A DNA stretch of 64,000 bases from Micromonospora sp. WMMD1082 (lineage in GTDB: Bacteria > Actinomycetota > Actinomycetes > Mycobacteriales > Micromonosporaceae). The translations under genes were made by a program, and so were the position numbers. The stretch covers positions 2,621,001 through 2,685,000 of the forward strand of contig NZ_JARUBM010000002.1 in assembly GCF_029626175.1 (NCBI RefSeq), in the 5' to 3' direction. Of the stretch, positions 1-64,000 are shown piece after piece; the stretch's first letter is position 1, and every line of letters starts with the position of its first letter. The notes under the pieces were generated by a model. It was not told the origin of the DNA. It saw only the letters and a list, made by a program, of their open reading frames with translations, and made no database searches.

Positions 1-1
1 C

Positions 2-1444
2 GAAACCATCCGCGCCACCGAGGCCACCGCCCTCTACGGTGCGCCCGGCATCCGCCCGATCGAACAGCGCCGCACCGCACTGATCACCATGGGCGACAGC
101 CAGATCTCCGGTGAGGGGGTCGGCAACTACGTGCCCGGCACCCACCAGCCGGGCAACTGGTGCGACCGCTCGTACGACCAGGCGGTGTTCCGTACCGGCA
201 TCGCCGCCGACGAGCGGTACAACATCGCCTGTTCGGGCGCGACCCCGTGGAACCTCATCGCCGGCGGCCCGACCCAGCACAACGAGCTGAACCAGGGCGA
301 CCATCTCGCCATCAAGGCGCGCAACACCCACATCAAGCTGATCTGGGTGGTGGCCGGTGCCAACGGCGACGGCACCATCCAGTTCGGCCCGGTGGCCACC
401 GACTGCGCGCTGCGCCGCGTGCTCTTCCAGGGCCCCTGCTGGCCCACCTACACCGACCAGTGGACGGTACGCACCGACGGCAGCCGCCGCGCCGTCGAGG
501 AGGCGCTCACCGACATCCGCCTGACCATGACCAACGCCGGCTACCTGAACTCCGACTACGAGCTGGTCTTCATGTCGTACGCCAGCCCGGGCAGCCCCGA
601 CGTGGAGGACAACCCCAACTTCCCCGGTTGGTACGCGGGCGGCTGCCTGCTCTACCTCGCCGACGCCGCCTTCGCGCGGAACAAGGCGGTACCGCTGTTC
701 GAGTCGGCGCTGCGCGCGGCGGCGGCGAACACCGGCACCCGCTACCTCGACGCCAGTCGCCTCTTCCACGGCCACGAGGTGTGTACCGACAACACCTCGG
801 TCCGCGGGCTCTACATCGAACTCGGCATCTGGGACGAGAACGCGGCCCGCCAGTCGTTCCACCCGAACTACCGGGGGCACGGCATGTTCGCCCAGTGCAT
901 CACCCAGTTCTACGCCTCCAGCCAGCAGCGGGCCACCTGCGTCGACCCGGCCAGCACCGGCAACGGCGTGCTCTACAACGGGCTGATGGAGTTCAAGCAG
1001 CTACGCAACGCCGCCACCGGCACCTGCGTCGACGGCAAGGGGTACGACTCACGCAACGGCACCGTGCAGCAGTCGTACCGCTGCCACGGCGGGCGTAACC
1101 AGGGCTTCTGGTACGACCCGACCCGGCAGTCGCTGCACTCCGAGCTCTCCCACGACCGCTGCCTGGACGTCTCCGGAGGCTCGCTGACCTCGGGCACGGC
1201 CGTCAACATCCACGACTGCCACGGCGGCACCAACCAGAAGTTCACGCTCTCCGGCAACCAGCTCCGGGCCGCCGGCAACACCAACCTCTGCCTGGCCTTC
1301 GACAACCCGCTGTTGGGCACGCCCCGGCTGCGGCTGGCCACCTGCTCCAGCAACTCCCGGCAGCAGTGGTCGTTCGAGTCGCGGTCGTTCGCTCAGCCCG
1401 TGGGCTACGGGCGGGACGACTTCATCGGTTCCCGGGTTTACTAG
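2..1444 (+). CDS. Secreted SGNH/GDSL hydrolase with C-terminal ricin B-type lectin domain (5' partial)
   Basis: The reading frame is open from the window edge, so the start and signal peptide lie upstream. The catalytic block I serine motif GDSQISGEG sits about 30 codons in, a GxN-like block (VVAGANGDG) follows, and SFHPN near residue 290 supplies the block V histidine. After about residue 320 there is a beta-trefoil lectin region with CVDGKGYD, CLDVSGGS and repeated Q-x-W/F turns (NQGFWY, NQKFTL, RQQWSF) typical of carbohydrate-binding RICIN domains. Many cysteines fit a secreted protein. The family cleaves esters or acetyl groups; the lectin suggests a polysaccharide-associated substrate (inference). 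The tail after the lectin is short. The ATG at 89 is inside the catalytic motif region and is not the true start. Confidence 0.88.
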   Translation, partial: ETIRATEATALYGAPGIRPIEQRRTALITMGDSQISGEGVGNYVPGTHQPGNWCDRSYDQAVFRTGIAADERYNIACSGATPWNLIAGGPTQHNELNQGDHLAIKARNTHIKLIWVVAGANGDGTIQFGPVATDCALRRVLFQGPCWPTYTDQWTVRTDGSRRAVEEALTDIRLTMTNAGYLNSDYELVFMSYASPGSPDVEDNPNFPGWYAGGCLLYLADAAFARNKAVPLFESALRAAAANTGTRYLDASRLFHGHEVCTDNTSVRGLYIELGIWDENAARQSFHPNYRGHGMFAQCITQFYASSQQRATCVDPASTGNGVLYNGLMEFKQLRNAATGTCVDGKGYDSRNGTVQQSYRCHGGRNQGFWYDPTRQSLHSELSHDRCLDVSGGSLTSGTAVNIHDCHGGTNQKFTLSGNQLRAAGNTNLCLAFDNPLLGTPRLRLATCSSNSRQQWSFESRSFAQPVGYGRDDFIGSRVY

Positions 1445-1453
1445 TAGGAGGTA

Positions 1454-1498
1454 GTGGGCCCGTCGTCGCCCGCGCAGGATCACGCGGCGGCGGGCCAC
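1454..1498. terminator. Hairpin between convergent genes
   Basis: A GC-rich inverted repeat (GTGG-G-CCCGTCGTCG pairing with CGGCGGCGGGCCAC, with two G-T wobbles and one bulge) lies just past the lectin-hydrolase stop and before the end of the opposing small gene. It has no T-tract, as is usual in actinobacteria. Probable bidirectional terminator. Confidence 0.5.
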
Positions 1499-1520
1499 CC
1501 CCGGTCGTACGAGCCGGCGG

Positions 1521-2033
1521 TCAGCGGGCCACGACGGGCCGGAAGGTGGCGGGCCGGGCGGCGGCGGGCGCCTCGCCGACGGTGGCCACGATCCGGGGCT
1601 GTGCGCTGCGGACGCGGGTGCGGAAGGCGTGGTTGAGCAACGCGTCCAGCTGCCAGACCTGCTTTGCGTGCTGGGTGCGGATCAGGAAGCGCTCGCGGAT
1701 GCCGTCGATCGCGGTGGCGGCCAGCTCGACACAGTGCAGTCGAGGGTCGGGGCTCCACGTCACGTGGCTCAGCTCGCGCAGCTCGGTGTTGAGGTGCAGC
1801 CGCAGCCGGTGCAGCACCCGGGTCTGCCGGGTGATCACGAGCCGCCGGTGGGTGAGCAGGAGGAGGTACTCCCCGTTGATCGGCCGGTCGGGGCGGCTGC
1901 AACGGGTGACCAGGATGGTGGCGTCGCCGGAACCCACACAGCGACGGAACACCGGCATGTGCCGGCTGGCGGTCTGTAGCGCCAGACCGGCCTCGGAGGC
2001 GGCCGGAAGGAACGTTCGGGAGAAGACGTCCAT
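1521..2033 (-). CDS. Hypothetical protein, PH-like fold possible
   Basis: 170-residue protein with no signal peptide or membrane segment. The centre (INGEYLLLLTHRRLVITRQTRVLHRLRLHLNTEL) reads like the strand-rich core of bacterial pleckstrin-homology-like domains, in which a hydrophobic strand with 'LTHRRLVIT' precedes basic strands; this is inference from pattern only. The C-terminal tail is Ala/Arg/Pro rich and probably disordered. The ATG at 2033 has a GGGCAGG sequence just upstream. An unusually AT-rich patch (2080-2100, with a run of five T) lies in its promoter region. It is downstream of and co-directional with the thiolase but separated by about 120 bases, so it probably has its own promoter. 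No function can be assigned. Confidence 0.65.
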   Translation of the reverse strand: MDVFSRTFLPAASEAGLALQTASRHMPVFRRCVGSGDATILVTRCSRPDRPINGEYLLLLTHRRLVITRQTRVLHRLRLHLNTELRELSHVTWSPDPRLHCVELAATAIDGIRERFLIRTQHAKQVWQLDALLNHAFRTRVRSAQPRIVATVGEAPAAARPATFRPVVAR

Positions 2034-2152
2034 GACCTGCCCAACGACCCCGATCGTGGGGTGACGTGGCTCGCGGACATGCTTTTTGCAAATTCCACGT
2101 TACGCGCGCCGGGCCACGGCGGATGGTGGTGGCCCGGTCCGGGGCCGGGCGG

Positions 2153-3325
2153 TCAGAGGAGTTCGACGATGGTCGCGTTGGCCATCCCGCCGCCCTCGCA
2201 CATGGTCTGGAGGCCGTAGCGGATCCCGTTGTCCCGCATGTGGGCGAGCATGGTGGTCATGATCCGGGCGCCGGATCCGCCGAGCGGGTGCCCGAGGGCG
2301 ATCGCGCCGCCGCGCGGGTTGAGCCGCTCCGGGTCCGCCTCGGTCTCCGCCAACCAGGCCAGCGGTACGGGGGCGAACGCCTCGTTCACCTCGTACACCC
2401 CGATCTCCTCGATGCCCAGCCCCGCGCGGCGCAGCGCCTTCGCCGTCGCCGGGATCGGCGCGGTGAGCATGACGACCGGGTCGTCGGCGGCGACCACGGC
2501 GGTGTGGATGCGGGCCAGCGGGCGCAGCCCGTGCCGGCCCGCCCACTCGCTCGTGGTGACCGCGAGCGCGGCGGCACCGTCGGAGATCTGCGAGGCCGAA
2601 CCGGCGGTGACCACGCCGTCCGGGCGGAACGGGGTGGGCAGCTCGCCCAACTTCTCCAGCGAGGTGTCGCGCCGGATGCCCTCGTCCACGGCGAACTTGC
2701 CGCCGTCGGCCAGCGCCACCGGGGCAAGCTCGGCCTCGAACGCGCCGGCGTCCTGCGCGGCGGCGGCCTTCTCGTGGCTGGCCAGGGCGTACTCGTCGAG
2801 CTGACTGCGGGACAGGCGCCAGCGCTGGGCGATCAGCTCCGCGCCGACGCCCTGGTTGAACGGCAGCGGAGAGCCCTCGGCCACGCCCTCGACTCCCCGG
2901 TAGCGGGCCAGGAGCTGCTCGCTGAACGGCATGCCACCGGCCACACTGGAGCCCATCGGCACCCGGGTCATCGACTCCACACCGCCCGCGACGACCAGGT
3001 CCGCCTGACCAGAGAGCACGGTGGCCGCGGCGAAGTGCAGCGCCTGCTGGCTGGAGCCGCACTGCCGGTCCAGCGTGGTGCCGGGCACCGACTCGGGCCA
3101 GCCGGCGGCCAGCACGGCGTTGCGGGCGACGTTCCACGACTGCTCGCCCACCTGCGAGACGCAGCCCCAGACCACGTCGTCCACCTGGGCCGGGTCGATC
3201 CCGGTGCGCTCGGCGAGGGCCCGCAGCACGTGTGCCGACAGGTCCACCGGGTGGACCGTGGCCAGGCTGCCCTTGCGCCGCCCGACCGGGGTGCGTACCG
3301 CGCCGACTATTACCGCATCACTCAT
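2153..3325 (-). CDS. Thiolase, acetyl-CoA C-acyltransferase family
   Basis: 390-residue type II thiolase. The nucleophilic cysteine is in LDRQCGSSQQ (Cys89), the active-site loop NEAFA is present, GGAIALGHPLGGSGAR carries the catalytic histidine, and CEGGGM near the C-terminus supplies the second catalytic cysteine. All expected residues are present and length is normal, so an active enzyme is likely. It would either cleave 3-ketoacyl-CoA in beta-oxidation or condense two acetyl-CoA; sequence alone does not decide. The ATG at 3325 is preceded by GGGGAG at good spacing; an in-frame upstream extension of about 175 codons lacks thiolase similarity and was discarded. No other beta-oxidation genes are adjacent, so it looks monocistronic. 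Confidence 0.93.
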   Translation of the reverse strand: MSDAVIVGAVRTPVGRRKGSLATVHPVDLSAHVLRALAERTGIDPAQVDDVVWGCVSQVGEQSWNVARNAVLAAGWPESVPGTTLDRQCGSSQQALHFAAATVLSGQADLVVAGGVESMTRVPMGSSVAGGMPFSEQLLARYRGVEGVAEGSPLPFNQGVGAELIAQRWRLSRSQLDEYALASHEKAAAAQDAGAFEAELAPVALADGGKFAVDEGIRRDTSLEKLGELPTPFRPDGVVTAGSASQISDGAAALAVTTSEWAGRHGLRPLARIHTAVVAADDPVVMLTAPIPATAKALRRAGLGIEEIGVYEVNEAFAPVPLAWLAETEADPERLNPRGGAIALGHPLGGSGARIMTTMLAHMRDNGIRYGLQTMCEGGGMANATIVELL

Positions 3326-3508
3326 GACTACTCCCCGGTAACTTGGGTCACTCCCGATCCTACGCCCACCCGGGCCGACCACCCGTCCCTCGCCCTCGCC
3401 CTCGGCCACCCTCGTCGCCCGGCCGGTCGCCGCCCTCCGCCCTCGCCGAGCAGGCGGGGACCGGCTCCTCGGCATGCCGGCCTCCCGACCCGCTGGCATG
3501 CTGGTGCC

Positions 3509-3934
3509 GTGCATGCGGAGACGATCGCGCGACAGTGGCGGGTGCCACCGGCCCTGCCGGTGGTCAAGCTGGCCTCGGCGGCCGCCCTGCTCGCCCTCGG
3601 GCTGCTGCTCGCCGACGGTGACCTGCTCCGGCCGGTCCTCGGCGGGCTGGGCGCGGCGGCGCTCGTCGCCTGGGGCGTACGCGACCTGGTCGCACCGGTC
3701 CGGCTCGCCGTGGATGTGGCCGGGATCACCGTGTCGGCGGGGTGGGCTCGGCGGCAGCACCTGCCCTGGTCGGCGGTTCAGACCATCCGTGTGCAGCGCG
3801 GGCGGGGCTTCGCCGGGCCGGCATTGGAGATCGACACGGGAGATTCGCTGCACCAGTTCGGCCGGCTTGACCTCGGCGCCGATCCCGCCGAGGTCGCCGA
3901 CGCGCTACACGCCGCCCGCCCACCGGCCGACTGA
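3509..3934 (+). CDS. Small membrane protein with PH-like domain
   Basis: 141 residues beginning at GTG 3509, chosen because CATGCT lies 6 nt upstream and because the downstream sequence starts immediately with family-like residues. Two hydrophobic segments (about residues 15-50, ending LGGLGAAALVAWGVRDLV) are followed by a soluble domain with 'GITVSAGWARRQHLPWSAVQTIRV', which matches the arrangement of actinobacterial PH-domain membrane proteins (DUF6585/PH-like). It is divergent from the thiolase and convergent with the rhomboid gene. Role unknown; such proteins are thought to sit at the membrane. Length is typical for this class. Confidence 0.72.
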   Translation: MHAETIARQWRVPPALPVVKLASAAALLALGLLLADGDLLRPVLGGLGAAALVAWGVRDLVAPVRLAVDVAGITVSAGWARRQHLPWSAVQTIRVQRGRGFAGPALEIDTGDSLHQFGRLDLGADPAEVADALHAARPPAD

Positions 3935-3976
3935 GGCGGTGCCGGGCAGCTCAAGGCCGCGCCGGGCGCAGCTGAA

Positions 3977-4014
3977 GGCGGTGCCGGGCGGCTGGGGTGT
4001 TGCCCGGCGCCGCC
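3977..4014. terminator. Bidirectional terminator hairpin
   Basis: 13-bp stem (GGCGGTGCCGGGC / GCCCGGCGCCGCC, one G-T wobble) with a 12-nt loop between the convergent PH-like and rhomboid genes; its right arm abuts the rhomboid stop codon. The left arm is the last of three degenerate copies of an AGGCGGTGCCGGGC unit between 3935 and 3990. Confidence 0.6.
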
Positions 4015-4926
4015 TCAGCCGAGCAGGGTGGCGGTACGGACCAGGGCCAGCCCGAGCAGCGCCACCAGGATGATCCCGGCACCGCCGAACTGCACCAGTG
4101 TCCGGCGGGACCGGGGAGCGTAGGCCAGCACCAGGGCCATCAGCGCGCCGAACACCAGGCCACCCAGGTGACCGGCGATCGAGATCTGCGGCACGGTGAA
4201 GGTGAAGATCAGGTTGATCACCAGGATGGGCACGATGGCCGAGGTGTCCCGGCCCAGCCGCCGCATGATCACAAAGGTGGCCGCGAAGAGACCGAAGACG
4301 GCGGTCGATGCGCCGGCCGACATCTGGTTGGGCGCGCTGAACACGTAGACGGCGACGTTTCCCCCGAAGCCGGCGATGAAGTAGAGCACGCCGAAGCGCA
4401 GCGGCCCGAGCACCCCCTCCAACGCCCGGCCGAGCACCCAGAGCGCCCACATGTTGAGCAGCAGGTGCACCACGCCGTAGTGCAGGAACATCGCGGTGAT
4501 CAGGCGGTACCACTGGCCCTCGGCGACCCCGCCGATGGTGCCGTCGAGGAACATCGCCCGGCCCAGCACCGCGCCCCACTCGGTCAGCGGCGTGCTGCCG
4601 CCCATCAGCCCACCGAAGCCGGCACCGCCGGCCGCCGCGTCCCCGCCCCGGTCGGAGGCGATGGAGAGCAGCATCACCAGCAGGTTGACGCCGATCAGGG
4701 TCTTCGTGACGTAGCCGTGCCGGCCGGCGTCACCGCCACCGAAGACGGTCCGCGTCGGCCGCACGCTCCGGCGCCCCTGTGCCACGCACTCCGGGCACTG
4801 GAACCCGACCGACGCCTCGTTCATGCAGTCCGGACAGATCGATCGGTCGCATCGGGTGCACCGGACGTACGTCTCCCGGCCGGGGTGGCGGTAACAGGCC
4901 GGCGTGGTCGGCGGGGACTCGCTCAC
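4015..4926 (-). CDS. Rhomboid-family intramembrane serine protease with N-terminal zinc finger
   Basis: 303 residues. The N-terminal 50 residues hold a B-box-like zinc-binding pattern (C11, C23/C26, C31/C34, C44/C47). Six or more membrane helices follow. The rhomboid signature is complete: HLLLN (His154, Asn158 oxyanion hole), GASTAVFG with catalytic Ser207, and AGHLGGLVFG with catalytic His253. It should cleave membrane-anchored substrates within the bilayer. The GTG start at 4926 overlaps the stop of an 11-codon leader ORF (GTGA), which implies translational coupling. It stands with a cyclophilin gene and a DUF5324-like gene, an association I recall from the oriC-proximal region of actinomycetes. 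Confidence 0.92.
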   Translation of the reverse strand: MSESPPTTPACYRHPGRETYVRCTRCDRSICPDCMNEASVGFQCPECVAQGRRSVRPTRTVFGGGDAGRHGYVTKTLIGVNLLVMLLSIASDRGGDAAAGGAGFGGLMGGSTPLTEWGAVLGRAMFLDGTIGGVAEGQWYRLITAMFLHYGVVHLLLNMWALWVLGRALEGVLGPLRFGVLYFIAGFGGNVAVYVFSAPNQMSAGASTAVFGLFAATFVIMRRLGRDTSAIVPILVINLIFTFTVPQISIAGHLGGLVFGALMALVLAYAPRSRRTLVQFGGAGIILVALLGLALVRTATLLG

Positions 4927-4958
4927 CGCTGGCCCCAGATGCCCGAGCGCTCAGTCAT
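4923..4958 (-). CDS. Candidate 11-residue leader ORF overlapping the rhomboid start
   Basis: Reading on the minus strand, TACCTT is followed after 7 nt by an ATG, then MTERSGIWGQR and a TGA that overlaps the GTG of the rhomboid gene as GTGA. The -10-like hexamer would place transcription at or next to this ATG, so the leader would be translated first as a leaderless ORF and the rhomboid start reached by termination-reinitiation. The rhomboid GTG itself has no convincing Shine-Dalgarno sequence, which supports the idea. The peptide itself shows no regulatory amino-acid run. Confidence 0.5.
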   Translation of the reverse strand: MTERSGIWGQR

Positions 4959-4965
4959 GCGAGCA

Positions 4966-4971
4966 AAGGTA
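4966..4971 (-). promoter_or_regulatory. -10-like hexamer TACCTT
   Basis: Minus-strand TACCTT, 7 nt before the leader ATG at 4958. Spacing matches leaderless actinobacterial promoters. Confidence 0.5.
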
Positions 4972-5062
4972 CCCCGACCCGCCGCTCAGGCCGATCGAGG
5001 CGTACCCCGGCTTGTCCCGCCCGCCGCGCCCGGCCCCGGGGCGGGCGGGACCTCGACACGGG

Positions 5063-5590
5063 TCAGGCCGAGCGCTCGATCTCGATGCGCTCGATCACCA
5101 CGTCCTGGAGCGGCCGGTCGCTGGGACCGGTCGGGGTGTTGGCGATCGTGTCGACGACCTTCGCCGACTGCTCGTCGGCGACCTGACCGAAGATGGTGTG
5201 CCGGTTGTTCAGGTGCGGCGTCGGCGACACGGTGATGAAGAACTGCGAGCCGTTGGTGCCGGGCCCGGCGTTCGCCATCGCCAGCAGGTACGGCCGGTCG
5301 AAACGCAGCTCGGGGTGGAACTCGTCGGCGAAGGTGTAGCCCGGCCCGCCGCGACCGGTCCCGGTGGGGTCGCCCATCTGGATCATGAACCCGCCGATCA
5401 CCCGGTGCGAGATGGTGCCGTCGTAGTACGGCCCACTGCCGGGCTGCCCGGTACGCGGGTCGGTGTACTCGCGCGTGCCCTCGGCCAGCTCGACGAAGTT
5501 GCGGACGGTCTTCGGTGCGTGGTTGCCGAAGAGCTCCAGCCGGATCGGGCCGGCGTTGGTGTGCAAGGTGGCGTAGACAGCCTCGGCCAC
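5063..5590 (-). CDS. Cyclophilin-type peptidyl-prolyl cis-trans isomerase
   Basis: 175 residues, one cyclophilin domain covering the whole protein, cytosolic (no signal peptide). Typical landmarks are HAPKTVRNFVELAEG near the N-terminus, FMIQMGDPTGTGRGGPGY, the MANAGPGTNGSQFFIT block and HTIFGQV. It interconverts proline peptide bonds during folding. The GTG start at 5590 follows GAGGAG at 6-nt spacing. It is transcribed toward the rhomboid gene but about 135 bases separate them, so each probably has its own promoter. Divergent to the DUF5324-like gene. Confidence 0.94.
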   Translation of the reverse strand: MAEAVYATLHTNAGPIRLELFGNHAPKTVRNFVELAEGTREYTDPRTGQPGSGPYYDGTISHRVIGGFMIQMGDPTGTGRGGPGYTFADEFHPELRFDRPYLLAMANAGPGTNGSQFFITVSPTPHLNNRHTIFGQVADEQSAKVVDTIANTPTGPSDRPLQDVVIERIEIERSA

Positions 5591-5706
5591 GGGTACTCCT
5601 CACTCGTTGGTCAGTTCCATGCGGATCCTCCCATGTGCCCGATCTGGACATGCGGAGGCATCCGAAGGTGGAGGATGAGACAGAGCAACTCCCAGGAGGT
5701 GGGACC

Positions 5707-6450
5707 GTGTTTGGAATCCGGCGGCGCAAGACCCAGGGGCAACTGGCCCGGGCCGAGCTGAGCCGCGGCATCGGTCACCTGCGGCAGGCCGCCACGCACG
5801 CGGCGAGGGGGGCCGGCGACACGGTCGGCCCGCGCGTACAGGCGGCCCGCGGCGCCGTGGCGCCGACCGCAGTCGTCGTCCGGGACCGCGCGTCCAGCGG
5901 CCTCGCGACGACGGCCGCGGCGCTCGCGCCCCTCGCCCTGGCCGTGCGTCAGGCGCAGTCCGAGGCGGCCGGCCGGGCCGTAGCGGGAAAGAAGGCCGCC
6001 GCCGCCAAGCAGGCCGAGGTCAGCAGGAAGGCGAAGAAGAAGATGAAGGCGAAGAGGAAGTCCCGCCGGAGCGGGCCCATGATGGCCGGGTTGCTCGCCG
6101 CCGGTGTGGTGGCCGGGCTGGCCGGCGCGATGGCCATGCGGCGTCATCGCGAGCAGCAGGAGTGGGCCGAGTACGACGCGCAGGCCGCGCTCGACCCGAT
6201 GCACGACGAGGTGGAGACCATCGAGGTACGCACGGCCGGCCCGGTCGCCGCCGGCAAGGCCTCGACCGGAGCGGGCAGTTCGGCGGTGGCCGGCGGCGAC
6301 AGCGCCTCCACCACCACCCCACCCGCACCACCCAAGCCCACCCCCACCGACAAGGTCCCCTCCGTCGCCGAGGGTGCCCGCACCAGCACCGGTCGCCCCG
6401 CCGACAACCTCAACAAGGCCACCAACACCAAATCCAACACCCGCGCCTAG
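5707..6450 (+). CDS. DUF5324-like basic membrane protein
   Basis: 247 residues from GTG 5707, selected because an AGGAGGT Shine-Dalgarno lies 6 nt upstream; an ATG at 5650 lacks one. The N-terminal half is Ala-rich amphipathic helix, residues 85-115 are strongly basic (repeated KKK/KRK), then one membrane helix (MMAGLLAAGVVAGLAGAMAM), an acidic stretch and a Pro/Thr/Ser-rich disordered tail. The neighbourhood with cyclophilin and rhomboid genes matches what I recall for DUF5324 proteins of Streptomyces. Function is not known. The gene ends 16 bases before a long palindromic element. Confidence 0.7.
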   Translation: MFGIRRRKTQGQLARAELSRGIGHLRQAATHAARGAGDTVGPRVQAARGAVAPTAVVVRDRASSGLATTAAALAPLALAVRQAQSEAAGRAVAGKKAAAAKQAEVSRKAKKKMKAKRKSRRSGPMMAGLLAAGVVAGLAGAMAMRRHREQQEWAEYDAQAALDPMHDEVETIEVRTAGPVAAGKASTGAGSSAVAGGDSASTTTPPAPPKPTPTDKVPSVAEGARTSTGRPADNLNKATNTKSNTRA

Positions 6451-6466
6451 CACCCACCCTCCCCCA

Positions 6467-6561
6467 CCTCCCCCTGCCTCAGGGTTGATCATGAAGTTGT
6501 TGCCGCGACACGCCGGTGAGAGTGGCAACAACTTCATGATCAACCCTGAGGCAGGGGGAGG
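6467..6561. repeat. Long perfect intergenic palindrome (38-bp arms)
   Basis: Arms 6467-6504 and 6524-6561 are exact inverted copies; the arm contains TTGATCATGAAGTTGTTGCC. The 19-nt loop is GCGACACGCCGGTGAGAGT. It lies between the convergent DUF5324-like and corA genes. A related loop (GCGACACGCCGATG...) occurs in a different hairpin at 54479-54531, and the core GTTGATCATGAAGTT recurs alone at 53530. It will also act as a terminator, but 38 perfect base pairs is far more than termination needs. Confidence 0.85.
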
Positions 6562-6579
6562 GGGTGGGATGGGTGGGAG

Positions 6580-7764
6580 TTAGAGCCAGTCGTTGCGGCG
6601 GAACCAGCGGTAGAGGGTGAGGGAGATGCCGAGCATGAGGGCCAGGACGACGGGGTAGCCGTAGGTCATCTTCAGCTCGGGCATGAAGTCGAAGTTCATG
6701 CCGTAGATGCCGGCGATCGCGGTCCACACGGCGGCGATGGCGGCCCAGGCAGCGATCTTGCGCATGTCGTTGTTCTGGTCGACCGTCACCTGGGCCAGCC
6801 GCGCCTGAAGGATCGAGTTCAGCAGGTCGTCGTACGAGTTGACCAACTCGACGGTGCGGCTGAGATGGTCCTGCACGTCGCGGAAGTAGCGGCGTACCTC
6901 CTTGGGCACGTCCCGGTTCATCTGGGTGGTCAGCGCCAGCAGCGGACGCTGCAACGGCATCACCGCCCGCTTGAACTCGACCAGCTCCCGCTTCAGCTGG
7001 TAGATCCGCTGGATCCGGCCGCTGGCCTGGCGGTCGAAGACCTCCGTCTCCAGCACATCCATGTCGTCCTCGAGCTGGTCGGCGACCTCCAGGTAGAGGT
7101 CGACGACCCGGTCGGTGATCGCGTACGCGACGGCCCAGGGGCCGTTCAGCAGCAGCTCCTGCCGGGCCTCCAGCTCCTCGCGTACGGGCGCGAGACGGCA
7201 GGCGTCCCCGTGCCGGACGCTGATCACGAAGTGCGGACCGATGAAGAGCATCACCTGCCCGGTCTCCACGACGTCGGAGTTCTCGGTCAGTTCGGTGTGT
7301 TCGCAGTACCGGGCGGTGCGCAGCACCAGGAAGCTGACCTCGCCGAAGCGCTCCAGCTTCGGACGCTGCTGGGCCTTGACCGCGTCCTCCACGGCCAGCT
7401 CGTGCAGTCCGTAGGTCGTGGCGATCTCGGTCATCTCGGCGAGTTCCGGCTCGTGCAGCCCGAGCCAGACGAAGCCGGTCTCGGCGTCGCGGGCCGCCGC
7501 CAGCGCACCGGCGTAGTCCCAGTCACCGGCCTGCCGCCGGCCGTCGAGGTAGAGCGCGCAGTCGACCACCGCGCTGCGGTGTTCGGCCGGCGTCTGGGTG
7601 GGCGGGGATCCGTCGGCGTTGAGTCGCCGCGTCATCGCGCGTACCGGTGACCAGTTGCGGGGCCGCAGGGTCCGGCCGCCGTTGGGGGATTCCGCCCGGT
7701 CGTCATTCCGGGACGGGCTGTCCGGCGAGGTCGTCCCCGCTCGCTGCGTCCGTTCCGTCATCAC
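6580..7764 (-). CDS. corA: CorA-family magnesium/cobalt transport protein
   Basis: 394 residues. Long N-terminal cytoplasmic domain (to about residue 325) with a disordered Ser/Pro/Arg-rich first 50 residues, helical stalk with many charged residues, then two C-terminal membrane helices. The selectivity signature YGMNF is at residues 354-358, directly after the first helix, and the protein ends in a basic tail as in CorA pentamers. It conducts Mg2+ (and Co2+) through the inner membrane. Length exceeds typical CorA (about 320-350) because of the disordered head, so a later start such as the in-frame Met near residue 44 is possible. Monocistronic; its 3' end faces the palindrome. Confidence 0.92.
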   Translation of the reverse strand: MMTERTQRAGTTSPDSPSRNDDRAESPNGGRTLRPRNWSPVRAMTRRLNADGSPPTQTPAEHRSAVVDCALYLDGRRQAGDWDYAGALAAARDAETGFVWLGLHEPELAEMTEIATTYGLHELAVEDAVKAQQRPKLERFGEVSFLVLRTARYCEHTELTENSDVVETGQVMLFIGPHFVISVRHGDACRLAPVREELEARQELLLNGPWAVAYAITDRVVDLYLEVADQLEDDMDVLETEVFDRQASGRIQRIYQLKRELVEFKRAVMPLQRPLLALTTQMNRDVPKEVRRYFRDVQDHLSRTVELVNSYDDLLNSILQARLAQVTVDQNNDMRKIAAWAAIAAVWTAIAGIYGMNFDFMPELKMTYGYPVVLALMLGISLTLYRWFRRNDWL

Positions 7765-8078
7765 GCCCCCTCCCGCGCCCGGCTGCGGCTTGCAGGTTAC
7801 GCCGCCGCACCGATCATGGCCGCTGCGCGGCAGGGGTGGCGCCGGACGGGCCGGACCGCTTCGGGGGGTGAGGGGGCGATCCGGCCCGCCCGACGCCGTT
7901 GGGGGCGGGGGGTGTTGCTGGCGGCGTCACACCAACGCGCGGGCGGCCGGGCCGCACCGGTACGCAGACCGCAGCGGCCGCAGCCGGCCCGATCTCCAGT
8001 ACACGTGGTGAGTGACGCTCGCAGCATTGTGGGCCCCGAGCCGCCCTTACGGGAGCCCTGGGGCAGCCACTATCGCCG
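7765..8078. other. Intergenic region without a recognised gene
   Basis: About 315 bases upstream of corA and downstream of the minus-strand aminotransferase gene. It must hold the corA promoter. Open frames across it show no Shine-Dalgarno, no family resemblance and atypical composition. I see no RNA gene or repeat here apart from the aminotransferase terminator at its edge. Confidence 0.5.
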
Positions 8079-8100
8079 TTCTGTCGGAAACCCGACAGAA
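8079..8100 (-). terminator. Terminator of the aminotransferase gene
   Basis: Perfect 9-bp stem TTCTGTCGG / CCGACAGAA with a 4-nt loop, two bases after the minus-strand stop codon at 8103. Confidence 0.7.
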
Positions 8101-8102
8101 AT

Positions 8103-9197
8103 TCAGCCGCGTACCGCCGCCATCGCCTCGGCCAGACGCCGTACACCCTCGTCGATCCGGTCCGCGGTGACGGCGGAGTAGGCCAGCCGGAGGGCGTGCC
8201 GCCCACCGTCGACCACGAAATCGCTGCCCTTGACCACCGCGACGCCACGCTCGGCCGCCGCCGGGGCCAGCCGATCGACGTCGACATCCTCGGGCAGCTC
8301 GACCCAGAGGAAGTAGCCGCCGTCCGGCTCCACGAACCGGGCCTCGGGAATGTGCCGACGCAGCGACTCGGCGAGCACGCCCGCGCGCTCGCCGAGGGCC
8401 GCCCGGACCGTCTCGATCGAACGCTCGATGTCCCCCGACACGCAGAACTGGTGCACGATGGCCTGCGCGACCATTCCCGGGGAGATGTAAAGACTGGTGG
8501 CGTTCTTCGCGATGTCCCTGATCAGGTCCGCCGGGCCCACCAGGTAGCCCACCCGCACCCCGGGGCAGACGGTCTTGGTGAAGCTGGACGCGTGCACGAC
8601 GACGCCGCGGGTGTCCATCGACAACATCGACGGCAGCGCCTCGCCCCGGAACCGGATGTCGGCGTACGGGTCGTCCTCGAAGATCGTGAAACCGAACTCG
8701 GCGGCCAGGTCCAGCAGTTCGCGGCGCTTCTCCAGGGACAGCGTCACGCCCGCCGGGTTCTGGTAGTTCGGGATGACGTGTGCCAGCCGGGGGCGCACCC
8801 CGGTCTCCAGCAGCTTGCGGAACTCGGCAGTGTCCAGGCCGTCCGGCTCGACGGTGACAGCGTGCAGTTCACTGCCCAGGTTCTTCAGGTTGAGCAGGGT
8901 GCGGTCGTAGGTGGGACGCTCCACCACCACCGCGTCGCCGGCGCGCACCAGGTGATCGAAGAGGAAGGCGTCGGCCTGCAGCGAGCCGTTGGTGACCAGC
9001 ACCTGCTCCGCCTCGACCCCGTGCTTCTCGGCGATCCACTTCCGCAGTGGAACGTAGCCGACGGAGGTGCCGTACGCCGTGACCCCGGCGGGGTCGGCGT
9101 CGAACGCGCGGACGGCGGCGGCCTTGAGCCCCTCGACATCGACGATGTCCAGCGAGGGGGCGCCACGGGCGAAGGAGATCAGCTGCTCGGCGGTCAT
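8103..9197 (-). CDS. PLP-dependent aminotransferase, class I/II (LysN/MocR-catalytic type)
   Basis: 364 residues with the fold-type I aminotransferase core and no N-terminal DNA-binding domain. Motifs: NGSLQADAF for cofactor phosphate binding, IPNYQNPAGVTLS (Asn in N-P), FEDDPYADIRF, the Schiff-base lysine in SSFTKTVCPGVRVGY (Lys208) and a C-terminal LRLAYS arginine. The NPAGVT and EDDPY blocks are those of 2-aminoadipate/valine-pyruvate-type enzymes related to the MocR catalytic domain; the substrate is undecided. The ATG at 9197 has TACGCT 8 nt upstream, suggesting a leaderless mRNA. A strong hairpin follows its stop, so it is likely monocistronic. Confidence 0.9.
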   Translation of the reverse strand: MTAEQLISFARGAPSLDIVDVEGLKAAAVRAFDADPAGVTAYGTSVGYVPLRKWIAEKHGVEAEQVLVTNGSLQADAFLFDHLVRAGDAVVVERPTYDRTLLNLKNLGSELHAVTVEPDGLDTAEFRKLLETGVRPRLAHVIPNYQNPAGVTLSLEKRRELLDLAAEFGFTIFEDDPYADIRFRGEALPSMLSMDTRGVVVHASSFTKTVCPGVRVGYLVGPADLIRDIAKNATSLYISPGMVAQAIVHQFCVSGDIERSIETVRAALGERAGVLAESLRRHIPEARFVEPDGGYFLWVELPEDVDVDRLAPAAAERGVAVVKGSDFVVDGGRHALRLAYSAVTADRIDEGVRRLAEAMAAVRG

Positions 9198-9205
9198 GGC
9201 TGTTC

Positions 9206-9211
9206 AGCGTA
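9206..9211 (-). promoter_or_regulatory. -10-like hexamer TACGCT
   Basis: Minus strand, 8 nt before the aminotransferase ATG. Confidence 0.45.
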
Positions 9212-9304
9212 CGGGCGCCGGCGGGACGTACGCGGACGGCACGGCGATGTCCGCATCCTGAGCCACCGGGTCGGGTGAACCGCCGTCGAAGGAGGACCGC
9301 CGGA

Positions 9305-9697
9305 TCAGCCGGTGTTGACCATCCAGCGGGCGGCCCACACCCGCATGATGTCGCGTACGGAGATCACCCCGGCGACCTCGCGGCCGTCCAGGACGACCAG
9401 GTGCCGGAAGCCGCCCCGGGCCATCGCCGCGGCCGCCTCCTCGATCGTCCATTCCGGCCCGGCGTAGACCACGTCCCAGGTCAGGTGGGCGCCGGTCCGC
9501 TCGACGTCGCAGTCCAGGCCGGCTCCGATCGCGTTGAGCACGTCGCGTTCGGTCATGATCCCGATGCCCTCGGAATCCGGGTCGATCACCACGGCCGAAC
9601 CGATGCCACGCTCCGACATCATCCGCGCCGCCTGGCGGAGCGTGTGCTCCGGACCGACCACGAGGATCTCACTGGACATCGCTTCCCGAACCTGCAT
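9305..9697 (-). CDS. Stand-alone CBS-pair protein
   Basis: 130 residues made almost entirely of two CBS domains: residues 1-60 (MSSEILVVGPEHTLRQAARM ... GIGIMTERDVL) and 70-130 (DVVYAGPEWTIEEAAAAM ... VAGVISVRDIMRVWA). Such pairs bind adenosine nucleotides and signal energy state. The ATG at 9697 has GGAG 8 nt upstream; a longer in-frame extension to 10021 runs antisense through the NUDIX gene and was rejected. Divergent from the NUDIX gene; no partner enzyme is adjacent, so the target is unknown. Confidence 0.88.
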   Translation of the reverse strand: MQVREAMSSEILVVGPEHTLRQAARMMSERGIGSAVVIDPDSEGIGIMTERDVLNAIGAGLDCDVERTGAHLTWDVVYAGPEWTIEEAAAAMARGGFRHLVVLDGREVAGVISVRDIMRVWAARWMVNTG

Positions 9698-9796
9698 GAC
9701 ATCACTCCTTTGGGACGGCTGCCGGTTACCCGTAATGGTGAGCGCCGTACGTTTCCAGGACAAGACCGGACATCGGCGCGGGCGGACGACGGCGGC

Positions 9797-9802
9797 TAGT
9801 GT
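9797..9802 (+). promoter_or_regulatory. -10-like hexamer TAGTGT
   Basis: 7 nt before the NUDIX GTG start; supports that start and a leaderless transcript. Confidence 0.45.
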
Positions 9803-9809
9803 TCTTGAC

Positions 9810-10259
9810 GTGTCCGCCGAGCCGCTGCGCTGCGCGGGAGCGCTGGTCGTCGCTCCCGACGGACGCCTCTTCTTCCAACGCCGCTCGCCGCACCGGCGTC
9901 TCTTCCCCAACTGCTGGGACATCGTCGGCGGCCATCTCGAACCGGGCGAGACCGTCGAGGCCGCACTGCGCCGGGAGGTGACCGAGGAGACCGGCTGGCG
10001 GGTCTCCGAGGTGGTCGCCAAGGTCGGCGAGTACCACTACGTCGGCGACGACGGCCTGGCCCGGATCGAGAGCGACTGGCTGGTCCGGGTCGACGGCGAT
10101 CTGGCCGCGCCCGTGCTGGAGGCGGGCAAGCACACCGAGTACCGCTGGCTCGGCCCCGACGACATCGACCTGCTCGACGAGCACCGCGACGTCAACGACG
10201 GGCTGATCCGGCGGATCGCCGAGCGGGCCTTCACCCTCCTGCGGTCCACCGGTTCGTGA
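9810..10259 (+). CDS. NUDIX hydrolase
   Basis: 149 residues from GTG 9810. The NUDIX box is intact at residues 40-62: G-x5-E-x7-REVTEETGW. The sequence before it (GALVVAPDGRLFFQRRSPHRRLFPNCWDIVGGHLEPGE) resembles MutT/IDI-like pyrophosphohydrolases, which hydrolyse nucleoside diphosphates linked to another moiety. The substrate cannot be named from sequence. Its 3' end is about 100 bases before the glycerol-1-phosphate cassette, which has its own promoter-like hexamer, so they may not be co-transcribed. Confidence 0.9.
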   Translation: MSAEPLRCAGALVVAPDGRLFFQRRSPHRRLFPNCWDIVGGHLEPGETVEAALRREVTEETGWRVSEVVAKVGEYHYVGDDGLARIESDWLVRVDGDLAAPVLEAGKHTEYRWLGPDDIDLLDEHRDVNDGLIRRIAERAFTLLRSTGS

Positions 10260-10346
10260 GCCACACCGGATGACCGTCCCGGCCGGTGCTGGCCGGCCGG
10301 ACCGTCCTGGCCGGGCGACCGGTGACAGGTACCTCGCTGGCGGCGC

Positions 10347-10352
10347 TATCCT
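10347..10352 (+). promoter_or_regulatory. -10-like hexamer TATCCT
   Basis: 6 nt before the GTG of the nucleotidyltransferase at 10359; likely promoter of the three-gene cassette. Confidence 0.5.
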
Positions 10353-10358
10353 CCTTCG

Positions 10359-11123
10359 GTGAACGCCGCGAGAACAGGAACTGATGCCGGCATGGTCGGA
10401 ATGGTGCTGGCAGCTGGAGCCGGCCGCCGGTTGCGCCCGTACACCGACACCCTGCCGAAGGCGCTGGTGCCGGTGGACGGCGAGATCACCATCCTCGACA
10501 TCGCGCTGCGCAACCTGGCCGAGGTGGGGCTCACCGACGTCGTGGTGGTGGTCGGCTACGCCGCGGACGCCGTCCGCGACCGCCAGGCCGAGCTGGAGCG
10601 CAGGTACGGCGTCACGATCACCCTCGTGCACAACGACCGGGCCGAGGAGTGGAACAACGCGTACTCCCTCTGGCTCGCCCGCGACTGGTTCTCCCGGGGG
10701 GTGTTGCTGGTCAACGGCGACACCGTGCACCCGGTGAGCGTGGAGAAGACCCTGCTGGCCGAGCGCGGTCCCGGCCTCCTGCTGGCGATCGACACCATCA
10801 AACCGCTGGCCGAGGAGGAGATGAAGACCACCTTCGACGCCGCCGGCCAGCTCACCCGGATCACCAAGCTGATGGACCCGGGCGAGGCGTACGGCGAGTA
10901 CATCGGGGCCACCCTGATCGAGCCGCAGGTGGCCGGTCCCCTCGCCGACGCGCTGGAGACGACCTGGCGGCGCGACCCGAACCTTTACTACGAGGACGGG
11001 TACCAGGAGTTCGCCGACCGTGGTGGCGAGGTGCGACCCGCCCCGATCGGGGACGTGGCATGGGTGGAGGTCGACAACCACGCCGACCTGGCCCGGGCAC
11101 GGGAGATCGCGTGCCGCTACTAG
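10359..11123 (+). CDS. NTP-transferase, phosphocholine cytidylyltransferase-like
   Basis: 254 residues. The nucleotide-binding loop is GMVLAAGAGRRLRPYTDTLPKAL (residues 14-36), then VNGDTV as the metal-binding D-containing motif and a C-terminal GDVAWVEVDNHADLARA that matches the LicC/sugar-nucleotidyltransferase family. It should transfer a nucleotide, probably CMP from CTP, to a small phosphorylated alcohol. First gene of an overlapping trio: the next start (GTG 11111) lies 13 bases inside its 3' end. Its neighbours, a glycerol-1-phosphate dehydrogenase-like enzyme and a CDP-alcohol transferase, suggest the acceptor could be glycerol-1-phosphate (inference). Phosphocholine or a polyol phosphate are alternatives. 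Confidence 0.85.
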   Translation: MNAARTGTDAGMVGMVLAAGAGRRLRPYTDTLPKALVPVDGEITILDIALRNLAEVGLTDVVVVVGYAADAVRDRQAELERRYGVTITLVHNDRAEEWNNAYSLWLARDWFSRGVLLVNGDTVHPVSVEKTLLAERGPGLLLAIDTIKPLAEEEMKTTFDAAGQLTRITKLMDPGEAYGEYIGATLIEPQVAGPLADALETTWRRDPNLYYEDGYQEFADRGGEVRPAPIGDVAWVEVDNHADLARAREIACRY

Positions 11124-12178
11124 CCCGTACCGTCACGACGCCACTGTCGATCGAGGTCCGCCGGGGCGCGGTGGCCGACCTCGGCGCGCTGCTGGCCGAT
11201 CGGCGGATCTCCAGCGGCGGTGACGTCGCGGTGGTGGTCGGGCCCGGCCAGGGCGAGAAGATCGTCGACCTGTGCCGGCCCTCACTCGGGTCGGCCGACG
11301 TCTTCACCGTCGCCGGCGGCAGCGTCGACTCCGCGAACGAGCTGGGTGACCGGTTGCGCCGGCGCAACTACGACGCGGTCGTCGGCATCGGCGGCGGGAA
11401 GACCATCGACACCGCCAAGTACGCCGCCACCCGCTACGGCATCCCGATGGTCACCGTGGCGACCAGCCTCGCCAACGACGGGATCGCCTCACCGGTGGCG
11501 TCCCTGACCCACGAGGGCGGCAAGGGCTCGTACGGGGTGCACATCCCGATCGCCGTCCTGGTCGACCTCGACTTCGTGGAGAACGGGCCGGACCGGCAGA
11601 CCCAGGCCGGCATCGGCGACGCGGTGAGCAACCTGAGCGCCTGCGCCGACTGGGAGCTGGCCCACGAGGTACGCGACGAGCCGATCGACGGGCTCGCCGT
11701 GACGCTGGCCCGCACCGGGGCGGAGGCGCTGGTCAACCACCCCGGCAAGATCACCGAGGACGGGTTCCTCACCACGCTGGCCGAGGCGCTGATCCTGGGC
11801 GGCATCTCGATGTCGATCTGCGGTTCCAGCCGCCCGGCCAGCGGCGGCGACCACGAGATCTCGCACGCCATCGACCACCTCTACCCGGGCACCGGCTCGC
11901 ACGGCGAGCAGGTCGGGCTCGGCGCGCTGTTCTGCACCTTCCTCCGTGGCGATCTGGAGCGGTTCGGCCATCTCGCCCGCTGCCTGCACCGGCACGGCCT
12001 GTCGACCCGGCCGGGTGACCTGGGCCTCACCGACGAGCAGTTCGTCGAGGCGGTGGCCTTCGCCCCGCGTACCCGGCCGGACCGCTACACGATCCTCGAA
12101 CACCTCGCGCTGTCCGACGACGACCTTCGTACCCGGCTGGGAGACTACGTTGACGCCCTCCGTGAGCACCTTGGCTGA
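11111..12178 (+). CDS. sn-Glycerol-1-phosphate dehydrogenase-like (AraM/EgsA family) enzyme
   Basis: 355 residues from GTG 11111. NAD(P)-binding GIGGGKTIDTAKYAA (from about residue 92), then VATSLANDGIASPVAS whose Asp is a metal ligand in this family, HEISHAIDH (first His 248) and GSHGEQVGLG (His 264), giving the D-H-H metal site of the group III alcohol dehydrogenase/G1P dehydrogenase superfamily. It would reduce dihydroxyacetone phosphate to sn-glycerol-1-phosphate, the stereoisomer best known from archaeal lipids and from AraM of Bacillus. Assignment within the wider dehydroquinate-synthase-like superfamily is by motif pattern. It overlaps both neighbours, so co-translation is expected. 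Confidence 0.82.
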   Translation: MPLLARTVTTPLSIEVRRGAVADLGALLADRRISSGGDVAVVVGPGQGEKIVDLCRPSLGSADVFTVAGGSVDSANELGDRLRRRNYDAVVGIGGGKTIDTAKYAATRYGIPMVTVATSLANDGIASPVASLTHEGGKGSYGVHIPIAVLVDLDFVENGPDRQTQAGIGDAVSNLSACADWELAHEVRDEPIDGLAVTLARTGAEALVNHPGKITEDGFLTTLAEALILGGISMSICGSSRPASGGDHEISHAIDHLYPGTGSHGEQVGLGALFCTFLRGDLERFGHLARCLHRHGLSTRPGDLGLTDEQFVEAVAFAPRTRPDRYTILEHLALSDDDLRTRLGDYVDALREHLG

Positions 12179-12878
12179 GCCGTCCCACCCCACGGTCGCC
12201 GACTTCCACCGGGTGAACCGCGGTGGTGGCCTGTTCAGCGAGTCGGTGAGCCAGTGGATCGGCGCGGTCTTCGCGCTGGTCGCCCAGCGTCTCGGGCTGC
12301 GCCCGACCGTGCTGACCGTCACCAACCTGCTGCTCGGGCTGGCCACCTCGGTCACCGTGGTCGCGCTCGCCGGTCCGGTCGCCGCCGGGGACGTACCGGC
12401 CGGGGTGGTCGGGCTGGTCGCCCTGATCGGCTGGCAGATCGCGTACGCGCTGGACTGCGCCGACGGTCAGCTGGCCCGGGTTACCGGGCAGGGCAGCACG
12501 GCCGGCGCCCGGGTCGACGTGCTCTGCGACGTGGCCGCCCAGATCGCCCTGGTCGCCGCGCTCTCCGCCACCGCCGTGGCGCAGCGCCCGGAGACGCCGA
12601 CCTGGCTGGTGGCGACCTTCGCCGGCACCTGGATGGTCAACCTGGTCACCTCGGTGATGCAGTCCGGCCCGAACGCGGCCAGCATGGTCAGCTCGACCTC
12701 GCTGCCCGTACGCCTGGTGAAGCTGGTCCGCGACTACGGCGCGGTGATCTTCGTGGCCGCCCTGGTGCTGGCGCTCGCCCCGGCCCTCGCCTTCTGGGTG
12801 ATCGTGGCGTTCACGGTGATCAACGGCGGCTTCCTGCTGGCCAGCATCGCCTTCTCCGCCCGCGCCAGCCTCCGCTGA
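12162..12878 (+). CDS. CDP-alcohol phosphatidyltransferase family membrane enzyme
   Basis: 238 residues from GTG 12162, overlapping the dehydrogenase by 17 bases. The complete CDP-OH-P signature D-G-x2-A-R-x8-G-x3-D-x3-D is present as DGQLARVTGQGSTAGARVDV plus LCD at about residues 101-123, embedded between membrane helices; about six helices in total. The family displaces CMP from a CDP-activated alcohol or lipid, forming a phosphodiester. With the two upstream genes it could attach a CDP-activated, glycerol-1-phosphate-derived unit to an acceptor (inference). An inositol or glycerol phosphate acceptor cannot be told from sequence. The gene ends before a palindromic element and a convergent glycosyltransferase. 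Confidence 0.87.
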   Translation: MSTLAEPSHPTVADFHRVNRGGGLFSESVSQWIGAVFALVAQRLGLRPTVLTVTNLLLGLATSVTVVALAGPVAAGDVPAGVVGLVALIGWQIAYALDCADGQLARVTGQGSTAGARVDVLCDVAAQIALVAALSATAVAQRPETPTWLVATFAGTWMVNLVTSVMQSGPNAASMVSSTSLPVRLVKLVRDYGAVIFVAALVLALAPALAFWVIVAFTVINGGFLLASIAFSARASLR

Positions 12879-12918
12879 CCCCCCAAGGAGATCGACTCCC
12901 CCGCACCTCGACGCCCAA

Positions 12919-12992
12919 GATCCGGACAACATCAGGGATGTTGCTGTCTCAGACCGGAACGAGGCAGCAGTATCAGGGAAACTGCGCGGATC
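12919..12992. repeat. Intergenic palindromic element
   Basis: Flanked by GATCCG / CGGATC, it contains a CAACATC-AGG-GATGTTG hairpin and a second stem TTGCTGTCTC / GAGGCAGCAG around AGACCGGAAC; ATCAGGGA occurs on both sides. Located between the ends of two convergent genes. Could be a terminator or a member of a dispersed intergenic repeat family; only one copy is in the window. Confidence 0.5.
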
Positions 12993-13039
12993 ATGACCGG
13001 TGTCCGGGATCCTCGATACGCTACGCGGGCGCGGTGGGG

Positions 13040-14314
13040 TCAGCGGCTGGTGCGCACCAGCCCGGCGTAGACGTCGATGAGCCGCTTGGTGACCACATCG
13101 GGGTGGAAGGTGCGCTCGTACCTCAACCGGGCGGCACCGGAGAGCGTCGCGGCTCCAGCCCGGGCCACCGGCAGTGCCGCGGCCAACGCGGCCGGCTCCG
13201 GGGGCACCACCCAGCCGGCCTGTCCGGCCAGGATCGCGGTGGGCAGGGCGCTCACTCCGACGGTCGGCTCCCCACCGGCCGGGGCGGAGGCGACGGCGGC
13301 CGGGCCGGTGCCGGCGGGTTCCCGGGGAGTGTCCGCGCCGACCAGGTACGGGATGCCGCCGAGCGCGGTGCCGAGCACCGGCCGCCCGCTGGCCAGCGCC
13401 TCGATGATCACGGTGGGCAGGACGTCGTGCCAGGTGGAGGTGGCCAGCACCACGGCGCTCGACGCCAGCGCGTCGCGGACTCCCGCCCGGTCCAGCGGGC
13501 CGAGGTAGGTGACGTCGGACCGCTCGGTCGCCGCCGCCTCGACCAGCGGGCGCAGCTCGCCGTCCCCGGCGATCCGCAGCGGCCCGAGCGCGCCGTCCGG
13601 ATGCCGGCGCCAGGCGTCCAGCAGCAGGTCGAGGCCCTTCTCCGGGGAGAGCCGGCCGAGGAAGAGGAAGCCGTGACCGAGCGGCGCGGGTGTGCCGGGG
13701 TCGGGGATGCCGTTCGGCTTGACCACGATCCGCTCGGCGGGGATACCGTAGTCGCGCAGGTGGTCGGCGACCGCGCTGGTCAGGGCGATGAACCGGTCCA
13801 CCGACTTCCAGGTGCCCCGGTGCACGGCCAGGGTGGTGGCCATCAGCGCGCTCTGCGCCCGCGACCCGCGGTAGCAGCGATGCACCACCGCCGGTACGCC
13901 CAGGGCCCGCCCCCGGCAGTCCTGGCAGATGATGCCGTCGCGGAAGTACAGCCCGGAGGAACAGACCTGGCGGTAGTTGTGCACCGTCTGCACCACCGGC
14001 ACGCCGTGCCGGTGCGCGGTCCGCACCACCCAGGGCGAGAGCAGTGGGTACGGGTTGTGCAGGTGCAGCACGTCCGGGCGGTGCTCGGTGAGCAGCCGAC
14101 CCAGTTCCTGCTGGGCCCGCGGCGCGTAGATCGGGGAGATCGGCAGCAGTGCCTTCGCCGTCTTCGGCATCGTCGCGATCTCGTCGGAGCTGCGCAGGAA
14201 CGGCAGCACCTGGACCCCGGCGGCGGTGAGCTGGGCGATCTCCGCGTCGACGATGGTGTTCTCACCGGAGGGCTGGGCTTCCCGATACCGGTTGTGCGCC
14301 ACCACGATTCTCAC
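13040..14314 (-). CDS. Glycosyltransferase family 4
   Basis: 424 residues, cytosolic GT-B fold. N-terminal acceptor domain begins MRIVVAHNRYREAQPSGEN; HLHNPYPLLSPWVV and VQTVHNYRQVC are typical GT4 elements. A cysteine cluster (C-x8-C-x2-C, in VCSSGLYFRDGIICQDC) near residue 135 is seen in a subgroup of these enzymes. The donor-binding half has FLFLGRLSPEKGLDLLL and the EALASGRPVLGT segment that follows the usual E-x7-E motif. Between residues 330 and 370 an Ala/Pro/Gly-rich insertion interrupts the C-terminal domain. Probably adds sugars to a lipid or cell-wall polymer. Convergent with the CDP-alcohol cassette, divergent from the Fpg-like gene. Confidence 0.88.
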   Translation of the reverse strand: MRIVVAHNRYREAQPSGENTIVDAEIAQLTAAGVQVLPFLRSSDEIATMPKTAKALLPISPIYAPRAQQELGRLLTEHRPDVLHLHNPYPLLSPWVVRTAHRHGVPVVQTVHNYRQVCSSGLYFRDGIICQDCRGRALGVPAVVHRCYRGSRAQSALMATTLAVHRGTWKSVDRFIALTSAVADHLRDYGIPAERIVVKPNGIPDPGTPAPLGHGFLFLGRLSPEKGLDLLLDAWRRHPDGALGPLRIAGDGELRPLVEAAATERSDVTYLGPLDRAGVRDALASSAVVLATSTWHDVLPTVIIEALASGRPVLGTALGGIPYLVGADTPREPAGTGPAAVASAPAGGEPTVGVSALPTAILAGQAGWVVPPEPAALAAALPVARAGAATLSGAARLRYERTFHPDVVTKRLIDVYAGLVRTSR

Positions 14315-14382
14315 CGAGCTTGCCTTTCGTTCGCGACTGCGGGACTCGCAAGCTCATTCCTCGCGCTCACGGGCACAGACGC

Positions 14383-14388
14383 TACCGT
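14383..14388 (+). promoter_or_regulatory. -10-like hexamer TACCGT
   Basis: 7 nt before the GTG of the DNA glycosylase; supports GTG 14396. Confidence 0.5.
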
Positions 14389-14395
14389 TAGCAAC

Positions 14396-15256
14396 GTGCC
14401 CGAACTACCCGAGGTGGAGGCGCTCGCGGGTTACCTGCGGCAGCGCGCGGTGGGCCGCTGTGTCGACCGCCTGGAGGTCGCGGCGATCAGCGCCCTCAAG
14501 ACGTACGACCCGGCCCCGACCGCCGTCGCCGGCCGGGCGGTGACCGACGCCCGGCGGCACGGCAAGTTCCTCGACATCGCCTTCGACGGCGGCCTGCACC
14601 TGGTGGTCCACCTGGCCCGGGCCGGCTGGCTGCACTACCGGGAGGCGTTCGCCTCGAACGTCCCGCTGCGCCCCGGAAAGGGGCCGATCGCGGTCCGGGT
14701 CCGGCTCGACGACGGTTCCGGCTTCGACCTGACCGAGGCCGGTACGCAGAAGAAGCTCGCCGCCTACCTGGTGACCGACCCGCAGGCGGTGCCCGGGGTG
14801 GCCAAGCTCGGGCCCGACGCCCTCTCGGCCGACCTCGCCACCTTCGCCGGAGCGCTGCGCGGCCGGCGAGGCCAGGTCAAGGGGGTGCTCACCGACCAGG
14901 GGGTGCTCGGCGGGGTGGGCAACGCGTACTCGGACGAGATCCTGCACGAGGCGAAGCTGTCACCGTTCGCACTGACCGACCGGCTGACCGACGACCAGAT
15001 GGCGGGCCTGCACGCGGCGACCCGCCGGGTGCTCGGCGACGCGGTGACCCGCTCGCTGGGGCAGCGGGCCGCGGAGCTGAAGGGCGAGAAGCGGTCCGGG
15101 CTGCGGGTGCACGCCCGCACCGGGCTGCCCTGCCCGGTCTGTGGGGACACCGTCCGAGCGGTCTCGTTCGCCGACTCCAGCCTCCAGTACTGCCCGACCT
15201 GTCAGACCGGGGGCAAACCCCTAGCTGACCGACGGTTGTCCCGAATCGTACGGTGA
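14396..15256 (+). CDS. Fpg/Nei-family DNA glycosylase/AP lyase
   Basis: 286 residues from GTG 14396. The mature N-terminus would be PELPEVEAL, giving the catalytic proline and glutamate of the family. A conserved lysine is in RRHGKFLDIAF, the helix-two-turn-helix appears as GVLTDQGVLGGVGNAYSDEIL, and a four-cysteine zinc finger CPVC-x17-CPTC closes the protein. It excises damaged bases and nicks the backbone. The second residue context and 'KTYDPAP' loop resemble the actinobacterial Fpg/Nei subgroup rather than classic MutM, so the base specificity is uncertain. Divergent from the glycosyltransferase. Confidence 0.92.
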   Translation: MPELPEVEALAGYLRQRAVGRCVDRLEVAAISALKTYDPAPTAVAGRAVTDARRHGKFLDIAFDGGLHLVVHLARAGWLHYREAFASNVPLRPGKGPIAVRVRLDDGSGFDLTEAGTQKKLAAYLVTDPQAVPGVAKLGPDALSADLATFAGALRGRRGQVKGVLTDQGVLGGVGNAYSDEILHEAKLSPFALTDRLTDDQMAGLHAATRRVLGDAVTRSLGQRAAELKGEKRSGLRVHARTGLPCPVCGDTVRAVSFADSSLQYCPTCQTGGKPLADRRLSRIVR

Positions 15257-15343
15257 GTAACGCCACTGTCGACTACGGAGAGGAATCGGACGCGACGGAC
15301 GCAACCACCGGTCCGGCGCTCTACCCGGGCCGCCATCCATCGG

Positions 15344-15512
15344 TATAGTGGCCCCGGTCCCCGGCTTCCGAATGGCATGGGGCCGGCCAGATCCCAGGCG
15401 GAACGTGGCCCGTCGCGCTACGTCCCCCGGGTCGGCGACGGGTACGGAACCCGCGTGGGAAACTGGAACGGTGGGCGACCCGGGCGGTCACGGCGAGTGA
15501 TCAGCACGGGTC
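15344..15512 (+). promoter_or_regulatory. Probable promoter and structured 5' leader of the sugar transferase gene
   Basis: TATAGT at 15344-15349 is the best -10 candidate in the gap. The following 160 bases hold nested GC-rich stems, including CCCGTCG / CGACGGG near 15410-15445 and GGGT / ACCC just after it, then the start region. No known riboswitch consensus was recognised; I compared it mentally with c-di-AMP and cobalamin types and neither fits. Confidence 0.35.
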
Positions 15513-17096
15513 ATGCGGGAGGACATGGGTGAGGTGACGACTAGCCTCCAGCGCCCGGTGACCAACGAAGGCCGGAGCAGACTCGTGCGGCACGTCGACA
15601 GCTTCGAGATCCAGCCGCCGACCCCGCCGACCCCGAACGGGGTACCCCGGTCGGCGTGGGCCCGGGCCCGGCGACGCGTCTCCCGCTGGCATCGCCCCTA
15701 CACGGCGATCCTGTTGCTGCTCGACTTCGCGGCGGTGGCCTTCGCCAGCTTCACCGCGATCCGCACCTTCGACCAGGCCACCGCCGGCTTCTACGACGCC
15801 CAGAACGACCCGACCTGGTTCTTCACGGTGGCGTTCCTGCTGTTGCCGCTGGGCTGGGTGGTGATCCTCTGGTTCAACGGCGCCTACGACCGGCGGTACC
15901 TCGGGCTCGGGCCGGACGAGTTCAAGCGGGTGATCCGGGCCGGGGTGGCGGTCTGCGCGACCGTGTCGTTCGTCGCCTTCGCCACCAAGACCGACCTGTC
16001 CCGGTTCACGGTCGGCACCGCGCTGCTGCTGGCCCTGCTGCTGATCCTGCTGGGCCGGATCCTGGCCCGCTTCGTGCTGCACGTGGTCCGCCGCAACATC
16101 CAGCAGGCGGCGCACCGGATGGTGCTGGTCGGCACGCTGCCGGAGTGCCTGGAGGTCCACACGGCGGTCACCCGGAACCCGGCGGCCGGGCTGGTGCCGG
16201 TCGCCATCCACATCACCGACGGCTACGCGGCGGCCAAGGGCGTGCAGACCCCGGTCCCGGTGTACGCGGGCCGCGACGTGCTGGCCCTGGTGCGGGAGGT
16301 CGGCGCCGACACCATCGCGGTCTGCGGCTCGGCCAGCGCGGAGCCCGGCGAGCTGCGCCGCCTGGCGTGGCAGCTGGAGGGCTCCGGCGTCGATCTGGTG
16401 GTGGCACCGCAGTTGACCGACATCGCCGGTCCCCGGGTGCACATCCGCCCGATCGAGGGCCTGCCGCTGCTGCACGTCGAGGAGCCGACCCTGTCCGGGC
16501 CGGCGCTGCTGGCCAAGAACATGATGGACCGGATCGCCGCCGGGCTCGGCCTGCTGATGCTGCTCCCCGTCTTCCTCGCCGTCGCCGTCGCGATCCGGAT
16601 CTCCGACTCGGGGCCGATCTTCTTCCGTCAGCCGCGGGTCGGGCACGAGGGGCGCACCTTCCGGGTGTGGAAGTTCCGGACCATGTACGTGGACGCGGAG
16701 GACCGGCTGGCCAGCCTGGTCGACCAGAACGAGACCGACGGCATGCTGTTCAAGATGAAGCAGGATCCCCGGGTCTTCCCGGTGGGCCGCTTCCTGCGCG
16801 CGTCGTCGCTGGACGAGCTGCCGCAGCTGATCAACGTGCTGAAGGGCGAGATGTCGCTGGTCGGGCCGCGTCCGTTGCCCGCCGACGACGGCGACTTCCT
16901 CGGCGATGTGCGGCGCCGGCTGCTGGTCCGTCCCGGCATGACCGGGTTGTGGCAGGTGTCCGGCCGATCCGATCTCTCCTGGGACGAGGCGGTCCGGCTG
17001 GATCTCTACTACGTCGACAACTGGTCGCTGGCGTACGACCTGAGCATCCTGTGGCGCACGGTGGGTGTGGTGGTCGCGCGCAAGGGCGCGTACTGA
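15513..17096 (+). CDS. Polyprenyl-phosphate sugar-1-phosphate transferase (WbaP/WcaJ type)
   Basis: 527 residues: four or five N-terminal membrane helices (residues 55-200), a central Rossmann-like CoA-binding-type domain (VLVGTLPECLEV...), another helix with AGLGLLMLLPVFL, and the C-terminal bacterial sugar-transferase domain with RVGHEGRTFRVWKFRTMYVD, DELPQLINVLKGEMSLVGPR and RPGMTGLWQVSGRS. It transfers a sugar phosphate from UDP-sugar to undecaprenyl phosphate, starting exopolysaccharide or glycan synthesis. The start is uncertain: ATG 15513, ATG 15525 or GTG 15534; GGGAGG at 15517-15522 best serves the GTG. It precedes a LytS/LytR pair but has its own leader. Confidence 0.92.
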   Translation: MREDMGEVTTSLQRPVTNEGRSRLVRHVDSFEIQPPTPPTPNGVPRSAWARARRRVSRWHRPYTAILLLLDFAAVAFASFTAIRTFDQATAGFYDAQNDPTWFFTVAFLLLPLGWVVILWFNGAYDRRYLGLGPDEFKRVIRAGVAVCATVSFVAFATKTDLSRFTVGTALLLALLLILLGRILARFVLHVVRRNIQQAAHRMVLVGTLPECLEVHTAVTRNPAAGLVPVAIHITDGYAAAKGVQTPVPVYAGRDVLALVREVGADTIAVCGSASAEPGELRRLAWQLEGSGVDLVVAPQLTDIAGPRVHIRPIEGLPLLHVEEPTLSGPALLAKNMMDRIAAGLGLLMLLPVFLAVAVAIRISDSGPIFFRQPRVGHEGRTFRVWKFRTMYVDAEDRLASLVDQNETDGMLFKMKQDPRVFPVGRFLRASSLDELPQLINVLKGEMSLVGPRPLPADDGDFLGDVRRRLLVRPGMTGLWQVSGRSDLSWDEAVRLDLYYVDNWSLAYDLSILWRTVGVVVARKGAY

Positions 17097-17142
17097 GACC
17101 CCGCTCTTTTCCACCGCCGCCGCAACCAGCAGGATCGTCGAC

Positions 17143-18369
17143 GTGGGTGGCAACCTCTCCGCCGTGGTCGGAGTCTTCTCGCTGGTCACCGTGCTGGCCG
17201 CAGCGCTGTTCGCGGTCGGCCGGCTGCGCGGGCGGCGGGGCATCGCCACCGCCGGCCAGCGGGCCACCTACGAGGTGCTGCACACCGCCGGGCTCGCCGC
17301 CGAGCCGCTGCGGGCCGGGCTGAACCCGGCCGGCGCCGCCAAGGCCGCCCGCCACCTGCGCACGCTGGTGGGTGCGGAGGGGCTGGCGTTGACCGACACC
17401 GACGACCTGCTCGCCCTCGACGGGCGCGGCACGCACCACGGGGAGCAGCTGCGCGCGGCGGCACGGCGGGTGGTGGCCTCGGAGCGCTCCACCGTCCTCG
17501 GCGAGTCGGAGCTGACCTGCGACCGGGTCGACTGCCCGGTCCGGGGCGCGGTGGTGGCCCCGCTGGGCGGCGCGGAGGGTCGGATCGTCGGCGCGCTGGT
17601 CGCCATCACCGACGGCGCACCGGCCCCGGGCCTGGTGCAGGCCACTCTGGAGACCGCGCACTGGGCCGGCAGCCAGCTCGCCCTGGCGGAGTTGGACTCG
17701 TCCCGGGAGCGACTGGCCCGGGCCGAGGTGCGCGCGCTGCGGGCCCAGATCAGCCCCCACTTCATCTACAACGCGCTGACCGCGATCGGCTCGTTCGTCC
17801 GTACCGACCCGGAGCGGGCGCGGGAGCTGATCCTGGAGTTCGCCGAGTTCACCCGGTACTCGTTCCGGGCGCACGGTGAGTTCACCACGTTGGCCGAGGA
17901 GCTGCGGTCGATCGACCGCTACCTGACGATCGAGCGGGCCAGGTTCGGCGACCGGCTCCAGGTACGCCTCCAGATCGCCCCCGAGGTGCTGCCGGTGACC
18001 CTGCCGTTCCTGTGTTTGCAGCCGCTCGTGGAAAACGCGGTCCGGCACGGGTTGTCGCGCAAGCCCGGCACGGGCATGGTGAGCATCGAGGCCCGGGACG
18101 CGGGCGCGGAATGTCACATAACGGTGGAGGACGACGGAGTGGGCATGGATCCGGCCACGCTGACCGCCGGGATCGTCGAGCTGGCCGGGCCGGCCGGCGA
18201 TCCACGGGACGACCTGGGCCAGCACGTCGGCCTGTCGAACGTCGACGAGCGGCTCCGGTCGGTCTTCGGGGACGGGTTCGGCCTGGTCGTCGAGACCGGT
18301 CCGGGCTCCGGGACGAAGGTCAGCATCCGGGTGCCGAAGTTCCATCCCGGCGTACGGGCAGGCTCGTGA
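17143..18369 (+). CDS. LytS/YehU-type sensor histidine kinase
   Basis: 408 residues from GTG 17143 (AGGA about 10 nt upstream). One N-terminal membrane helix, then a GAF-like region (residues 40-180), the His_kinase domain signature ALRAQISPHFIYNALTAIGS with phospho-acceptor His206, and a HATPase_c domain with PLVENAVRHGL, EDDGVGMD and GSGTKVSI. The GAF region carries a cysteine pair (CDRVDC) that could sense redox or bind metal (inference). It overlaps the response regulator by four bases (GTGA). Pairs of this kind are commonly next to solute:cation symporter genes in actinobacteria, as here. Confidence 0.93.
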   Translation: MGGNLSAVVGVFSLVTVLAAALFAVGRLRGRRGIATAGQRATYEVLHTAGLAAEPLRAGLNPAGAAKAARHLRTLVGAEGLALTDTDDLLALDGRGTHHGEQLRAAARRVVASERSTVLGESELTCDRVDCPVRGAVVAPLGGAEGRIVGALVAITDGAPAPGLVQATLETAHWAGSQLALAELDSSRERLARAEVRALRAQISPHFIYNALTAIGSFVRTDPERARELILEFAEFTRYSFRAHGEFTTLAEELRSIDRYLTIERARFGDRLQVRLQIAPEVLPVTLPFLCLQPLVENAVRHGLSRKPGTGMVSIEARDAGAECHITVEDDGVGMDPATLTAGIVELAGPAGDPRDDLGQHVGLSNVDERLRSVFGDGFGLVVETGPGSGTKVSIRVPKFHPGVRAGS

Positions 18370-19142
18370 CCGGCAACGGCGCCGCCACCCCCGGCTTCCT
18401 GCGCGTGCTCGCGGTGGACGACGAGCCGCCGGCACTGGACGAGCTGGCGTACCACCTGCGTACCGATCCCCGGGTGGCCCGGTTGCACACGGCCGGCGAC
18501 GCCACCGAGGCGCTGCGGGTGCTCCGGGACGGCGACGTGGACGTGGTCTTCCTGGACATCCGGATGCCCGGCCTGGACGGGATGGAGCTGGCCCGGGTGC
18601 TGCGTCGCTTCGCCCGGCCACCGGCGATCGTCTTCGTCACCGCGTACGACGACGGCGCGGCGGACGCGTTCGACCTGGGCGCCACCGACTACGTCCGCAA
18701 GCCGGTGCGCGCGGAGCGGCTGGCCGAGGCGTTGCGCCGGGTGGTCGGCTCGCGGGTGGTGCCGGCCCATCCGGCCGCGCTGGCCCGGGCCGAGGAGGAT
18801 CCGACGATCCCGATCGAGCTGGCCGGCAGCACCCGGATGCTGCCCCGCTCCGCGGTGCGCTGGGTGGAGGCACAGGGCGACTACGCGCGGCTGCACACCG
18901 CCGACGGAGCGCACCTGGTCCGGGTGTCGCTGGCGACGCTCGCCGAACGGTGGGCCGATGCCGGATTCGTCCGGATCCACCGGTCGTACCTGGTGCAGCT
19001 ACGGCTGATCGCCGAACTGCGGCTGGTCAACTCCGGCTACGTGGTGGTGGTCGACAGCAGCGAGTTGCCGGTCAGCCGGCGGCACATCCGGGAGCTGAAG
19101 GACAAGCTGGTCCGCGCCGTGAAGCAGGAGTGGAGCCGCTGA
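18366..19142 (+). CDS. LytTR-family response regulator
   Basis: 258 residues from GTG 18366. Receiver domain at residues 12-130 with acidic pocket VDDE, phospho-acceptor Asp64 in VFLDIRMPG, conserved T/K positions in FVTAYDD and VRKPV. A LytTR DNA-binding domain fills the C-terminus: AVRWVEAQGDYARLHTADG, FVRIHRSYLVQLRLI and LPVSRRHIRELKDKL. Such regulators bind direct repeats rather than palindromes. Partner of the upstream kinase by a four-base overlap; the likely target is the adjacent symporter operon (inference). Confidence 0.94.
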   Translation: MTGNGAATPGFLRVLAVDDEPPALDELAYHLRTDPRVARLHTAGDATEALRVLRDGDVDVVFLDIRMPGLDGMELARVLRRFARPPAIVFVTAYDDGAADAFDLGATDYVRKPVRAERLAEALRRVVGSRVVPAHPAALARAEEDPTIPIELAGSTRMLPRSAVRWVEAQGDYARLHTADGAHLVRVSLATLAERWADAGFVRIHRSYLVQLRLIAELRLVNSGYVVVVDSSELPVSRRHIRELKDKLVRAVKQEWSR

Positions 19143-19163
19143 TCAGGCGCCACTTGCACCGGG

Positions 19164-19203
19164 TCATCCACAGGTCAGGATTCTTGTCCACAGGTTGTCC
19201 ACA
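19164..19203 (+). promoter_or_regulatory. Cluster of three DnaA-box sequences
   Basis: TTGTCCACA occurs exactly at 19184-19192 and 19195-19203, 11 bases apart in the same orientation; TCATCCACA (one or two changes) is at 19164-19172. TTGTCCACA is the preferred DnaA box of high-GC actinobacteria. The cluster lies between the LytTR regulator and the symporter operon. No AT-rich unwinding element or dnaA/dnaN genes are near, so this is not an origin. Confidence 0.6.
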
Positions 19204-19243
19204 GCCCTCTTGACATTCCCAGCGGGCGGACGAGACTGCCGGG

Positions 19244-19687
19244 ATGGCCGCCGAGGATCCTGTGCCGGCATCCCGACCCCAGCCCGACCGGGCGGACGGG
19301 GCCCGGCCCATGTCCGGACCGCCCGCGCGCACCCGGGTGGTGCTGGCCGAGGCGTCCCGCCGGCAGCACCGGGTCGCGGGCGCCCGCACCGAGCTGACCC
19401 AGCAGACCCGGGTCGGTGAGGCACTGGTGCGTGGCCTGGTCCGCGCCCAGTTGGCGCTGGCGCTGCAACTGTCGGCGGTGGTACTGGTCGGGCTGGGTGG
19501 GCTGCCCTGGCTGTTCGCCATCGCCCCCTCGGTGGGCCGGATGACCGTGCTCGGGGTCAACCTGCCCTGGCTGCTGCTCGCGGTGCTCTCCTTCCCGTTC
19601 CTGGTCGCGGTGGGCTGGACGTACGTGCGGTTGGCCGAGCGCAACGAGCAGGACTTCACCGACCTGGTCCAGCGACCGGAGCGATGA
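19244..19687 (+). CDS. DUF485-like small membrane protein, symporter partner
   Basis: 147 residues. A polar, Arg-rich N-terminal 55 residues precede two membrane helices (LVRAQLALALQLSAVVLVGL and LPWLLLAVLSFPFLVAVGW) and a short C-terminal YVRLAERNEQDFTDLV. The topology and the tail resemble DUF485 proteins that accompany ActP-type symporters. It overlaps the symporter start by four bases. Probably an accessory subunit of that transporter. ATG 19244 is used; an in-frame ATG at about 19310 is an alternative. Confidence 0.75.
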   Translation: MAAEDPVPASRPQPDRADGARPMSGPPARTRVVLAEASRRQHRVAGARTELTQQTRVGEALVRGLVRAQLALALQLSAVVLVGLGGLPWLFAIAPSVGRMTVLGVNLPWLLLAVLSFPFLVAVGWTYVRLAERNEQDFTDLVQRPER

Positions 19688-21330
19688 CCATGGGCAACGA
19701 CCTCGTCGTCCCGGCGATCGTGGCGGTCACCCTGGTCACCGTCGCGATCGGCTTCTACGGGCTGCGGCTGGCCCGCACCACCTCCGACTTCCTGGTCGCC
19801 TCCCGGGTGGTCAGCCCGACCTGGAACGCCGCCGCGATCGGTGGCGAGTATCTGTCGGCGGCGAGCTTCCTCGGTGTCGCCGGGCTGATCCTCAAGTACG
19901 GCGTGGACGTGCTCTGGTACCCGGTCGGCTTCGCCGCCGGCTACCTGGCCCTGCTGCTCTTCGTGGCCGCGCCGCTGCGCCGTTCCGGCGCGTTCACCCT
20001 GCCCGACTTCTGCGAGCTGCGGCTCGGCTCCGGCCGGTTGCGGACCCTGGCCACCGCCTTCGTGATCTTCATCGGCTGGCTCTACCTGGTGCCGCAGTTG
20101 CAGGGCGCCGGGCTGACGCTGGCCACCCTGGCCGGCTCGCCGTACCCGGTGGGCGCCCTGGTGGTGGCGGCGGTGGTGACCGCCAACGTGGCGCTCGGCG
20201 GGATGCGGGCGGTCACCTTCGTCCAGGCGTTCCAGTACTGGCTGAAGCTCACCGCGCTCGCCGTACCGGCGATCTTCCTCGCCCTGCAGTGGCAGGCCGA
20301 CGGGCGACCGGCGGTGACGCCGCCCGACGGGCCGACGTTCCGCACCGCGACCACCGTCGTGGTCGAGCATCGCGCGGTGCTCACCCTGCCCGACGGGCAG
20401 ACCCGGGAGGTACGCCCCGGCGACGAGCTGAGCTTTGCCGCGGGTGAGCCGGTGCCGGAGGTTTCCGGCATGGCCATCGGCGCCACCGACTGGCTGCTGC
20501 CCAGCACCGCCGGCTCCGACGACCGGGGCCTGTTCGCCACGTACTCGCTGATCCTGGCCACCTTCCTCGGCACCATGGGCCTGCCGCACGTGCTGGTCCG
20601 CTTCTACACCAACCCCGACGGCGCGGCCGCCCGACGCACCACGCTGGTGGTGTTGGCCCTGGTCGGGGTCTTCTACCTGCTACCCACGATCTACGGCGTG
20701 CTGGGCCGGATCTACACCCCGCAGCTGCTGCTCAGCGGCCAGACGGACGCGGTGGTGGTGCTGCTGCCCGAGGCGGCGCTCGGCGCCGGGACCACCGGCC
20801 GGTTACTGGCCGCGCTGGTCGCCGCCGGAGCGTTCGCGGCCTTCCTGTCCACCTCGTCCGGGCTGCTCACCAGCGTCGCCGGGGTGATCTCCACGGATGT
20901 GCTCGGCCGCGGCTCGGTACGCGGCTTCCGGCTGGCCACGGTGATCGCCGGGGTGGTGCCCACCGTCCTCGCGTTGAACATCTCCGGGCTGGACGTCTCG
21001 CAGGTGGTCGGGCTGGCCTTCGCCGTCGCCGCGTCCAGCTTCTGCCCGCTGCTGGTGCTCGGCATCTGGTGGCGAGGGCTCACCGACGCCGGCGCCGCGG
21101 CCGGCATCCTGGTCGGCGGTGGGGCCGCCGTGACCTCGGTGCTGGTCACCGTGCTCGGCCCGCCGCTGACCGGCTGGCCGGCCACCCTCACCGCCCAGCC
21201 GGCCGCCTGGACCGTGCCGCTGGCCTTCACGGTGATGGTCGCGGTCTCCCTGGCCACCCGCCGTCGCGCCCCGACCGACGTCGGCCGCACCATGCTCCGC
21301 CTGCACGCCCCCGAGGCGCTGCGCCTGTGA
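19684..21330 (+). CDS. Sodium:solute symporter, cation acetate symporter-like
   Basis: 548 residues with about 13 membrane helices and the SSS signature: SRVVSPTWNAAAIGGEYLSA near residue 40, GLPHVLVRFYTNPDGAAAR in the middle and SSGLLTSVAGVISTDV. A roughly 75-residue loop (about residues 208-285) between helices holds charged residues and lies where the second symporter of this window has a shorter one. Expected role: uptake of acetate or a related carboxylate with Na+ or H+. Preceded by its DUF485-like partner and by a LytS/LytR pair that may control it. A GC hairpin lies 18 bases downstream. Confidence 0.92.
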   Translation: MTMGNDLVVPAIVAVTLVTVAIGFYGLRLARTTSDFLVASRVVSPTWNAAAIGGEYLSAASFLGVAGLILKYGVDVLWYPVGFAAGYLALLLFVAAPLRRSGAFTLPDFCELRLGSGRLRTLATAFVIFIGWLYLVPQLQGAGLTLATLAGSPYPVGALVVAAVVTANVALGGMRAVTFVQAFQYWLKLTALAVPAIFLALQWQADGRPAVTPPDGPTFRTATTVVVEHRAVLTLPDGQTREVRPGDELSFAAGEPVPEVSGMAIGATDWLLPSTAGSDDRGLFATYSLILATFLGTMGLPHVLVRFYTNPDGAAARRTTLVVLALVGVFYLLPTIYGVLGRIYTPQLLLSGQTDAVVVLLPEAALGAGTTGRLLAALVAAGAFAAFLSTSSGLLTSVAGVISTDVLGRGSVRGFRLATVIAGVVPTVLALNISGLDVSQVVGLAFAVAASSFCPLLVLGIWWRGLTDAGAAAGILVGGGAAVTSVLVTVLGPPLTGWPATLTAQPAAWTVPLAFTVMVAVSLATRRRAPTDVGRTMLRLHAPEALRL

Positions 21331-21347
21331 GCCGTGGTCGGCCGAGC

Positions 21348-21372
21348 CGGTCGCCAGTGCCTCGGGCGACCG
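21348..21372 (+). terminator. Hairpin after the first symporter gene
   Basis: 8-bp stem CGGTCGCC / GGCGACCG with a 9-nt loop, 18 bases past the symporter stop. Confidence 0.45.
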
Positions 21373-21434
21373 ATACGACTCGGGGATGACCGGAGATCGT
21401 CCCCAGGGCTGGCGGGAGGCTGGCCGGGACCGGA

Positions 21435-21440
21435 TACGGT
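21435..21440 (+). promoter_or_regulatory. -10-like hexamer TACGGT
   Basis: 7 nt before the ATG of the ABC ATPase gene; promoter of the two-gene ABC operon. Confidence 0.45.
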
Positions 21441-21447
21441 CGGGCAC

Positions 21448-22212
21448 ATGACTGGTGAGCACCCGGCGCTGACGCTGCGCGGCCTGGCCAAGAGCTTCGA
21501 TGGCAAGATCGCGGTGGCCGGCGTGGACCTGGACGTACCGGCCGGCTCGTTCTACGGGCTGCTCGGTCCGAACGGCGCGGGCAAGACCACCACCCTGTCC
21601 ATGGCGGTCGGCCTGCTGCGGCCGGACGCCGGGGGCGCCTGGGTGCTCGGGCGCGACGTGTGGAGCGACCCGGTCGCCGCGAAGCAGCTGCTCGGCGTCA
21701 TGCCCGACGGCGTACGCCTGTTCGACCGGCTGAGCGGCGGCGAGCTGCTCGCGTACCACGGTCTGCTGCGCGGCATGGACCCGGCGGTGGTCGACCAGCG
21801 GGCGGCGGAGCTGCTCGACGTGCTGGCCCTCGCCGACGCCGGCCGCACCCTGGTGGTCGACTACTCGGCCGGCATGAAGAAGAAGATCGGCCTGGCCTGT
21901 GCCCTGTTGCACGGGCCGCGACTGCTGGTGCTGGACGAGCCGTTCGAGGCGGTCGACCCGGTCTCGGCGGCGCTGATCCGCGACATCCTCCAGCGGTACG
22001 TCGCCGGCGGCGGGACGGTGGTCTTCTCCAGCCACGTGATGGAGGTCGTGCAGCGGCTCTGCACGCACGTCGCGATCCTCGCCGAGGGCACCATCAAGCG
22101 GGTCGGCACGCTGGCGCAGGTGCGCGGCGAGCGCTCGCTGGAGGAGGTCTTCGTCGAGGTGGTCGGCGGCCGTACCGCCACCGGTGAGGAGCTGGCGTGG
22201 CTGTCCCGGTGA
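21448..22212 (+). CDS. ABC transporter ATP-binding protein
   Basis: 254 residues. Walker A GPNGAGKTT at residues 40-48, the signature is YSAGMKKK instead of LSGGQ (a variant common in DR-type exporters), Walker B LLVLDEPFEAVDP and the switch SSHVMEVV. Domain order is that of type-2-like exporters of the CcmA/DrrA class. It overlaps the permease start by 16 bases, so the two form one unit. Function is probably efflux; no substrate cue is present. Confidence 0.93.
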   Translation: MTGEHPALTLRGLAKSFDGKIAVAGVDLDVPAGSFYGLLGPNGAGKTTTLSMAVGLLRPDAGGAWVLGRDVWSDPVAAKQLLGVMPDGVRLFDRLSGGELLAYHGLLRGMDPAVVDQRAAELLDVLALADAGRTLVVDYSAGMKKKIGLACALLHGPRLLVLDEPFEAVDPVSAALIRDILQRYVAGGGTVVFSSHVMEVVQRLCTHVAILAEGTIKRVGTLAQVRGERSLEEVFVEVVGGRTATGEELAWLSR

Positions 22213-23888
22213 GCGCACCGGCGCGCCCGGTGCGGCCCGTCTCGGCGCGGCACTTCGTCCGGCTCAAGCTGCGGGTGATGGGCAACAACTTCCGGGGCCA
22301 GGGCTGGCGCGTCGCGTTGTTCCTGATCGGCTCCCTGTTCGGGCTCTGGTTCGCGGTCGGCGCCTTCTTCGGCCTGGCCGCTCCCGGGCTGGCCGGCGAC
22401 GACCGGTACGCGCTGCTGGTCGCCGCGTTCGCCGGCGCCCTGCTGGTGCTCGGCTGGCTGCTGCTGCCCCTGGTCTTCTTCGGCGTCGACGAGACACTCG
22501 ACCCGGCCCGCTTCGCGTTGCTGCCGCTGACCCGCCGCACCCTGGTCACGGGGTTGTTCGCGGCGGCGCTGGTGAGCGTACCCACGGTTGCCGTGCTGGT
22601 GGCGGTCACCGGCCTGGTGGTCACCGCGGGCGTCTTCGGCGGCTGGTCCGCCGCCGTGGTGGCCGCCGTCGGGGTGGTCTTGGGGGTGCTCCTCTGCGTC
22701 GCCGCGGCCCGCGCGGTGACCAGCGCCTTCGCCTCCATGCTCCGCTCCCGCCGGGTGCGTGACCTGGCCGCCGTCCTGCTCGCGGTCCTCGCCGCCCTGC
22801 TCGGGCCGTTGCAGATCGCCGGCCTGGCCGCGATCCAGGACGCCGACTGGGACCGGCTCGCCGGGGTGGCGACGGTGGTCGGCTGGACGCCGTTCGGCGC
22901 GCCCTGGACGGCCGGCATCGACCTGGCCCAGGGTCGGGTCTGGGCGGCTCCCCTGAAGCTCCTGATCACCGCGGTGACCATCGTCGCGTTGCTGGCCTGG
23001 TGGTCGCGCTCGCTGGAGTCGGCGATGGTCGGCGCGGCGAGCGCCGGACCGGCTCGGGCGAGACCCGGGCTGACCGGCGGTGTGGTGGCCCAGCTGTTCC
23101 CCCGGGCGACCGGCTGGCTGCGCCGGGACCGGTTCGGCGCGCTGGTCGCGCGGGAGGCCCGCTACTGGTGGCGCGACGCCCGGCGTCGGGCCAACCTGAT
23201 CACCATCGCGGTGGTGGGACTCTTCGTGCCGGTGATGGTCAACCTGGGTGGGCAGGGCTTCGCGTTCGACAGCGAGCAGGGCTTCACCGCTCTCGGCGAG
23301 TCGTCGCCGGTGGTGGTCAGCCTCTCCATGCTCTTCGTCGGGCTGCTCGCCGCGGTGACGCTGGCCAACCAGTTCGGCTTCGACGGCAGCGCGTACGCCG
23401 CGAACGTGGTGGCCGGTGTGCCCGGCCGGCTGGAGCTGCACGCCCGGATGGCCGCCTTCTCGCTGTACGTGCTGCCCATGCTGGCGTTCGTGGCCGTGGT
23501 GGTCGCGCTGCTGCTCGGCGAGCCGGCCTGGACGGCGTTCATGATCGGCACTCTGCTCGCGACCTACGGCGCGGGGCTGGCGGTCAACTCGTTCGTGTCG
23601 GTCCTCGGCGCGTACTCGCTGCCGGAGACGAGCAACCCCTTCGCGATGAACAGCGGCGCCGGCGTGGTCAAGAGCCTGCTGACCCTGCTGGCCATGGTCG
23701 CCACCGCCGCGATCGGCGTGCCGATGGTGGTGGCCGCCGCGCTGCTCGGCGACGCCTGGCTCTGGCTGGGGCTGCCGCTCGGCATCGCCTACGGCACCGG
23801 CGCGGCGCTGCTCGGCGCGTACCTGGCCGGCGACGTGCTGGACCGCCGCCAGCCCGAACTCCTGGCACTGGTCACCCCACGCCGCTGA
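22197..23888 (+). CDS. ABC transporter permease
   Basis: 563 residues starting at GTG 22197 inside the ATPase gene. About twelve predicted hydrophobic segments in two groups of six, separated by a cytoplasmic stretch around residue 280 (GWLRRDRFGALVAREARYWWRDARRRANL). It resembles large actinobacterial permeases with six plus six helices that pair with CcmA-like ATPases. Substrate unknown. Confidence 0.85.
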   Translation: MAVPVSAPARPVRPVSARHFVRLKLRVMGNNFRGQGWRVALFLIGSLFGLWFAVGAFFGLAAPGLAGDDRYALLVAAFAGALLVLGWLLLPLVFFGVDETLDPARFALLPLTRRTLVTGLFAAALVSVPTVAVLVAVTGLVVTAGVFGGWSAAVVAAVGVVLGVLLCVAAARAVTSAFASMLRSRRVRDLAAVLLAVLAALLGPLQIAGLAAIQDADWDRLAGVATVVGWTPFGAPWTAGIDLAQGRVWAAPLKLLITAVTIVALLAWWSRSLESAMVGAASAGPARARPGLTGGVVAQLFPRATGWLRRDRFGALVAREARYWWRDARRRANLITIAVVGLFVPVMVNLGGQGFAFDSEQGFTALGESSPVVVSLSMLFVGLLAAVTLANQFGFDGSAYAANVVAGVPGRLELHARMAAFSLYVLPMLAFVAVVVALLLGEPAWTAFMIGTLLATYGAGLAVNSFVSVLGAYSLPETSNPFAMNSGAGVVKSLLTLLAMVATAAIGVPMVVAAALLGDAWLWLGLPLGIAYGTGAALLGAYLAGDVLDRRQPELLALVTPRR

Positions 23889-23899
23889 CCCCGGTCACA

Positions 23900-24430
23900 A
23901 TGTTTCACGTGAATCATGAGCCGGGCGCCCAGATCCACCACACCGACCCGTTCGCCGTGCCGGCGGGCCAGCGCTCGCCCGTACGCCGGTTCCGGGGTCG
24001 GTTGGCCGCCCCGGTGACGCTCTGGACGGCGCCCGGGCCGGCCGGGCTGACCGTGTCGTCGACGCTGGTGGCCGACGGCGAGCCGGGCCGGCTGCTCGGC
24101 CTGGTCGACGCGGAGTCGGAGCTGTGGGCGGCGGTCGAGGAGGCCGGCGTCTTCGCGGTGACGCCGCTCGGCCCGCCGCACCGGCAGCTCGCCGACCGGT
24201 TCGCCGGGCTCTTCCCGTCGCCCGGCGGCCTCTTTGCCACCGGCACCTGGACCGACACCACCTACGGGCCGGTGCCCGCCGATGCCGGCGGCTGGGCCGG
24301 CTGCCGGCTGGACGCCGCCCGGGAGTACGGCTGGGGCCTGCTGGTCGAGGCGACCATCGAGCAGGTGGAGCTGACGGCGGAGACCGAGCCACTGCTGCAC
24401 CACCGGGGCCGCTACCACGAGCTGAGCTGA
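23900..24430 (+). CDS. Flavin reductase-like, FMN-binding split-barrel protein
   Basis: 176 residues from ATG 23900. The core (LTVSSTLVADGEPGRLLGLVD ... VFAVTPLGPPHRQLADRFAGLFPSPGG ... EYGWGLLVEATIEQVEL) follows the flavin-reductase domain plan: substrate/FMN loop, then a Leu/Ala-rich helix, then a strand with 'LVEATIE'. It would reduce flavin or bind FMN as a partner of a monooxygenase, though none is adjacent. The first codons MFHVNH are encoded by a parS-like palindrome, an arrangement seen in other genomes, so the ATG position may reflect the site rather than true translation; the GTG at 23910 (in-frame) is an alternative. Confidence 0.78.
   Translation: MFHVNHEPGAQIHHTDPFAVPAGQRSPVRRFRGRLAAPVTLWTAPGPAGLTVSSTLVADGEPGRLLGLVDAESELWAAVEEAGVFAVTPLGPPHRQLADRFAGLFPSPGGLFATGTWTDTTYGPVPADAGGWAGCRLDAAREYGWGLLVEATIEQVELTAETEPLLHHRGRYHELS
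23901..23916. promoter_or_regulatory. Near-perfect ParB-binding (parS) site
   Basis: TGTTTCACGTGAATCA matches the parS consensus TGTTTCACGTGAAACA at 15 of 16 positions; the 14-base core GTTTCACGTGAAAC is matched at 13. It overlaps the flavin reductase start codon. ParB nucleates on such sites for chromosome segregation, and in actinomycetes they cluster around the origin. Confidence 0.7.
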
Positions 24431-24564
24431 TCCCCGCCGGCGCCGGCCGGACCCGGCGGCGACCCACCCCGATCTCGGCCCACGCCGATCACGGCCAACC
24501 GTCGTCCCGCCCACCGGTCAACGGAGTGAACTGGGTCACTGGGCGCAACGACGACGCCGTTCGG

Positions 24565-24585
24565 CGCCCCCGACTACCGGGGGCG
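24565..24585 (+). terminator. Hairpin followed by T-rich stretch
   Basis: CGCCCCC / GGGGGCG stem with 7-nt loop and a CTTTTC tract 13 bases downstream, between the flavin reductase and the DUF485 gene. TACCGT near 24631 may be the promoter of the downstream operon. Confidence 0.5.
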
Positions 24586-24666
24586 GATCTCGACCTTTTC
24601 CGGCGGGGAGCGCGCTTCCTACCGTGCGCGAAACTCCTGACGCCTGTGAAGGTGGTGATCCACAAG

Positions 24667-25020
24667 ATGTCCACGGACACACCCGCTCCCACGCCGACCG
24701 ATTCGGTGCCGGAGCGGTACCTCGCGGTCCAACGGTCGGACGAGTTCGCCGGGCTACGCCGCGCGCTGCGCGGTTTCGTCTTCCCGATGACCATCGCGTT
24801 CTTCCTGTGGTACGCGCTCTACGTGATCCTCTCCGCGTACGCGCGAGGCTTCATGGGCACGCAACTCTTCGGCAGCAACATCAACGTGGCGCTGGTCTTC
24901 GGCCTGCTCCAGTTCGTCTCGACCTTCCTCATCGCCTGGTTCTACTCCCGGTACGCCGACCGGAAGATCGACCCGGTGGCCGACAAGATCCGCGACGAGT
25001 TGACCGGAGGTGACTCGTGA
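24667..25020 (+). CDS. DUF485 domain protein, symporter partner
   Basis: 117 residues from ATG 24667, preceded by AAGGTGGTGAT at good spacing; a GTG at 24646 is possible. Two membrane helices: FPMTIAFFLWYALYVILSAY and NVALVFGLLQFVSTFLIAWF, with the DUF485 features 'YARGFM' between them and 'YSRYADRKIDPVADKIR' after. It overlaps the symporter gene by four bases (GTGA). By analogy with YjcH-ActP, an accessory of the acetate symporter. Confidence 0.9.
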   Translation: MSTDTPAPTPTDSVPERYLAVQRSDEFAGLRRALRGFVFPMTIAFFLWYALYVILSAYARGFMGTQLFGSNINVALVFGLLQFVSTFLIAWFYSRYADRKIDPVADKIRDELTGGDS

Positions 25021-26693
25021 TCTCGACGATCCTCGCGGCAGAGGCGGGCAACACCACCGCCCGCAACCTGACCATCGTGCTCTTCCTGGCCTTCGTGGCC
25101 GCCACCCTGGGCATCACGATCTGGGCCAGCCGGCAGACCAAGACGGCCACCGACTTCTACGCCGGTGGTCGGTCGTTCTCCGGTTTCCAGAACGGCATGG
25201 CGATCGGCGGCGACTACATGTCGGCCGCGTCCTTCCTCGGCATCGCCGGCATCATCGCGCTCTACGGCTACGACGGCTTCCTGTACTCGATCGGCTTCCT
25301 GGTCGCCTGGCTGGTGGCGCTGCTGCTGGTCGCGGAGCTGCTGCGGAACTCGGGCCGGTACACGATGGCCGACGTGCTGGCGTTCCGGATGCGCCAGCGT
25401 CCGGTGCGTACGGCGGCGGCGGTCTCCACCATCACGGTGTCGATCTTCTACCTGCTGGCCCAGATGGTCGGCGCGGGCGCCCTGGTGGCACTGCTGCTCG
25501 GCATCCGTCCCGGCACCACCTTCCTGGGCATGGGCGCGGACACCGCCAAGGTGGCGACGATCATCCTGGTCGGCGCCCTGATGATCATCTACGTGACCGT
25601 GGGTGGCATGAAGGGCACCACGTACGTGCAGATCGTCAAGGCGTTCCTGCTGATGGGCGGCGCGCTGCTGATGACCCTGCTGGTGCTGGCCAAGTACAAG
25701 TTCAACCTGTCGTCGCTGCTCGGTGACGCGGCGGCGAGTTCCGGCCAGGGAACCGCCTTCCTGGAACCCGGGCTACGGTACGGCGTCGAAGTCGCCGGGA
25801 ACGCGACACAGACCTTCTACAACAAGGTCGACCTGCTCTCCCTCGGCATCGCACTGGTGCTCGGCACCGCCGGTCTGCCGCACATCCTGATCCGCTTCTA
25901 CACCGTGCCGACGGCGAAGGCGGCCCGTAAGAGCGTGCTCTGGGCGATCGGCATCATCGGCTCCTTCTACCTGCTCACGCTGGCGCTCGGCTTCGGCGCG
26001 GCGGCGCTGGTCGGCGGCGACGCCATCCGGGAGCAGGACGCGGCGGGGAACACCGCCGCTCCACAGTTGGCCGAGGCGCTCGGTATCGACTTCTTCGGCG
26101 GCGAGCTAGGCGGCGCGGCGATGCTGGCGATCATCGCAGCGGTCGCCTTCGCCACCATCCTGGCGGTGGTCGCCGGGTTGACCCTGGCCTCGTCGTCCAG
26201 CCTGGCGCACGACTTCTACGCCAACGTGGTCAAGCGGGGCAACGCGTCGGAGCGGCAGGAGGTGACCGTCGCCCGGATCTCCGCGCTGGTGATCGGCGCG
26301 GTCGCCATCACGCTGTCGATCTTCGCGCAGAACCTGAACGTGGCGTTCCTGGTGGCACTGGCCTTCGCGGTGGCCGCCTCCGGCAACCTGCCGGCGATCC
26401 TCTACAGCCTGTTCTGGAAGCGGTTCAACACCTCCGGCGCGGTGTGGGCGATCTACGGCGGCCTGCTGGCCGCGGTGCTGCTGGTGTTCTTCTCGCCGGT
26501 GGTCTCCGGCGCGCCGACGGCGATGTTCCCGGACCACGACTGGCAGTGGTTCCCGCTGTCCAACCCGGGCATCCTGTCCATCCCGTTCGGCTTCCTCTGC
26601 GGCTGGATCGGGACCGTCATCTCGAAGGAGAGCGACGAGGAGAAGTACGCCGAGTTGGAGGTGCGCGCGCTCACCGGAGCCGGCGCGCACTGA
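25017..26693 (+). CDS. Cation acetate symporter, ActP-like (second copy)
   Basis: 558 residues beginning at GTG 25017. About 13 membrane helices; motifs ATDFYAGGRSFSGFQNGMAIGG, DYMSAASFLGIAG, GTAGLPHILIRFYTVPTAKAARKS and SSSSLAHDFYANVVKRG identify the ActP subgroup of sodium:solute symporters. Expected substrate acetate or a short carboxylate. This copy has a clear DUF485 partner and a strong downstream terminator, so the pair is a self-contained operon, independent of the LytTR-linked copy at 19.7 kb. Confidence 0.94.
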   Translation: MISTILAAEAGNTTARNLTIVLFLAFVAATLGITIWASRQTKTATDFYAGGRSFSGFQNGMAIGGDYMSAASFLGIAGIIALYGYDGFLYSIGFLVAWLVALLLVAELLRNSGRYTMADVLAFRMRQRPVRTAAAVSTITVSIFYLLAQMVGAGALVALLLGIRPGTTFLGMGADTAKVATIILVGALMIIYVTVGGMKGTTYVQIVKAFLLMGGALLMTLLVLAKYKFNLSSLLGDAAASSGQGTAFLEPGLRYGVEVAGNATQTFYNKVDLLSLGIALVLGTAGLPHILIRFYTVPTAKAARKSVLWAIGIIGSFYLLTLALGFGAAALVGGDAIREQDAAGNTAAPQLAEALGIDFFGGELGGAAMLAIIAAVAFATILAVVAGLTLASSSSLAHDFYANVVKRGNASERQEVTVARISALVIGAVAITLSIFAQNLNVAFLVALAFAVAASGNLPAILYSLFWKRFNTSGAVWAIYGGLLAAVLLVFFSPVVSGAPTAMFPDHDWQWFPLSNPGILSIPFGFLCGWIGTVISKESDEEKYAELEVRALTGAGAH

Positions 26694-26718
26694 CCGCCCC
26701 GGAGTAACAGTGTTGATA

Positions 26719-26756
26719 GGGGCCCCCGGTATACGCCAGGCGTAACCGGGGGCCCC
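26719..26756 (+). terminator. Strong hairpin terminator
   Basis: 12-bp stem GGGGCCCCCGGT / ACCGGGGGCCCC with a further inner TACGCC / GGCGTA pairing, followed by TCCTTAT. Ends the ActP operon; its tail runs into the promoter of the epimerase gene. Confidence 0.85.
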
Positions 26757-26762
26757 TCCTTA

Positions 26763-26768
26763 TAGGCT
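26763..26768 (+). promoter_or_regulatory. -10-like hexamer TAGGCT
   Basis: 7 nt before the epimerase ATG and only 7 bases after the terminator stem. Confidence 0.55.
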
Positions 26769-26775
26769 GGCCGGT

Positions 26776-27750
26776 ATGAAGGTTGAGCAGCGTTTCGGCC
26801 CCGGTCACCGCATCCTGGTCACCGGCGGGGCCGGCTTCGTCCCGTCGCATCTGGTGGACTCCCTGGTCGAGCGTGGCTGCACCGTGGTCGCGCTGGACAA
26901 CTTCGTCACCGGGTCGAAGGAGAACGTCGCCCACCTGCTCGACACGCCGACCTTCGCCCTCGTGGAGGCCGACGTCTCCAACGGGCTGCCGGCCCACCCG
27001 GCCCTGGCGGAGCGGTTCGACGCGATCCTGCACATGGCCTCCCCGGCCAGCCCGACCGACTTCGAGAAGCTGCCGGTGGAGATCCTCCGGGTCGGCTCCG
27101 TGGCCACCCTGCACCTGCTGGAGCGGGCCGCCACCGACGGCGCCCGGTTCCTGCTGGCCTCCACCTCCGAGGCGTACGGCGACCCGAAGGAGCACCCGCA
27201 GCGGGAGACGTACTGGGGCAACGTCAACCCGATCGGCGTCCGGAGCGTCTACGACGAGGCCAAGCGCTTCGCCGAGGCCGCGACGATGGCGTACCGCCGC
27301 AGTCGCGGTGTGGACACCGCCATCGTGCGGATCTTCAACACCTTCGGGCCGCGGATGCGGCCGGACGACGGTCGTGCCATCCCGACCTTCATCTCCCAGG
27401 CGCTGCGGGGCGAGTCGCTCACCGTGCACGGCACCGGCGACCAGACCCGGTCGATCTGCTACGTCTCCGATCTCGTCCGGGGCATCCTCCTGCTGCTGGA
27501 CTCGACCGAGAGTGGGCCGGTGAACTGCGGTACCGAGCACGAGGTGAGCATGCGGGAGCTGGCCGAGACGATCGTGGCGCTCTGCGACAGCAAGTCGGCG
27601 GTGACGTACATCACGCGCGGCTCGGACGACCCGGAGATGCGCCGGCCGGACCTCACCCTCGCCCGGGAACTGCTCGGGTACGAGCCCGCCGTCCCGGCGG
27701 AGGAGGGCCTGCGACGCACGATCGAGCACTTCCGGGGCCGGGCAGGGTAA
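26776..27750 (+). CDS. NAD-dependent epimerase/dehydratase, UDP-glucuronate decarboxylase-like
   Basis: 324-residue extended SDR. The nucleotide loop is TGGAGFVPSHLVD: the usual GxxGxxG has proline at the third glycine, which is unusual. Catalytic YDEAKRFAEA (Tyr-x3-Lys) is intact, with TSEAYGDP and RIFNTFGPRM nearby and the C-terminal RRPDLTLARELLGYEP typical of UDP-xylose synthase/UDP-glucuronate decarboxylases. Likely makes a UDP-sugar for envelope glycans. It stands just upstream of three LCP ligases, which attach polymers to peptidoglycan. Confidence 0.88.
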   Translation: MKVEQRFGPGHRILVTGGAGFVPSHLVDSLVERGCTVVALDNFVTGSKENVAHLLDTPTFALVEADVSNGLPAHPALAERFDAILHMASPASPTDFEKLPVEILRVGSVATLHLLERAATDGARFLLASTSEAYGDPKEHPQRETYWGNVNPIGVRSVYDEAKRFAEAATMAYRRSRGVDTAIVRIFNTFGPRMRPDDGRAIPTFISQALRGESLTVHGTGDQTRSICYVSDLVRGILLLLDSTESGPVNCGTEHEVSMRELAETIVALCDSKSAVTYITRGSDDPEMRRPDLTLARELLGYEPAVPAEEGLRRTIEHFRGRAG

Positions 27751-27805
27751 CCGCCCATGACACGGCGCGGAGCCCGCGCTGAGGGCGGCACTGGCCCGGG
27801 CTGCG

Positions 27806-27811
27806 TACCCT
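27806..27811 (+). promoter_or_regulatory. -10-like hexamer TACCCT
   Basis: 7 nt before the ATG of the first LCP gene. Confidence 0.45.
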
Positions 27812-27818
27812 GAGTTAC

Positions 27819-29051
27819 ATGTCAGCAACCATCCCCGCCGCACTGCCGGCCCCTCACCTGCACCGCGGCAGCGCCGGACGCGCGTCGGTGCCGAGCCCGG
27901 GCCGGGGCGGTGGACGGGCCGGCCAGGCGGCCGAGACCCGGTGGTACCCCGCGTACGACGAGGAGCCGGTCGCTCCCGGCGGACCGGGCGGGCCGCGCGG
28001 GCCGGTGGGGCCGGGTGGCCCCGGTGGCGGCCCACCGCCGCGGGGTCGGCGGCCGCGCTGGCGCCGCATGGCGCTGGTGGCCGGCGTCGCCGTGCTGGCG
28101 CTGGCCCTGATCTTCGGCACCGGCGCCTGGTTCTACGCCCGCAACCTCGACAACAACCTGGCCCGGACGGACCCGTTCTCGGAGATCACCGGCGGTCGAC
28201 CGGCCAAGGCCGTAGACGGCGCGCTGAACATCCTGATGGTGGGCACCGACTCGCGGGATCCGGACGCGCCGATGGACCGGCCCGGCGAGTGGCGGGCCGA
28301 CACGATCATCGTCATGCACATCCCCGCCGACCACAAAGAGGCGTACCTCGTCTCCATCCCGCGGGATCTGTACGTGCCGATCCCCGAGAGCGCCGGCGCC
28401 GGGTGCGAGACCGGCCAGCGACGCAAGATCAACGCAGCGTTCGCGTTCGGCGGGCTACCGCTGGCGGTACGCACCGTCGAGTGCTTCACCGACGTGCACA
28501 TCGACCACGTCATGGCGATCGACTTCGGCGGTTTCAAGCAGGTCACCGACGCGCTCGGCGGGGTGGATCTCGAGGTGGAGCGGACCATCACCTCGATCCA
28601 CAAGCCGTACCGGAAGTTCACCAAGGGCACCAACCACATGAACGGCACCGAGGCGCTGGACTGGATCCGCCAGCGCAAGCAGTTCCCGGACGGCGACTTC
28701 GCCCGGATGCGCCACCAGCAGGAGTTCCTGCGGGCCCTGATGGACAAGGCGGCGAGCACGGGCACGCTGACCAACCCGAAGAAGCTCAACGACTTCCTCC
28801 GGTCGGTGACCGACGCGGTCACGGTCGACCAGGGCTTCTCGCTGACCGACATGGCCGTGCAGTTCCGCAACCTGCGCGGCCACAACCTGACCTTCGTCAC
28901 CAGCCCGCACCTGGGCAGCCAGACCATCAACGGTGAGTCGGTGGTCGTCTCCGACCGGGAGAACGCCCTGGCCATGTACCGGGCGATGTCGGCGGACACG
29001 ATGGCCGACTGGATGCGGGCCAACAAGCAGTCGGCCGCCGACAACGGCTGA
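27819..29051 (+). CDS. LytR-CpsA-Psr (LCP) family protein, first copy
   Basis: 410 residues. A long Pro/Gly-rich cytoplasmic head (to about residue 80) precedes one membrane helix (MALVVAGVAVLALALIFGTG region). The LCP domain follows with MVGTDSRDPDAPMDRP, DTIIVMHIPADHKEAYLVSIPRDLYVPIP, INAAFAFGG, VMAIDFGGFKQVTDALGGVDL and RQRKQFPDGDFARMRHQQEFL, containing the conserved Arg and Asp residues that bind the pyrophosphate of the lipid-linked substrate. It transfers undecaprenyl-linked polymers onto peptidoglycan at the outer face of the membrane. Confidence 0.93.
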   Translation: MSATIPAALPAPHLHRGSAGRASVPSPGRGGGRAGQAAETRWYPAYDEEPVAPGGPGGPRGPVGPGGPGGGPPPRGRRPRWRRMALVAGVAVLALALIFGTGAWFYARNLDNNLARTDPFSEITGGRPAKAVDGALNILMVGTDSRDPDAPMDRPGEWRADTIIVMHIPADHKEAYLVSIPRDLYVPIPESAGAGCETGQRRKINAAFAFGGLPLAVRTVECFTDVHIDHVMAIDFGGFKQVTDALGGVDLEVERTITSIHKPYRKFTKGTNHMNGTEALDWIRQRKQFPDGDFARMRHQQEFLRALMDKAASTGTLTNPKKLNDFLRSVTDAVTVDQGFSLTDMAVQFRNLRGHNLTFVTSPHLGSQTINGESVVVSDRENALAMYRAMSADTMADWMRANKQSAADNG

Positions 29052-29096
29052 TCACGGATCGTGGTGACGGGCCGGCCGGGCCCGGTGTGACCGATC

Positions 29097-29130
29097 GGCC
29101 GAACGTCCACTTTGATCTGGACTTTCGGCC
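29097..29130 (+). terminator. Hairpin after the first LCP gene
   Basis: 13-bp stem GGCCGAACGTCCA / TGGACTTTCGGCC (one mismatch) with an 8-nt loop, 46 bases past the stop. Confidence 0.5.
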
Positions 29131-29188
29131 AAACCAGCAGGATGGCGTGGCGAGGAACGCCAGCTGAACGTCAGGCGAACTCGCCACC

Positions 29189-29209
29189 ACGCGTACGCGT
29201 ACGTACAGT
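29189..29209 (+). promoter_or_regulatory. Palindromic ACGCGTACGCGT with adjacent TACAGT
   Basis: ACGCGTACGCGTACGT runs from 29189 and leads directly into TACAGT (29204-29209), the best -10 candidate for the second LCP gene 40 bases downstream. The palindrome could be an operator overlapping the promoter spacer. Confidence 0.35.
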
Positions 29210-29248
29210 GTTCCCGCCCCCCAAACGCGAACACGAGCTGGAGCACGA

Positions 29249-30442
29249 ATGCCGGTTCACAGCCCCTCCCTGCTCGATCCGCCGCGTGCGTCCACCACCC
29301 CGCCGACCCCCGCCGAGACCGCGGTGCCGGGCAAGTCCGGAAAGAAGGGGCGCCCCCGGCGCAGGGACCCGCTCTGGGCCCGGCTCACCGTGGTGTTCGG
29401 CGCCGTGCTGATGATGACCAGTGGTCTGGCCATCGTCGGCAGCAAGGCGGTGATCAGTCAGGCCACCGGCAGCATCTCCCAGCGCAACCTGCTCGGCGAC
29501 GCGGGCAAGACGAGCGCGGAGGGCGGGGCCGACCTCAAGGGCCCGATCGACCTGTTGCTGCTGGGTGTGGACGCCCGGGAGCGGTGGGCGGCCGACGACG
29601 TCCGGGCGGACAGCATCATCGTGCTGCACATCCCGGCCACCCACGACCAGGCCTACCTGATCTCGATCCCCCGGGACACCGAGGTGCAGATCCCGCCGTT
29701 CCCCAAGACCGGGTACCCGGGCGGCGCCGGCAAGATCAACGGGGCCTTCCAGGCCGGCGCGCGCAACGACGGCGGCTGGGAGGGCGGGGCGCAGCTGATG
29801 GCCCAGACGATCAAGCGGATGACCGGGGTCAGCTTCGACGGCGCCGCGATCATCAACTTCGGCGGGTTCAAGAACGTCATCGACGCCCTCGGTTCGGTGC
29901 GCATCTGCGTCAAGCAGGAGGTCAAGTCGCACCACATGTCGTACGTCGACGGCAAGCCGATGTGGAACGCCGACGCCAAAAAGACCGGCAAGCCGCGAAC
30001 CCCGGTGGTGCACGAGAAGGGCTGCCGGGAGATGGAGGGCTGGGCCGCCCTGGACTTCTCCCGCCAGCGTTACGGCCTGAAGAACAGCGACTACGACCGC
30101 CAGCAGAACCAGCAGCAGTTGATCAAGGCGATGGCCAAGAAGGCGACGCAGAACGGCAGCCTGACCAACCCGGTCAAGCTGAACGAGCTGATCAAGGCGG
30201 CCGGCCAGGCGTTCATCCTGGACACCGGGGGCGTCTCGGTGGAGGACTTCGTCTTCACCATGCGCGGGATCACCGGCAACGAACTGATCATGCTGAAGAC
30301 CAACGGCGGCACGTACAACGCCAGGGGCAACGGCAACGAGGCGCTGAGCGAGCAGACCCTGGACATGTTCCGCGCGGTACGGCAGGACAAGCTCGCCGAG
30401 TTCGTCTTCTACAACCCCGAGGTGATCTCTTCCCGGAAGTGA
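29249..30442 (+). CDS. LCP family protein, second copy
   Basis: 397 residues with ATG 29249 and GGAG 8 nt upstream. Short basic head, a membrane helix at about residues 48-68, then the LCP domain: LLLLGVDARERWAADDVRADS, IIVLHIPATHDQAYLISIPRDTEVQIPPFP, KINGAFQAGAR, AIINFGGFKNVIDALGSVRICV, DFSRQRYGLKNSDYDRQQNQQQL. All signature arginines and aspartates are present. About 30-40% alike by eye to its two neighbours, consistent with tandem duplication. Function as above; the separate promoter suggests independent control. Confidence 0.93.
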   Translation: MPVHSPSLLDPPRASTTPPTPAETAVPGKSGKKGRPRRRDPLWARLTVVFGAVLMMTSGLAIVGSKAVISQATGSISQRNLLGDAGKTSAEGGADLKGPIDLLLLGVDARERWAADDVRADSIIVLHIPATHDQAYLISIPRDTEVQIPPFPKTGYPGGAGKINGAFQAGARNDGGWEGGAQLMAQTIKRMTGVSFDGAAIINFGGFKNVIDALGSVRICVKQEVKSHHMSYVDGKPMWNADAKKTGKPRTPVVHEKGCREMEGWAALDFSRQRYGLKNSDYDRQQNQQQLIKAMAKKATQNGSLTNPVKLNELIKAAGQAFILDTGGVSVEDFVFTMRGITGNELIMLKTNGGTYNARGNGNEALSEQTLDMFRAVRQDKLAEFVFYNPEVISSRK

Positions 30443-30492
30443 CCGGCGGTGGCGATACCGGGAAACCGCCGTCACCCTCCGTGAACCTTTCG

Positions 30493-30498
30493 TAGCCT
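30493..30498 (+). promoter_or_regulatory. -10-like hexamer TAGCCT
   Basis: 8 nt before GTG 30507; decides the start of the third LCP gene. Confidence 0.5.
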
Positions 30499-30506
30499 GA
30501 CATGAG

Positions 30507-31574
30507 GTGGATTCATGTCGCTCCGGGAGGGACGTCACGGCCAGGACGGGACGGGCAGCCGGAAAGCGGGCATCGGGAGGTCGTTCCCGGAGCCCGCGCT
30601 GGGCCCGCGTACTGCTCGGGACCGGGCTGGCGGTGGTGCTGCTGGCCACGCTCGCCGTGGTCGGCATCCGGGTGCTCGCCGACCGGTACGAGCGCACCAT
30701 GACCCGGGAGGAACTGCTCGACCCGAGCGCCCGCATCGGCCGCACCGACCTGGACGGCCCGCTCAACTACCTGCTCGTCGGATCGGACCGCCGACCCGGT
30801 GACACCGGCCCGGAGCAGCGCACCGACACCATCCTGATCGTGCACGTGCCGGCCGGGCTGCGCGAGGGCTATCTGGTCTCCGTGCCACGCGACCTGCTGG
30901 TCACCATCCCGCCCGGCGGCGGCTACCCGGGCGGCGAAGACAAGATCAACACCGCCTACGAGTACGGCGGGGGCGGCCGGGACGGTGCCCAGCTGCTCTC
31001 GGCCACCCTGGCCCGGCTCACCGGGATCCGCTTCGACGGCGCCGCCCTGGTCGACTTCGCCGGTCTCCGCAACGTGATCGACCTGCTCGGCGGGATCGAC
31101 CTGTGCGTACGGGACGAGGTGCGCTCGATCCACACCGACCGCGTCTTCCACCCCGGCTGCCAGCGGATGGACGGTGCGCAGGCGCTGGACTACGTGCGGC
31201 AACGCTACGGCCTGCCGGGCGGGGACTACGACCGGCAGACCCACCAGCAGCAGTTGCTGGGGGCCATGCTCGCCCGGGCCGGCGAGACCCGGCTGCGCAC
31301 CGACCCGGTCCAGTTGCACCGGCTCATCCGGGCCGTCGGCGACTCGCTGACCGTGGACACGAACGGCGTACCCGTGGAGGATCTGCTGCTCGCGCTGCAC
31401 GGCCTCGCCACCGACGGGCTGCGCGGCGTACAGGTACCGTCCTACCCCCAGATGATCGACCAGGTCTCCTACGTCCGACTGGACAGCGGGGCCGAGGGGT
31501 TGTTCGAGGCGGTACGCGGCACCCGGATGCCGGAATGGGCCGGGGCCCATCCGCGCTGGGTGACCCGGATCTGA
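30507..31574 (+). CDS. LCP family protein, third copy
   Basis: 355 residues from GTG 30507. An Arg/Gly-rich head of about 35 residues, one membrane helix (VLLGTGLAVVLLATLAVVGI), then a complete LCP domain with LLVGSDRRPGDTGPEQRTDT, VSVPRDLLVTIPPGGGYPGGEDKINTAYEYGG, LVDFAGLRNVIDLLGGIDLCV and YVRQRYGLPGGDYDRQTHQQQLL. A paired cysteine set (LCVRDEVRS...HPGC) is shared with the second copy and may form an extracytoplasmic disulfide. Closer to the second copy than to the first. Confidence 0.92.
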   Translation: MDSCRSGRDVTARTGRAAGKRASGGRSRSPRWARVLLGTGLAVVLLATLAVVGIRVLADRYERTMTREELLDPSARIGRTDLDGPLNYLLVGSDRRPGDTGPEQRTDTILIVHVPAGLREGYLVSVPRDLLVTIPPGGGYPGGEDKINTAYEYGGGGRDGAQLLSATLARLTGIRFDGAALVDFAGLRNVIDLLGGIDLCVRDEVRSIHTDRVFHPGCQRMDGAQALDYVRQRYGLPGGDYDRQTHQQQLLGAMLARAGETRLRTDPVQLHRLIRAVGDSLTVDTNGVPVEDLLLALHGLATDGLRGVQVPSYPQMIDQVSYVRLDSGAEGLFEAVRGTRMPEWAGAHPRWVTRI

Positions 31575-31662
31575 GCCGTCGGCCCGCCCGGCGGGGGACC
31601 GCCGGCCGAGCCCGGAACCGGCGGCCCGGCCCGCCGACCGCACCGGTCACCGGGACGGGTTC

Positions 31663-31668
31663 TAGGCT
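31663..31668 (+). promoter_or_regulatory. -10-like hexamer TAGGCT
   Basis: 8 nt before GTG 31677; supports that start over TTG 31668. Confidence 0.5.
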
Positions 31669-31676
31669 TGGTACCC

Positions 31677-32012
31677 GTGTTCGGACCTCAGATACCCACC
31701 GTGACCGTTCCCGAGATCACCGACGAGACGTACCTGCTCGACGTCCGGGAGGACGACGAGTGGGCCGCCGGCCACGCACCCGGCGCCCACCACCTGCCGA
31801 TGATGGAGCTGCCGGCCCGCCTGGCCGAGGTCCCCACCGATCGGGACGTGGCCGTCATCTGCCGCTCCGGCGGGCGCTCCGCCCAGGTCGTCGCGTACCT
31901 CATGCGCAACGGTTGGGACCAGGTGCGCAACGTTGCCGGCGGGATGGGCGACTGGGCGGCCGCCGGGCGGCCGGTGACCGGCTCGGACGGGCAGCCGGGC
32001 CGGGTCCTGTAG
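31677..32012 (+). CDS. Rhodanese-like sulfurtransferase domain protein
   Basis: 111 residues from GTG 31677. Single rhodanese domain: YLLDVREDDEWAAGHAPGAHHLPM, then the active-site loop ICRSGGRSAQVVAYL with the catalytic cysteine followed by R-S-G-G-R-S, and NVAGGMGDWAAAGRPV. It can carry a persulfide for sulfur transfer or act in redox homeostasis. The glycerophosphodiesterase gene starts 11 bases downstream, so they are likely co-transcribed without an obvious functional link. Confidence 0.93.
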   Translation: MFGPQIPTVTVPEITDETYLLDVREDDEWAAGHAPGAHHLPMMELPARLAEVPTDRDVAVICRSGGRSAQVVAYLMRNGWDQVRNVAGGMGDWAAAGRPVTGSDGQPGRVL

Positions 32013-32023
32013 GGCTCCCGCCG

Positions 32024-32815
32024 ATGGACGGCCCACTCGTCTTCGCACACCGTGGCGCGTCGTACGACCTGCCGGAGCACACCCTCGCCGCCTACCTGCG
32101 CGCCCTCGACGAGGGCGCCGACGGGCTGGAGTGTGACGTCCGGCTGACCCGCGACGGGCACCTCGTCTGCGTACACGATCGCCGGCTGGACCGGACCAGC
32201 AACGGCCGCGGGCTGGTCAGCGCCCGCACCCTCGGCGAGTTGGAGCAGCTCGACTTCGGCTCCTGGCATCCGGGCGGCGTACCGGCCGACGGCGACGAGG
32301 TGCTCGACGACTCGCACACCCGGCTGCTCACCCTCGAACGGCTGCTGGAGGCCGTCCTCGGCGCCGGCCGCCCCGTCCGGCTGCTGGTGGAGACGAAACA
32401 CCCGTCCCGCTACGGCGGGAACGTGGAGCGCCGGCTGGTCGCCCTGCTGCGCCGGTACGGGCTGGCCGAACCGCGTCCCGGCGCCCCGGTGACGGTCACC
32501 GTGATGTCCTTCTCCCCGCTGGCCGTACGCCGGATGCGGATGCTGGCTCCCGCGCTGCCGACCGTGCTGCTGCTGGAGGTGCTGCCCCGCTGGATGAGCC
32601 TGGGTCGGCTGCCGTTCGGTGCCGGCATCGCCGGCCCGGGGATCGCGCTGGTCCGGGCCCGCCCCGCGCTGGTGCCGGCGCTGCGGGCCGCTGGCAACCA
32701 GGTCTACGTCTGGACGGTGAACGAGCCGGCCGACCTCGACCTCGTGACGGGCATCGGGGTGGACGGCGTGATCACCGATCGTCCGGCGCACACTCTCGCC
32801 CGGCTGCGCCGGTAA
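32024..32815 (+). CDS. Glycerophosphodiester phosphodiesterase
   Basis: 263 residues, cytosolic (no signal peptide). Core motifs: FAHRGASYDLPEHTLAAY with the catalytic His, GADGLECDVRLTRDGHLVCVHDRRLDRTS containing the E-x-D metal ligands and second His, LVETKHPS, and the C-terminal VYVWTVNEPADLDLVTGIGVDGVITDRP. Hydrolyses glycerophosphodiesters to an alcohol plus glycerol-3-phosphate. Complete and normal length. Second gene of the rhodanese unit. Confidence 0.94.
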   Translation: MDGPLVFAHRGASYDLPEHTLAAYLRALDEGADGLECDVRLTRDGHLVCVHDRRLDRTSNGRGLVSARTLGELEQLDFGSWHPGGVPADGDEVLDDSHTRLLTLERLLEAVLGAGRPVRLLVETKHPSRYGGNVERRLVALLRRYGLAEPRPGAPVTVTVMSFSPLAVRRMRMLAPALPTVLLLEVLPRWMSLGRLPFGAGIAGPGIALVRARPALVPALRAAGNQVYVWTVNEPADLDLVTGIGVDGVITDRPAHTLARLRR

Positions 32816-32899
32816 GCGCGACCGGCAACACCGGCGGTGGAGGCGAGGCGGGCCGCTCGGGGGTGCGCGGAAACGCGACCGGCAGGGCACACTCGGGTC

Positions 32900-34357
32900 A
32901 TGCCGGACCGCACCGACTACTCGGCTCTCATCGCCGGGCACACCGCCGTCATCGAGATGATCAACTCTGGTGACGCGGGTCTGCCGGTCCTGACCCAACT
33001 CCTCCGGGTGGCCCAGCCCGCGCTGGGCGCCGCCGGGATGGCGTTCGTGGAGTTCGCGCCCAGCGGCGGCCGGGTGATCGCCGCCACCGGTGCCGCCGAA
33101 TGGACGTTGGGTCGGCCGCTGCCGGCCAACGACCCGGTCACCATCTGCCTGCTCGGGGGCCCTCGCGTGCAGAGCGTCCGGATCGATCAGCTCACCACCG
33201 CGCTCGCCACCGAACTGGCCCAGCGCGGCCTGCGGCGGATGGTCGCCTCGCGGGCGGAGATCGGTGGCCACACCGTCGGCAGCCTGCACGCCCTCTACCT
33301 GGCCGATGACGAGGAGCCCAGCACCGAACAGCGCGGGGTGGTCGGCTACCTCGGTTCCTGCATCGCCCACATGTACGGCGACCAGAGCGGCCTGCCGGTG
33401 CACGGCGACGGCCCGGTGGTGGCGGCGCTCGCCGACGGGCTGGCCGTCGTCGACCGGGACGCCCACGTCCGGCTCTGGAACCCGGCCGCCGCCCAGGTGA
33501 CCGGCCGGTCCGCCGCCGAGGCGATCAACCAGCCGCTGCCCTTCCCGCTCCCGCCCTCCGGCCAGGTTCTCGACCACCGGATGCCGGACGGTCGCTGGCT
33601 GCGGATCACCTCCGGTGAACTGCCCGGCCCGGGCACCCTGCGGGTGGTCACCTTCCGGGACATCACCGACCAGCAGGCGCACGACCACGAACGGGATCTC
33701 TTCGTCGCGGTCACCAGCCATGAGCTGCGTACCCCGGTGACCGTGATCAAGGGGTACGCCGACACCCTCACCGACCACTGGGAGTCGCTGAGCGAACCCG
33801 ACCGGCGGCAGGCGGCCCGGGTCATCGGTCAGCGGGCCAACGAGCTGGCCCGGCTGCTCGACCGGCTGCTCTCCTCCTCGGCCGAGGCCTGGCCGGGTGA
33901 CGGGCCGCCGGCCCCCTTCGACCTCGGCGAGACGCTGCGGGTGGCAATCGCCGACCTGCCCACGGACCTGTTCCGCCGGGTCACCCTCCAGGTGCCGGCC
34001 GACCTGCCCAGGGCGGTCGGTCACCGGCAGAGCCTGGCCACCGTGCTGACCGAGCTGGTCACCAACGCCGGCAAGTACTCCCCACCCGGCTCCCTGATCG
34101 ACGTCACCACCGGAGCCGACGGCCAGACGGTCTGTTTCCGGGTCAGCGACCGGGGCATCGGGGTCCGCCCGGAGCACGTCGAACGGGCCTTCGACCGGTT
34201 CTGGCAGGGCGACTCCGGCGACCGGCGCCGCTATCCCGGCACCGGTCTCGGCCTCTATCTCGTCCGCCGGATCGTTGAACAGCAGGATGGCTGGGTATTC
34301 CTTCGGCCGAGGAGCGGTGGGGGTACGGTCGCGGAGGTGCGGCTGCCCCGCAGGTGA
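32900..34357 (+). CDS. GAF/PAS sensor histidine kinase
   Basis: 485 residues, soluble. An N-terminal GAF-like domain (residues 15-165), a PAS domain (about 175-255: ADGLAVVDRDAHVRLWNPAAAQVTGRSA), HisKA with FVAVTSHELRTPVTVIKGYADTL (phospho-accepting His) and HATPase_c with ELVTNAGKYSPPGS, DRGIGVRPEH and GTGLGLYLVRRI. The start ATG 32900 is preceded by CACACT at 6 nt. No response regulator is adjacent; the next gene is an anti-sigma-type ATPase, so the output may be a phosphorelay elsewhere (inference). Confidence 0.93.
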   Translation: MPDRTDYSALIAGHTAVIEMINSGDAGLPVLTQLLRVAQPALGAAGMAFVEFAPSGGRVIAATGAAEWTLGRPLPANDPVTICLLGGPRVQSVRIDQLTTALATELAQRGLRRMVASRAEIGGHTVGSLHALYLADDEEPSTEQRGVVGYLGSCIAHMYGDQSGLPVHGDGPVVAALADGLAVVDRDAHVRLWNPAAAQVTGRSAAEAINQPLPFPLPPSGQVLDHRMPDGRWLRITSGELPGPGTLRVVTFRDITDQQAHDHERDLFVAVTSHELRTPVTVIKGYADTLTDHWESLSEPDRRQAARVIGQRANELARLLDRLLSSSAEAWPGDGPPAPFDLGETLRVAIADLPTDLFRRVTLQVPADLPRAVGHRQSLATVLTELVTNAGKYSPPGSLIDVTTGADGQTVCFRVSDRGIGVRPEHVERAFDRFWQGDSGDRRRYPGTGLGLYLVRRIVEQQDGWVFLRPRSGGGTVAEVRLPRR

Positions 34358-34391
34358 CGGTGGGAATCACGGGGGCGGAAGAGGGGCGGAC

Positions 34392-34838
34392 GTGGCGACG
34401 GGAGCGGTCGAACGGGCGTGGTGTGTGGTGGTGCCGCACCACGCCAGCGGGGCACGCACCGCCCGGCACCGGCTCGCCGCCGAGCTGGCCGAGGCCGTCT
34501 CCCCGGCGGTGCTGGCGGATCTGGTCGCGGTCCTGGCCGAGCTGGTGGGCAACGCCGTCCGGCACGCCGACCCGCTGCCGGGCGGCGTGGTGCGGGTGGC
34601 CTGGCAGCTGCGGGCCACACCCGAGGGGTCGCAGCTCCGGCTGCGGGTCACCGACGGCGGCGCCGCCTGCGCCCCGCGGATCCGCCCGGCGGACACGGAC
34701 GCGGCCGACGGTCGTGGCCTGCACATCGTCGCCGGCCTGGCCAGCCGCTGGGGCGTGGAACGTGACGGTCTCGGCCAGAGCGTCTGGGCCGACTTCGACC
34801 CGGTCCCCGATCGGCCGGCCCTGGTGACCGCCGGCTGA
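34392..34838 (+). CDS. Anti-sigma-factor-type ATP-binding protein (HATPase_c_2)
   Basis: 148 residues from GTG 34392, with AAGAGGGG 6 nt upstream. A single GHKL ATPase fold: ARTARHRLAAELAEAV, LAELVGNAVRHADPLPGG (N box) and DGRGLHIVAGLASRWGVERD (G box) as in RsbW/SpoIIAB-like serine kinases widespread in actinomycetes. The G1-type acidic motif is partial (VTDGGAAC instead of V-D-x-G-x-G), so nucleotide binding may be altered. It likely binds or phosphorylates a sigma factor antagonist; no such partner is adjacent. It trails the histidine kinase by 34 bases and may be co-transcribed. Confidence 0.88.
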   Translation: MATGAVERAWCVVVPHHASGARTARHRLAAELAEAVSPAVLADLVAVLAELVGNAVRHADPLPGGVVRVAWQLRATPEGSQLRLRVTDGGAACAPRIRPADTDAADGRGLHIVAGLASRWGVERDGLGQSVWADFDPVPDRPALVTAG

Positions 34839-34901
34839 GTGCCGTACACCCGGTCGTCGCGGCAGGGGCGGGTCCGGCCCGCGCCGCCCGGCGGTGGGCT
34901 C

Positions 34902-34907
34902 TAGGCT
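34902..34907 (+). promoter_or_regulatory. -10-like hexamer TAGGCT
   Basis: 8 nt before GTG 34916. Confidence 0.5.
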
Positions 34908-34915
34908 GTGTCGCC

Positions 34916-35800
34916 GTGAGCAAGCGTCGAAAGAACCAGCGGGCCGCCACACCGTCCGGCAAGCGGGAGAGGGTGCGCGACGTCTTCGTCCCCCGGCCCT
35001 TCGAGGGGCTGACCGACGAGCCCGAGTGGATCGCCCTGCGGGAGCTGGTGCCCGCCGCCACTGCGCCGCTGCGGCTCACGCCGGCACTGGCCGACGAGTA
35101 CGGTGACCGGCCGGTCACCCTGGCCACCGTGCTGCCGATGGCCGCTCCCGCGATGAGCCGGGCCGACGGGCACGTCCTCATCGGCCTCCAGCGCCACCTC
35201 CAGTCCGGTGACGTCTCCCGCGATCTGGCCGAGTCGCTGCTCTGCGCGCTGCGGACCGCGCCGGGCGCCCCGGTCGTGGTGCCGCCGCTGCCCGGCCCCG
35301 GTCCCCGGCTCCAGGACATCCTGATCGACGGCCCGCTGGAGGTCACCCTGCACGAGGGCTTCGAGTTCTGGCTGGTCCCGGAGGCCGCCGACGATCCGAC
35401 CGTGCAGGCGTCCCTGGAACGGGCCAACGCGGCGATCTATCCGACGGTGGGACTGGCCGCGGCGCGGGCCGCGTACTGGTGCCGGGTGCCGGAAAAGGCC
35501 CACGTCCGCTGGGTGCTGCCCGAGGGCGAGGACGCCGCCCTGGACGCGCTGGCCCGACTCGGCGCGGCCGGCTCGCTGACCCTTGGCGAGGGGACGAAGT
35601 TCGCCGGGATGTTCCGTGCCCACGGGCGCCTCGCGCCGGTCTGGGACCTACCCGAGGAGGCCCCGGCCGGAGACTGGGAGCAGCCGGTCGCCGACTTCGC
35701 CAAGCGGTACGCCGACGCCCTGGCGGAGACCGGCCCGCTGGACGCCGCCGCCCGGCGGTCCCGGCAGGGCCTGCTCGGCCGCCAGCTCACCCTCCGCTGA
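34916..35800 (+). CDS. DUF5926-like conserved actinobacterial protein
   Basis: 294 residues from GTG 34916. Basic head ([18 protein letters not shown]), no membrane segment. Conserved-looking stretches are [67 protein letters not shown] and [22 protein letters not shown]. These fit a family I recall as DUF5926, found near glycerophosphodiesterase and histidine-kinase genes in actinomycetes. Function unknown. Its stop lies 14 bases inside the 3' end of the convergent arginine deiminase gene. Confidence 0.7.
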
Positions 35801-37013
35801 CCCAGGTCCCGCCCTGCTCCCGCAGCAGCGGGCAGGACATGCAGCGCGGGCCGCCCCGACCCGAACCCAGCTCGGAGCCGGCGATCGGGATGAGCTCGAT
35901 CCCGGACCGCTCCAACTGCGCGTTGGTCTCGACGTTGCGCTCGTAGCCGACGCAGAGCCGGGGCGCCAGCGCCAGCGTGTTGTTGCCGTCGTCCCACTGC
36001 TCCCGCTCGGCGGTCACCGGGTCGAGCCCGGTGTCGATCACCTTTAGCCGGTCCAGGTCCATCGCGTCGGCGGCCGCCCGCAGGAACGGTGCCGGGCCGT
36101 CCACCCGTGGATCCTCGCCGTCCGTGCCGGCGATGACGGTGTACGCCGACAGCGTGCTGGCGACGTTCGGGTACATCAGCACGGTGTCGACGTCGACCAT
36201 CGTGCAGATGGTGTCCAGATGCATGGTCGCCCGCTCCTGGGCGATCGGGACGACGAGGATGGTGTGTGCGAGCCGGGCCGCGAAGACCCGGCGGGCGAGC
36301 CGTTCGGCACCGGCGGGCGTGGTCCGCTCGCCCACCCCGACGGCGAGCACCCCCGGCGCCAGGAGCAGCACGTCGCCGCCCTCCAGATGCTCCAGGCCGG
36401 GACGGTAGACGAACTCGGTGCCGGCGAAGCGCGGGTGGTGCCGGTAGATCGCGTCGGTCAGCGTGGTCTCCCGCCGCCGGGCGGGCATCGCCAGGCTCGT
36501 CACCCCGACCCGGTTCCCGATCCACAGTGACGAGTCGCGGGTGAACAACAGGTTCGGCAGCGGGTCGATGATGAAGTCGTGGCGGTCCATCAGGGTGTAG
36601 ACCAGGCCCCCGCGGCGGTCCCGGCCGAGCCGCAGCTCCTCGTGGGCCAGCCCGGCGACGAGGACGCCGGCGAGCGCGGCCGGATCGAGGTACGTCAGGT
36701 GCGCGGCGACCCGGGCGCGCAGGGTGTCGCCGAGCCGGGGCGAGGTGAGCACCTGCTCGGTCAGCTCGGCCCGGGCCTCCGCCACGGCCAGCGTCTCGGT
36801 GAGCAGGTCGGTGAGATAGAGCACCTCGACGCCCCGCGCGCGCAGCGCACTGGCGAAGGCGTCGTGCTCCTCCTGCGCCCGGCCCACCCATGGGATGGCG
36901 TCGAACAGCAGGGAGTCGTTGTTGCGTGGGGTGAGCCGGGCGAGTTCCGGCCCCGGCCGGTGCAACAGCACGGTGCCGAGCCGGCCCACCTCACTGTCCA
37001 CGTAGTGGGTCAC
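35787..37013 (-). CDS. arcA: Arginine deiminase
   Basis: 408 residues from GTG 37013, set by TACGCT 6 nt upstream; a longer ATG-initiated frame to 37079 adds an unrelated 22 residues. It begins [21 protein letters not shown] as in the family, has [38 protein letters not shown], the catalytic histidine in [11 protein letters not shown] and the catalytic cysteine in [10 protein letters not shown] (Cys391). It converts arginine to citrulline and ammonia. No ornithine carbamoyltransferase, carbamate kinase or antiporter is next to it, so the usual arc operon is absent here. Convergent overlap with the DUF5926-like gene. Confidence 0.94.
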
Positions 37014-37019
37014 TCCCGA

Positions 37020-37025
37020 AGCGTA
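37020..37025 (-). promoter_or_regulatory. -10-like hexamer TACGCT
   Basis: Minus strand, 6 nt before the arginine deiminase GTG. Confidence 0.5.
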
Positions 37026-37075
37026 GGGCAGGGTTTGGCGGCATCCGGTAAAACAACCGTGGGTGAATATGGCAT

Positions 37076-37084
37076 TCATCCACA
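37076..37084 (+). promoter_or_regulatory. Single DnaA-box-like sequence
   Basis: TCATCCACA in the divergent region between arginine deiminase and the NERD-like gene. TAGGGT at 37129-37134 with TTGCCG 19 bases upstream is a plausible promoter for the latter. Confidence 0.3.
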
Positions 37085-37176
37085 GTCATTCCGGCGCTCC
37101 GGCTTGCCGACCACCGGGAGTGGCAACGTAGGGTAGTGAGAACGTAACTTCGAGGGACCTTTTGCCGGAGGTCGCG

Positions 37177-37911
37177 ATGACTGTCTTCCCCGCTCGTCGA
37201 GCCGTACCGTCCGCCAGGGCGCTGCCGCCCGTGGCGGTGCCGCACCCACGGGTCGAGGCGACAGGGGTGGTGGCACCTCGCCCTTCCCCGTTGGAGTGGG
37301 CCCGCCGTCGCCGGGCCGAGCGGGGCGCCCGACGGCTGGAGGCGGCCGGCGCCCGTGCGCTCGGCCAGCTCGACCATCTCGGGCCGGCGTGGCACGTCAT
37401 CGACTGGCCCCGCAACGACGCCGAAGCCCTGCTCGACGAGAGCGACGACAATCGCGCCGGGTTCCTCGCCATCGGTCCGAGCGGGCTCTTCGCCGTCACC
37501 ATCGCCGACCATGGCCGGGCCCGCGTCCTGGTCGCCGGTGACGTGGTGCAGATCAACGGCAAGCGCCCGCCGTACGTCGCCGAGGCGCGCCGGGACGCCA
37601 GGCGGGCCAGCAAGGCGCTGACCTCGGCGGTCGGCCACCCGATCCCGGTGACGCCGGTGCTCACCTTCGTGGGCTCGGGGGTGATCAGCGTCTACGGCCT
37701 CCCCAAGGACTGCCTCATGGCGACCCACCGGGAGCTCGACCGGCTGCTCGTGGCCGGCGGCAACCGGATCAGCCCGGCCACCGCCGAGAAGCTGTCCCGA
37801 GTGGCACAGCACCCGGGCACCTGGTCGGCCGGCGGATACGCACCGGCTGCCGACTACCGGTGGTACGAGGACGGCCGAACGGCCGCTGACAAGCCGGCCG
37901 GCCGCCGGTAA
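37177..37911 (+). CDS. NERD-like (nuclease-related) domain protein
   Basis: 244 residues from ATG 37177 with GGAGG 5 nt upstream. Basic, disordered first 50 residues, then a domain with GARRLEAAGARALGQLDHLGPAWHVIDWPRNDAEALLDE, FLAIGPSGLFAVTIADHGRARVLVAGDVVQINGKRPPYVAEARRDARRAS and IPVTPVLTFVGSGVISVYGLPKDCLM. The order 'G-P-x-G-L-F-A-V ... R-R-A ... V-x-P-V-L-x-F-V-G' is that of actinobacterial NERD proteins, but the usual K of the nuclease core is not evident, so activity is doubtful. Role unknown. Confidence 0.7.
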   Translation: MTVFPARRAVPSARALPPVAVPHPRVEATGVVAPRPSPLEWARRRRAERGARRLEAAGARALGQLDHLGPAWHVIDWPRNDAEALLDESDDNRAGFLAIGPSGLFAVTIADHGRARVLVAGDVVQINGKRPPYVAEARRDARRASKALTSAVGHPIPVTPVLTFVGSGVISVYGLPKDCLMATHRELDRLLVAGGNRISPATAEKLSRVAQHPGTWSAGGYAPAADYRWYEDGRTAADKPAGRR

Positions 37912-38076
37912 CGTCAGCGGCGACGCCACGCGGCCGGGCACGGCTCAGCTCCCGCCGGCCCGCGCGTCGCCGACCGGGCACTGATCAGCACCGACGGCCC
38001 GGGCGCCCCGCGCGGTCGGCGGTCGCTGCCGCGACCGGCTAGCGTGGACGTACCGTCGGTGTGCATAGGAGGCTCG

Positions 38077-38535
38077 GTGGCCCACGTCGAACTCTCGCTC
38101 TCGGAAGTGTTCGCGCCCTCTGCGGGGACATCGACAGAGCCGGGGTACGACAACATCGGCCGCTGGTCGGCCACGGTGTCCAGCGCCGACGAGCCCTGCC
38201 TGCTGATCGACGCCGAGACCCGGGTGATGGCCGTCTCCACCGCCGGTTGCGAGCTGCTCCGCCTGGGCGCACCGGAGGACGTGATCGGGCTGCCGCTGCT
38301 CGAAGGTGGGCTGCGCCTGCTGGACTTCACCGCCTACCGGGGCGAGTTGGCCGAGCCCGAGATCGACAAGATTCCGCCGCTGCTGGCGCTCTCCTCCGGC
38401 CGCCTGGCCCGTGGCCTGCTGCGGATCGAGACGGCTGCCGAGGGCACGCCGGACGCGACCGTGGACGCGATCTCCACGCCCGTGGTCGCCGACGGCGCCG
38501 TGGCGGGCTCGCTCACCTTCTTCTCCGAGGTCTGA
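38077..38535 (+). CDS. Small PAS-like domain protein
   Basis: 152 residues from GTG 38077, picked because AGGAGG lies 4 nt upstream; a GTG at 38044 would add 11 residues. The middle, ADEPCLLIDAETRVMAVSTAGCELLRLGAPEDVIGLPLLEG, has the PAS core order (strand, helix, 'V-G-x-x-L'). The C-terminal part ATVDAISTPVVADGAVAGSLTFFSEV resembles the final PAS strands. No output domain is attached, so it may be a sensory partner protein. The lipoprotein gene starts 10 bases after its stop. Confidence 0.72.
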   Translation: MAHVELSLSEVFAPSAGTSTEPGYDNIGRWSATVSSADEPCLLIDAETRVMAVSTAGCELLRLGAPEDVIGLPLLEGGLRLLDFTAYRGELAEPEIDKIPPLLALSSGRLARGLLRIETAAEGTPDATVDAISTPVVADGAVAGSLTFFSEV

Positions 38536-38545
38536 GCTGCGGCCG

Positions 38546-39253
38546 ATGCTGTCCGCTCCGCCGCCCCCGAGGACCACCCCCGGCTCGCCCGTCCCGCCCC
38601 GTCGCGCCGACGCCGGCCGGCTGGCCGGCGCTGCCGACCCTCGACGCTCGGCCGCTGTCGTGACGCTGGCCGGGCTCGTGCTGGCCGGGCTCCTGCTGGC
38701 CGGGTGCGGGGAGCCGCCGGAGGAGCCGCGCGGTCTGCCCACGCTGGCGCCCACGGCGACACCGAGCGGGTCGGCCACCCCGACGCCGCCGCCCGTCGAC
38801 GGGCTGCCCGGCGGCGAGCCGCACCGCCCCTCCGCCGATCCGGGGCTGGTCGCGACCGCCTGTCCGGGTGATCCGACAGCACAGCGGATCATCGATCTGG
38901 TACGCGGCCGCAGCGGCCTGCTCGCGCGCGACGCGAAGGTCAGCGTCCGCAGCGGCCCGTTGTGCGCCGCCGGTTGGCAGTTCACCATCCTCGACGTGCG
39001 CGGATACGAGCCGCTACAGGTGGTCACCCGCGACCAGGGTGGCACGCTGCGCCTGGTCACCGCCGGCACCGACGTGTGCACGGTCGAGGTGCGGGTGGCC
39101 GGGCCACCCGGCCTTCAAACGCTGGCCTGCGGCAGTGAGGAGGGCGCCCTCCCGGTGCCGGTTCCCCCGCCGACACCGTCGGTACCCACGCCGTCGACGC
39201 CGTCGCCGTTGACGCCCACGCCGTCGGGCTCCTCGCCCGGCCCGGGTGCGTAG
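38546..39253 (+). CDS. Secreted lipoprotein, function unknown
   Basis: 235 residues. A long Pro/Arg-rich n-region leads to the hydrophobic segment VTLAGLVLAGLLLAGCGEPP with lipobox LLAGC, so the protein should be lipid-anchored. A Thr/Pro-rich linker follows, then a 100-residue domain with four cysteines (ATACPG, GPLCAAGW, DVCTVEV, LACGSEEG) that could form two disulfides, and a Pro/Thr/Ser-rich tail. The stop codon overlaps the promoter-like hexamer of pheA. No family recognised. ATG 38546 is chosen; it gives an unusually long n-region of about 37 residues. Confidence 0.75.
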   Translation: MLSAPPPPRTTPGSPVPPRRADAGRLAGAADPRRSAAVVTLAGLVLAGLLLAGCGEPPEEPRGLPTLAPTATPSGSATPTPPPVDGLPGGEPHRPSADPGLVATACPGDPTAQRIIDLVRGRSGLLARDAKVSVRSGPLCAAGWQFTILDVRGYEPLQVVTRDQGGTLRLVTAGTDVCTVEVRVAGPPGLQTLACGSEEGALPVPVPPPTPSVPTPSTPSPLTPTPSGSSPGPGA

Positions 39254-39256
39254 GCT
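39251..39256 (+). promoter_or_regulatory. -10-like hexamer TAGGCT
   Basis: 6 nt before the pheA ATG; its first three bases are the stop codon of the lipoprotein gene. Confidence 0.5.
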
Positions 39257-39262
39257 GGGCAC

Positions 39263-40219
39263 ATGCCGGGAACGCCACCGACGCGCTTCGTCTACCTCGG
39301 GCCCGAGGGCACCTTCGCCGAGCAGGCGCTGCGTACGGTGCCCGCCGCCGAGCGGGGCAGCCGCACGCCGGCCCGCAGCGTCGGAGAGGCGCTGGAGGCC
39401 GTACGCACCGGCGAGGCGGATGCCGCCCTGGTCCCCCTGGAGAACTCGATCGGCGGCGCGGTCGGGGTGACCCTCGACGAGTTGGCCGAGGGGGAGCCGC
39501 TGGTGATCACCCGGGAGGTGATCCTGCCGGTGGAGTTCGTGCTCGGGGCGCGTCCGGCAACCTCGCTGCCGGCCGTACGCACCGTCGCGGCCCACCCCCA
39601 GGCGTCCACCCAGTGCCGGGGATGGCTGCGGACGCATCTGCCCGACGCGGTCGTGGTGGACGTGCTCTCCAACGGCGCAGCGGCGGCCGGCGCGGCCAGT
39701 GGCGAGTACGACGCGGCGATCTGCGCACCCATCGGCGCGACCCGGCACCGGCTCACCGTGCTGGCGGACAAGATCGCCGATCATCCCGACGCGGTGACCC
39801 GCTTCGCGCTGCTGTCCCGGCCCGGCCCGCCTCCGCCGCCCACCGGCGACGACGTGACGTCGCTCGCCGTCTACATCGCGCACGACCGGGTGGGCGCGCT
39901 GCTGTCCGTGCTGATGGAACTCGCGGTCCGGGGCGTCAACCTGACCCGGATCGAGTCCCGGCCCACGGGCGAGGCCCTCGGTCGGTACGTCTTCTTCCTC
40001 GATTGCACCGGCCACGTGGCCGACGTCCGGCTCGGCGAGGCGTTGCGGGGGCTACGGCGGGTCTGCGCCGAGGTGCGCTTCCTCGGCTCGTACCCCCGGC
40101 ACCGCTGGGGCGGGATGACCGGGGAACGCCCGCTGCCCACCCCGGCCGGTCTCTCCGACGCCGACTACACCGACGCGGCCGCCTGGCTCGCCCGGCTGCG
40201 GGCCGGCGAGTTGGGCTGA
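39263..40219 (+). CDS. pheA: Prephenate dehydratase
   Basis: 318 residues, a monofunctional enzyme: catalytic domain (residues 1-190) with YLGPEGTFAEQAL, ALVPLENSIGGAVGVTLDEL, AHPQASTQCRGWL and the T-R-F motif DAVTRFALL; ACT regulatory domain (about 198-285) with GALLSVLMELAVRGVNLTRIESRPT and GRYVFFLDCTGH. It converts prephenate to phenylpyruvate for phenylalanine; the ESRP motif of the ACT domain indicates feedback control by phenylalanine. No other aromatic pathway gene is adjacent. Convergent with the zincin gene. Confidence 0.96.
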   Translation: MPGTPPTRFVYLGPEGTFAEQALRTVPAAERGSRTPARSVGEALEAVRTGEADAALVPLENSIGGAVGVTLDELAEGEPLVITREVILPVEFVLGARPATSLPAVRTVAAHPQASTQCRGWLRTHLPDAVVVDVLSNGAAAAGAASGEYDAAICAPIGATRHRLTVLADKIADHPDAVTRFALLSRPGPPPPPTGDDVTSLAVYIAHDRVGALLSVLMELAVRGVNLTRIESRPTGEALGRYVFFLDCTGHVADVRLGEALRGLRRVCAEVRFLGSYPRHRWGGMTGERPLPTPAGLSDADYTDAAAWLARLRAGELG

Positions 40220-40243
40220 GCGGCGGTTGGCCGCCCGGTGCCG

Positions 40244-40594
40244 TCAGCCCCAGCCCAGTTCGTGCAGCCGCGCGTCGTCGATGCCGAAGTGGTGGGCGAT
40301 CTCGTGCACCACGGTCACGGCCACCTCGTCGACGACATCGTCGTCGGTGTGGCAGATGCGCAGGATCGGATTGCGGTAGATCAGGATCCGGTCCGGAAGG
40401 ACGCCCGCGTAGTCCCAGCCCCGGTCGGTCAACGCGTGCCCCTCGTAGAGACCGAGCAGGTCCTCTCCCGGCGGCGGATCATCCTCCACCAGGATCACCA
40501 CGTTGCTCATCAGCGCCAGCAGTTCCTCCGGAACCTCGTCCAGCGCCTCCCCCACCAACTCCTCGAACCGCTCGCGCCCCATCTCCACCGCCAC
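40244..40594 (-). CDS. Zincin-like metallopeptidase (DUF1025/PF06262 family)
   Basis: 116 residues from GTG 40594 (ATG 40582 also possible). Domain: MGRERFEELVGEALDEVPEELLALMSNVVILVED, GLYEGHALTDRGW, ILIYRNPIL and the zinc motif VVHEIAHHFGIDD, an HExxHxxGxxD site. The small size and the spacing match the actinobacterial metallopeptidase family whose physiological role is unclear. A frame extension to 40663 would start inside the palindromic element and was discarded. Confidence 0.9.
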   Translation of the reverse strand: MAVEMGRERFEELVGEALDEVPEELLALMSNVVILVEDDPPPGEDLLGLYEGHALTDRGWDYAGVLPDRILIYRNPILRICHTDDDVVDEVAVTVVHEIAHHFGIDDARLHELGWG

Positions 40595-40620
40595 GCCGCC
40601 ATTCTTCCCCACCCCACCCG

Positions 40621-40690
40621 CGATCTTGCACTTCCGGTCTGCCCAGAACGGCGTAAACGCCACATAACGGCGACCAAAAGTGCAAGATCG
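40621..40690. repeat. Intergenic palindromic element
   Basis: 13-bp perfect arms CGATCTTGCACTT (40621-40633) and AAGTGCAAGATCG (40678-40690), extended outward by CCCGC / GCGGG with a small bulge. The 44-nt interior has its own hairpin GGCGT-AA-ACGCC. It lies between two co-directional minus-strand genes, just upstream of the zincin start. Confidence 0.75.
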
Positions 40691-40728
40691 ACGCGGGTTG
40701 AGGTGGGGCGCGGGGGTCGCGGGGTGGG

Positions 40729-41160
40729 TTAGGAGGTCAGGCGGGCGGTGAGGGTGATGTCGGCGCCGGGCGAGAGCAGGCGGGAGATGGGGCAGTTCTG
40801 CTTGGCGGTCTCGGCCAGCTTGGCGAACTGCGCCTCGTCGATGCCGGGCACGTCGCCGACCGTGTCCAGCTCGATCCGGGTGACGGTGAAGCCGGCATCG
40901 GTCTTGTCGAGGTGCACCTTCGCGGTGGTCTCCACCGAGGTGGGCGTCGCGCCGGCGTCGGCGAGCGCCTTGGAGAAGGCCATCGAGAAGCAGCCGGCGT
41001 GCGCGGCGCCGATCAGCTCCTCGGGGTTGGTGCCCTCACCCTCCTCGAACCGGGACTTGAAGGAGTAGTTCCCCTGCAGCCCGCCCTTGCCGGTGCGGAT
41101 GGTGCCGGAACCCTCGGGGAGGTTGCCCTGCCAGCGTGCGGAAGCGGTACGGATAGGCAT
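40729..41160 (-). CDS. OsmC-family peroxiredoxin
   Basis: 143 residues from ATG 41160, supported by TAGCGT 7 nt upstream. The two redox cysteines are at Cys57 (GAAHAGCFSMAFS) and Cys123 (KQNCPISRLL), with the conserved Arg in KSRFEEGEGTNPEELI. It reduces organic hydroperoxides in the cytosol. The spacing and 'NPEELIGAAHAGC' are those of the OsmC subgroup rather than Ohr. Complete; monocistronic. Confidence 0.95.
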   Translation of the reverse strand: MPIRTASARWQGNLPEGSGTIRTGKGGLQGNYSFKSRFEEGEGTNPEELIGAAHAGCFSMAFSKALADAGATPTSVETTAKVHLDKTDAGFTVTRIELDTVGDVPGIDEAQFAKLAETAKQNCPISRLLSPGADITLTARLTS

Positions 41161-41167
41161 GCACCTG

Positions 41168-41173
41168 ACGCTA
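41168..41173 (-). promoter_or_regulatory. -10-like hexamer TAGCGT
   Basis: Minus strand, 7 nt before the OsmC ATG. Confidence 0.5.
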
Positions 41174-41299
41174 GTCCACCGGGCGTCGCGAGGCGACCGA
41201 CCCGCCCCGGCCGCACCCTCAGCGTCCTCGGCACGGCGGGCCTGCTGTGCCATGATTCGACACGATCCACGGGCGCGCCAGCAGGAGAGGGTGACCGAT

Positions 41300-42052
41300 G
41301 TGACCCACGACCTCCCCATCCCCCGTCAGGACGACCGCTCCGACGGCACCAGCGTGGTCGAGTGGGGCACGGAGGACGAGTCGCCCGCGACCGGTCGGCT
41401 CCGCCGGACGTTCGGCGGTCTCGGCCGCGACCACCGGGTGCCGATGCTGCTGGCCGGGCTCGGCGTGGTGGCGGCGCTGGCCTCACTGCTGGGCGAATGG
41501 TCGACGTTCATCATCCCCAACGGCGGTCCCGATCCCGCCACCCCGCTCGAAGTGACCAACGGCGTGTCCGACATCGGGCTGGGCTCCGCCTACCTGATCG
41601 GGCTCCTCGCGCTGGGTGCCACGGTTGCCCTCGCGCTGCGCGGCACGGCCGCCGTTCGGGCCAACGCCCGGGTCGCCGGGCTGGCACTCGCCGCCGGCGT
41701 GCTCGCGCTGCTCGCGGCGACCGTCTCGTCGCTCGACGACACGCTGCGGCGGAACATGATCTACAACACGGAGCTGACCTTCGACATCGAGTACGGGCGC
41801 GGCCTGATCGTCGCCTTTGTCGCCGTCGGGCTGTTCGCCGCGGCGCTCGCCCGCGCCCCGCGCGGGTCCGCCGGTCCGCCCGCCGCCACCGACCTCGCCG
41901 GCGCGCCGGACGACGATCCGGCAGCCCCGGACGGATGGCGTCGTCGGTCCCGGAAGCGCCCCGACGGCGAGCCGCCGGACGGGGCACGGCCGCCGGCCGA
42001 CATCACCGTCACGCCGACGGTTCCCTTCGCCCGCGAGGCGCCACCCGACTGA
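41300..42052 (+). CDS. Membrane protein of unknown function
   Basis: 250 residues from GTG 41300, with GGAGAGG ending 9 nt upstream (GTG 41291 is closer but too tight). A charged N-terminal 45 residues, then four membrane helices: VPMLLAGLGVVAALASLL, GSAYLIGLLALGATVALAL, VAGLALAAGVLALLAATVS and GLIVAFVAVGLFAAALARA. Between helices one and two is an extracellular-type loop with EWSTFIIPNGGPDP. The C-terminal 60 residues are Pro/Asp/Arg-rich and disordered. No family recognised. Confidence 0.75.
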   Translation: MTHDLPIPRQDDRSDGTSVVEWGTEDESPATGRLRRTFGGLGRDHRVPMLLAGLGVVAALASLLGEWSTFIIPNGGPDPATPLEVTNGVSDIGLGSAYLIGLLALGATVALALRGTAAVRANARVAGLALAAGVLALLAATVSSLDDTLRRNMIYNTELTFDIEYGRGLIVAFVAVGLFAAALARAPRGSAGPPAATDLAGAPDDDPAAPDGWRRRSRKRPDGEPPDGARPPADITVTPTVPFAREAPPD

Positions 42053-42235
42053 CCCGCGTCGACGGCCGGGTGATCGGGCAGGCCATCTCGGGGGCGTCGC
42101 CCGTTGGCACCCGATTCGCCTGGAAGCCATGGTTGCGACCTGTTCTGCGGGGTACGGTTGCTGCCCGCCGTCACGCCGGTCGCCGATCGACGAGGCGAAC
42201 GGCTGGTCGCGACGGCGGCGGGCGAAGGAGGAACG

Positions 42236-43057
42236 ATGAACCGCCCGGGCCTGCCCAAGCTGATCGCCACCGACCTCGACGGGACGCTCGTCCGCAGCGA
42301 CGACACCGTCTCGGCCTACACCCACGAGGTCCTCGACCGGGTGCGCGCCGCCGGCATCCCGGTGGTCGGCGCCACCGGTCGCGGTCCCCGGCTGACCGAG
42401 CTGACCCGCAACGACATCCGCGCCGCGGACTTCCTCGTGCTGGCCGGCGGTGGCCGGGTGGTCGACCAGAGCGACCCCACCGGGCCGGTGGTGCTGCGTG
42501 ACGAACGTCTCTCCAGCGAGGTGCTAGCCGTCCTGCTGGCCGATCTGGAGGCCGCGGTCGGCCCGCTGACGATCATGGTCGAGGCGTCGGACGAGCACGA
42601 CGCCCCGCTCTGGGGCGACTATCACCCCGCCTGGCCCTACCAGGACGCGTTCGAGGTACGCACCCGCGACGAGTGCCTCGCCGGTGACGTGATCAAGGCG
42701 TTCGCGCGTACCGCCGATCACCACGTGGACGAGCTGCTGGCCGTCGCCCGACAGATCGTCCCGCCGCACCTGGCCACGCTCACCCAGGCCGGGCTGGGCT
42801 TCATCGAGATCTGCCCGCCCGGGGTGGACAAGGCGTCCGGGCTCAGCGTGATCGCACAGAGCCTCGGCGTGGACCCGGCCGACGTGCTGGTCTTCGGCGA
42901 CATGCCCAACGACCTGCCGATGTTCGAGTGGGCCGGCTGGGGCCGGGTGGCCGTGGCCAACGCCCACCCGAGCCTGCGCGCGGTCGCCGACGACGTGACC
43001 CTGCGCAACGACGACGACGGGGTGGCGGTCTATCTCGACCGGCTACTCTCCCGGTGA
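42236..43057 (+). CDS. HAD-superfamily Cof-type phosphatase, first of a tandem pair
   Basis: 273 residues from ATG 42236, with AAGGAGGAA ideally spaced. HAD motifs: motif I ATDLDGTLV (nucleophile Asp), motif II GATGRGPR, motif III lysine in GVDKASGL and motif IV FGDMPNDLPMF. A C2-type cap lies between. Such proteins dephosphorylate sugar phosphates or similar metabolites in the cytosol. It overlaps the next HAD gene by one base (TGATG) and is similar to it throughout, so the pair arose by duplication. Confidence 0.93.
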   Translation: MNRPGLPKLIATDLDGTLVRSDDTVSAYTHEVLDRVRAAGIPVVGATGRGPRLTELTRNDIRAADFLVLAGGGRVVDQSDPTGPVVLRDERLSSEVLAVLLADLEAAVGPLTIMVEASDEHDAPLWGDYHPAWPYQDAFEVRTRDECLAGDVIKAFARTADHHVDELLAVARQIVPPHLATLTQAGLGFIEICPPGVDKASGLSVIAQSLGVDPADVLVFGDMPNDLPMFEWAGWGRVAVANAHPSLRAVADDVTLRNDDDGVAVYLDRLLSR

Positions 43058-43869
43058 TGGATGGAACGCCACGCCTGATCGCCAGCGACATCGACGGCAC
43101 GCTGCTGCGCGACGACCGTACGCTCAGCGCCCGCACCTCCGCGGTGCTGGCCCGGATCTCCGCCCAGGGCACGCCGGTCGTGCTGGTCACCGGCCGGCCG
43201 ATCCGCTGGCTCCGGCTGGTGTACGACCAGTTGGCCGAGCCGCTGCCCGCGGTCTGCGCCAACGGCGCGGTGGTCTACGACCCGGTCACCGACGAGGTGC
43301 TGCGGGCCGACCCGCTGGCCCCGGAACTGCTCGCCGAGGTGGTCCGCCGGCTGCGGGCCGAGGTGCCCGGGGTGAGCCTGGCGGTCGAGGTGGTCGACGG
43401 CCGGCAGATGCGGCACGAGGCGCACTACCCGCTGCGCTGGGACGCCGACGACAAGGCGATCCGGGCCGTGGAGACCGCCGAGGAGCTGCTGTCGGCGCCG
43501 GCGGTGAAGGTGCTGGCGCGGGCCGGCGAGCAGGACCCGGACCGGTTCACCCAGTTGGTGGCCGCGGCCCTCGCCGGGCTGGCGGAGGCCACCCACTCCT
43601 CACACTCCGGCCTGGTGGAGATCTCGGCGGCCGGCGTGACGAAGGCCGCCGGGCTGGCATGGTACTGCCGCCGGATCGGGGTCACCGCGCCGGACGTGCT
43701 GGCCTTCGGCGACATGCCCAACGACGTGCCGATGCTCACCTGGGCGGGCCGGGCCGTGGCGGTGGCCAACGCGCACCCGGCCGTCCTGGCGATCGCTGAC
43801 GAGGTCGCCTCGGCGAACTCCTCGGACGGCGTGGCCGCGTACCTGGAGAAGGTTTTCGGGGCGGACTGA
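43057..43869 (+). CDS. HAD-superfamily Cof-type phosphatase, second of a tandem pair
   Basis: 270 residues from ATG 43057. Motif I ASDIDGTLLRDDRT, motif II VTGRPIRW, motif III GVTKAAGL with lysine, motif IV FGDMPNDVPMLTWAG. Same architecture as the upstream gene; the last 70 residues (from GD-MPND to the end) are especially alike. Translationally coupled by the one-base overlap. A hairpin terminator follows. Confidence 0.94.
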   Translation: MDGTPRLIASDIDGTLLRDDRTLSARTSAVLARISAQGTPVVLVTGRPIRWLRLVYDQLAEPLPAVCANGAVVYDPVTDEVLRADPLAPELLAEVVRRLRAEVPGVSLAVEVVDGRQMRHEAHYPLRWDADDKAIRAVETAEELLSAPAVKVLARAGEQDPDRFTQLVAAALAGLAEATHSSHSGLVEISAAGVTKAAGLAWYCRRIGVTAPDVLAFGDMPNDVPMLTWAGRAVAVANAHPAVLAIADEVASANSSDGVAAYLEKVFGAD

Positions 43870-43883
43870 GCCGGCGCCCGCCG

Positions 43884-43913
43884 GCGTGCGGTGCCAGCTC
43901 GGGCACCGCACGC
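43884..43913. terminator. Bidirectional terminator hairpin
   Basis: 12-bp stem GCGTGCGGTGCC / GGCACCGCACGC with a 6-nt loop between the convergent HAD and bpa genes. Confidence 0.75.
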
Positions 43914-43954
43914 TCAGCCGCGACGCGGCCGCCGGGGGACGGCCCTGCGGCGGG

Positions 43955-44560
43955 TCAGAGGTACTGGCCGGTGCTGTGCCCCTCGCCGCCGCCGGGCTGG
44001 CCCAGCCCGGGCATGCCCGGCAGCACCGCCCCGCCGGGCCCGCTGGGCAGCGCCTGCCGGCCGGAACGCATCTGCTCCAACTGCACCCGCGCGGCCATCT
44101 GCTGGGCGACCAGGGCCGCCTGGATGCCGTGGAAGAGCCCCTCCAGCCAGCCGACCAGCTGGGCGTGGGCGATGCGCAGCTCGCCCTCGCTGGGCGCCTG
44201 ATCCTCGTTGAACGGCAGCGAGAGCCGCTCCAACTCCTCGCGCAGCTCGGGGGCGAGCCCCTCCTTCAGCTCGACGATCGACCGCTGGTGGATCTCCCGC
44301 ATCCGGTGCCGGCTGGCGTCGTCCAGCGGGGCGGCCTTGACCTCCTCCAACAGCTGCTTGATCATGCTGCCGATCCGCATCACCTTGGCCGGCTGCTCGA
44401 CCAGGCGCGACGGATCGTCGTCGGGCCCGTCGTCGGTCTGCACCGTGCCGACGGGCCGGCCGTCCGGCCCGACCACCACCACGGTTCCGGAGTGCCCGGT
44501 GCCGTCCCGGGCGGGCTCGTCGTTCTGTCCAGCGGAGTGCGGTTCGGTCATGCCATCCAT
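43955..44560 (-). CDS. bpa: Bacterial proteasome activator Bpa (PafE)
   Basis: 201 residues. Disordered head, then a helical domain: EQPAKVMRIGSMIKQLLEEVKAAPLD, RHRMREIHQRSIVELKEGLAPELREELERLSLPF and IAHAQLVGWLEGLFHGIQAALVAQQMAARVQLEQM, as in the DUF2587/Bpa family. The protein ends in GHSTGQYL; the final Q-Y-L is the HbYX docking motif that opens the 20S proteasome gate. Bpa forms a dodecameric ring and feeds unfolded or HspR-type substrates to the proteasome without ATP. The ATG at 44551 is an alternative start nine bases in. Proteasome core genes are not in the window. Confidence 0.95.
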   Translation of the reverse strand: MDGMTEPHSAGQNDEPARDGTGHSGTVVVVGPDGRPVGTVQTDDGPDDDPSRLVEQPAKVMRIGSMIKQLLEEVKAAPLDDASRHRMREIHQRSIVELKEGLAPELREELERLSLPFNEDQAPSEGELRIAHAQLVGWLEGLFHGIQAALVAQQMAARVQLEQMRSGRQALPSGPGGAVLPGMPGLGQPGGGEGHSTGQYL

Positions 44561-44651
44561 CTTTACCCAGTGGCCGCCACCGCCGCCCGCCGGCCCGCTG
44601 GTCCCACCCTCGGGCGGGGTGTCCGCATCCCCGGGCCGCGGTGAACCGCGC

Positions 44652-44657
44652 TACCGT
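44652..44657 (+). promoter_or_regulatory. -10-like hexamer TACCGT
   Basis: 6 nt before the ATG of the alpha/beta hydrolase. Confidence 0.5.
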
Positions 44658-44663
44658 CGCCCG

Positions 44664-45461
44664 ATGCCCTCCGATCCCCGGGCGGTGCTCACCCGCCCCG
44701 CGCCCGAGCCGGACGTGACCGTCGCCTACGGCGAGCACCCGGACCAGATCGCCGACCTGCGCCGGCCGGTCGGCTCCGGGCCGCCCCGACCGCTGGTGGT
44801 CGTGGTGCACGGGGGTTTCTGGCGCGCGGAGTACGACCGACGGCACACCGGCCCGCTGGCAGCCGCGCTGGCCGCGCTCGGGCACCCGGTCGCCCAGTTG
44901 GAGTACCGGCGGACCGGACAACCCGGCGGTGGTTGGCCCCATACCCTGACCGACGTGTTGGCCGGCGTGTCCGCGCTGCCGGGGTTGGCCGGCGCCGCGC
45001 TCCCCGGACGGATCGCGCCGGCACCGCCGATCCTGATCGGCCACTCGGCGGGCGGGCACCTCGCGCTGTACGCGGCGGCCCACGCGCCCGGCGTCGTCGG
45101 CGGGGTGCTGGCCCTCGCGCCGGTCGCGGACCTGACCGAGGCGTACCGGCTGGATCTGGACGCCGGTGCGGTGGCCGCGCTGCTCGGCGGCGGACCGGCC
45201 GACGTACCCGAGCGGTACGCCACCGCCGATCCACGGTCACTGGTACCCCTACGACAACGCACCGTAGTGATTCACGGCACGCTGGATCAGCACGTACCGG
45301 TCGGCATCTCCCGGGCCTATGTGGCGGCCGGACGGGCCGCAGGCGCCGATGTCCGGCTAGTTGAGCTGCCAGAATGCGAGCATTTCGGGCTCATCGACCC
45401 CGAGTCAGCGGCCTGGCCGGAGATAACCGGCGCGTTGCGGTCTCTGCACGAAGATCACTAG
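44664..45461 (+). CDS. Alpha/beta hydrolase, kynurenine-formamidase-like
   Basis: 265 residues from ATG 44664. Oxyanion motif HGGFWRAEYDRRH, nucleophile elbow IGHSAGGHLALYAAAH, catalytic Asp in VIHGTLDQHVPV and His in LPECEHFGLIDP. The HGGxW box and the overall order resemble kynurenine formamidases and related small esterases. No tryptophan-degradation genes adjoin, so the substrate is open. Confidence 0.87.
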   Translation: MPSDPRAVLTRPAPEPDVTVAYGEHPDQIADLRRPVGSGPPRPLVVVVHGGFWRAEYDRRHTGPLAAALAALGHPVAQLEYRRTGQPGGGWPHTLTDVLAGVSALPGLAGAALPGRIAPAPPILIGHSAGGHLALYAAAHAPGVVGGVLALAPVADLTEAYRLDLDAGAVAALLGGGPADVPERYATADPRSLVPLRQRTVVIHGTLDQHVPVGISRAYVAAGRAAGADVRLVELPECEHFGLIDPESAAWPEITGALRSLHEDH

Positions 45462-45519
45462 CCATTGACGCAGCGTCGCCGAGCAGGTAGAACGCCGGAG
45501 GGGCGGGGATCCCGCCCGG

Positions 45520-45532
45520 CAACATATTGTTG
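45520..45532 (+). promoter_or_regulatory. Palindrome CAACATATTGTTG upstream of the binding protein gene
   Basis: Perfect 5-bp arms around TAT, overlapping a TATTGT -10 candidate and lying 11 bases before the GTG start. A second small stem GGGCGGG / CCCGCCC (45501-45517) precedes it. Candidate operator or leader hairpin. Confidence 0.35.
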
Positions 45533-45543
45533 AAGGGAACCCG

Positions 45544-46746
45544 GTGTCGCAGATGAACCGCAGGCGGGCACTCCAACTGCTGGCCGCACTCGGTACGGGC
45601 GGACTCGTCGCTGGGTGCGGCTCCGACGATGGCGAGCAGGAACCGACCAGCACACCGAGTCCGATCAAGATCGGGCTCATCGCGCCACAGTCCGGTGCGG
45701 GCAAGGCCATCGGTGACGAGTTGGCCAACGGATTCGACCTCTACCTGGACCTCAACGAGCGACGCCTCGGCGGCCACCCCGTCGACCTGCTCACGGCCGA
45801 CGAGGGCGACAACGTCAAGTCCGGCCAGGCCGCCGTCGACGGATTGCTCAAGCAGGGCGTGCTCGCCATGACCGGGGTCGCCAGTTCGTCGGTCATGTTC
45901 GGTATCCGGGACGTCGTCGAACAGGCCCGCGTCCCGCTGATCGGTTCCAACGCCTCCCCGTCGAGCCTGCAGAGCGTCGTCTACATCTGGCGTACGTCGT
46001 ACGTGCTCGACGAGGCGGGCCGGGCGCTCGGCCGCTACCTGAAGGACGAACTCGGTCCCGCCGACCGGGTCGCGACGATCCTGCCGGAAGGGATCGTCGG
46101 CGTCGAGGACGTGCTGGCCGGCTTCCGGCAGGAGTTCGGCGAGTCCGACCCGCGCATCGCCAGCCAGGTGGTCTGGACCTCCGGCAGCAGCAACCCCGGC
46201 AAGACCGCCTACGTCTCCGACATCAACCGGGCGCTGGCCAACAACCCCGCGGTCGTCTTCTGCTTCTACTCCGGTCCGGCGGCGGCGGAGTTCATCATGC
46301 AGCTGCGCGACGCCGGTTTCCGGGGCAGGATCTACGCCCCCGGCTTCCTCACCGAGGGCACGGTGCTGGAGAGCATCAGGCCGGCCAACGACGCGCTCGG
46401 CATCCGGACGGCGTTGAACTACTCGGCCGACCTCAACAACGCGGCCAACCGCCGGTTCGCCTCGGCGTACCGCAAGAAGCACAACCTCTCGCCGACCACG
46501 TACGCGATGGCCTCCTACGACGCGGCCAAGGTGCTCGACCAGGCGATCCGCCTCGCCGGCCCCGCACCCACCCCGCAGCAGGTCAACCTCGCGCTGGGCC
46601 GGATCGGGCAGATCGACAGCCCGCGCGGCGCGTGGCAGTTCAACCAGCCGCGCACCCCCCAGCAGAAGTGGTACCTGCGCGAGGTGCAGCGCGACGGTCA
46701 GGTGCTGTCGAACGTGCTGGTCAACGAACTGGCGACGCTCGGCTGA
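45544..46746 (+). CDS. ABC-type branched-chain amino acid/amide substrate-binding lipoprotein
   Basis: 400 residues. The N-terminus MNRRRALQLLAALGTGGLVAGC has a twin-arginine-like start and a lipobox, so a Tat-exported lipoprotein is likely. The mature part follows the LivK/Peripla_BP_6 fold: IKIGLIAPQSGAGKAIGDELANGFDLYLDLNERR, ADEGDNVKSGQAAVDGLLKQGVLAMTGVASS, VPLIGSNASP and YAMASYDAAKVLDQAIRLAG. It should bind an amino acid or amide outside the membrane. Start GTG 45544 or ATG 45553. No permease or ATPase gene is next to it, so it is an orphan receptor in this window. A strong terminator follows. Confidence 0.92.
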   Translation: MSQMNRRRALQLLAALGTGGLVAGCGSDDGEQEPTSTPSPIKIGLIAPQSGAGKAIGDELANGFDLYLDLNERRLGGHPVDLLTADEGDNVKSGQAAVDGLLKQGVLAMTGVASSSVMFGIRDVVEQARVPLIGSNASPSSLQSVVYIWRTSYVLDEAGRALGRYLKDELGPADRVATILPEGIVGVEDVLAGFRQEFGESDPRIASQVVWTSGSSNPGKTAYVSDINRALANNPAVVFCFYSGPAAAEFIMQLRDAGFRGRIYAPGFLTEGTVLESIRPANDALGIRTALNYSADLNNAANRRFASAYRKKHNLSPTTYAMASYDAAKVLDQAIRLAGPAPTPQQVNLALGRIGQIDSPRGAWQFNQPRTPQQKWYLREVQRDGQVLSNVLVNELATLG

Positions 46747-46755
46747 GTCGATGCG

Positions 46756-46791
46756 CGAAGGGCCGGCCTCCGAGTGGAGGCCGGCCCTTCG
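46756..46791. terminator. Strong bidirectional terminator
   Basis: Perfect 16-bp stem CGAAGGGCCGGCCTCC / GGAGGCCGGCCCTTCG with loop GAGT, between convergent genes. Confidence 0.88.
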
Positions 46792-46801
46792 TCGTCGAAG
46801 C

Positions 46802-47626
46802 TCAGTGCCGCAGCTCCGCGATGCAGCACTTCACGCTGCCGCCGCCCTTCTTGAGTTCGGCCAGTTCCACGGGCAGGGGCGTGTAGCCGGCCGCCTTGAG
46901 CCGGCCGGCGAGCCGGGTCGCCTCGCTGTTGAGCACCACGTTGGCGCCGTCGCTGACCAGGTTCAGCCCGAAGGCGAGGGCGTCCTCGTCGTCCGCGAGC
47001 ACCGCGTCGGGGAAGAGCTGGGCGAGCACCCGCTGACTGGCCGCCGAGAAGGCCCCGGGGTAGTAGACGACGTTGCCGTCGTCGATCGAGGCGAGCGCCA
47101 CGTCCAGGTGGTAGAAGCGCGGGTCGACCAGCCGCAGCGAGACCACCGGACGGCAGAGCGCCTCCTGCGCCTCGGCATGCGCCGGCAGCTCCGTACGGAA
47201 GCCGTGCCCGGCCAGGATGAGTCCCCCGTGCGCCTCCGGCAGGTACGCGAAGTCGCCCTCGCCCTCGTTGGTCTCGTTCGGCGCGATGAACCGCCAGCCC
47301 CGCGACTCGTAGAAGGCCCGGTGCGCGGCCGCCTCGGCGGCCCGCTGCTGGTGCTTGAACCGCGCCCCGTAGACCGTCCCGTCCACCACGAAGGCACCGT
47401 TGGCGGCGTAGACCATGTCGGGCAGGCCGGGCTCGGGGGCCAGCAGGTGTACCTCATGGCCGAGACCGAGCAGGGTCTCCCGCAGGCGGTCCCACTGCTT
47501 GACCGCCAGCGCCGCGTCGACCGGGGCGGTCACGTCCATCCACGGGTTGATCGCGTACTCGACCGCGAAGTGCTCGGGCGAGCACATGAGATATGTCCGC
47601 TTTCGCGACACTCGCTGCTGGTTCAC
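46802..47626 (-). CDS. Dimethylarginine dimethylaminohydrolase family (dimethylargininase)
   Basis: 274 residues from GTG 47626, chosen because TACCCT lies 8 nt upstream; a longer frame would overlap the divergent regulator. Pentein fold motifs: YLMCSPEHFAVEYAINPWM, PGLPDMVYAANGAFV, NEGEGDFAYL, FYHLDVALASID and the catalytic cysteine near the C-terminus in GGGSVKCCIAELRH (Cys267/268). It hydrolyses methylarginines to citrulline and an amine; some relatives act on arginine. It is divergent from an Lrp regulator that probably controls it. In many actinomycetes rocD is adjacent, but not here. Confidence 0.92.
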   Translation of the reverse strand: MNQQRVSRKRTYLMCSPEHFAVEYAINPWMDVTAPVDAALAVKQWDRLRETLLGLGHEVHLLAPEPGLPDMVYAANGAFVVDGTVYGARFKHQQRAAEAAAHRAFYESRGWRFIAPNETNEGEGDFAYLPEAHGGLILAGHGFRTELPAHAEAQEALCRPVVSLRLVDPRFYHLDVALASIDDGNVVYYPGAFSAASQRVLAQLFPDAVLADDEDALAFGLNLVSDGANVVLNSEATRLAGRLKAAGYTPLPVELAELKKGGGSVKCCIAELRH

Positions 47627-47634
47627 GGTGACCA

Positions 47635-47640
47635 AGGGTA
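47635..47640 (-). promoter_or_regulatory. -10-like hexamer TACCCT
   Basis: Minus strand, 8 nt before the GTG of the dimethylargininase; the shared 68-base divergent region should also hold the Lrp operator. Confidence 0.4.
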
Positions 47641-47694
47641 GGTAGGGTAGAACTTTGGTAACAGCCGAAAACATTGCTTCTCTCAGGCGGAACA

Positions 47695-48153
47695 TTGCAG
47701 ATCGACGCCGTTGACCAGCGAATCATTGCTTTGCTCGTGGCTGACGCCCGCGCCTCGTACGCGGACATCGGCACCCGGGTGTCGCTCTCCGCTCCGGCGG
47801 TCAAGCGGCGGGTCGACCGGCTGCGGGCGACCGGGGTGATCCGGGGATTCACGGCCATCGTCGACCCGGCGTCGGTCGGGTGGACCACCGAGGCCTTCGT
47901 GGAGCTGTTCTGCGCCGGCCGGACCACCCCGGCCCAGATCGGTGCCGCGGTGCGGCGCCACCCCGAGGTAGTCGGCGCGTACACCGTCTCCGGCGAGGCC
48001 GACGCGCTGGTGCACCTGCGCGCCGCCGACATCGCCCACCTGGAGGAGGCGTTGGAGCGGCTGCGGGCCGAGACGTTCGTGACCTCCAGCCGCAGCACGA
48101 TCGTGCTCTCCCGGCTGGCCGAGTCCCCCGGCGTCGGCCCCTCCACCGGCTGA
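47695..48153 (+). CDS. Lrp/AsnC-family transcriptional regulator
   Basis: 152 residues from TTG 47695 (AGGCGG 6 nt upstream); TTG 47674 would add seven residues. The N-terminal helix-turn-helix is IDAVDQRIIALLVADARASYADIGTRVSLSAPAVKRRVDRLRATGVIRGFTAIVDP; the RAM/AsnC ligand domain follows with VEAFVELFC-type strand, VVGAYTVSGEADALVHLRAADIAHLEEAL. Likely senses an amino acid, probably arginine-related given the divergent dimethylargininase gene. Confidence 0.93.
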   Translation: MQIDAVDQRIIALLVADARASYADIGTRVSLSAPAVKRRVDRLRATGVIRGFTAIVDPASVGWTTEAFVELFCAGRTTPAQIGAAVRRHPEVVGAYTVSGEADALVHLRAADIAHLEEALERLRAETFVTSSRSTIVLSRLAESPGVGPSTG

Positions 48154-48183
48154 GCCCCGGCCCACGGCTGCGACCTGGCTCCG

Positions 48184-48225
48184 CGCGGCACGACCGGGGC
48201 GGTGCGCGGCACGACCGGGGCGGTG
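48184..48225 (+). repeat. 21-bp perfect tandem duplication
   Basis: Two adjacent copies of CGCGGCACGACCGGGGCGGTG in the 140-base gap upstream of the beta-propeller gene. It could duplicate a promoter or operator element. Confidence 0.85.
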
Positions 48226-48292
48226 CGAGCCGCGCGGCGAGACCGTAGCCGGGGCGGGGAACCGGCGCCGGGATCGCCGCGTCGAAGCGGCC

Positions 48293-50222
48293 ATGAACCG
48301 GGGAACGAAGGCTGTCGCGGTCGGCGGCACGCTGCTCGCGCTCGCGCTGCTCGCCGGCAGCATCGCCACGCCGGAACCGGCGTCGCGCGCACCCGGCCGC
48401 GTCGGGCCGCCGATGGTGCCGGTCGGCCTGGTCTCCTTCGACTCCTGCGCCGACGCCCTCACCGAGCTGCGCGCGGCGGCCAGCTCGGCGGTCGGCCCCT
48501 ACGGCTTCCCCGGTGACGGGTTGCTGCTCAGTGCCGGCCGGGTGACCGCCGCCGGCGCCGAGTCGACGGTGCGGACCTTCGCCGGCGCCCCGGGCGACGC
48601 CGCGAGCCAGGACGCCGGTGCGGGTCACTCGACGACGAACAACCACGAGGCCGGCGCGGACGAGCCCGACCTGGTGAAGACCGACGGTCGGCGGATCGTC
48701 ACGGTCACCGACGGCGTGCTGCGGGTGGTGGACCCGGCCGGCCGCCGGGTCGTCGGGAAGCTCGACCTGACCGACGGGCGGGAGGAGTGGCGCTGGCCGG
48801 AGCACCGGCTGCTGCTGCTCGGCGACCGCGCGCTGGTGCTCGGCGAGGACGTGCCCGACCCGGCATTCGACTACCGGTCGATCAGGCCCGTCGGGTGCGA
48901 CCCGCCTGCTGCTGGTCGATCTGGCCGGCCAGCCCCGGGTGCTCGGCACGTACCGGATCCAGGGCAGCACCGTCGACGCCCGGCTGACCGGCGACACGGC
49001 CCGGGTGGTGGTCCGCGCGACGGCCCGCCTGGAGTTCCCGCTCGACGGCGACGGCAGCGATCCGGCCCGGATCAAGCGGAACCGCGAGGTGATCGCGCGG
49101 GCCGGTGTCGAGGCGTGGCTGCCGGAGTACGAGTGGACGGCGGGACGTGAGCGGCACACTGGGCGGGTCGGCTGCGACCGGCTCAGCCGCCCGGAGCGGA
49201 TGACCGGCTCGTCCACGCTCACCGTGCTCAGCTTCGACCTCACCGCCGACCGGCTCGGCGACGGCGACCCGGTCGGTGTCGCGGCCGACGCCGACACCGT
49301 CTACGGCACGGCGACCAGCCTCTACCTGGCCGGTCAGCGACCGATGCCGGTGGTCACCACGCCCCGCTGGCGGCCGTCCTCGGCCGACCAGGTCACCGAG
49401 ATCTACCAGTTCGACACCGGCGCGGCGGGCCGTCCCCGCTTCCTCGCCGCCGGTGCGGTGCCGGGTTGGCTGATCAACCAGTACGCGCTCTCCGAGTGGG
49501 CGGGGCACCTGCGGGTGGCCACCACCACCGGCGACGTCTGGGGCGAGGGACGGACCTCCGAGTCGGCCGTACGCGTCCTGCGCCGCGACGGCGGGGCACT
49601 GGTGCAGGTCGGCGCGGTCGGTGGTCTGGGACGGGGCGAACGCATCTACTCGGTGCGCTACCTCGGGCCGGTCGCGTACGTGGTGACCTTCCGGCAGACC
49701 GACCCGCTCTACTCGCTCGACCTGGCCGACCCGGCCGCGCCGAGGGTCACCGGCGAGCTGAAGATCACCGGCTACTCGGGTTACCTGCACCCGCTGCCCG
49801 AGGGCCGGCTGCTCGGCGTCGGCCAGGAGGCCGACCGCGAGGGGCGGACCGAGGGCGTGCAGGTGTCCCTCTTCGACGTCCGCGATCCGGCCCGGCCGGA
49901 CCGGCTGGACCAGTGGCACCTGCCCGGCGGGTGGTCGAGCGCCGAACACGACCCGCACGCCTTCCTGTACCGGCCGGACACCGGCCTGGTGGCGCTGCCC
50001 GTCGACGCCGGCATCCGGCTGCTGCGGGTCACCGGCGACACGATCAGCGAGATCGGTGCGGTGACGCACCCCAGCGTAGAAACCGCCGGGACCTGGCGCC
50101 GGGCGGCGTCGGTACGCCGGTCGCTGGTGATCGGCGACGTGCTCTGGACCGTCTCCGACGCCGGCCTGCGGGCCACCGATCCGGCCACCGCCCGGAGCCT
50201 GGGCTGGATCGCCTCGACCTGA
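48293..50222 (+). pseudogene. Secreted beta-propeller domain protein, frameshifted
   Basis: The gene starts at ATG 48293 with a signal-anchor (GTLLALALLAGSIATPEPA) and runs in one frame to about codon 195, with SFDSCADALTELRAAA, HSTTNNHEAGADEPDLVKTDGRRIVTVTDGVLRVV and LLLLGDRALVLGEDVPDPAF. Family-like sequence then continues in the next frame as TRLLLVDLAGQPRVLGTY and goes on to 50222 with repeated propeller blades (AYVVTFRQTDPLYSLDLADP, SGYLHPLPEGRLLGVGQ, AEHDPHAFLYRPDTGLVALPV). The switch must occur between about 48845 and 48910 and corresponds to one extra base. The full length of about 640 residues is normal for this actinobacterial beta-propeller family (PF09826-like). Sequencing error or a real lesion are both possible. 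Function unknown. Confidence 0.82.
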
Positions 50223-50235
50223 ACCTTCCTCCCCC

Positions 50236-50278
50236 GCGGGTGGGGCCCGGTTCCTCGGGGTTTCCGGGCCCCACCCGC
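50236..50278 (+). terminator. Strong hairpin terminator
   Basis: Perfect 15-bp stem GCGGGTGGGGCCCGG / CCGGGCCCCACCCGC with a 13-nt loop, 14 bases after the beta-propeller stop. Confidence 0.85.
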
Positions 50279-50344
50279 CTTGACCTCACCCGTGGTTGAG
50301 GTAGTCGACTGACGGCGTGGGCCCATCGACAGCGAGGGGGAGCG

Positions 50345-51301
50345 ATGCGGGCGGTGTGGTTGTCCGAGTTCGGCGGACCGGAGGTGCTGGTGCCAGGCAC
50401 CGCGGCCGATCCGGTGCCCGGTACCGGTCAGGTGCTGATCGACGTGGTGCACGCGAACATCACCTTCGTGGAGACCCAGTTCCGGGCGACCGGCTTCGGA
50501 CCGTCGGCCGCGCCGCTGCCGGTGATCCCGGGTAACGGCGTCGGTGGGCTGATCGGCGCGGTCGGGGCGGACGTCGATCCGGGACTCGTCGGCCGGCGGG
50601 TGGTCAGCGGCACCGGCGGTTCCGGGGCGTACGCCGAGCGGGTCGTCGTTGACGCGGCGACGCCGGTGGCGGTACCGGACGGGCTGCCCCTGGACCAGGC
50701 GGTGGCCCTGCTCGCCGACGGGCGTACGGCGCTGATGCTAGCCGACGCGGCCGGCCTGCGACCCGGCGACCGGGTGCTGGTCGAGGCCGCCGCCGGTGGG
50801 GTGGGCAGCCTGCTCGTCCAGCTCGCGGCCCGCGCCGACACGCGGGTGGTCGGGCTCGCCGGCGGTACGCGCAAGACGGCGCTGCTGCCCGAACTGGGCG
50901 CGCGGCTCGCCGTCGACTACCGCGAACCCGACTGGGCCAGGCGGGTACGGTCGGCGCTCGGCGCGGTCGACGTGGTCTTCGACGGAGTGGGCGGCGCGAT
51001 CGGACGGACGGCGTTCGAGCTGCTCGACCCGGGCGGCCGGATGCTCAGCTTCGGACTGGCCAGCGGCGAGTGGGCCGACATCGGTGCCGAGGCCGCCGCC
51101 GAGCGGGGCGTGACGCTGATCCGGCCGGCGCCGACGCCCGCGCAGCTGCGGGCGTACACCGAGCGGGCGCTGGCGGAAGCGGCGGCCGGCCGGCTGCGCG
51201 CGGTGATCGGCCAGCGATTCCCGCTGGACCGCGCGGCCGACGCGCACGCGGCGATCGGCGCCCGCGCCACGGTCGGCAAGACCCTGCTCGACGTACGCTG
51301 A
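50345..51301 (+). CDS. Zinc-binding-type/quinone oxidoreductase (MDR family)
   Basis: 318 residues from ATG 50345 with GAGGGGGAGCG upstream. Medium-chain dehydrogenase/reductase: GroES-like N-terminal domain (VWLSEFGGPEVLVPG, VIPGNGVGGLIGAVG) and Rossmann domain with VLVEAAAGGVGSLLVQLA, AVDYREPDW and VVFDGVGGAIGRTAFELL. The zinc-ligand cysteines of alcohol dehydrogenases are absent, so it belongs to the NADPH:quinone reductase group. Its 3' end is 8 bases from the convergent YbjN-like gene. Confidence 0.93.
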   Translation: MRAVWLSEFGGPEVLVPGTAADPVPGTGQVLIDVVHANITFVETQFRATGFGPSAAPLPVIPGNGVGGLIGAVGADVDPGLVGRRVVSGTGGSGAYAERVVVDAATPVAVPDGLPLDQAVALLADGRTALMLADAAGLRPGDRVLVEAAAGGVGSLLVQLAARADTRVVGLAGGTRKTALLPELGARLAVDYREPDWARRVRSALGAVDVVFDGVGGAIGRTAFELLDPGGRMLSFGLASGEWADIGAEAAAERGVTLIRPAPTPAQLRAYTERALAEAAAGRLRAVIGQRFPLDRAADAHAAIGARATVGKTLLDVR

Positions 51302-51308
51302 CCGCCGC

Positions 51309-52388
51309 TCACAGGTACATGCCGGTGCGGTGCTCGCCGCGCCCCGGCTTGTCCCCCTCGCCGAAGAACCGCTTGCCACCGAACTCGCCGTGCAGGCGGT
51401 CGTCCAGCTCGTCCGCGAGCCCGGTCATCACCTGCATTGCCAGCATCAGATGGGTCGGCTGGAAGTTGCGGCCGAAGACCGGGATCGACGCCCACACGGT
51501 GTCGTCGGCACAGTAGAGGCGCCCGATCGGCATCCGGTTGGTCAGCTCGGACAGCTTGACGTAGAGCCGCTCGGTGGGCTCCACCTCGGTGAGCACCGGG
51601 GAGAAGACGTCCACCAGTGGCGGGTTGTCGCGGACCCGGACGAAGACCATCGCCGAGCCGGCCCGGATGTTGATGTCGCCGTCGGAGTCGACCTGGAGCC
51701 GGTCGGAGTCCGACCTGAGCATGGTCGACACGACCGTACGGACCCGCTCGGCCAGATCCAGCACCTCGGTGTCCACGCCGCCCTCGCCCGTGGCGGCCAG
51801 CGCCTTCTCCAGCTCGGTGCCGATCTCCCGTGCCAGGTTGACCTCGCTGCGCGCGGTGCCCAGTGCCTGCCCGGGGAGCGGCTCGCCCGCACTGTCCTCG
51901 ATCACGTAGACCAGGAAGGCCGGATGCGGGGCACCGTAGATGTCCCGCAGGGTACGCGACAGCAGCGCGGCCAACCGGGTGGTCTCGTCCACCGCGCAGT
52001 CCAGCCCGAACTGGTCTCCCGAGCCCTCCACCACACCCGGCGGCGACCAGCCCAGCGCGACCATGTCGGCGACCGCCGCGCGGTCCAGCCGGTAACCCTG
52101 CGGCAGGGTCGCGTTGCCCACCGCCCGGGCGGCGAACCGGCCCTCCGTCCCGACCTCGACATAGACGGAGTAGATGGCGTCGTCGGTGCCGGAGGCGGTC
52201 GGATCGAGGGTCAGCCCCACGCGCGCTCCCGGCGGTAGCGCGGACAACCGGTCGGCCAGCGCCCGGGCAAACTCCCGCCATGCCTGAGTCACCTTCGCCC
52301 GCAGATCGGTCGTGCTCGGCTCGTCGAGCAGGATCGACTCATGGTGCGCCGGCGTGCCGGGCGGCGCCGAGGGGTGGTCTGCCGTCAT
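51309..52388 (-). CDS. YbjN/TY-Chap-like protein with C-terminal HbYX-like tail
   Basis: 359 residues, no signal peptide or membrane segment. Two similar alpha/beta modules can be seen: residues about 25-170 (VTQAWREFARALADRLSAL ... AIYSVYVEVGTEGRFAARAVG) and 190-340 (VRTVVSTMLRSDSDRLQVDSDGDINIRAGSAMVFVRVRDNPPLVDVFSPVL ... TVWASIPVFGRNFQPTHLMLAMQVM). These resemble YbjN/type III-chaperone-like TY-Chap domains described in actinobacteria. The protein ends GEHRTGMYL, very like the Bpa tail GHSTGQYL in this window; M-Y-L fits hydrophobic-Tyr-any. A proteasome link is therefore possible (inference). Its function is not established. Confidence 0.75.
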   Translation of the reverse strand: MTADHPSAPPGTPAHHESILLDEPSTTDLRAKVTQAWREFARALADRLSALPPGARVGLTLDPTASGTDDAIYSVYVEVGTEGRFAARAVGNATLPQGYRLDRAAVADMVALGWSPPGVVEGSGDQFGLDCAVDETTRLAALLSRTLRDIYGAPHPAFLVYVIEDSAGEPLPGQALGTARSEVNLAREIGTELEKALAATGEGGVDTEVLDLAERVRTVVSTMLRSDSDRLQVDSDGDINIRAGSAMVFVRVRDNPPLVDVFSPVLTEVEPTERLYVKLSELTNRMPIGRLYCADDTVWASIPVFGRNFQPTHLMLAMQVMTGLADELDDRLHGEFGGKRFFGEGDKPGRGEHRTGMYL

Positions 52389-52481
52389 GATCGCCTCCGT
52401 CCGTTCCGGTCACCCTACCCAGCCGCCCGAGGGGACGGACCGGCGCGGACCGTGATCGGACAACGCCGGTCAGTCGGTACG

Positions 52482-52570
52482 GGTGATCCGGCCCCGCCGG
52501 GTCGGCACGAGGCTGCCAATCGGTCATTCGGTGCGGTGGTCCGGTCCCGCCGGGTCGGCACGGGGTTGCC
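52482..52570. repeat. Imperfect 36-bp direct duplication at the DUF6457 3' end
   Basis: 52482-52517 and 52535-52570 match at about 31 of 36 positions around CCGCCGGGTCGGCACG; similarity extends a further 10 bases upstream with one gap. One copy encodes the last codons of the DUF6457 gene, the other lies past its stop. Confidence 0.7.
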
Positions 52571-52814
52571 GGTCGCCGCCCAGCTCGATCGGCCAGATGC
52601 CGGCCAGCGCGGCGAGACGGGCCGCCGTCACGGCCGGATCCGCGCCCTGTCCGACGGCCAGGCCGAGCAGGTACGCGGTGACCGGGGCACCCGGCCGCAG
52701 CACCTGGTGGGCCACGTCCCGGGCGAGGTCGAGCACGGTGGGCACCGGCACCTGCGCCGGGTCGAGACCCAGCTCCGCGCAGGCGGCCGTGACCCAGTCG
52801 TCCATCACCGTCAT
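52524..52814 (-). CDS. DUF6457-like small protein
   Basis: 96 residues from ATG 52814, which overlaps the mobA stop as ATGA. All-helical: DDWVTAACAELGLDPAQVPVPTVLDLARDVAHQVLRPGAPVTAYLLGLAVGQGADPAVTAARLAALAG. Proteins of this kind (DUF6457) are adjacent or fused to MobA-like guanylyltransferases in actinobacteria, as here, suggesting a role in molybdenum cofactor delivery. The last ten residues (RQPRADPAGPDHRTE) are encoded by one copy of a duplicated segment. Confidence 0.82.
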   Translation of the reverse strand: MTVMDDWVTAACAELGLDPAQVPVPTVLDLARDVAHQVLRPGAPVTAYLLGLAVGQGADPAVTAARLAALAGIWPIELGGDRQPRADPAGPDHRTE

Positions 52815-53522
52815 CGCGTCCACTCCTCCGCCCGGCGTACGTCACGCTCAGTGTCGCAGTCGAACCAGGGCTCCGGGCCGTCGCCGGTCCACGCCACCTC
52901 GCGGACGGCCAGATCGGTCAGCAGATCCCGCAGCGGTGCACCGGCCAGCTCACCACCACGCCGTCCGGCGAGCCGGTCCAGGGCGGTACGCAGGGCGTCC
53001 GGTCGCCACACCCCACACAGCGTCTGCCGCCGCCCCAACCCGTCCACAAAGCACACTCCGTCCACGCCCACGCTCCCGATACCCGGCGGTATCCCGACAC
53101 CTGCCGGCCTCGCGGTGCTCGGTGTTCCGGTGCCTGAACCGCTGTGGAGGTCGGTGCCGTGCAGGTGGCGCAGCAACTCGCCGACGGCGGCCCGGGTCAA
53201 CAGCGGCAGGTCGGCGGCGAGCAGGGCGACGGCCGGCACGTCGGGATCAAGCAGGTCCAGCCCTGCCGCGATGGCGGGAACCGGCCCGCCGCCGGGCGGT
53301 ACCTCGCGGGTCAGCCGTACTCCCGTGAGCGCCGGCCCGGGCCCGACCAGGATCCGGGGCGCCGCATCGGCAACCGCGGCGAGCACCCGCTCGCGCATCG
53401 GCACCCCGCCCACGGGCAGCGCCGGCTTGTCCCGCCCACCCATCCTCCGTGCCGACCCCCCCCCCCGCCAGCACCACCGCCCCATACACCACCACCCCAC
53501 TATCCTCCCGCCCTCCCGTCAT
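52811..53522 (-). pseudogene. mobA: Molybdenum cofactor guanylyltransferase, frame broken at a G11 tract
   Basis: From ATG 53522 the reading frame gives MTGGREDSGVVVYGAVVLAGG, the first half of the MobA nucleotide loop. It then meets eleven consecutive G (minus strand; 53456-53466) and goes out of frame. The other frame continues GSARRMGGRDKPALPVGGVP, AVALLAADLPLLTRAAVGELL, TLCGVWRPDALRTALDRLAG and WFDCDTERDVRRAEEW down to the stop at 52811. Ten G's would give LAGGGSARRMGGRDKP, a perfect LAGGxSxRMGxDK motif, so one base is extra. The intact enzyme adds GMP to molybdopterin. Either slippage in the cell or a homopolymer sequencing error explains it. Coupled to DUF6457 by a four-base overlap. 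Confidence 0.85.
53456..53466. repeat. Homopolymer C11 (G11 on the coding strand)
   Basis: Eleven C in a row on the plus strand, inside the mobA nucleotide-binding loop codons. Such tracts are prone to slippage by polymerase and to miscalling. Confidence 0.9.
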
Positions 53523-53529
53523 TCCCCTC

Positions 53530-53546
53530 GTTGATCATGAAGTTAG
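53530..53546. repeat. Half copy of the 6.5-kb palindrome core
   Basis: CGTTGATCATGAAGTTA shares the 15-base core GTTGATCATGAAGTT with both arms of the element at 6467-6561 but has no matching second arm. It sits in the divergent region between mobA and fdhD. Confidence 0.65.
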
Positions 53547-53576
53547 CGAGTGTTTGGGAGAGCGGGCGGGAGAGCG

Positions 53577-53623
53577 GGAGGGTGGGAGGGGAGGGTGGGG
53601 GAGGATGGTGGGGTGGGACGGGG
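53577..53623 (+). other. G-rich tract with quadruplex potential
   Basis: At least six runs of three to five G separated by one to three bases (GGGAGGGTGGGAGGGGAGGG and onward) directly upstream of and overlapping the fdhD start. It contains the GGGGAGGA used as Shine-Dalgarno. Confidence 0.6.
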
Positions 53624-54467
53624 TAGTGAGCGGCGTGGGGTGTTGCGGGTGGATCTTGGTGCGGGGGAGGTGGGGCAGGGCCGGGTGCGGCGGCTGGACA
53701 CCCTCGCCGCCGAGGAGCCGCTGGAGATCCGGGTCGGGCCGGCGGGTCCGGGCCGACGCCGGCCCCTCTCCGTCACCATGCGTACCCCGGGTGCGGATCT
53801 GGATCTGGCCCTCGGGTTCCTGCTCACCGAGGGGCTGATCCGCTCGGCGGACGACGTGTCCACCGCGCAGCTCTGTGCCGGCGCGGAGACGCCGAACACC
53901 TACAACGTGGTCGACGTGGCCCTGGCGCCCGGCGTGCCGGACCCGGTCGCCGACGCCACCCGGCACTTCCACACCACCAGCGCCTGCGGGGTGTGCGGCA
54001 AGGCGAGCATCGACGCGGTGCGTACCCGATCGCTCTTCGACGTGGCCGGCGATCCGCTCACCGTAAGCGCCACGCTGCTGGCCGAGCTGCCGGAGCGGCT
54101 ACGGGCCGGGCAGCGGGGCTTCGACCGCACCGGCGGGTCGCACGCGGCGGGGTTGTTCTCGGCCGACGGCGAGCTGCTGGTGCTGCGCGAGGACGTGGGC
54201 CGGCACAACGCGGTGGACAAGGTGATCGGCTGGGCGGTACGCGAACGGCGGCTGCCGCTGGTCGGGCACCTGCTGCTGGTCTCCGGCCGGGCCAGTTTCG
54301 AGCTGACCCAGAAGGCGTGGATGGCCGGGGTGCCGCTGCTCGCGGCGGTCTCGGCACCGAGCACGCTCGCGGTCGACGTGGCCGCCGAGGCCGGGCTGAC
54401 CCTGGTCGGCTTCCTGCGCGGCCAAACAATGAACGTCTACACCGCCCCCCACCGCGTCACCCCCTGA
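53613..54467 (+). CDS. fdhD: FdhD sulfurtransferase for formate dehydrogenase
   Basis: 284 residues from GTG 53613; GGGGAGGA lies 8 nt upstream, and upstream codons are pure G-rich tract. Family features: [17 protein letters not shown], the catalytic CGVCGK motif ([14 protein letters not shown]) which relays sulfur from IscS to bis-MGD cofactor, [30 protein letters not shown] and [21 protein letters not shown]. Cytosolic. Divergent from mobA and DUF6457, which make the guanylated cofactor it acts on; the formate dehydrogenase itself is not in the window. Confidence 0.95.
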
Positions 54468-54478
54468 CCTCCCCTGGT

Positions 54479-54531
54479 CGTGGCAGTGTGGCTGCGCGAC
54501 ACGCCGATGCGAGAACAGCCACACTGCCACG
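54479..54531. repeat. Intergenic palindrome sharing a loop with the 6.5-kb element
   Basis: Perfect 15-bp arms CGTGGCAGTGTGGCT (54479-54493) and AGCCACACTGCCACG (54517-54531). The loop GCGCGACACGCCGATGCGAGAAC contains GCGACACGCCG followed by RTG and GAGA, as does the loop at 6505-6523, although the stems are unrelated. Between convergent fdhD and the GAP-family gene. Confidence 0.8.
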
Positions 54532-54590
54532 AGCCAAGGGCGGCGCCACGCGACGCGTGAACGCTGGCAACCTGGTGGGCCGACAGTTTC

Positions 54591-55301
54591 TCAGCGGTTC
54601 GCGAGCATCTCGAACAGCCCCAGCCGGACGGCGGCGTCGCGGGCGATCAGGAAGCCGGCGATGCCGAGCACCCAGCCGAGCATGCTCCCGGACGACCGGA
54701 CGATCCACCCGTTGAGCCGGGCGAGCACCGGCTCGACCCGCCTCGGCCAGGCCACCCGCGCACCCAGCAGCAGCACCGCCGGCAACACCATGACCAGGCA
54801 GTATCCGGCCAGGAGCGCGATCACGTTCGGCACGCCGAGACCCGAGGTGGTGAGCAGGCCCAGGGCGCCGAGGTACGGCAGCATGGTCGCCACCTCGGCC
54901 AGCGCGGCGAACACGGCCAGCCCGACCAGCCAGCGCGGCGACGAGTCACCGGCGGTCACCCGATCCCGCCAGCGCAGCACCCGGCCGGTGCCCGCGCCCC
55001 GCTTGCCGTCGTACCGGAAGCTCAGCACGAACAACCCGATGCCCAGCGCGAGTTGGCCCCAGAGCACCGGCCGGTTGTCCAGCGCGCCGCCGAGCAGCTC
55101 GGCCAACCCGCTGCCGCCGAAGTAGAGCAGCAACCCGACGACGAAGTAGAAGCCGGCGATGGTGCCGAGGTAGGTCAGCACCCGACGGACGCTCACCGGC
55201 CCCGGAGCGAGCAGCAGCCAGACGGGAATGAACAGGGTGCCGATGCTGGTGCTGTCGATCAGCGCCAGGCCGGCGAGGGAGAGCAGCAGGGCGAGGCTCA
55301 T
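54591..55301 (-). CDS. GAP/Sap-like six-helix membrane protein
   Basis: 236 residues with six membrane helices: SLALLLSLAGLALIDSTSIG, TLFIPVWLLLAP, VLTYLGTIAGFYFVVGLLLYFG, LALGIGLFVLSF, then a cytoplasmic loop (RYDGKRGAGTGRVLRWRD) and a second half with ATMLPYLGALGLLTTSGLGVPNVIALLAGYCLVMVLPAVLLL. The two-half layout and 'IDSTS' and 'ATMLPY' motifs match actinobacterial GAP/Sap proteins of the LysE superfamily, some of which help move glycolipids across the membrane. Its ATG overlaps the MFS stop (ATGA). Confidence 0.82.
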   Translation of the reverse strand: MSLALLLSLAGLALIDSTSIGTLFIPVWLLLAPGPVSVRRVLTYLGTIAGFYFVVGLLLYFGGSGLAELLGGALDNRPVLWGQLALGIGLFVLSFRYDGKRGAGTGRVLRWRDRVTAGDSSPRWLVGLAVFAALAEVATMLPYLGALGLLTTSGLGVPNVIALLAGYCLVMVLPAVLLLGARVAWPRRVEPVLARLNGWIVRSSGSMLGWVLGIAGFLIARDAAVRLGLFEMLANR

Positions 55302-56578
55302 GCCGGATCACGTACCAGTTCGGACATGCGCTGATTATCCGTGCGCGCCGCCACCCGGTTCATCGACCGCCAGGGGCCGCCGAGCAGCGGGGTGAGGACC
55401 ACCAGGAGGTAGCCGGCGCCGACCACGACCAGGGTGACCGTGGTGCCGGCATGCTCGCTGGCGAAGCCCGCGCCCAGCGCGCCGAGCGGAACGGCGGCCC
55501 ACGCGGTGGCGCCGATCACGCCGTAGACCCGGGCCCGCATCCGGGGTGGCACCCGTTCGAGCTTGATGGCGCCGATCAGGGGATTGATCGCCCCGGCGGC
55601 GAAGCCCGCGACCAGGACCATGGCGAACAGCACGGGCAGCGGCAGCCCGGCGGCGAGGCCCCAGAACGGCGTCGGGCCGGCCACCGCGAAGGCCACCACG
55701 AAGGTCGGCCGGCGGGGTAGCCGGTGGCCGATCGCGCTGAACACCAGCGAACCGACGAGGGCACCGCCGCCCATGCCGCCGACGAGCAGCCCGAGGGCCG
55801 CCGCCCCGCCGAGATCCCGGTGGGCGACCACGGGCAGCAGCACGTTGGTCTTGGCGGCGTCGAAGAAGTTGGTCACCAGCACCAGCAGGACCATGACACG
55901 CAGCAGCGGTTCGGTCAGCAGGAACCGCACTCCGGCGGCGAACTGGCGCCAGTAGCCGCCGCTGTCGTCGGCGGTCTCGGGCTCGTCGGCGCCGGGTTGC
56001 ATGCCGGCCGGTACCAGCACGGCGACCACCACGGCGGAGAGCACGAACGTCGCCGCGTCGATGACCAGCACGGGTAGTGCCCCGAGGGTGGCGACCAGCA
56101 GGCCGGCCACCGGTGCGCCGAGCAGGCGCGCACCCCGCTCGGTCGCCTCCATCCAACCGATCGCCCGCTCGACGGGCAGGCCGGCGGCGGTGGCCGCCTC
56201 GGGTAGCAGGGCTATGCGGGCCGTCTGGCCGGGTGTGTCGAGCAGATTGCTGACGAAGACGAGCACGAGCAGGGCCCAGAAGGGCAGCCCGACGGTGGCG
56301 TAGAGCAGTGGGATCGCGGCGATCGTCACGCAGGAGACAAGGTCGGCCAGCACACTCGCGCGGCGGTAGCCGATCCGGTCGACCATCACCCCGCCCAGCG
56401 CGCCGCCGAGCACGATGGGTGCGGTCGCGACGGCGCCGGTGATGCCGGTGGCGACCGGCGAGCCGGTCTCGACGAGGACGTAGAGCGGCAGCGCGATGAT
56501 CGTGAGCATGTTGCCGGTCAGCGAGACCGCGTGCCCGATCAGCAGGCCGGCCAGGGGAGCCCGCGACCGGCCGCTCAC
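55298..56578 (-). CDS. MFS transporter
   Basis: 426 residues from GTG 56578, overlapping the ArsR stop as GTGA. About twelve helices. Motif A-like loop DRIGYRRASVLADLVS between helices two and three, then NLLDTPGQTARIALLPEAA, ERGARLLGAPVAGLLVATLG and the second-half repeats GALVGSLVFSAIGHRLPRRP. It resembles the macrolide/MefE-type DHA3 exporters. Probably an efflux pump regulated by the ArsR-like protein made from the same transcript. Confidence 0.92.
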   Translation of the reverse strand: MSGRSRAPLAGLLIGHAVSLTGNMLTIIALPLYVLVETGSPVATGITGAVATAPIVLGGALGGVMVDRIGYRRASVLADLVSCVTIAAIPLLYATVGLPFWALLVLVFVSNLLDTPGQTARIALLPEAATAAGLPVERAIGWMEATERGARLLGAPVAGLLVATLGALPVLVIDAATFVLSAVVVAVLVPAGMQPGADEPETADDSGGYWRQFAAGVRFLLTEPLLRVMVLLVLVTNFFDAAKTNVLLPVVAHRDLGGAAALGLLVGGMGGGALVGSLVFSAIGHRLPRRPTFVVAFAVAGPTPFWGLAAGLPLPVLFAMVLVAGFAAGAINPLIGAIKLERVPPRMRARVYGVIGATAWAAVPLGALGAGFASEHAGTTVTLVVVGAGYLLVVLTPLLGGPWRSMNRVAARTDNQRMSELVRDPA

Positions 56579-57150
56579 TCCGGCCGCCGGAACGCGTGGT
56601 AGATCATCGTGACCGGGCGGGCGTCGGCGCGGCCGGGATCGCTGCGCTCCTGCCAGCGCGCGGCCAGCGCCTCCAGGTCGGCGCGCAGCTCCCCCAACTC
56701 GTCGGCGGTCAGGTGGTACGCGTTGTCGCTGCTGGCGGTGCCGCGTACCCACTCCGGCTCGAAGGTCGGCTCGGCGGCGAGGTAGCTCTGCAACGCCGTC
56801 TGGTATCGCTCCAGCACGGCCCGGCGCAACAGGTCGGAGGCGGCCTTGCGCTCCGGGTCGTCCAGCATCTCCAGCGGCTCCCAGGAGGTGAGGGCGTGCG
56901 CCGCGCGCCACCAGCGTTCCCGGCGGTTGCGGGCGCACTCCGGTGCCTCGCGCACGAAGCCGTGTTCGGCGAGCTTGCTCAGGTGGTAGCTGACCGAGCC
57001 GACCGCCTCGTCGACGATGTCGCTGAGCATGCCGACACTCTGCGGCCCCCGGATGCGCAGCTCGCCGAGGAGCCGGAGCCGGGTGGGGTGGGCCAGCGCG
57101 CGCATGGCGCGCGGATCGGTCAGGTGCAGCACCGGTTCGTCGTTCGGCAT
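56575..57150 (-). CDS. ArsR-type winged-helix regulator
   Basis: 191 residues. N-terminal winged helix: LTDPRAMRALAHPTRLRLLGELRIRGPQSVGMLSDIVDEAVGSVSYHLSKLAEHGFVREAPE, followed by a helical C-terminal region (AASDLLRRAVLERYQTALQSYLA and LTADELGELRADLEALAARWQERSD) typical of longer ArsR-like regulators adjacent to MFS genes. No metal-binding cysteines, so a small-molecule or autorepressing role is likelier. First gene of a three-gene operon linked by four-base overlaps. TAGCCT lies 6 nt before its ATG. Confidence 0.92.
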   Translation of the reverse strand: MPNDEPVLHLTDPRAMRALAHPTRLRLLGELRIRGPQSVGMLSDIVDEAVGSVSYHLSKLAEHGFVREAPECARNRRERWWRAAHALTSWEPLEMLDDPERKAASDLLRRAVLERYQTALQSYLAAEPTFEPEWVRGTASSDNAYHLTADELGELRADLEALAARWQERSDPGRADARPVTMIYHAFRRPE

Positions 57151-57156
57151 GCCGCC

Positions 57157-57162
57157 AGGCTA
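57157..57162 (-). promoter_or_regulatory. -10-like hexamer TAGCCT
   Basis: Minus strand, 6 nt before the ArsR ATG; promoter of the ArsR-MFS-GAP operon. TACAAGAGATGACGTACAAG just upstream has a repeated GTACAAG that could be the ArsR operator. Confidence 0.45.
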
Positions 57163-57198
57163 GACGTACAAGAGATGACGTACAAGACTTCTTGTTGT

Positions 57199-58248
57199 TC
57201 ATCGTGGTCGGCGCCGGGAGCGGCGCCTGCCCCGCCGCAGCTCCCTCGGCGGCCCGCCCGCCGGCCAGCCGTCGAGGCGGGACGGCGGCACCCCCCGCCG
57301 GAGCAGATCGTCCAGCAACCCGGCGAGCGAGTAGTCAGGATGCTCAGCCAGCACCCGCTCCAGTGCCACGGCCGCAAGCGCGCCCTGCCCGTCCCGCCAG
57401 GCGGCGAACGCGAGCAGGGATCCGGGGGCGGCGATCAGTGCCGGCTCGGCCCGACGCAGCACCTCGGCCCAGAACGCGATGTCGTCGTCCCGCCCGTCGG
57501 TGCGTTCCCAGGCGTGGTCGCGTACCGGAAGGTGGGTCAGGAGCAGGCAGAGCCAGGCCAACTCGTCGTCGGTCAGGGGCTCGCCGCTGCGGTGCCGTCG
57601 CCGGGTCGCCCGGATCGCGGCCGCCCCCGCCGCCCGCAGCGCCCGGGCGCCGAGCAGGTCGGTGGCGGGCGCCGTCGCCAGCAGATCGGCGAGCCGCCGT
57701 TCCGCCCGGTCGGTGGCCTGCCGCATCGCGTCCCCGCCGGCCGGGGCAACCTGCGCGGCGAGCGCCGCCCGGTCGGGCAGCGCGACCTGGCCGGCGAAGA
57801 CGGCTGCCGCCGGCACCGTGCTCGCCTGCGGGTCGTAGCGGGTGCCCTCCGGCGGGCAGCACTCCGGCTCGGTGCAGAGGTACGACCACCAGCGCCCGTC
57901 GGTCACCCGCAGGGCGTCGAGCACGGCCAGCCCCGCCTCCGGCAGCGCGACCCGGACGGCGTCCACCGCCGGGGTCACCCGGCTCGCCGGACCGTACCCG
58001 ATCACGGTGGCCGAATCGGCACCCTGGCGGGCGGTCACCTCGGCGATGTGCGTCGCCGCCTCGCCCGGGTCGACATCGTCGGGGAGGTCGCCAGGAAGAT
58101 CGCCGCGCGCGGCGAAGACGACCCGCGAGCCGGAGAGCGCCACCACCACCACGCTGTCGGCGGGGTGGAAGCCGAGCAGGTACGGCACGGCGGCGATGAG
58201 GTCGGCGGGAGAGCGGACGGTGAGCCGGGGCAGATCGGTCGAGTTCAT
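57199..58248 (-). CDS. DUF4192 domain protein
   Basis: 349 residues from ATG 58248. Opens with LPRLTVRSPADLIAAVPYLLGFHPADSVVVVALSGSRVVFAARGDLP, the hallmark of actinobacterial DUF4192 proteins, followed by SATVIGYGPASRVTPAVDAVR, DGRWWSYLCTEPECCPPEGTRYD with a Cys triad (C-x4-CC) and LLTHLPVRDHAWERTDGRDDDIAFWAEVLRRA. Ends in a basic Arg-rich tail. No known activity; soluble. DnaA-box-like sequences occur in the divergent region to the next gene. Confidence 0.9.
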   Translation of the reverse strand: MNSTDLPRLTVRSPADLIAAVPYLLGFHPADSVVVVALSGSRVVFAARGDLPGDLPDDVDPGEAATHIAEVTARQGADSATVIGYGPASRVTPAVDAVRVALPEAGLAVLDALRVTDGRWWSYLCTEPECCPPEGTRYDPQASTVPAAAVFAGQVALPDRAALAAQVAPAGGDAMRQATDRAERRLADLLATAPATDLLGARALRAAGAAAIRATRRRHRSGEPLTDDELAWLCLLLTHLPVRDHAWERTDGRDDDIAFWAEVLRRAEPALIAAPGSLLAFAAWRDGQGALAAVALERVLAEHPDYSLAGLLDDLLRRGVPPSRLDGWPAGGPPRELRRGRRRSRRRPR

Positions 58249-58288
58249 ACCGGCAGCCTGCGGGCCGACCGGCGAGCGCCGCTGCCCC

Positions 58289-58314
58289 TGTGGACGACAC
58301 GCTGGTTATCCACA
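58289..58314. promoter_or_regulatory. Inverted pair of DnaA-box-like sequences
   Basis: TGTGGACGA (inverse of TCGTCCACA) at 58289-58297 and TTATCCACA at 58306-58314, in the divergent region between DUF4192 and the kinase gene. TTATCCACA is the classical box. Confidence 0.45.
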
Positions 58315-58375
58315 GCTACCGACCGTAACTCCCCAGCTCAGCCCCGATCACGTCGGCGCCGGGATCTGCTCCCGC

Positions 58376-58415
58376 ATGAGGCCAGGCGATACGTTATGAG
58401 GCCAGGCGATACGTT
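58376..58415 (+). repeat. 20-bp perfect tandem duplication containing a promoter hexamer
   Basis: Two adjacent copies of ATGAGGCCAGGCGATACGTT. The last bases of each copy are TACGTT; the second copy's hexamer is 6 nt before the ATG of the downstream gene. Confidence 0.92.
58410..58415 (+). promoter_or_regulatory. -10-like hexamer TACGTT
   Basis: 6 nt before ATG 58422; a duplicate is present 20 bases upstream at 58390-58395. Confidence 0.5.
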
Positions 58416-58421
58416 GCGGGG

Positions 58422-59363
58422 ATGGATCTGGCGTACCTGCGGGCGCATCCGGAGCAGTTGCCGACCTTCCTGACCCACCAGCGGATCAGGGAGACGCCGG
58501 TGAGCGGCGGCGACATCTGCACCGCGTCCCGGCTGACCCTGGACGACGGTCACTCGGTGTTCACGAAGACCTGGCCGGAGCACGCCGGCCGGCCGGTGCC
58601 GGAGGGGTTCTTCGCCACCGAGGCGGCCGGGCTGAGCTGGCTACGCGAGGCCGGCGCGGTCGCCGTACCCGAGGTGCTGGTGGCCCTGCCCGACCTGCTC
58701 GCGCTGGAGTGGATCGAGCCGGGTGAGCCAGGCCCGGAGGCCGCCGAGCGCTTCGGTCGGGAGTTGGCCGGGCTGCACGGGGCCGGAGCGCCCGCGTTCG
58801 GTGCCCGGTGGACGGGGTTCATCGGTGCGCTGCCGGCGGACAACACGCCGGACGACGGCCCGTGGGCGGACTGGTTCGCCCGGACCAGACTGCTGCCCTA
58901 CCTCCGACGCTCGGTCGACGGCGGCGCCCTCACCGGCGCGGACGCGACGCTCGTCGAGCAGGTCGTGGCCCGGATCGGCGAGTTCGGCGGCGACGAGCCA
59001 CCCGCCCGGATCCACGGTGACCTCTGGCCGGGCAACCTGCTCTGGAGCAGCGGCGATGGCGGCGGCGATGGCGATGGCGGCGGCCGGGTCTGGCTGGTCG
59101 ACCCGGCGGCGCACGGCGGGCACCGGGAGACCGACCTGGCACAGCTGGCGCTCTTCGGCGCAGCGCCGCACCAGGACCGGATCCTGGCGGCGTACCGGGA
59201 GAGTTGGCCGCTGGCCGACGGCTGGCGCGGCCGGGTGCCGCTGCACCAGTTGCACCTGCTGCTCGTGCACACCGCCATCTTCGGCGGGGCGTACCGTGAT
59301 TCGGTCACCCGGTGCGCGCGGGACGCCCTGCGCGGGGTCGGGCGCGCTACCGTCGACGGGTGA
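58422..59363 (+). CDS. Fructosamine kinase/aminoglycoside phosphotransferase-like protein
   Basis: 313 residues. Protein-kinase-like fold of the FN3K family: VSGGDICTASRLTLDDGHSVFTKTW with the ATP-binding Lys, FFATEAAGLSWLREAGAVAVPEVL (Glu partner), LALEWIEPG, HGDLWPGNLLW with catalytic Asp, and LVDPAAHGGHRETDLAQLALFG (metal Asp). It probably phosphorylates glycated amines for repair. A Gly/Asp-rich stretch (SGDGGGDGDGGG) inserted after the catalytic loop is encoded by imperfect GGCGATGGC repeats. It ends in a four-base overlap with moaA. Confidence 0.9.
   Translation: MDLAYLRAHPEQLPTFLTHQRIRETPVSGGDICTASRLTLDDGHSVFTKTWPEHAGRPVPEGFFATEAAGLSWLREAGAVAVPEVLVALPDLLALEWIEPGEPGPEAAERFGRELAGLHGAGAPAFGARWTGFIGALPADNTPDDGPWADWFARTRLLPYLRRSVDGGALTGADATLVEQVVARIGEFGGDEPPARIHGDLWPGNLLWSSGDGGGDGDGGGRVWLVDPAAHGGHRETDLAQLALFGAAPHQDRILAAYRESWPLADGWRGRVPLHQLHLLLVHTAIFGGAYRDSVTRCARDALRGVGRATVDG
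59348..59353 (+). promoter_or_regulatory. -10-like hexamer TACCGT
   Basis: 6 nt before the moaA GTG, inside the end of the kinase gene; possible internal promoter. Confidence 0.4.
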
Positions 59364-60391
59364 GCCTGGCCCCGCCGACCGACGGCGCCCCGCCGACCGA
59401 CGGTGTCCTCGTCGACCGGTACGGCCGCGTTGCCCGGGACCTGCGGGTGTCCCTGACCGACAAGTGCAACCTGCGCTGCACCTACTGCATGCCCGCCGAG
59501 GGACTGCCCTGGCTGGCCGGGCCGCAGTTGCTCACCGACGACGAGGTGATCCGGTTGATCCGGATCGCGGTCTGTCGGCTCGGGGTGGACGAGGTGCGGT
59601 TCACCGGCGGTGAGCCGCTCATCCGTCCCGGACTGGTCGGCATCGTGACGGCCGCCGCCGCACTGGACCCGCGCCCCCGCATCTCGTTGACCACCAACGG
59701 CATCGGCCTGCACCGGCTCGCTCCGCTGCTGCGCGCCGCCGGCCTCGACCGGGTCAACGTCTCGCTGGACACGCTGGACCGGGAGCGCTTCACCCGGCTC
59801 ACCCGGCGGGACCGGCTGTCCGACGTGCTGGCGGGCCTGGCCGGGGCGGCCACCGCCGGGCTCACCCCAATCAAGATCAACACTGTGCTGATGCGCGGCG
59901 TCAACGACGACGAGGCGCCGTCGCTGCTCCGCTTCGCCCTCGACCACGGCTACGAGCTGCGGTTCATCGAACAGATGCCGCTCGACGCCCAGCACGGCTG
60001 GGACCGCGCCGCCATGGTGACCGCCGAGGAGATCCTGGCCACCCTGCGTGCGGCGTACGACCTCAGCCCGGACCCGACCGACCGGGGCGCGGCGCCCGCC
60101 GAGACCTGGCTGGTCGACGGCGGTCCGGCCCGGGTCGGCGTGATCGGCACGGTGACCCGACCGTTCTGCGGCGACTGCGACCGGACCCGGCTCACCGCCG
60201 ACGGCCAGATCCGCAACTGCCTGTTCGCCACCGAGGAGTCAGACCTGCGCCACGCGCTGCGGGCCGGGGCCGACGACGAGGAACTGGCCCGGCGCTGGCG
60301 GGCGGCGACGTGGGGCAAGCGGGCCGGGCACGGCATCGACGACCCGTCGTTCCTGCAACCCGCCCGGCCCATGTCGGCCATCGGAGGTTGA
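59360..60391 (+). CDS. moaA: GTP 3',8-cyclase MoaA
   Basis: 343 residues from GTG 59360. Radical SAM cluster CNLRCTYC (Cys36, 40, 43), EVRFTGGEPLIRP, SLTTNGIGL, VNVSLDTLDRERF, TPIKINTVLMRGVND and ELRFIEQMPL; the second 4Fe-4S cluster is in RPFCGDCDRTRLTADGQIRNC. It ends in the conserved Gly-Gly (MSAIGG) needed for radical generation. It converts GTP to the cyclic precursor of molybdopterin. The Pro/Asp-rich first 15 residues repeat APPTDG. moaD follows 2 bases after the stop. Confidence 0.97.
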   Translation: MSLAPPTDGAPPTDGVLVDRYGRVARDLRVSLTDKCNLRCTYCMPAEGLPWLAGPQLLTDDEVIRLIRIAVCRLGVDEVRFTGGEPLIRPGLVGIVTAAAALDPRPRISLTTNGIGLHRLAPLLRAAGLDRVNVSLDTLDRERFTRLTRRDRLSDVLAGLAGAATAGLTPIKINTVLMRGVNDDEAPSLLRFALDHGYELRFIEQMPLDAQHGWDRAAMVTAEEILATLRAAYDLSPDPTDRGAAPAETWLVDGGPARVGVIGTVTRPFCGDCDRTRLTADGQIRNCLFATEESDLRHALRAGADDEELARRWRAATWGKRAGHGIDDPSFLQPARPMSAIGG

Positions 60392-60393
60392 CC

Positions 60394-60642
60394 ATGGCGA
60401 GCGTCACCGTCCGCTACTTCGCCGGGGCGCGGGCCGCCGCCGGCCGCGCCGAGGAGACCACCGCCGCCGGCCGGTCGTTGGACGAGCTGCTGACGGAGCT
60501 GGCCGAGCGGCACGGCGGGCGGATGGTGCCCGTGCTGGCGGCGTCGAGTTTTCTGGTCGACGGCGTGACCTGTCATGATCGGCACAAGCCGCTGCCGGCC
60601 GGGGTGACGATCGACGTCCTGCCTCCCTTTGCCGGCGGCTGA
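60394..60642 (+). CDS. moaD: MoaD/ThiS-family sulfur carrier
   Basis: 82 residues, beta-grasp fold: VTVRYFAGARAAAGRAEETT, ELLTELAERHGGRMVPVL, FLVDGVTC and the carboxy-terminal diglycine in VLPPFAGG, which is adenylated and thiocarboxylated. Next to moaA, so it most likely supplies sulfur to molybdopterin synthase; moaE is not in the window. Starts at ATG 60394, right after an AGGTTG sequence. Confidence 0.93.
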   Translation: MASVTVRYFAGARAAAGRAEETTAAGRSLDELLTELAERHGGRMVPVLAASSFLVDGVTCHDRHKPLPAGVTIDVLPPFAGG

Positions 60643-60654
60643 GGGGATCCACAC

Positions 60655-61998
60655 GTGTTCGCGGTAGTCGGCTTCGTGACGACCCTTGCCCTGATCACCG
60701 GGCTGATCCACCTGTACCTGTGGAAGCGGCTGGTCAGGGACACCACCACGGCGGGGCGCTGGCGCCGGGCCGGCACGGTCACCGCCGTGGTGCTGGCGCT
60801 GCTCGTACCGGCGACCATGGTCGGCACCCGGGCCGGGATGTACTGGCTCGCCTGGCCGGGCTACCTCTGGCTCGCGCTCATGTTCTACCTGCTGGTGCTG
60901 CTCGTCGTGCTGGAAGTCCCGATGCTCGTGACCCGGCTGGTGTGGCGCGGCCGGTTCGCCGTGGCCAGGCCGGAGCCGGTCCTGGTCGGCACGGCCAGCG
61001 CGCCCATCCCGGAGCTGTCCACCGATCCGCCGACCGGCACGGCCGCACCAACCGGCGCGGACGAACCGACCGGCGCCACCGAGCCGACCGGCGCCACTGA
61101 GCCGGCCGCCACCGACTCCCCGGCACCGCCGGCCCCCGGCGCGGCCGGTCCGGACCATGACCCGGGCCGTCGGCTGCTGCTCGCCCGGGGCGCCGCGATC
61201 TTCGCCGGGCTCACCGCCACCGGGCTGGTCGGCTACGGCGTACGCACCGCGATGGGCCCGCCGCAGCTGGATCGGGTACAGGTGCCCCTGGCCAGGCTGC
61301 CCCGCAGCATGGACGGCCTGCGCATCGCCACCGTCTCCGACATCCACATCGGGCCGCTGACCGGCCGCGCCCACACCGAGCGGATCGTCGCCGCGATCAA
61401 CCGCCTGGACGCCGACATCGTCGCCGTGGTCGGTGACCTGGTCGACGGTACGGTGGCCGAGCTGGGCGACGACGCGGCTCCGCTGCGCGGCCTGCGGTCC
61501 CGCCACGGCAGCTACTTCGTCACCGGCAACCACGAGTACTACTCGGGGGTCGAGGAGTGGGTTGCCGAGGTCGACCGGCTCGGGCTGCGGGTGCTCCAGA
61601 ACCAGCGCCGGGAGATCGCCGCTCGCGGCGGCGTGCTCGACCTGGCCGGGGTCAACGACGTCTCCGCCGTGGGCAGCGGCGTCTCCGCGCCGCCGGACTA
61701 CGGCGCCGCACTGGGCGACCGTGATCCGTCCCGGCCGGTGGTGCTGCTGGCCCACCAGCCGGTGGCCGCGCTGGAGGCGGCGAAGTACGGCGTCGACCTG
61801 CAACTGTCCGGCCACACCCACGGCGGCCAGATCGTCCCCTTCAACCTGCTGGTCAAGCTGGAGCAGCCGGTGGTCTCCGGGCTGGGTGAGGTGGACGGCA
61901 CGAAGGTCTACGTCACCAACGGCGCCGGCTTCTGGGGGCCGCCGGTGCGGGTCGGTGCGGAGCCGCAGATCACCCTTGTCGAGCTTCGTTCGGCATAG
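60655..61998 (+). CDS. Membrane-anchored metallophosphoesterase
   Basis: 447 residues from GTG 60655. Three N-terminal helices (VVGFVTTLALITGLIHLYLW, TAVVLALLVPATMVG, YLWLALMFYLLVLLVVLEVPML), a linker with PTGATEPTGATEPA repeats, a fourth helix (GAAIFAGLTATGLVGYGV), then the catalytic domain outside or inside the membrane: SDIHIGP, VVGDLVDG, GNHEYYSG, LLAHQP and SGHTHGGQ. All metal ligands of the calcineurin-like fold are present. It resembles YkuE/YaeI-type enzymes acting on lipid pyrophosphates. Downstream of moaD by 12 bases. Confidence 0.93.
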   Translation: MFAVVGFVTTLALITGLIHLYLWKRLVRDTTTAGRWRRAGTVTAVVLALLVPATMVGTRAGMYWLAWPGYLWLALMFYLLVLLVVLEVPMLVTRLVWRGRFAVARPEPVLVGTASAPIPELSTDPPTGTAAPTGADEPTGATEPTGATEPAATDSPAPPAPGAAGPDHDPGRRLLLARGAAIFAGLTATGLVGYGVRTAMGPPQLDRVQVPLARLPRSMDGLRIATVSDIHIGPLTGRAHTERIVAAINRLDADIVAVVGDLVDGTVAELGDDAAPLRGLRSRHGSYFVTGNHEYYSGVEEWVAEVDRLGLRVLQNQRREIAARGGVLDLAGVNDVSAVGSGVSAPPDYGAALGDRDPSRPVVLLAHQPVAALEAAKYGVDLQLSGHTHGGQIVPFNLLVKLEQPVVSGLGEVDGTKVYVTNGAGFWGPPVRVGAEPQITLVELRSA

Positions 61999-62060
61999 CG
62001 CAGCTCACCTTCAGCGCGTGGCGTCGCGCGGGAGCGCGGCCGGTCGTGGCAGGATGCGGC

Positions 62061-64000
62061 GTGCCCCCGTTCAACGCCGTACCCCCCGGTGGCCGCCCGC
62101 CCTTCGTCGCGGACCTGCACATCCACTCGAAGTACTCGCGGGCCTGCAGCCGCGACCTGACCCTGCCGAACCTCGGTTGGTGGGCCCGGCGCAAGGGCAT
62201 CGCGGTGCTCGGCACCGGTGACTTCACTCACCCCGCCTGGTACGACCACCTGCGCGAGACGCTGCATCCGGCCGAGCCCGGCCTCTACCGGCTGTCACCG
62301 GAGGCGGAACGGGACATCGCCCGCCGCCTGCCGCCCCGGCTGGCCAGCGCGGCGGAGAGCGATCCGGTCCGGTTCATGCTCAGCGTGGAGATCTCCACGA
62401 TCTACAAGCGGGACGACCGGACGCGCAAGGTCCACCACCTGATCTACCTGCCGGATCTGGACGCGGTGGGTCGGTTCAATGCCGCGCTGGGCCGGATCGG
62501 CAACCTCGGGTCGGACGGCCGGCCGATCCTCGGTCTGGACTCGCGTGACCTGTTGGAGATCACCCTGGAGGCGAGCCCGGACGGTTTCCTCGTCCCGGCG
62601 CACATCTGGACCCCGTGGTTCTCCGCGCTGGGCTCGAAGTCCGGCTTCGACGCGATCGCCGACTGCTACGCCGACCTGGCCGACCACATCTTCGCGGTGG
62701 AGACCGGGCTCTCCTCCGACCCGGCGATGAACTGGCGGGTCGGCAGCCTGGACCGCTACCGGCTGGTCTCCAACTCCGACGCGCACTCACCGCCCGCGCT
62801 CGCCCGCGAGGCCACCGTCTTCGCCTCGGCCCGGGACTACTTTGGCGTACGCGAGGCGCTGCGCACCGGCGACGGGCTGGCCGGCACGATCGAGTTCTTC
62901 CCCGAGGAGGGCAAGTACCACGCGGACGGCCACCGGCTGTGCGGGGTGAACTGGGCGCCCGAACGGACCCGGGAGGCCGGCGGGCGCTGCCCGGAGTGCG
63001 GCAAGCCGTTGACGGTGGGCGTACTGAGCCGGGTCGAGGACCTGGCCGACCGGCCCGAGGGGTACCGGCCGCAGCGTGTTCCCCAGGTGACCCACCTGAT
63101 CCAGCTCGCCGAGATCCTCGGCGAGATCAACAAGGTCGGTCCACGGTCGAAGCGGGTCGAGGGGAAGCTCACCGAACTGGTCGCCGCGCTCGGTCCGGAG
63201 CTGGAGATCCTCACCCGTACCCCACTGGACGAGATCGGCCGGGTCGGCGGTGAGGTGCTCGCCGAGGGCATCGCCCGGCTGCGCCGCGGCGAGGTCCGCC
63301 GCGTTCCCGGCTACGACGGCGAGTACGGCGTGATCACCCTCTTCGACCCGGCCGAGCTGGGCCGTGCCGGGGTGTCGGCCGGGCAGGAGACCCTGTTCGA
63401 CGTGCCGGTTCCGGCGCAGCGTCGGCCCGTGGAGCCGACGGCGACACCGCACGCCAAGGCGACTCCGGAGGCCAGGGCGAAGCGGCCGGCGGGCAAGGCC
63501 GAACCGAAGCGCGAGCCGGCCACCCCGGCACCGCCGATCGCGCCACCGCCCTCCCCGCACGAGCCGTTCGAGCCGATGCTCGCCGGGATGGAGGAGGTCG
63601 GCACCGGCCTGCTGGACCGGCTCGACGCGATGCAACGGGTGGCCGCCTCGGCACCCGGCGGCCCGCTGCTCATCGTCGCCGGACCGGGCACCGGCAAGAC
63701 GCGTACGCTGACCCACCGGATCGCGTACCTCTGTGCCGAGTTGAACGTCTTCCCCGAGCAGTGCCTGGCGATCACCTTCACCCGGCGGGCGGCGGAGGAG
63801 TTGCGGCACCGCCTGGACGGCCTGCTCGGCCCGGTCGCCGAGGACGTCACCGTCGGCACCTTCCACTCGCTGGGGCTGACCATCCTGCGCGAGAACGCCG
63901 GGGCCGCCGGCCTGCCGGACGATTTCCGGATCGCCGACGACGCGGAACGGACGGCGGCCCGCGCCGAGGCCGGCGAGGACGCGGCCCGCTACACCGCACT
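62061..64000 (+). CDS. EndoQ-type PHP nuclease fused to UvrD/Rep helicase (3' partial)
   Basis: At least 646 residues from GTG 62061; the gene runs off the window. Residues 1-430 match the TIGR00375/endonuclease Q family: ADLHIHSKYSRAC (first metal motif), LGTGDFTHPAWYD, MLSVEISTIYKRDDR-type block, VPAHIWTPWF, VSNSDAHSPP and a zinc site built from LCGVNWAP and RCPECGKPL. A Pro/Ala-rich linker (about 450-505) leads into a UvrD helicase beginning at LLDRLDAMQRVAA: Walker A VAGPGTGKTRTLTHRIAYL, motif Ia AITFTRRAAEELRHRL and TVGTFHSLGLTIL. It would nick DNA 5' of deaminated or abasic bases and unwind from there (inference). Downstream helicase motifs are not visible. Confidence 0.9.
   Translation, partial: MPPFNAVPPGGRPPFVADLHIHSKYSRACSRDLTLPNLGWWARRKGIAVLGTGDFTHPAWYDHLRETLHPAEPGLYRLSPEAERDIARRLPPRLASAAESDPVRFMLSVEISTIYKRDDRTRKVHHLIYLPDLDAVGRFNAALGRIGNLGSDGRPILGLDSRDLLEITLEASPDGFLVPAHIWTPWFSALGSKSGFDAIADCYADLADHIFAVETGLSSDPAMNWRVGSLDRYRLVSNSDAHSPPALAREATVFASARDYFGVREALRTGDGLAGTIEFFPEEGKYHADGHRLCGVNWAPERTREAGGRCPECGKPLTVGVLSRVEDLADRPEGYRPQRVPQVTHLIQLAEILGEINKVGPRSKRVEGKLTELVAALGPELEILTRTPLDEIGRVGGEVLAEGIARLRRGEVRRVPGYDGEYGVITLFDPAELGRAGVSAGQETLFDVPVPAQRRPVEPTATPHAKATPEARAKRPAGKAEPKREPATPAPPIAPPPSPHEPFEPMLAGMEEVGTGLLDRLDAMQRVAASAPGGPLLIVAGPGTGKTRTLTHRIAYLCAELNVFPEQCLAITFTRRAAEELRHRLDGLLGPVAEDVTVGTFHSLGLTILRENAGAAGLPDDFRIADDAERTAARAEAGEDAARYTA

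Follow-up and report, generated by a model that had tools for sequence, protein, structure and literature searches.

A single reading frame at the downstream edge of the window (the whole 64,000-nucleotide stretch analysed, G000:C2:2621001-2685000 of Micromonospora sp. WMMD1082) encodes an EndoQ-type nuclease joined to a UvrD-family helicase, and this architecture is confirmed as real, not a product of chance, by 67 complete fusions among the best 80 of at least 590 loci. We lean towards reading the protein as a lesion-specific, ATP-driven initiator of repair that would nick, unwind and hold on to the sliding clamp. The gene begins on the forward strand with a GTG codon at 62061 (an alternative in-frame GTG stands at 62046); residues 1-646 of 1,071 lie within the window (62061..64000), where the frame is open to the last letter, and genome sequence past the window was used to complete it, the remainder with its TGA stop reaching 1,276 bases further (L007:8061-11276). 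The union of a PHP nuclease and a UvrD helicase in one frame, put forward in an earlier sequence-only reading, is confirmed, with the EndoQ match at the N-terminus and a complete helicase at the C-terminus; a stop or frameshift just past the window, which that reading had set beforehand as fatal to its proposal, was not found, and the full gene obtained beyond 64000 gives a complete 1,071-residue frame with the helicase entire. Chimeric assembly, or a frameshift or stop at the window edge, is ruled out by 1,071 amino acids lying open within a 7.4-Mb contig and by the same architecture in many other species.

The EndoQ-type nuclease (residues 17-432; 62109..63356, forward strand) comprises a PHP domain, a zinc site and a C-terminal helical part. 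The PHP metal-ligand motifs (62112..62789, forward strand) are DLHIHS (18-23), GTGD (51-54), E110, HH (125-126), PAH (179-181), ETG (E214) and SNSDAH (237-242), to whose positions we assign ligand roles from general knowledge of PHP enzymes. A loss of these ligands on alignment, which the earlier reading had named as refuting, was not seen: at each position 84 to 87 of the 87 aligned sequences agree, and the Micromonospora sp. copy has all of them. The earlier mention of zinc-binding cysteines stands as to the site and needs amending as to its residues, which are three cysteines and one histidine (H291-x2-C294 ... C310-x2-C313; 62931..62999, forward strand). H291 (86/87; each Cys 87/87) occupies the place of Cys249 in Pfu EndoQ, and the pattern, not a literal Cys4 signature, is yet plausible as a zinc site. 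A sequence search of the PDB matched the N-terminus to PfuEndoQ (5zb8, E 7.7e-42), the relatives of residues 17-432 being the PfuEndoQ entries 5zb8 and 7k30; identity to the Pfu enzyme is 33.5%, homology runs along the whole sequence and fold, and the match in a structure search covers nearly the whole of EndoQ. Because its TIGR00375 score of 146.3 bits falls below the curated NCBIfam cut-off of 326.6, we file this half as EndoQ-type, a separate subfamily, and not as TIGR00375 EndoQ. Non-ligand positions shared with Pfu include T, P and W of PAHxxTPW, ExGLSxD, GKYH and SxSDAHSP; among the family-conserved positions that differ are R27, H57, E278-F280, D289-G290 and H291. The dN/dS ratio of this half against four relatives is 0.06-0.21. 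EndoQ itself was first described not in Thermococcus, as the earlier reading had it, but in Pyrococcus furiosus (PF1551), the T. kodakarensis protein TK0887 being the second enzyme (PMC4357722).

The N-terminal end of the helicase (from about residue 511; 63591..64000, forward strand) lies in the window, and the domain runs to about residue 1050 beyond it. The earlier placing of helicase motifs in the window holds for Walker A (AGPGTGKT, residues 540-547; 63678..63701, forward strand) and motif Ia (ITFTRRAA, residues 571-578; 63771..63794, forward strand), whereas the motifs from DEYQD onwards are encoded past its end. G, K and T of Walker A and T and F of motif Ia are invariant in 51 aligned fusions, in which the motif residues of Walker A, Ia, DEYQD, GDxxQxIYxFRGA, NYRS, TLHxxKGLE and VGxTRA are all invariant or at least 90% conserved. 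Pfam scores this half above cut-off for both PF00580 (217 bits) and PF13361 (108 bits), and the PDB sequence relatives of residues 516-1063 are PcrA/UvrD, with PcrA 1pjr matched at E 7.9e-80; the NCBIfam equivalog cut-offs are missed (pcrA, 369.7 versus 911.2; uvrD, 307.1 versus 1144.45; rep, 288.8 versus 951.45). Against four relatives its dN/dS is 0.08-0.21. Residues 860-947 (88 aa) of the fusion align to 159 aa of the closest UvrD paralogue in the same genome (L002), and 39 of the paralogue's residues are without counterpart after fusion residue 626; the PcrA alignment agrees on the shortening, with residues 881-938 of the fusion facing PcrA 400-530. The shortened stretches coincide with what we take to be helicase subdomains 2B and 1B. 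Given that a Rep monomer becomes an active helicase once 2B is deleted (PMC6158625, PMC13238157), it is reasonable to suppose by analogy that the fusion motor may act without dimerising. In the M. andamanensis orthologue (L022), residues 805-828 form a conserved loop of consensus GGxSFxSxDSGRxxG, whose two glycines G805 and G806 are shared by 51/51 aligned fusions; the loop falls at a gap in the PcrA alignment.

The two halves are joined by a low-confidence, poorly conserved linker (residues about 433-510; 63357..63590, forward strand), which measures 40 to 124 residues across the 51 aligned fusions. In the predicted structure of the M. andamanensis orthologue pLDDT is under 50 at 437-507, and with a pTM of 0.54 the model leaves the placement of the two halves relative to each other unfixed. 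The linker of the Micromonospora and Salinispora copies contains a QxxLF clamp-type motif (QETLF, 63384..63398, forward strand); such a match occurs in 18 of the 72 complete fusions, limited to these two genera, and a contig-cut Chloroflexi copy (L087) has QLSLF in its linker. Gastranaerophilales-type copies carry a run of A (GTAAAAAAAAA) exactly at the EndoQ/linker junction, nine long in L076, L077, L084, L095, L098, L099 and L093, eight in L078 and ten in L088, at about 8230-8245 in loci whose match starts at 7001. In L088 and L093 the frame is broken at this run, so that EndoQ ends there and the helicase lies in another frame; the break could be a draft error, or slippage yielding EndoQ alone, and the run itself may be explicable by AT-rich Lys codons.

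The last five residues of the fusion, beyond the window, form a sliding-clamp-type motif, QLRLI (residues 1067-1071; L007:11259-11273). The published clamp-motif consensus is QL[S/D]LF, more generally QxxLF (PMC12309361); the Micromonospora sp. tail ends in Ile in place of the consensus Phe, and the fifth motif residue of actinobacterial copies is mostly Ile or Leu rather than Phe. Qxx followed by two hydrophobic residues is found within the last 32 residues of 71 of the 72 complete fusions (the exception, L092, ends QMSFDF), and a looser pattern within the last 14 residues is likewise found in 71/72, only L048 departing from it, with a QLSLL that lies deeper in the protein. Within the last 14 residues, 64/72 carry the strict form Q[LMIV]x[LMIVF][FLIM], the glutamine stands exactly fifth from the end in 66/72, and 17 tails read QLSLF or QLDLF. 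Over the 73,972 other positions this strict pattern was counted 15 times, giving 0.15 hits expected in the tails, a figure that serves as a guide and not as a probability since the sequences are related. The motif glutamine is kept in 51/51 aligned fusions, while none of the ten preceding columns exceeds 28/51. Passages of PMC4858679 report that the C-terminal PIP box of T. kodakarensis EndoQ binds PCNA and is required for stimulation, and note clamp-type motifs in bacterial EndoQ homologues; a standalone actinobacterial copy (L021) ends QLSLL. Judged on these motifs, the clamp tail appears to have been preserved, or acquired again, at the C-terminus of the lengthened protein, as a candidate docking motif that looks made to engage the replication clamp.

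Relatives of the EndoQ part number at least 590 in genome_contigs, and the best 80 were kept, ranked by likeness to that part, so the fused fraction is valid for close relatives only. Among these best 80 are 67 complete fusions (helicase match to residue 1045 plus a stop), 6 cut by a contig end with the helicase already in frame, 2 whose frame is broken within the helicase (L035, L076), 2 with the break at the linker and the helicase in another frame (L088, L093), and 3 nucleases without a helicase in the examined stretch (L071, L096 and L097, the last covered over 3.9 kb only), which indicate that fusion is not obligatory. The survey of fusions that had been proposed for Actinobacteria was positive there and reached other phyla, nine in all: Actinomycetota, Pseudomonadota, Candidatus Melainabacteria, Planctomycetota, Elusimicrobiota, Binatota, Myxococcota, Verrucomicrobiota and Chloroflexota, the last by the contig-cut L087 only. 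Many of the sources are MAGs, L060 is possibly misbinned, and sampling is uneven across the other phyla; the sole Gemmatimonadota copy is standalone. A family search of EndoQ extends to B. subtilis, M. jannaschii and M. acetivorans.

EndoQ and helicase halves co-diverge: their distances correlate with r 0.88 over 51 fusions, and 0 of 999 permutations reached as high a value. On a quick tree of 73 rows, from which 15 near-identical Micromonosporaceae rows had been left out beforehand, the phylum label changes 10 times (minimum possible 9) and the fused-versus-alone state 7 times, although three of the rows scored 'alone' owe this to a contig end (L018) or to a frame break (L088 and L093); the root lies on the very long PfuEndoQ branch and is unsure, Bacillus and other archaeal EndoQ having been left out. 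The EndoQ part was matched in 105 of 121 sampled Micromonosporaceae genomes, 98 of the 105 in a frame of 979 aa or more, and in 7 of 296 sampled genomes of the phylum (five complete fusions, the contig-truncated G028 and the standalone G275). The heavy burden of deamination in a GC-rich genome, offered earlier as a rationale, does not carry over to the family: for 13 of the 72 complete fusions the surrounding stretch has less than 45% GC, the lowest value being 32%, and GC-richness is ruled out as a family-wide driver.

Seven neighbouring frames were scanned at the Micromonospora sp. locus, encoding a MoaA-type radical SAM protein, a ThiS/MoaD-type protein, a calcineurin-like phosphoesterase, a product without family, an AAA ATPase, a DUF5753 protein and a pyruvyl transferase. 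Neighbour frames of 86 loci (L018 omitted) were clustered, and no conserved neighbour of the fusion gene was seen among the 40 largest clusters; outside Micromonosporaceae, two recurrent neighbours not overlapping the gene, both named by eye, were an ABC-transporter-like ATPase (9 loci) and a response regulator (6 loci). Phage and plasmid collections gave no match to the EndoQ domain at 1e-5, and viral contigs gave none, four hits there covering helicase residues 678-768 only; a mobile or viral origin was rejected on this absence from the collections searched.

The host genome encodes NucS, ending ELTLF. With four UDG-superfamily hits it does not lack means of uracil repair, a function that is redundant here. 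EndoV was not found in the Micromonospora sp. WMMD1082 genome and is present in all 7 other sampled genomes of the genus. Across Micromonosporaceae, with matches under 1e-30 counted as present and weaker, partial ones as absent, EndoV occurs in 61 of 105 genomes with EndoQ versus 12 of 16 without (p 0.27), and the fusion as an EndoV replacement was rejected for want of an inverse relation in this sample. Several genera of the family (for example G312, G325 and G338) have, in place of the full EndoV of other genera, a weak partial match (E 1e-8 to 1e-13) covering about 18-144 of the profile, and a divergent EndoV-like family is possible in them, to judge from these matches.

The scheme we favour takes architecture, ligands, helicase motifs, fold, terminal motif, co-divergence and spread from the observations above. 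The reported cuts of EndoQ fall 5' of U, Hx, Xa and AP sites and yield 3'-OH and 5'-phosphate ends (PMC4357722, PMC6202378), and UvrD-type monomers translocate 3'->5' (PMC13238157); incision 5' of dU, dI and AP sites, stimulation by the clamp and 3'->5' polarity would, by analogy with such published homologues, apply to the fusion. Its N-terminus would find a deaminated base (dU, dI) or an abasic site and cut the backbone 5' of the lesion, yielding a 3'-OH and a lesion-bearing 5' end. The flexibly tethered motor would then load at this nick and, moving 3'->5' along the intact strand, peel away the strand that carries the lesion, starting at its 5' end. The geometry fits, since such a motor would run under the lesion-bearing 5' end, displace it and leave the 3'-OH to a clamp-bound polymerase; a motor loaded the other way, on the nicked strand, would achieve nothing useful. 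Meanwhile the C-terminal QLxL[F/I/L] tail would anchor the enzyme to the beta sliding clamp, bringing incision and peeling to a site at which a polymerase could begin gap filling at the 3'-OH, and general enzymes would cut the flap and seal the nick. The one-polypeptide route of alternative excision repair suggested by the sequence-only reading thus gains from the ligands, the full helicase motifs, the fold match and the co-divergence, and we still infer its incision, as we do the activities in the fusion protein, their coupling and the order of the steps. Weighing against the scheme are the modest identity to Pfu EndoQ and the score under the TIGR00375 cut-off, the His in the zinc site, the three loci whose nuclease stands without a helicase, the redundancy of uracil repair in this genome, the lack of an inverse relation between EndoV and EndoQ, the terminal Ile of this copy and a model in which the halves are not fixed to each other. 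In its fullest form, a bacterial excision-repair route across about nine phyla in which a clamp-bound single polypeptide, needing no glycosylase, recognises a deaminated or abasic site, nicks 5' of it and strips the damaged strand with a shortened and possibly constitutively active UvrD, the proposal seems to us evenly poised.

The two halves might instead work uncoupled, EndoQ as a backup lesion nickase and UvrD as a clamp-bound accessory helicase that would clear nicks, gaps or protein blocks, with the fusion merely delivering both to the clamp. This is a serious but unlikely reading. The long, variable linker (40 to 124 residues), predicted to be unstructured, the lack of a fixed interface in the model (pTM 0.54) and standalone EndoQ in the same clades (L071, L096, L097) are in its favour; a long tether is, however, also compatible with coupling, and the halves co-diverge, with 67 complete fusions among the best 80 of at least 590 loci. 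Rather improbable is a changed specificity, in which the EndoQ-type part would cut another lesion or structure (oxidised or alkylated bases, flaps, mismatches) and feed the helicase. The 33.5% identity to Pfu EndoQ, the family-specific positions, the missed TIGR00375 cut-off and the uracil glycosylases already in the genome would suit it, although all ligand and several shared non-ligand positions are kept and the fold match extends over nearly the whole of EndoQ.

An anti-phage nuclease-helicase directed, like Gabija, against uracil-containing or modified phage DNA is very unlikely. In PADLOC, GajB models do score up to 239.5 bits on the helicase half, a radical SAM protein encoded nearby weakly matches viperin models (E 1.8e-14) and a neighbouring AAA protein gives a weak match to mads_8 (E 4.4e-5), but the same radical SAM protein is of Mob_synth_C/MoaA type in Pfam, no GajA gene stands beside the helicase among the seven frames scanned at the Micromonospora sp. 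locus, and no conserved neighbour was seen among the 40 largest neighbour clusters. Presence of the EndoQ domain in 105 of 121 sampled Micromonosporaceae genomes is, moreover, far steadier than is usual for defence genes. Slightly less credible again is a catalytically dead EndoQ part that would serve the helicase only as a platform for DNA binding or regulation: the altered zinc site would suit it, yet 84 to 87 of 87 sequences retain each ligand position, and dN/dS is 0.06-0.21.

With known EndoQ (PF1551, TK0887, the M. acetivorans and B. pumilus enzymes; TIGR00375) the fusion has in common full-length nuclease homology, the PHP ligand positions, the zinc-binding domain and, by sequence only, the C-terminal clamp-type motif; it differs in the added UvrD-family helicase, with the motif placed after it, in the His for one zinc Cys, and in its 33.5% identity to Pfu and a score below the TIGR00375 cut-off. 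From UvrD, PcrA and Rep (SF1A) it is set apart by the N-terminal nuclease, the shortened 1B and 2B regions and scores far below the NCBIfam equivalog cut-offs for all three. AddAB, AdnAB, RecBCD and Gabija GajAB also pair a UvrD-type motor with a nuclease, of other families that act on ends or invading DNA and not on single damaged bases; they stood lower in a structure-search list filled by helicase matches. EndoV-type alternative excision repair likewise starts without a glycosylase, by a nick at a deaminated base, with a protein of a different family (PF04493) for which we know of no helicase half. EndoV is reported to cut 3' of the lesion (PMC7776575). EndoMS/NucS of Actinobacteria and Archaea is a repair endonuclease that the sliding clamp stimulates (PMC8228993), and in this it would resemble the fusion. 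It acts, however, on a mismatch rather than a lesion, and without a helicase. Its fold also differs from that of EndoQ.

The fusion is real, conserved and undescribed in the literature searched, and is a combination of known EndoQ-type and UvrD parts. No description of it was found in the open-access literature searched, and the passages of PMC8307549, PMC7776575 and PMC3820547 that contain both kinds of term do not mention it. It is easily overlooked, because Pfam reports only the UvrD half (E up to 0.001) and the TIGR00375 cut-off is missed. EndoQ has been described as mainly archaeal with a few bacterial homologues (PMC4357722, PMC6202378), and EndoQ-type enzymes reach more bacterial phyla than are named in the passages of those two papers. 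Removal of the damaged strand after the EndoQ nick has been proposed to proceed by flap cutting by Fen1 or by a 5'-3' exonuclease (PMC4357722), or has been left as 'the downstream repair pathway' (PMC6202378). A nick, an unwinding motor and a clamp-type tail within one natural fusion suggest a bacterial answer to strand removal and offer one protein on which that question can be tested; the fusion is possibly an initiator of DNA repair, contained in one protein, that has so far escaped notice.
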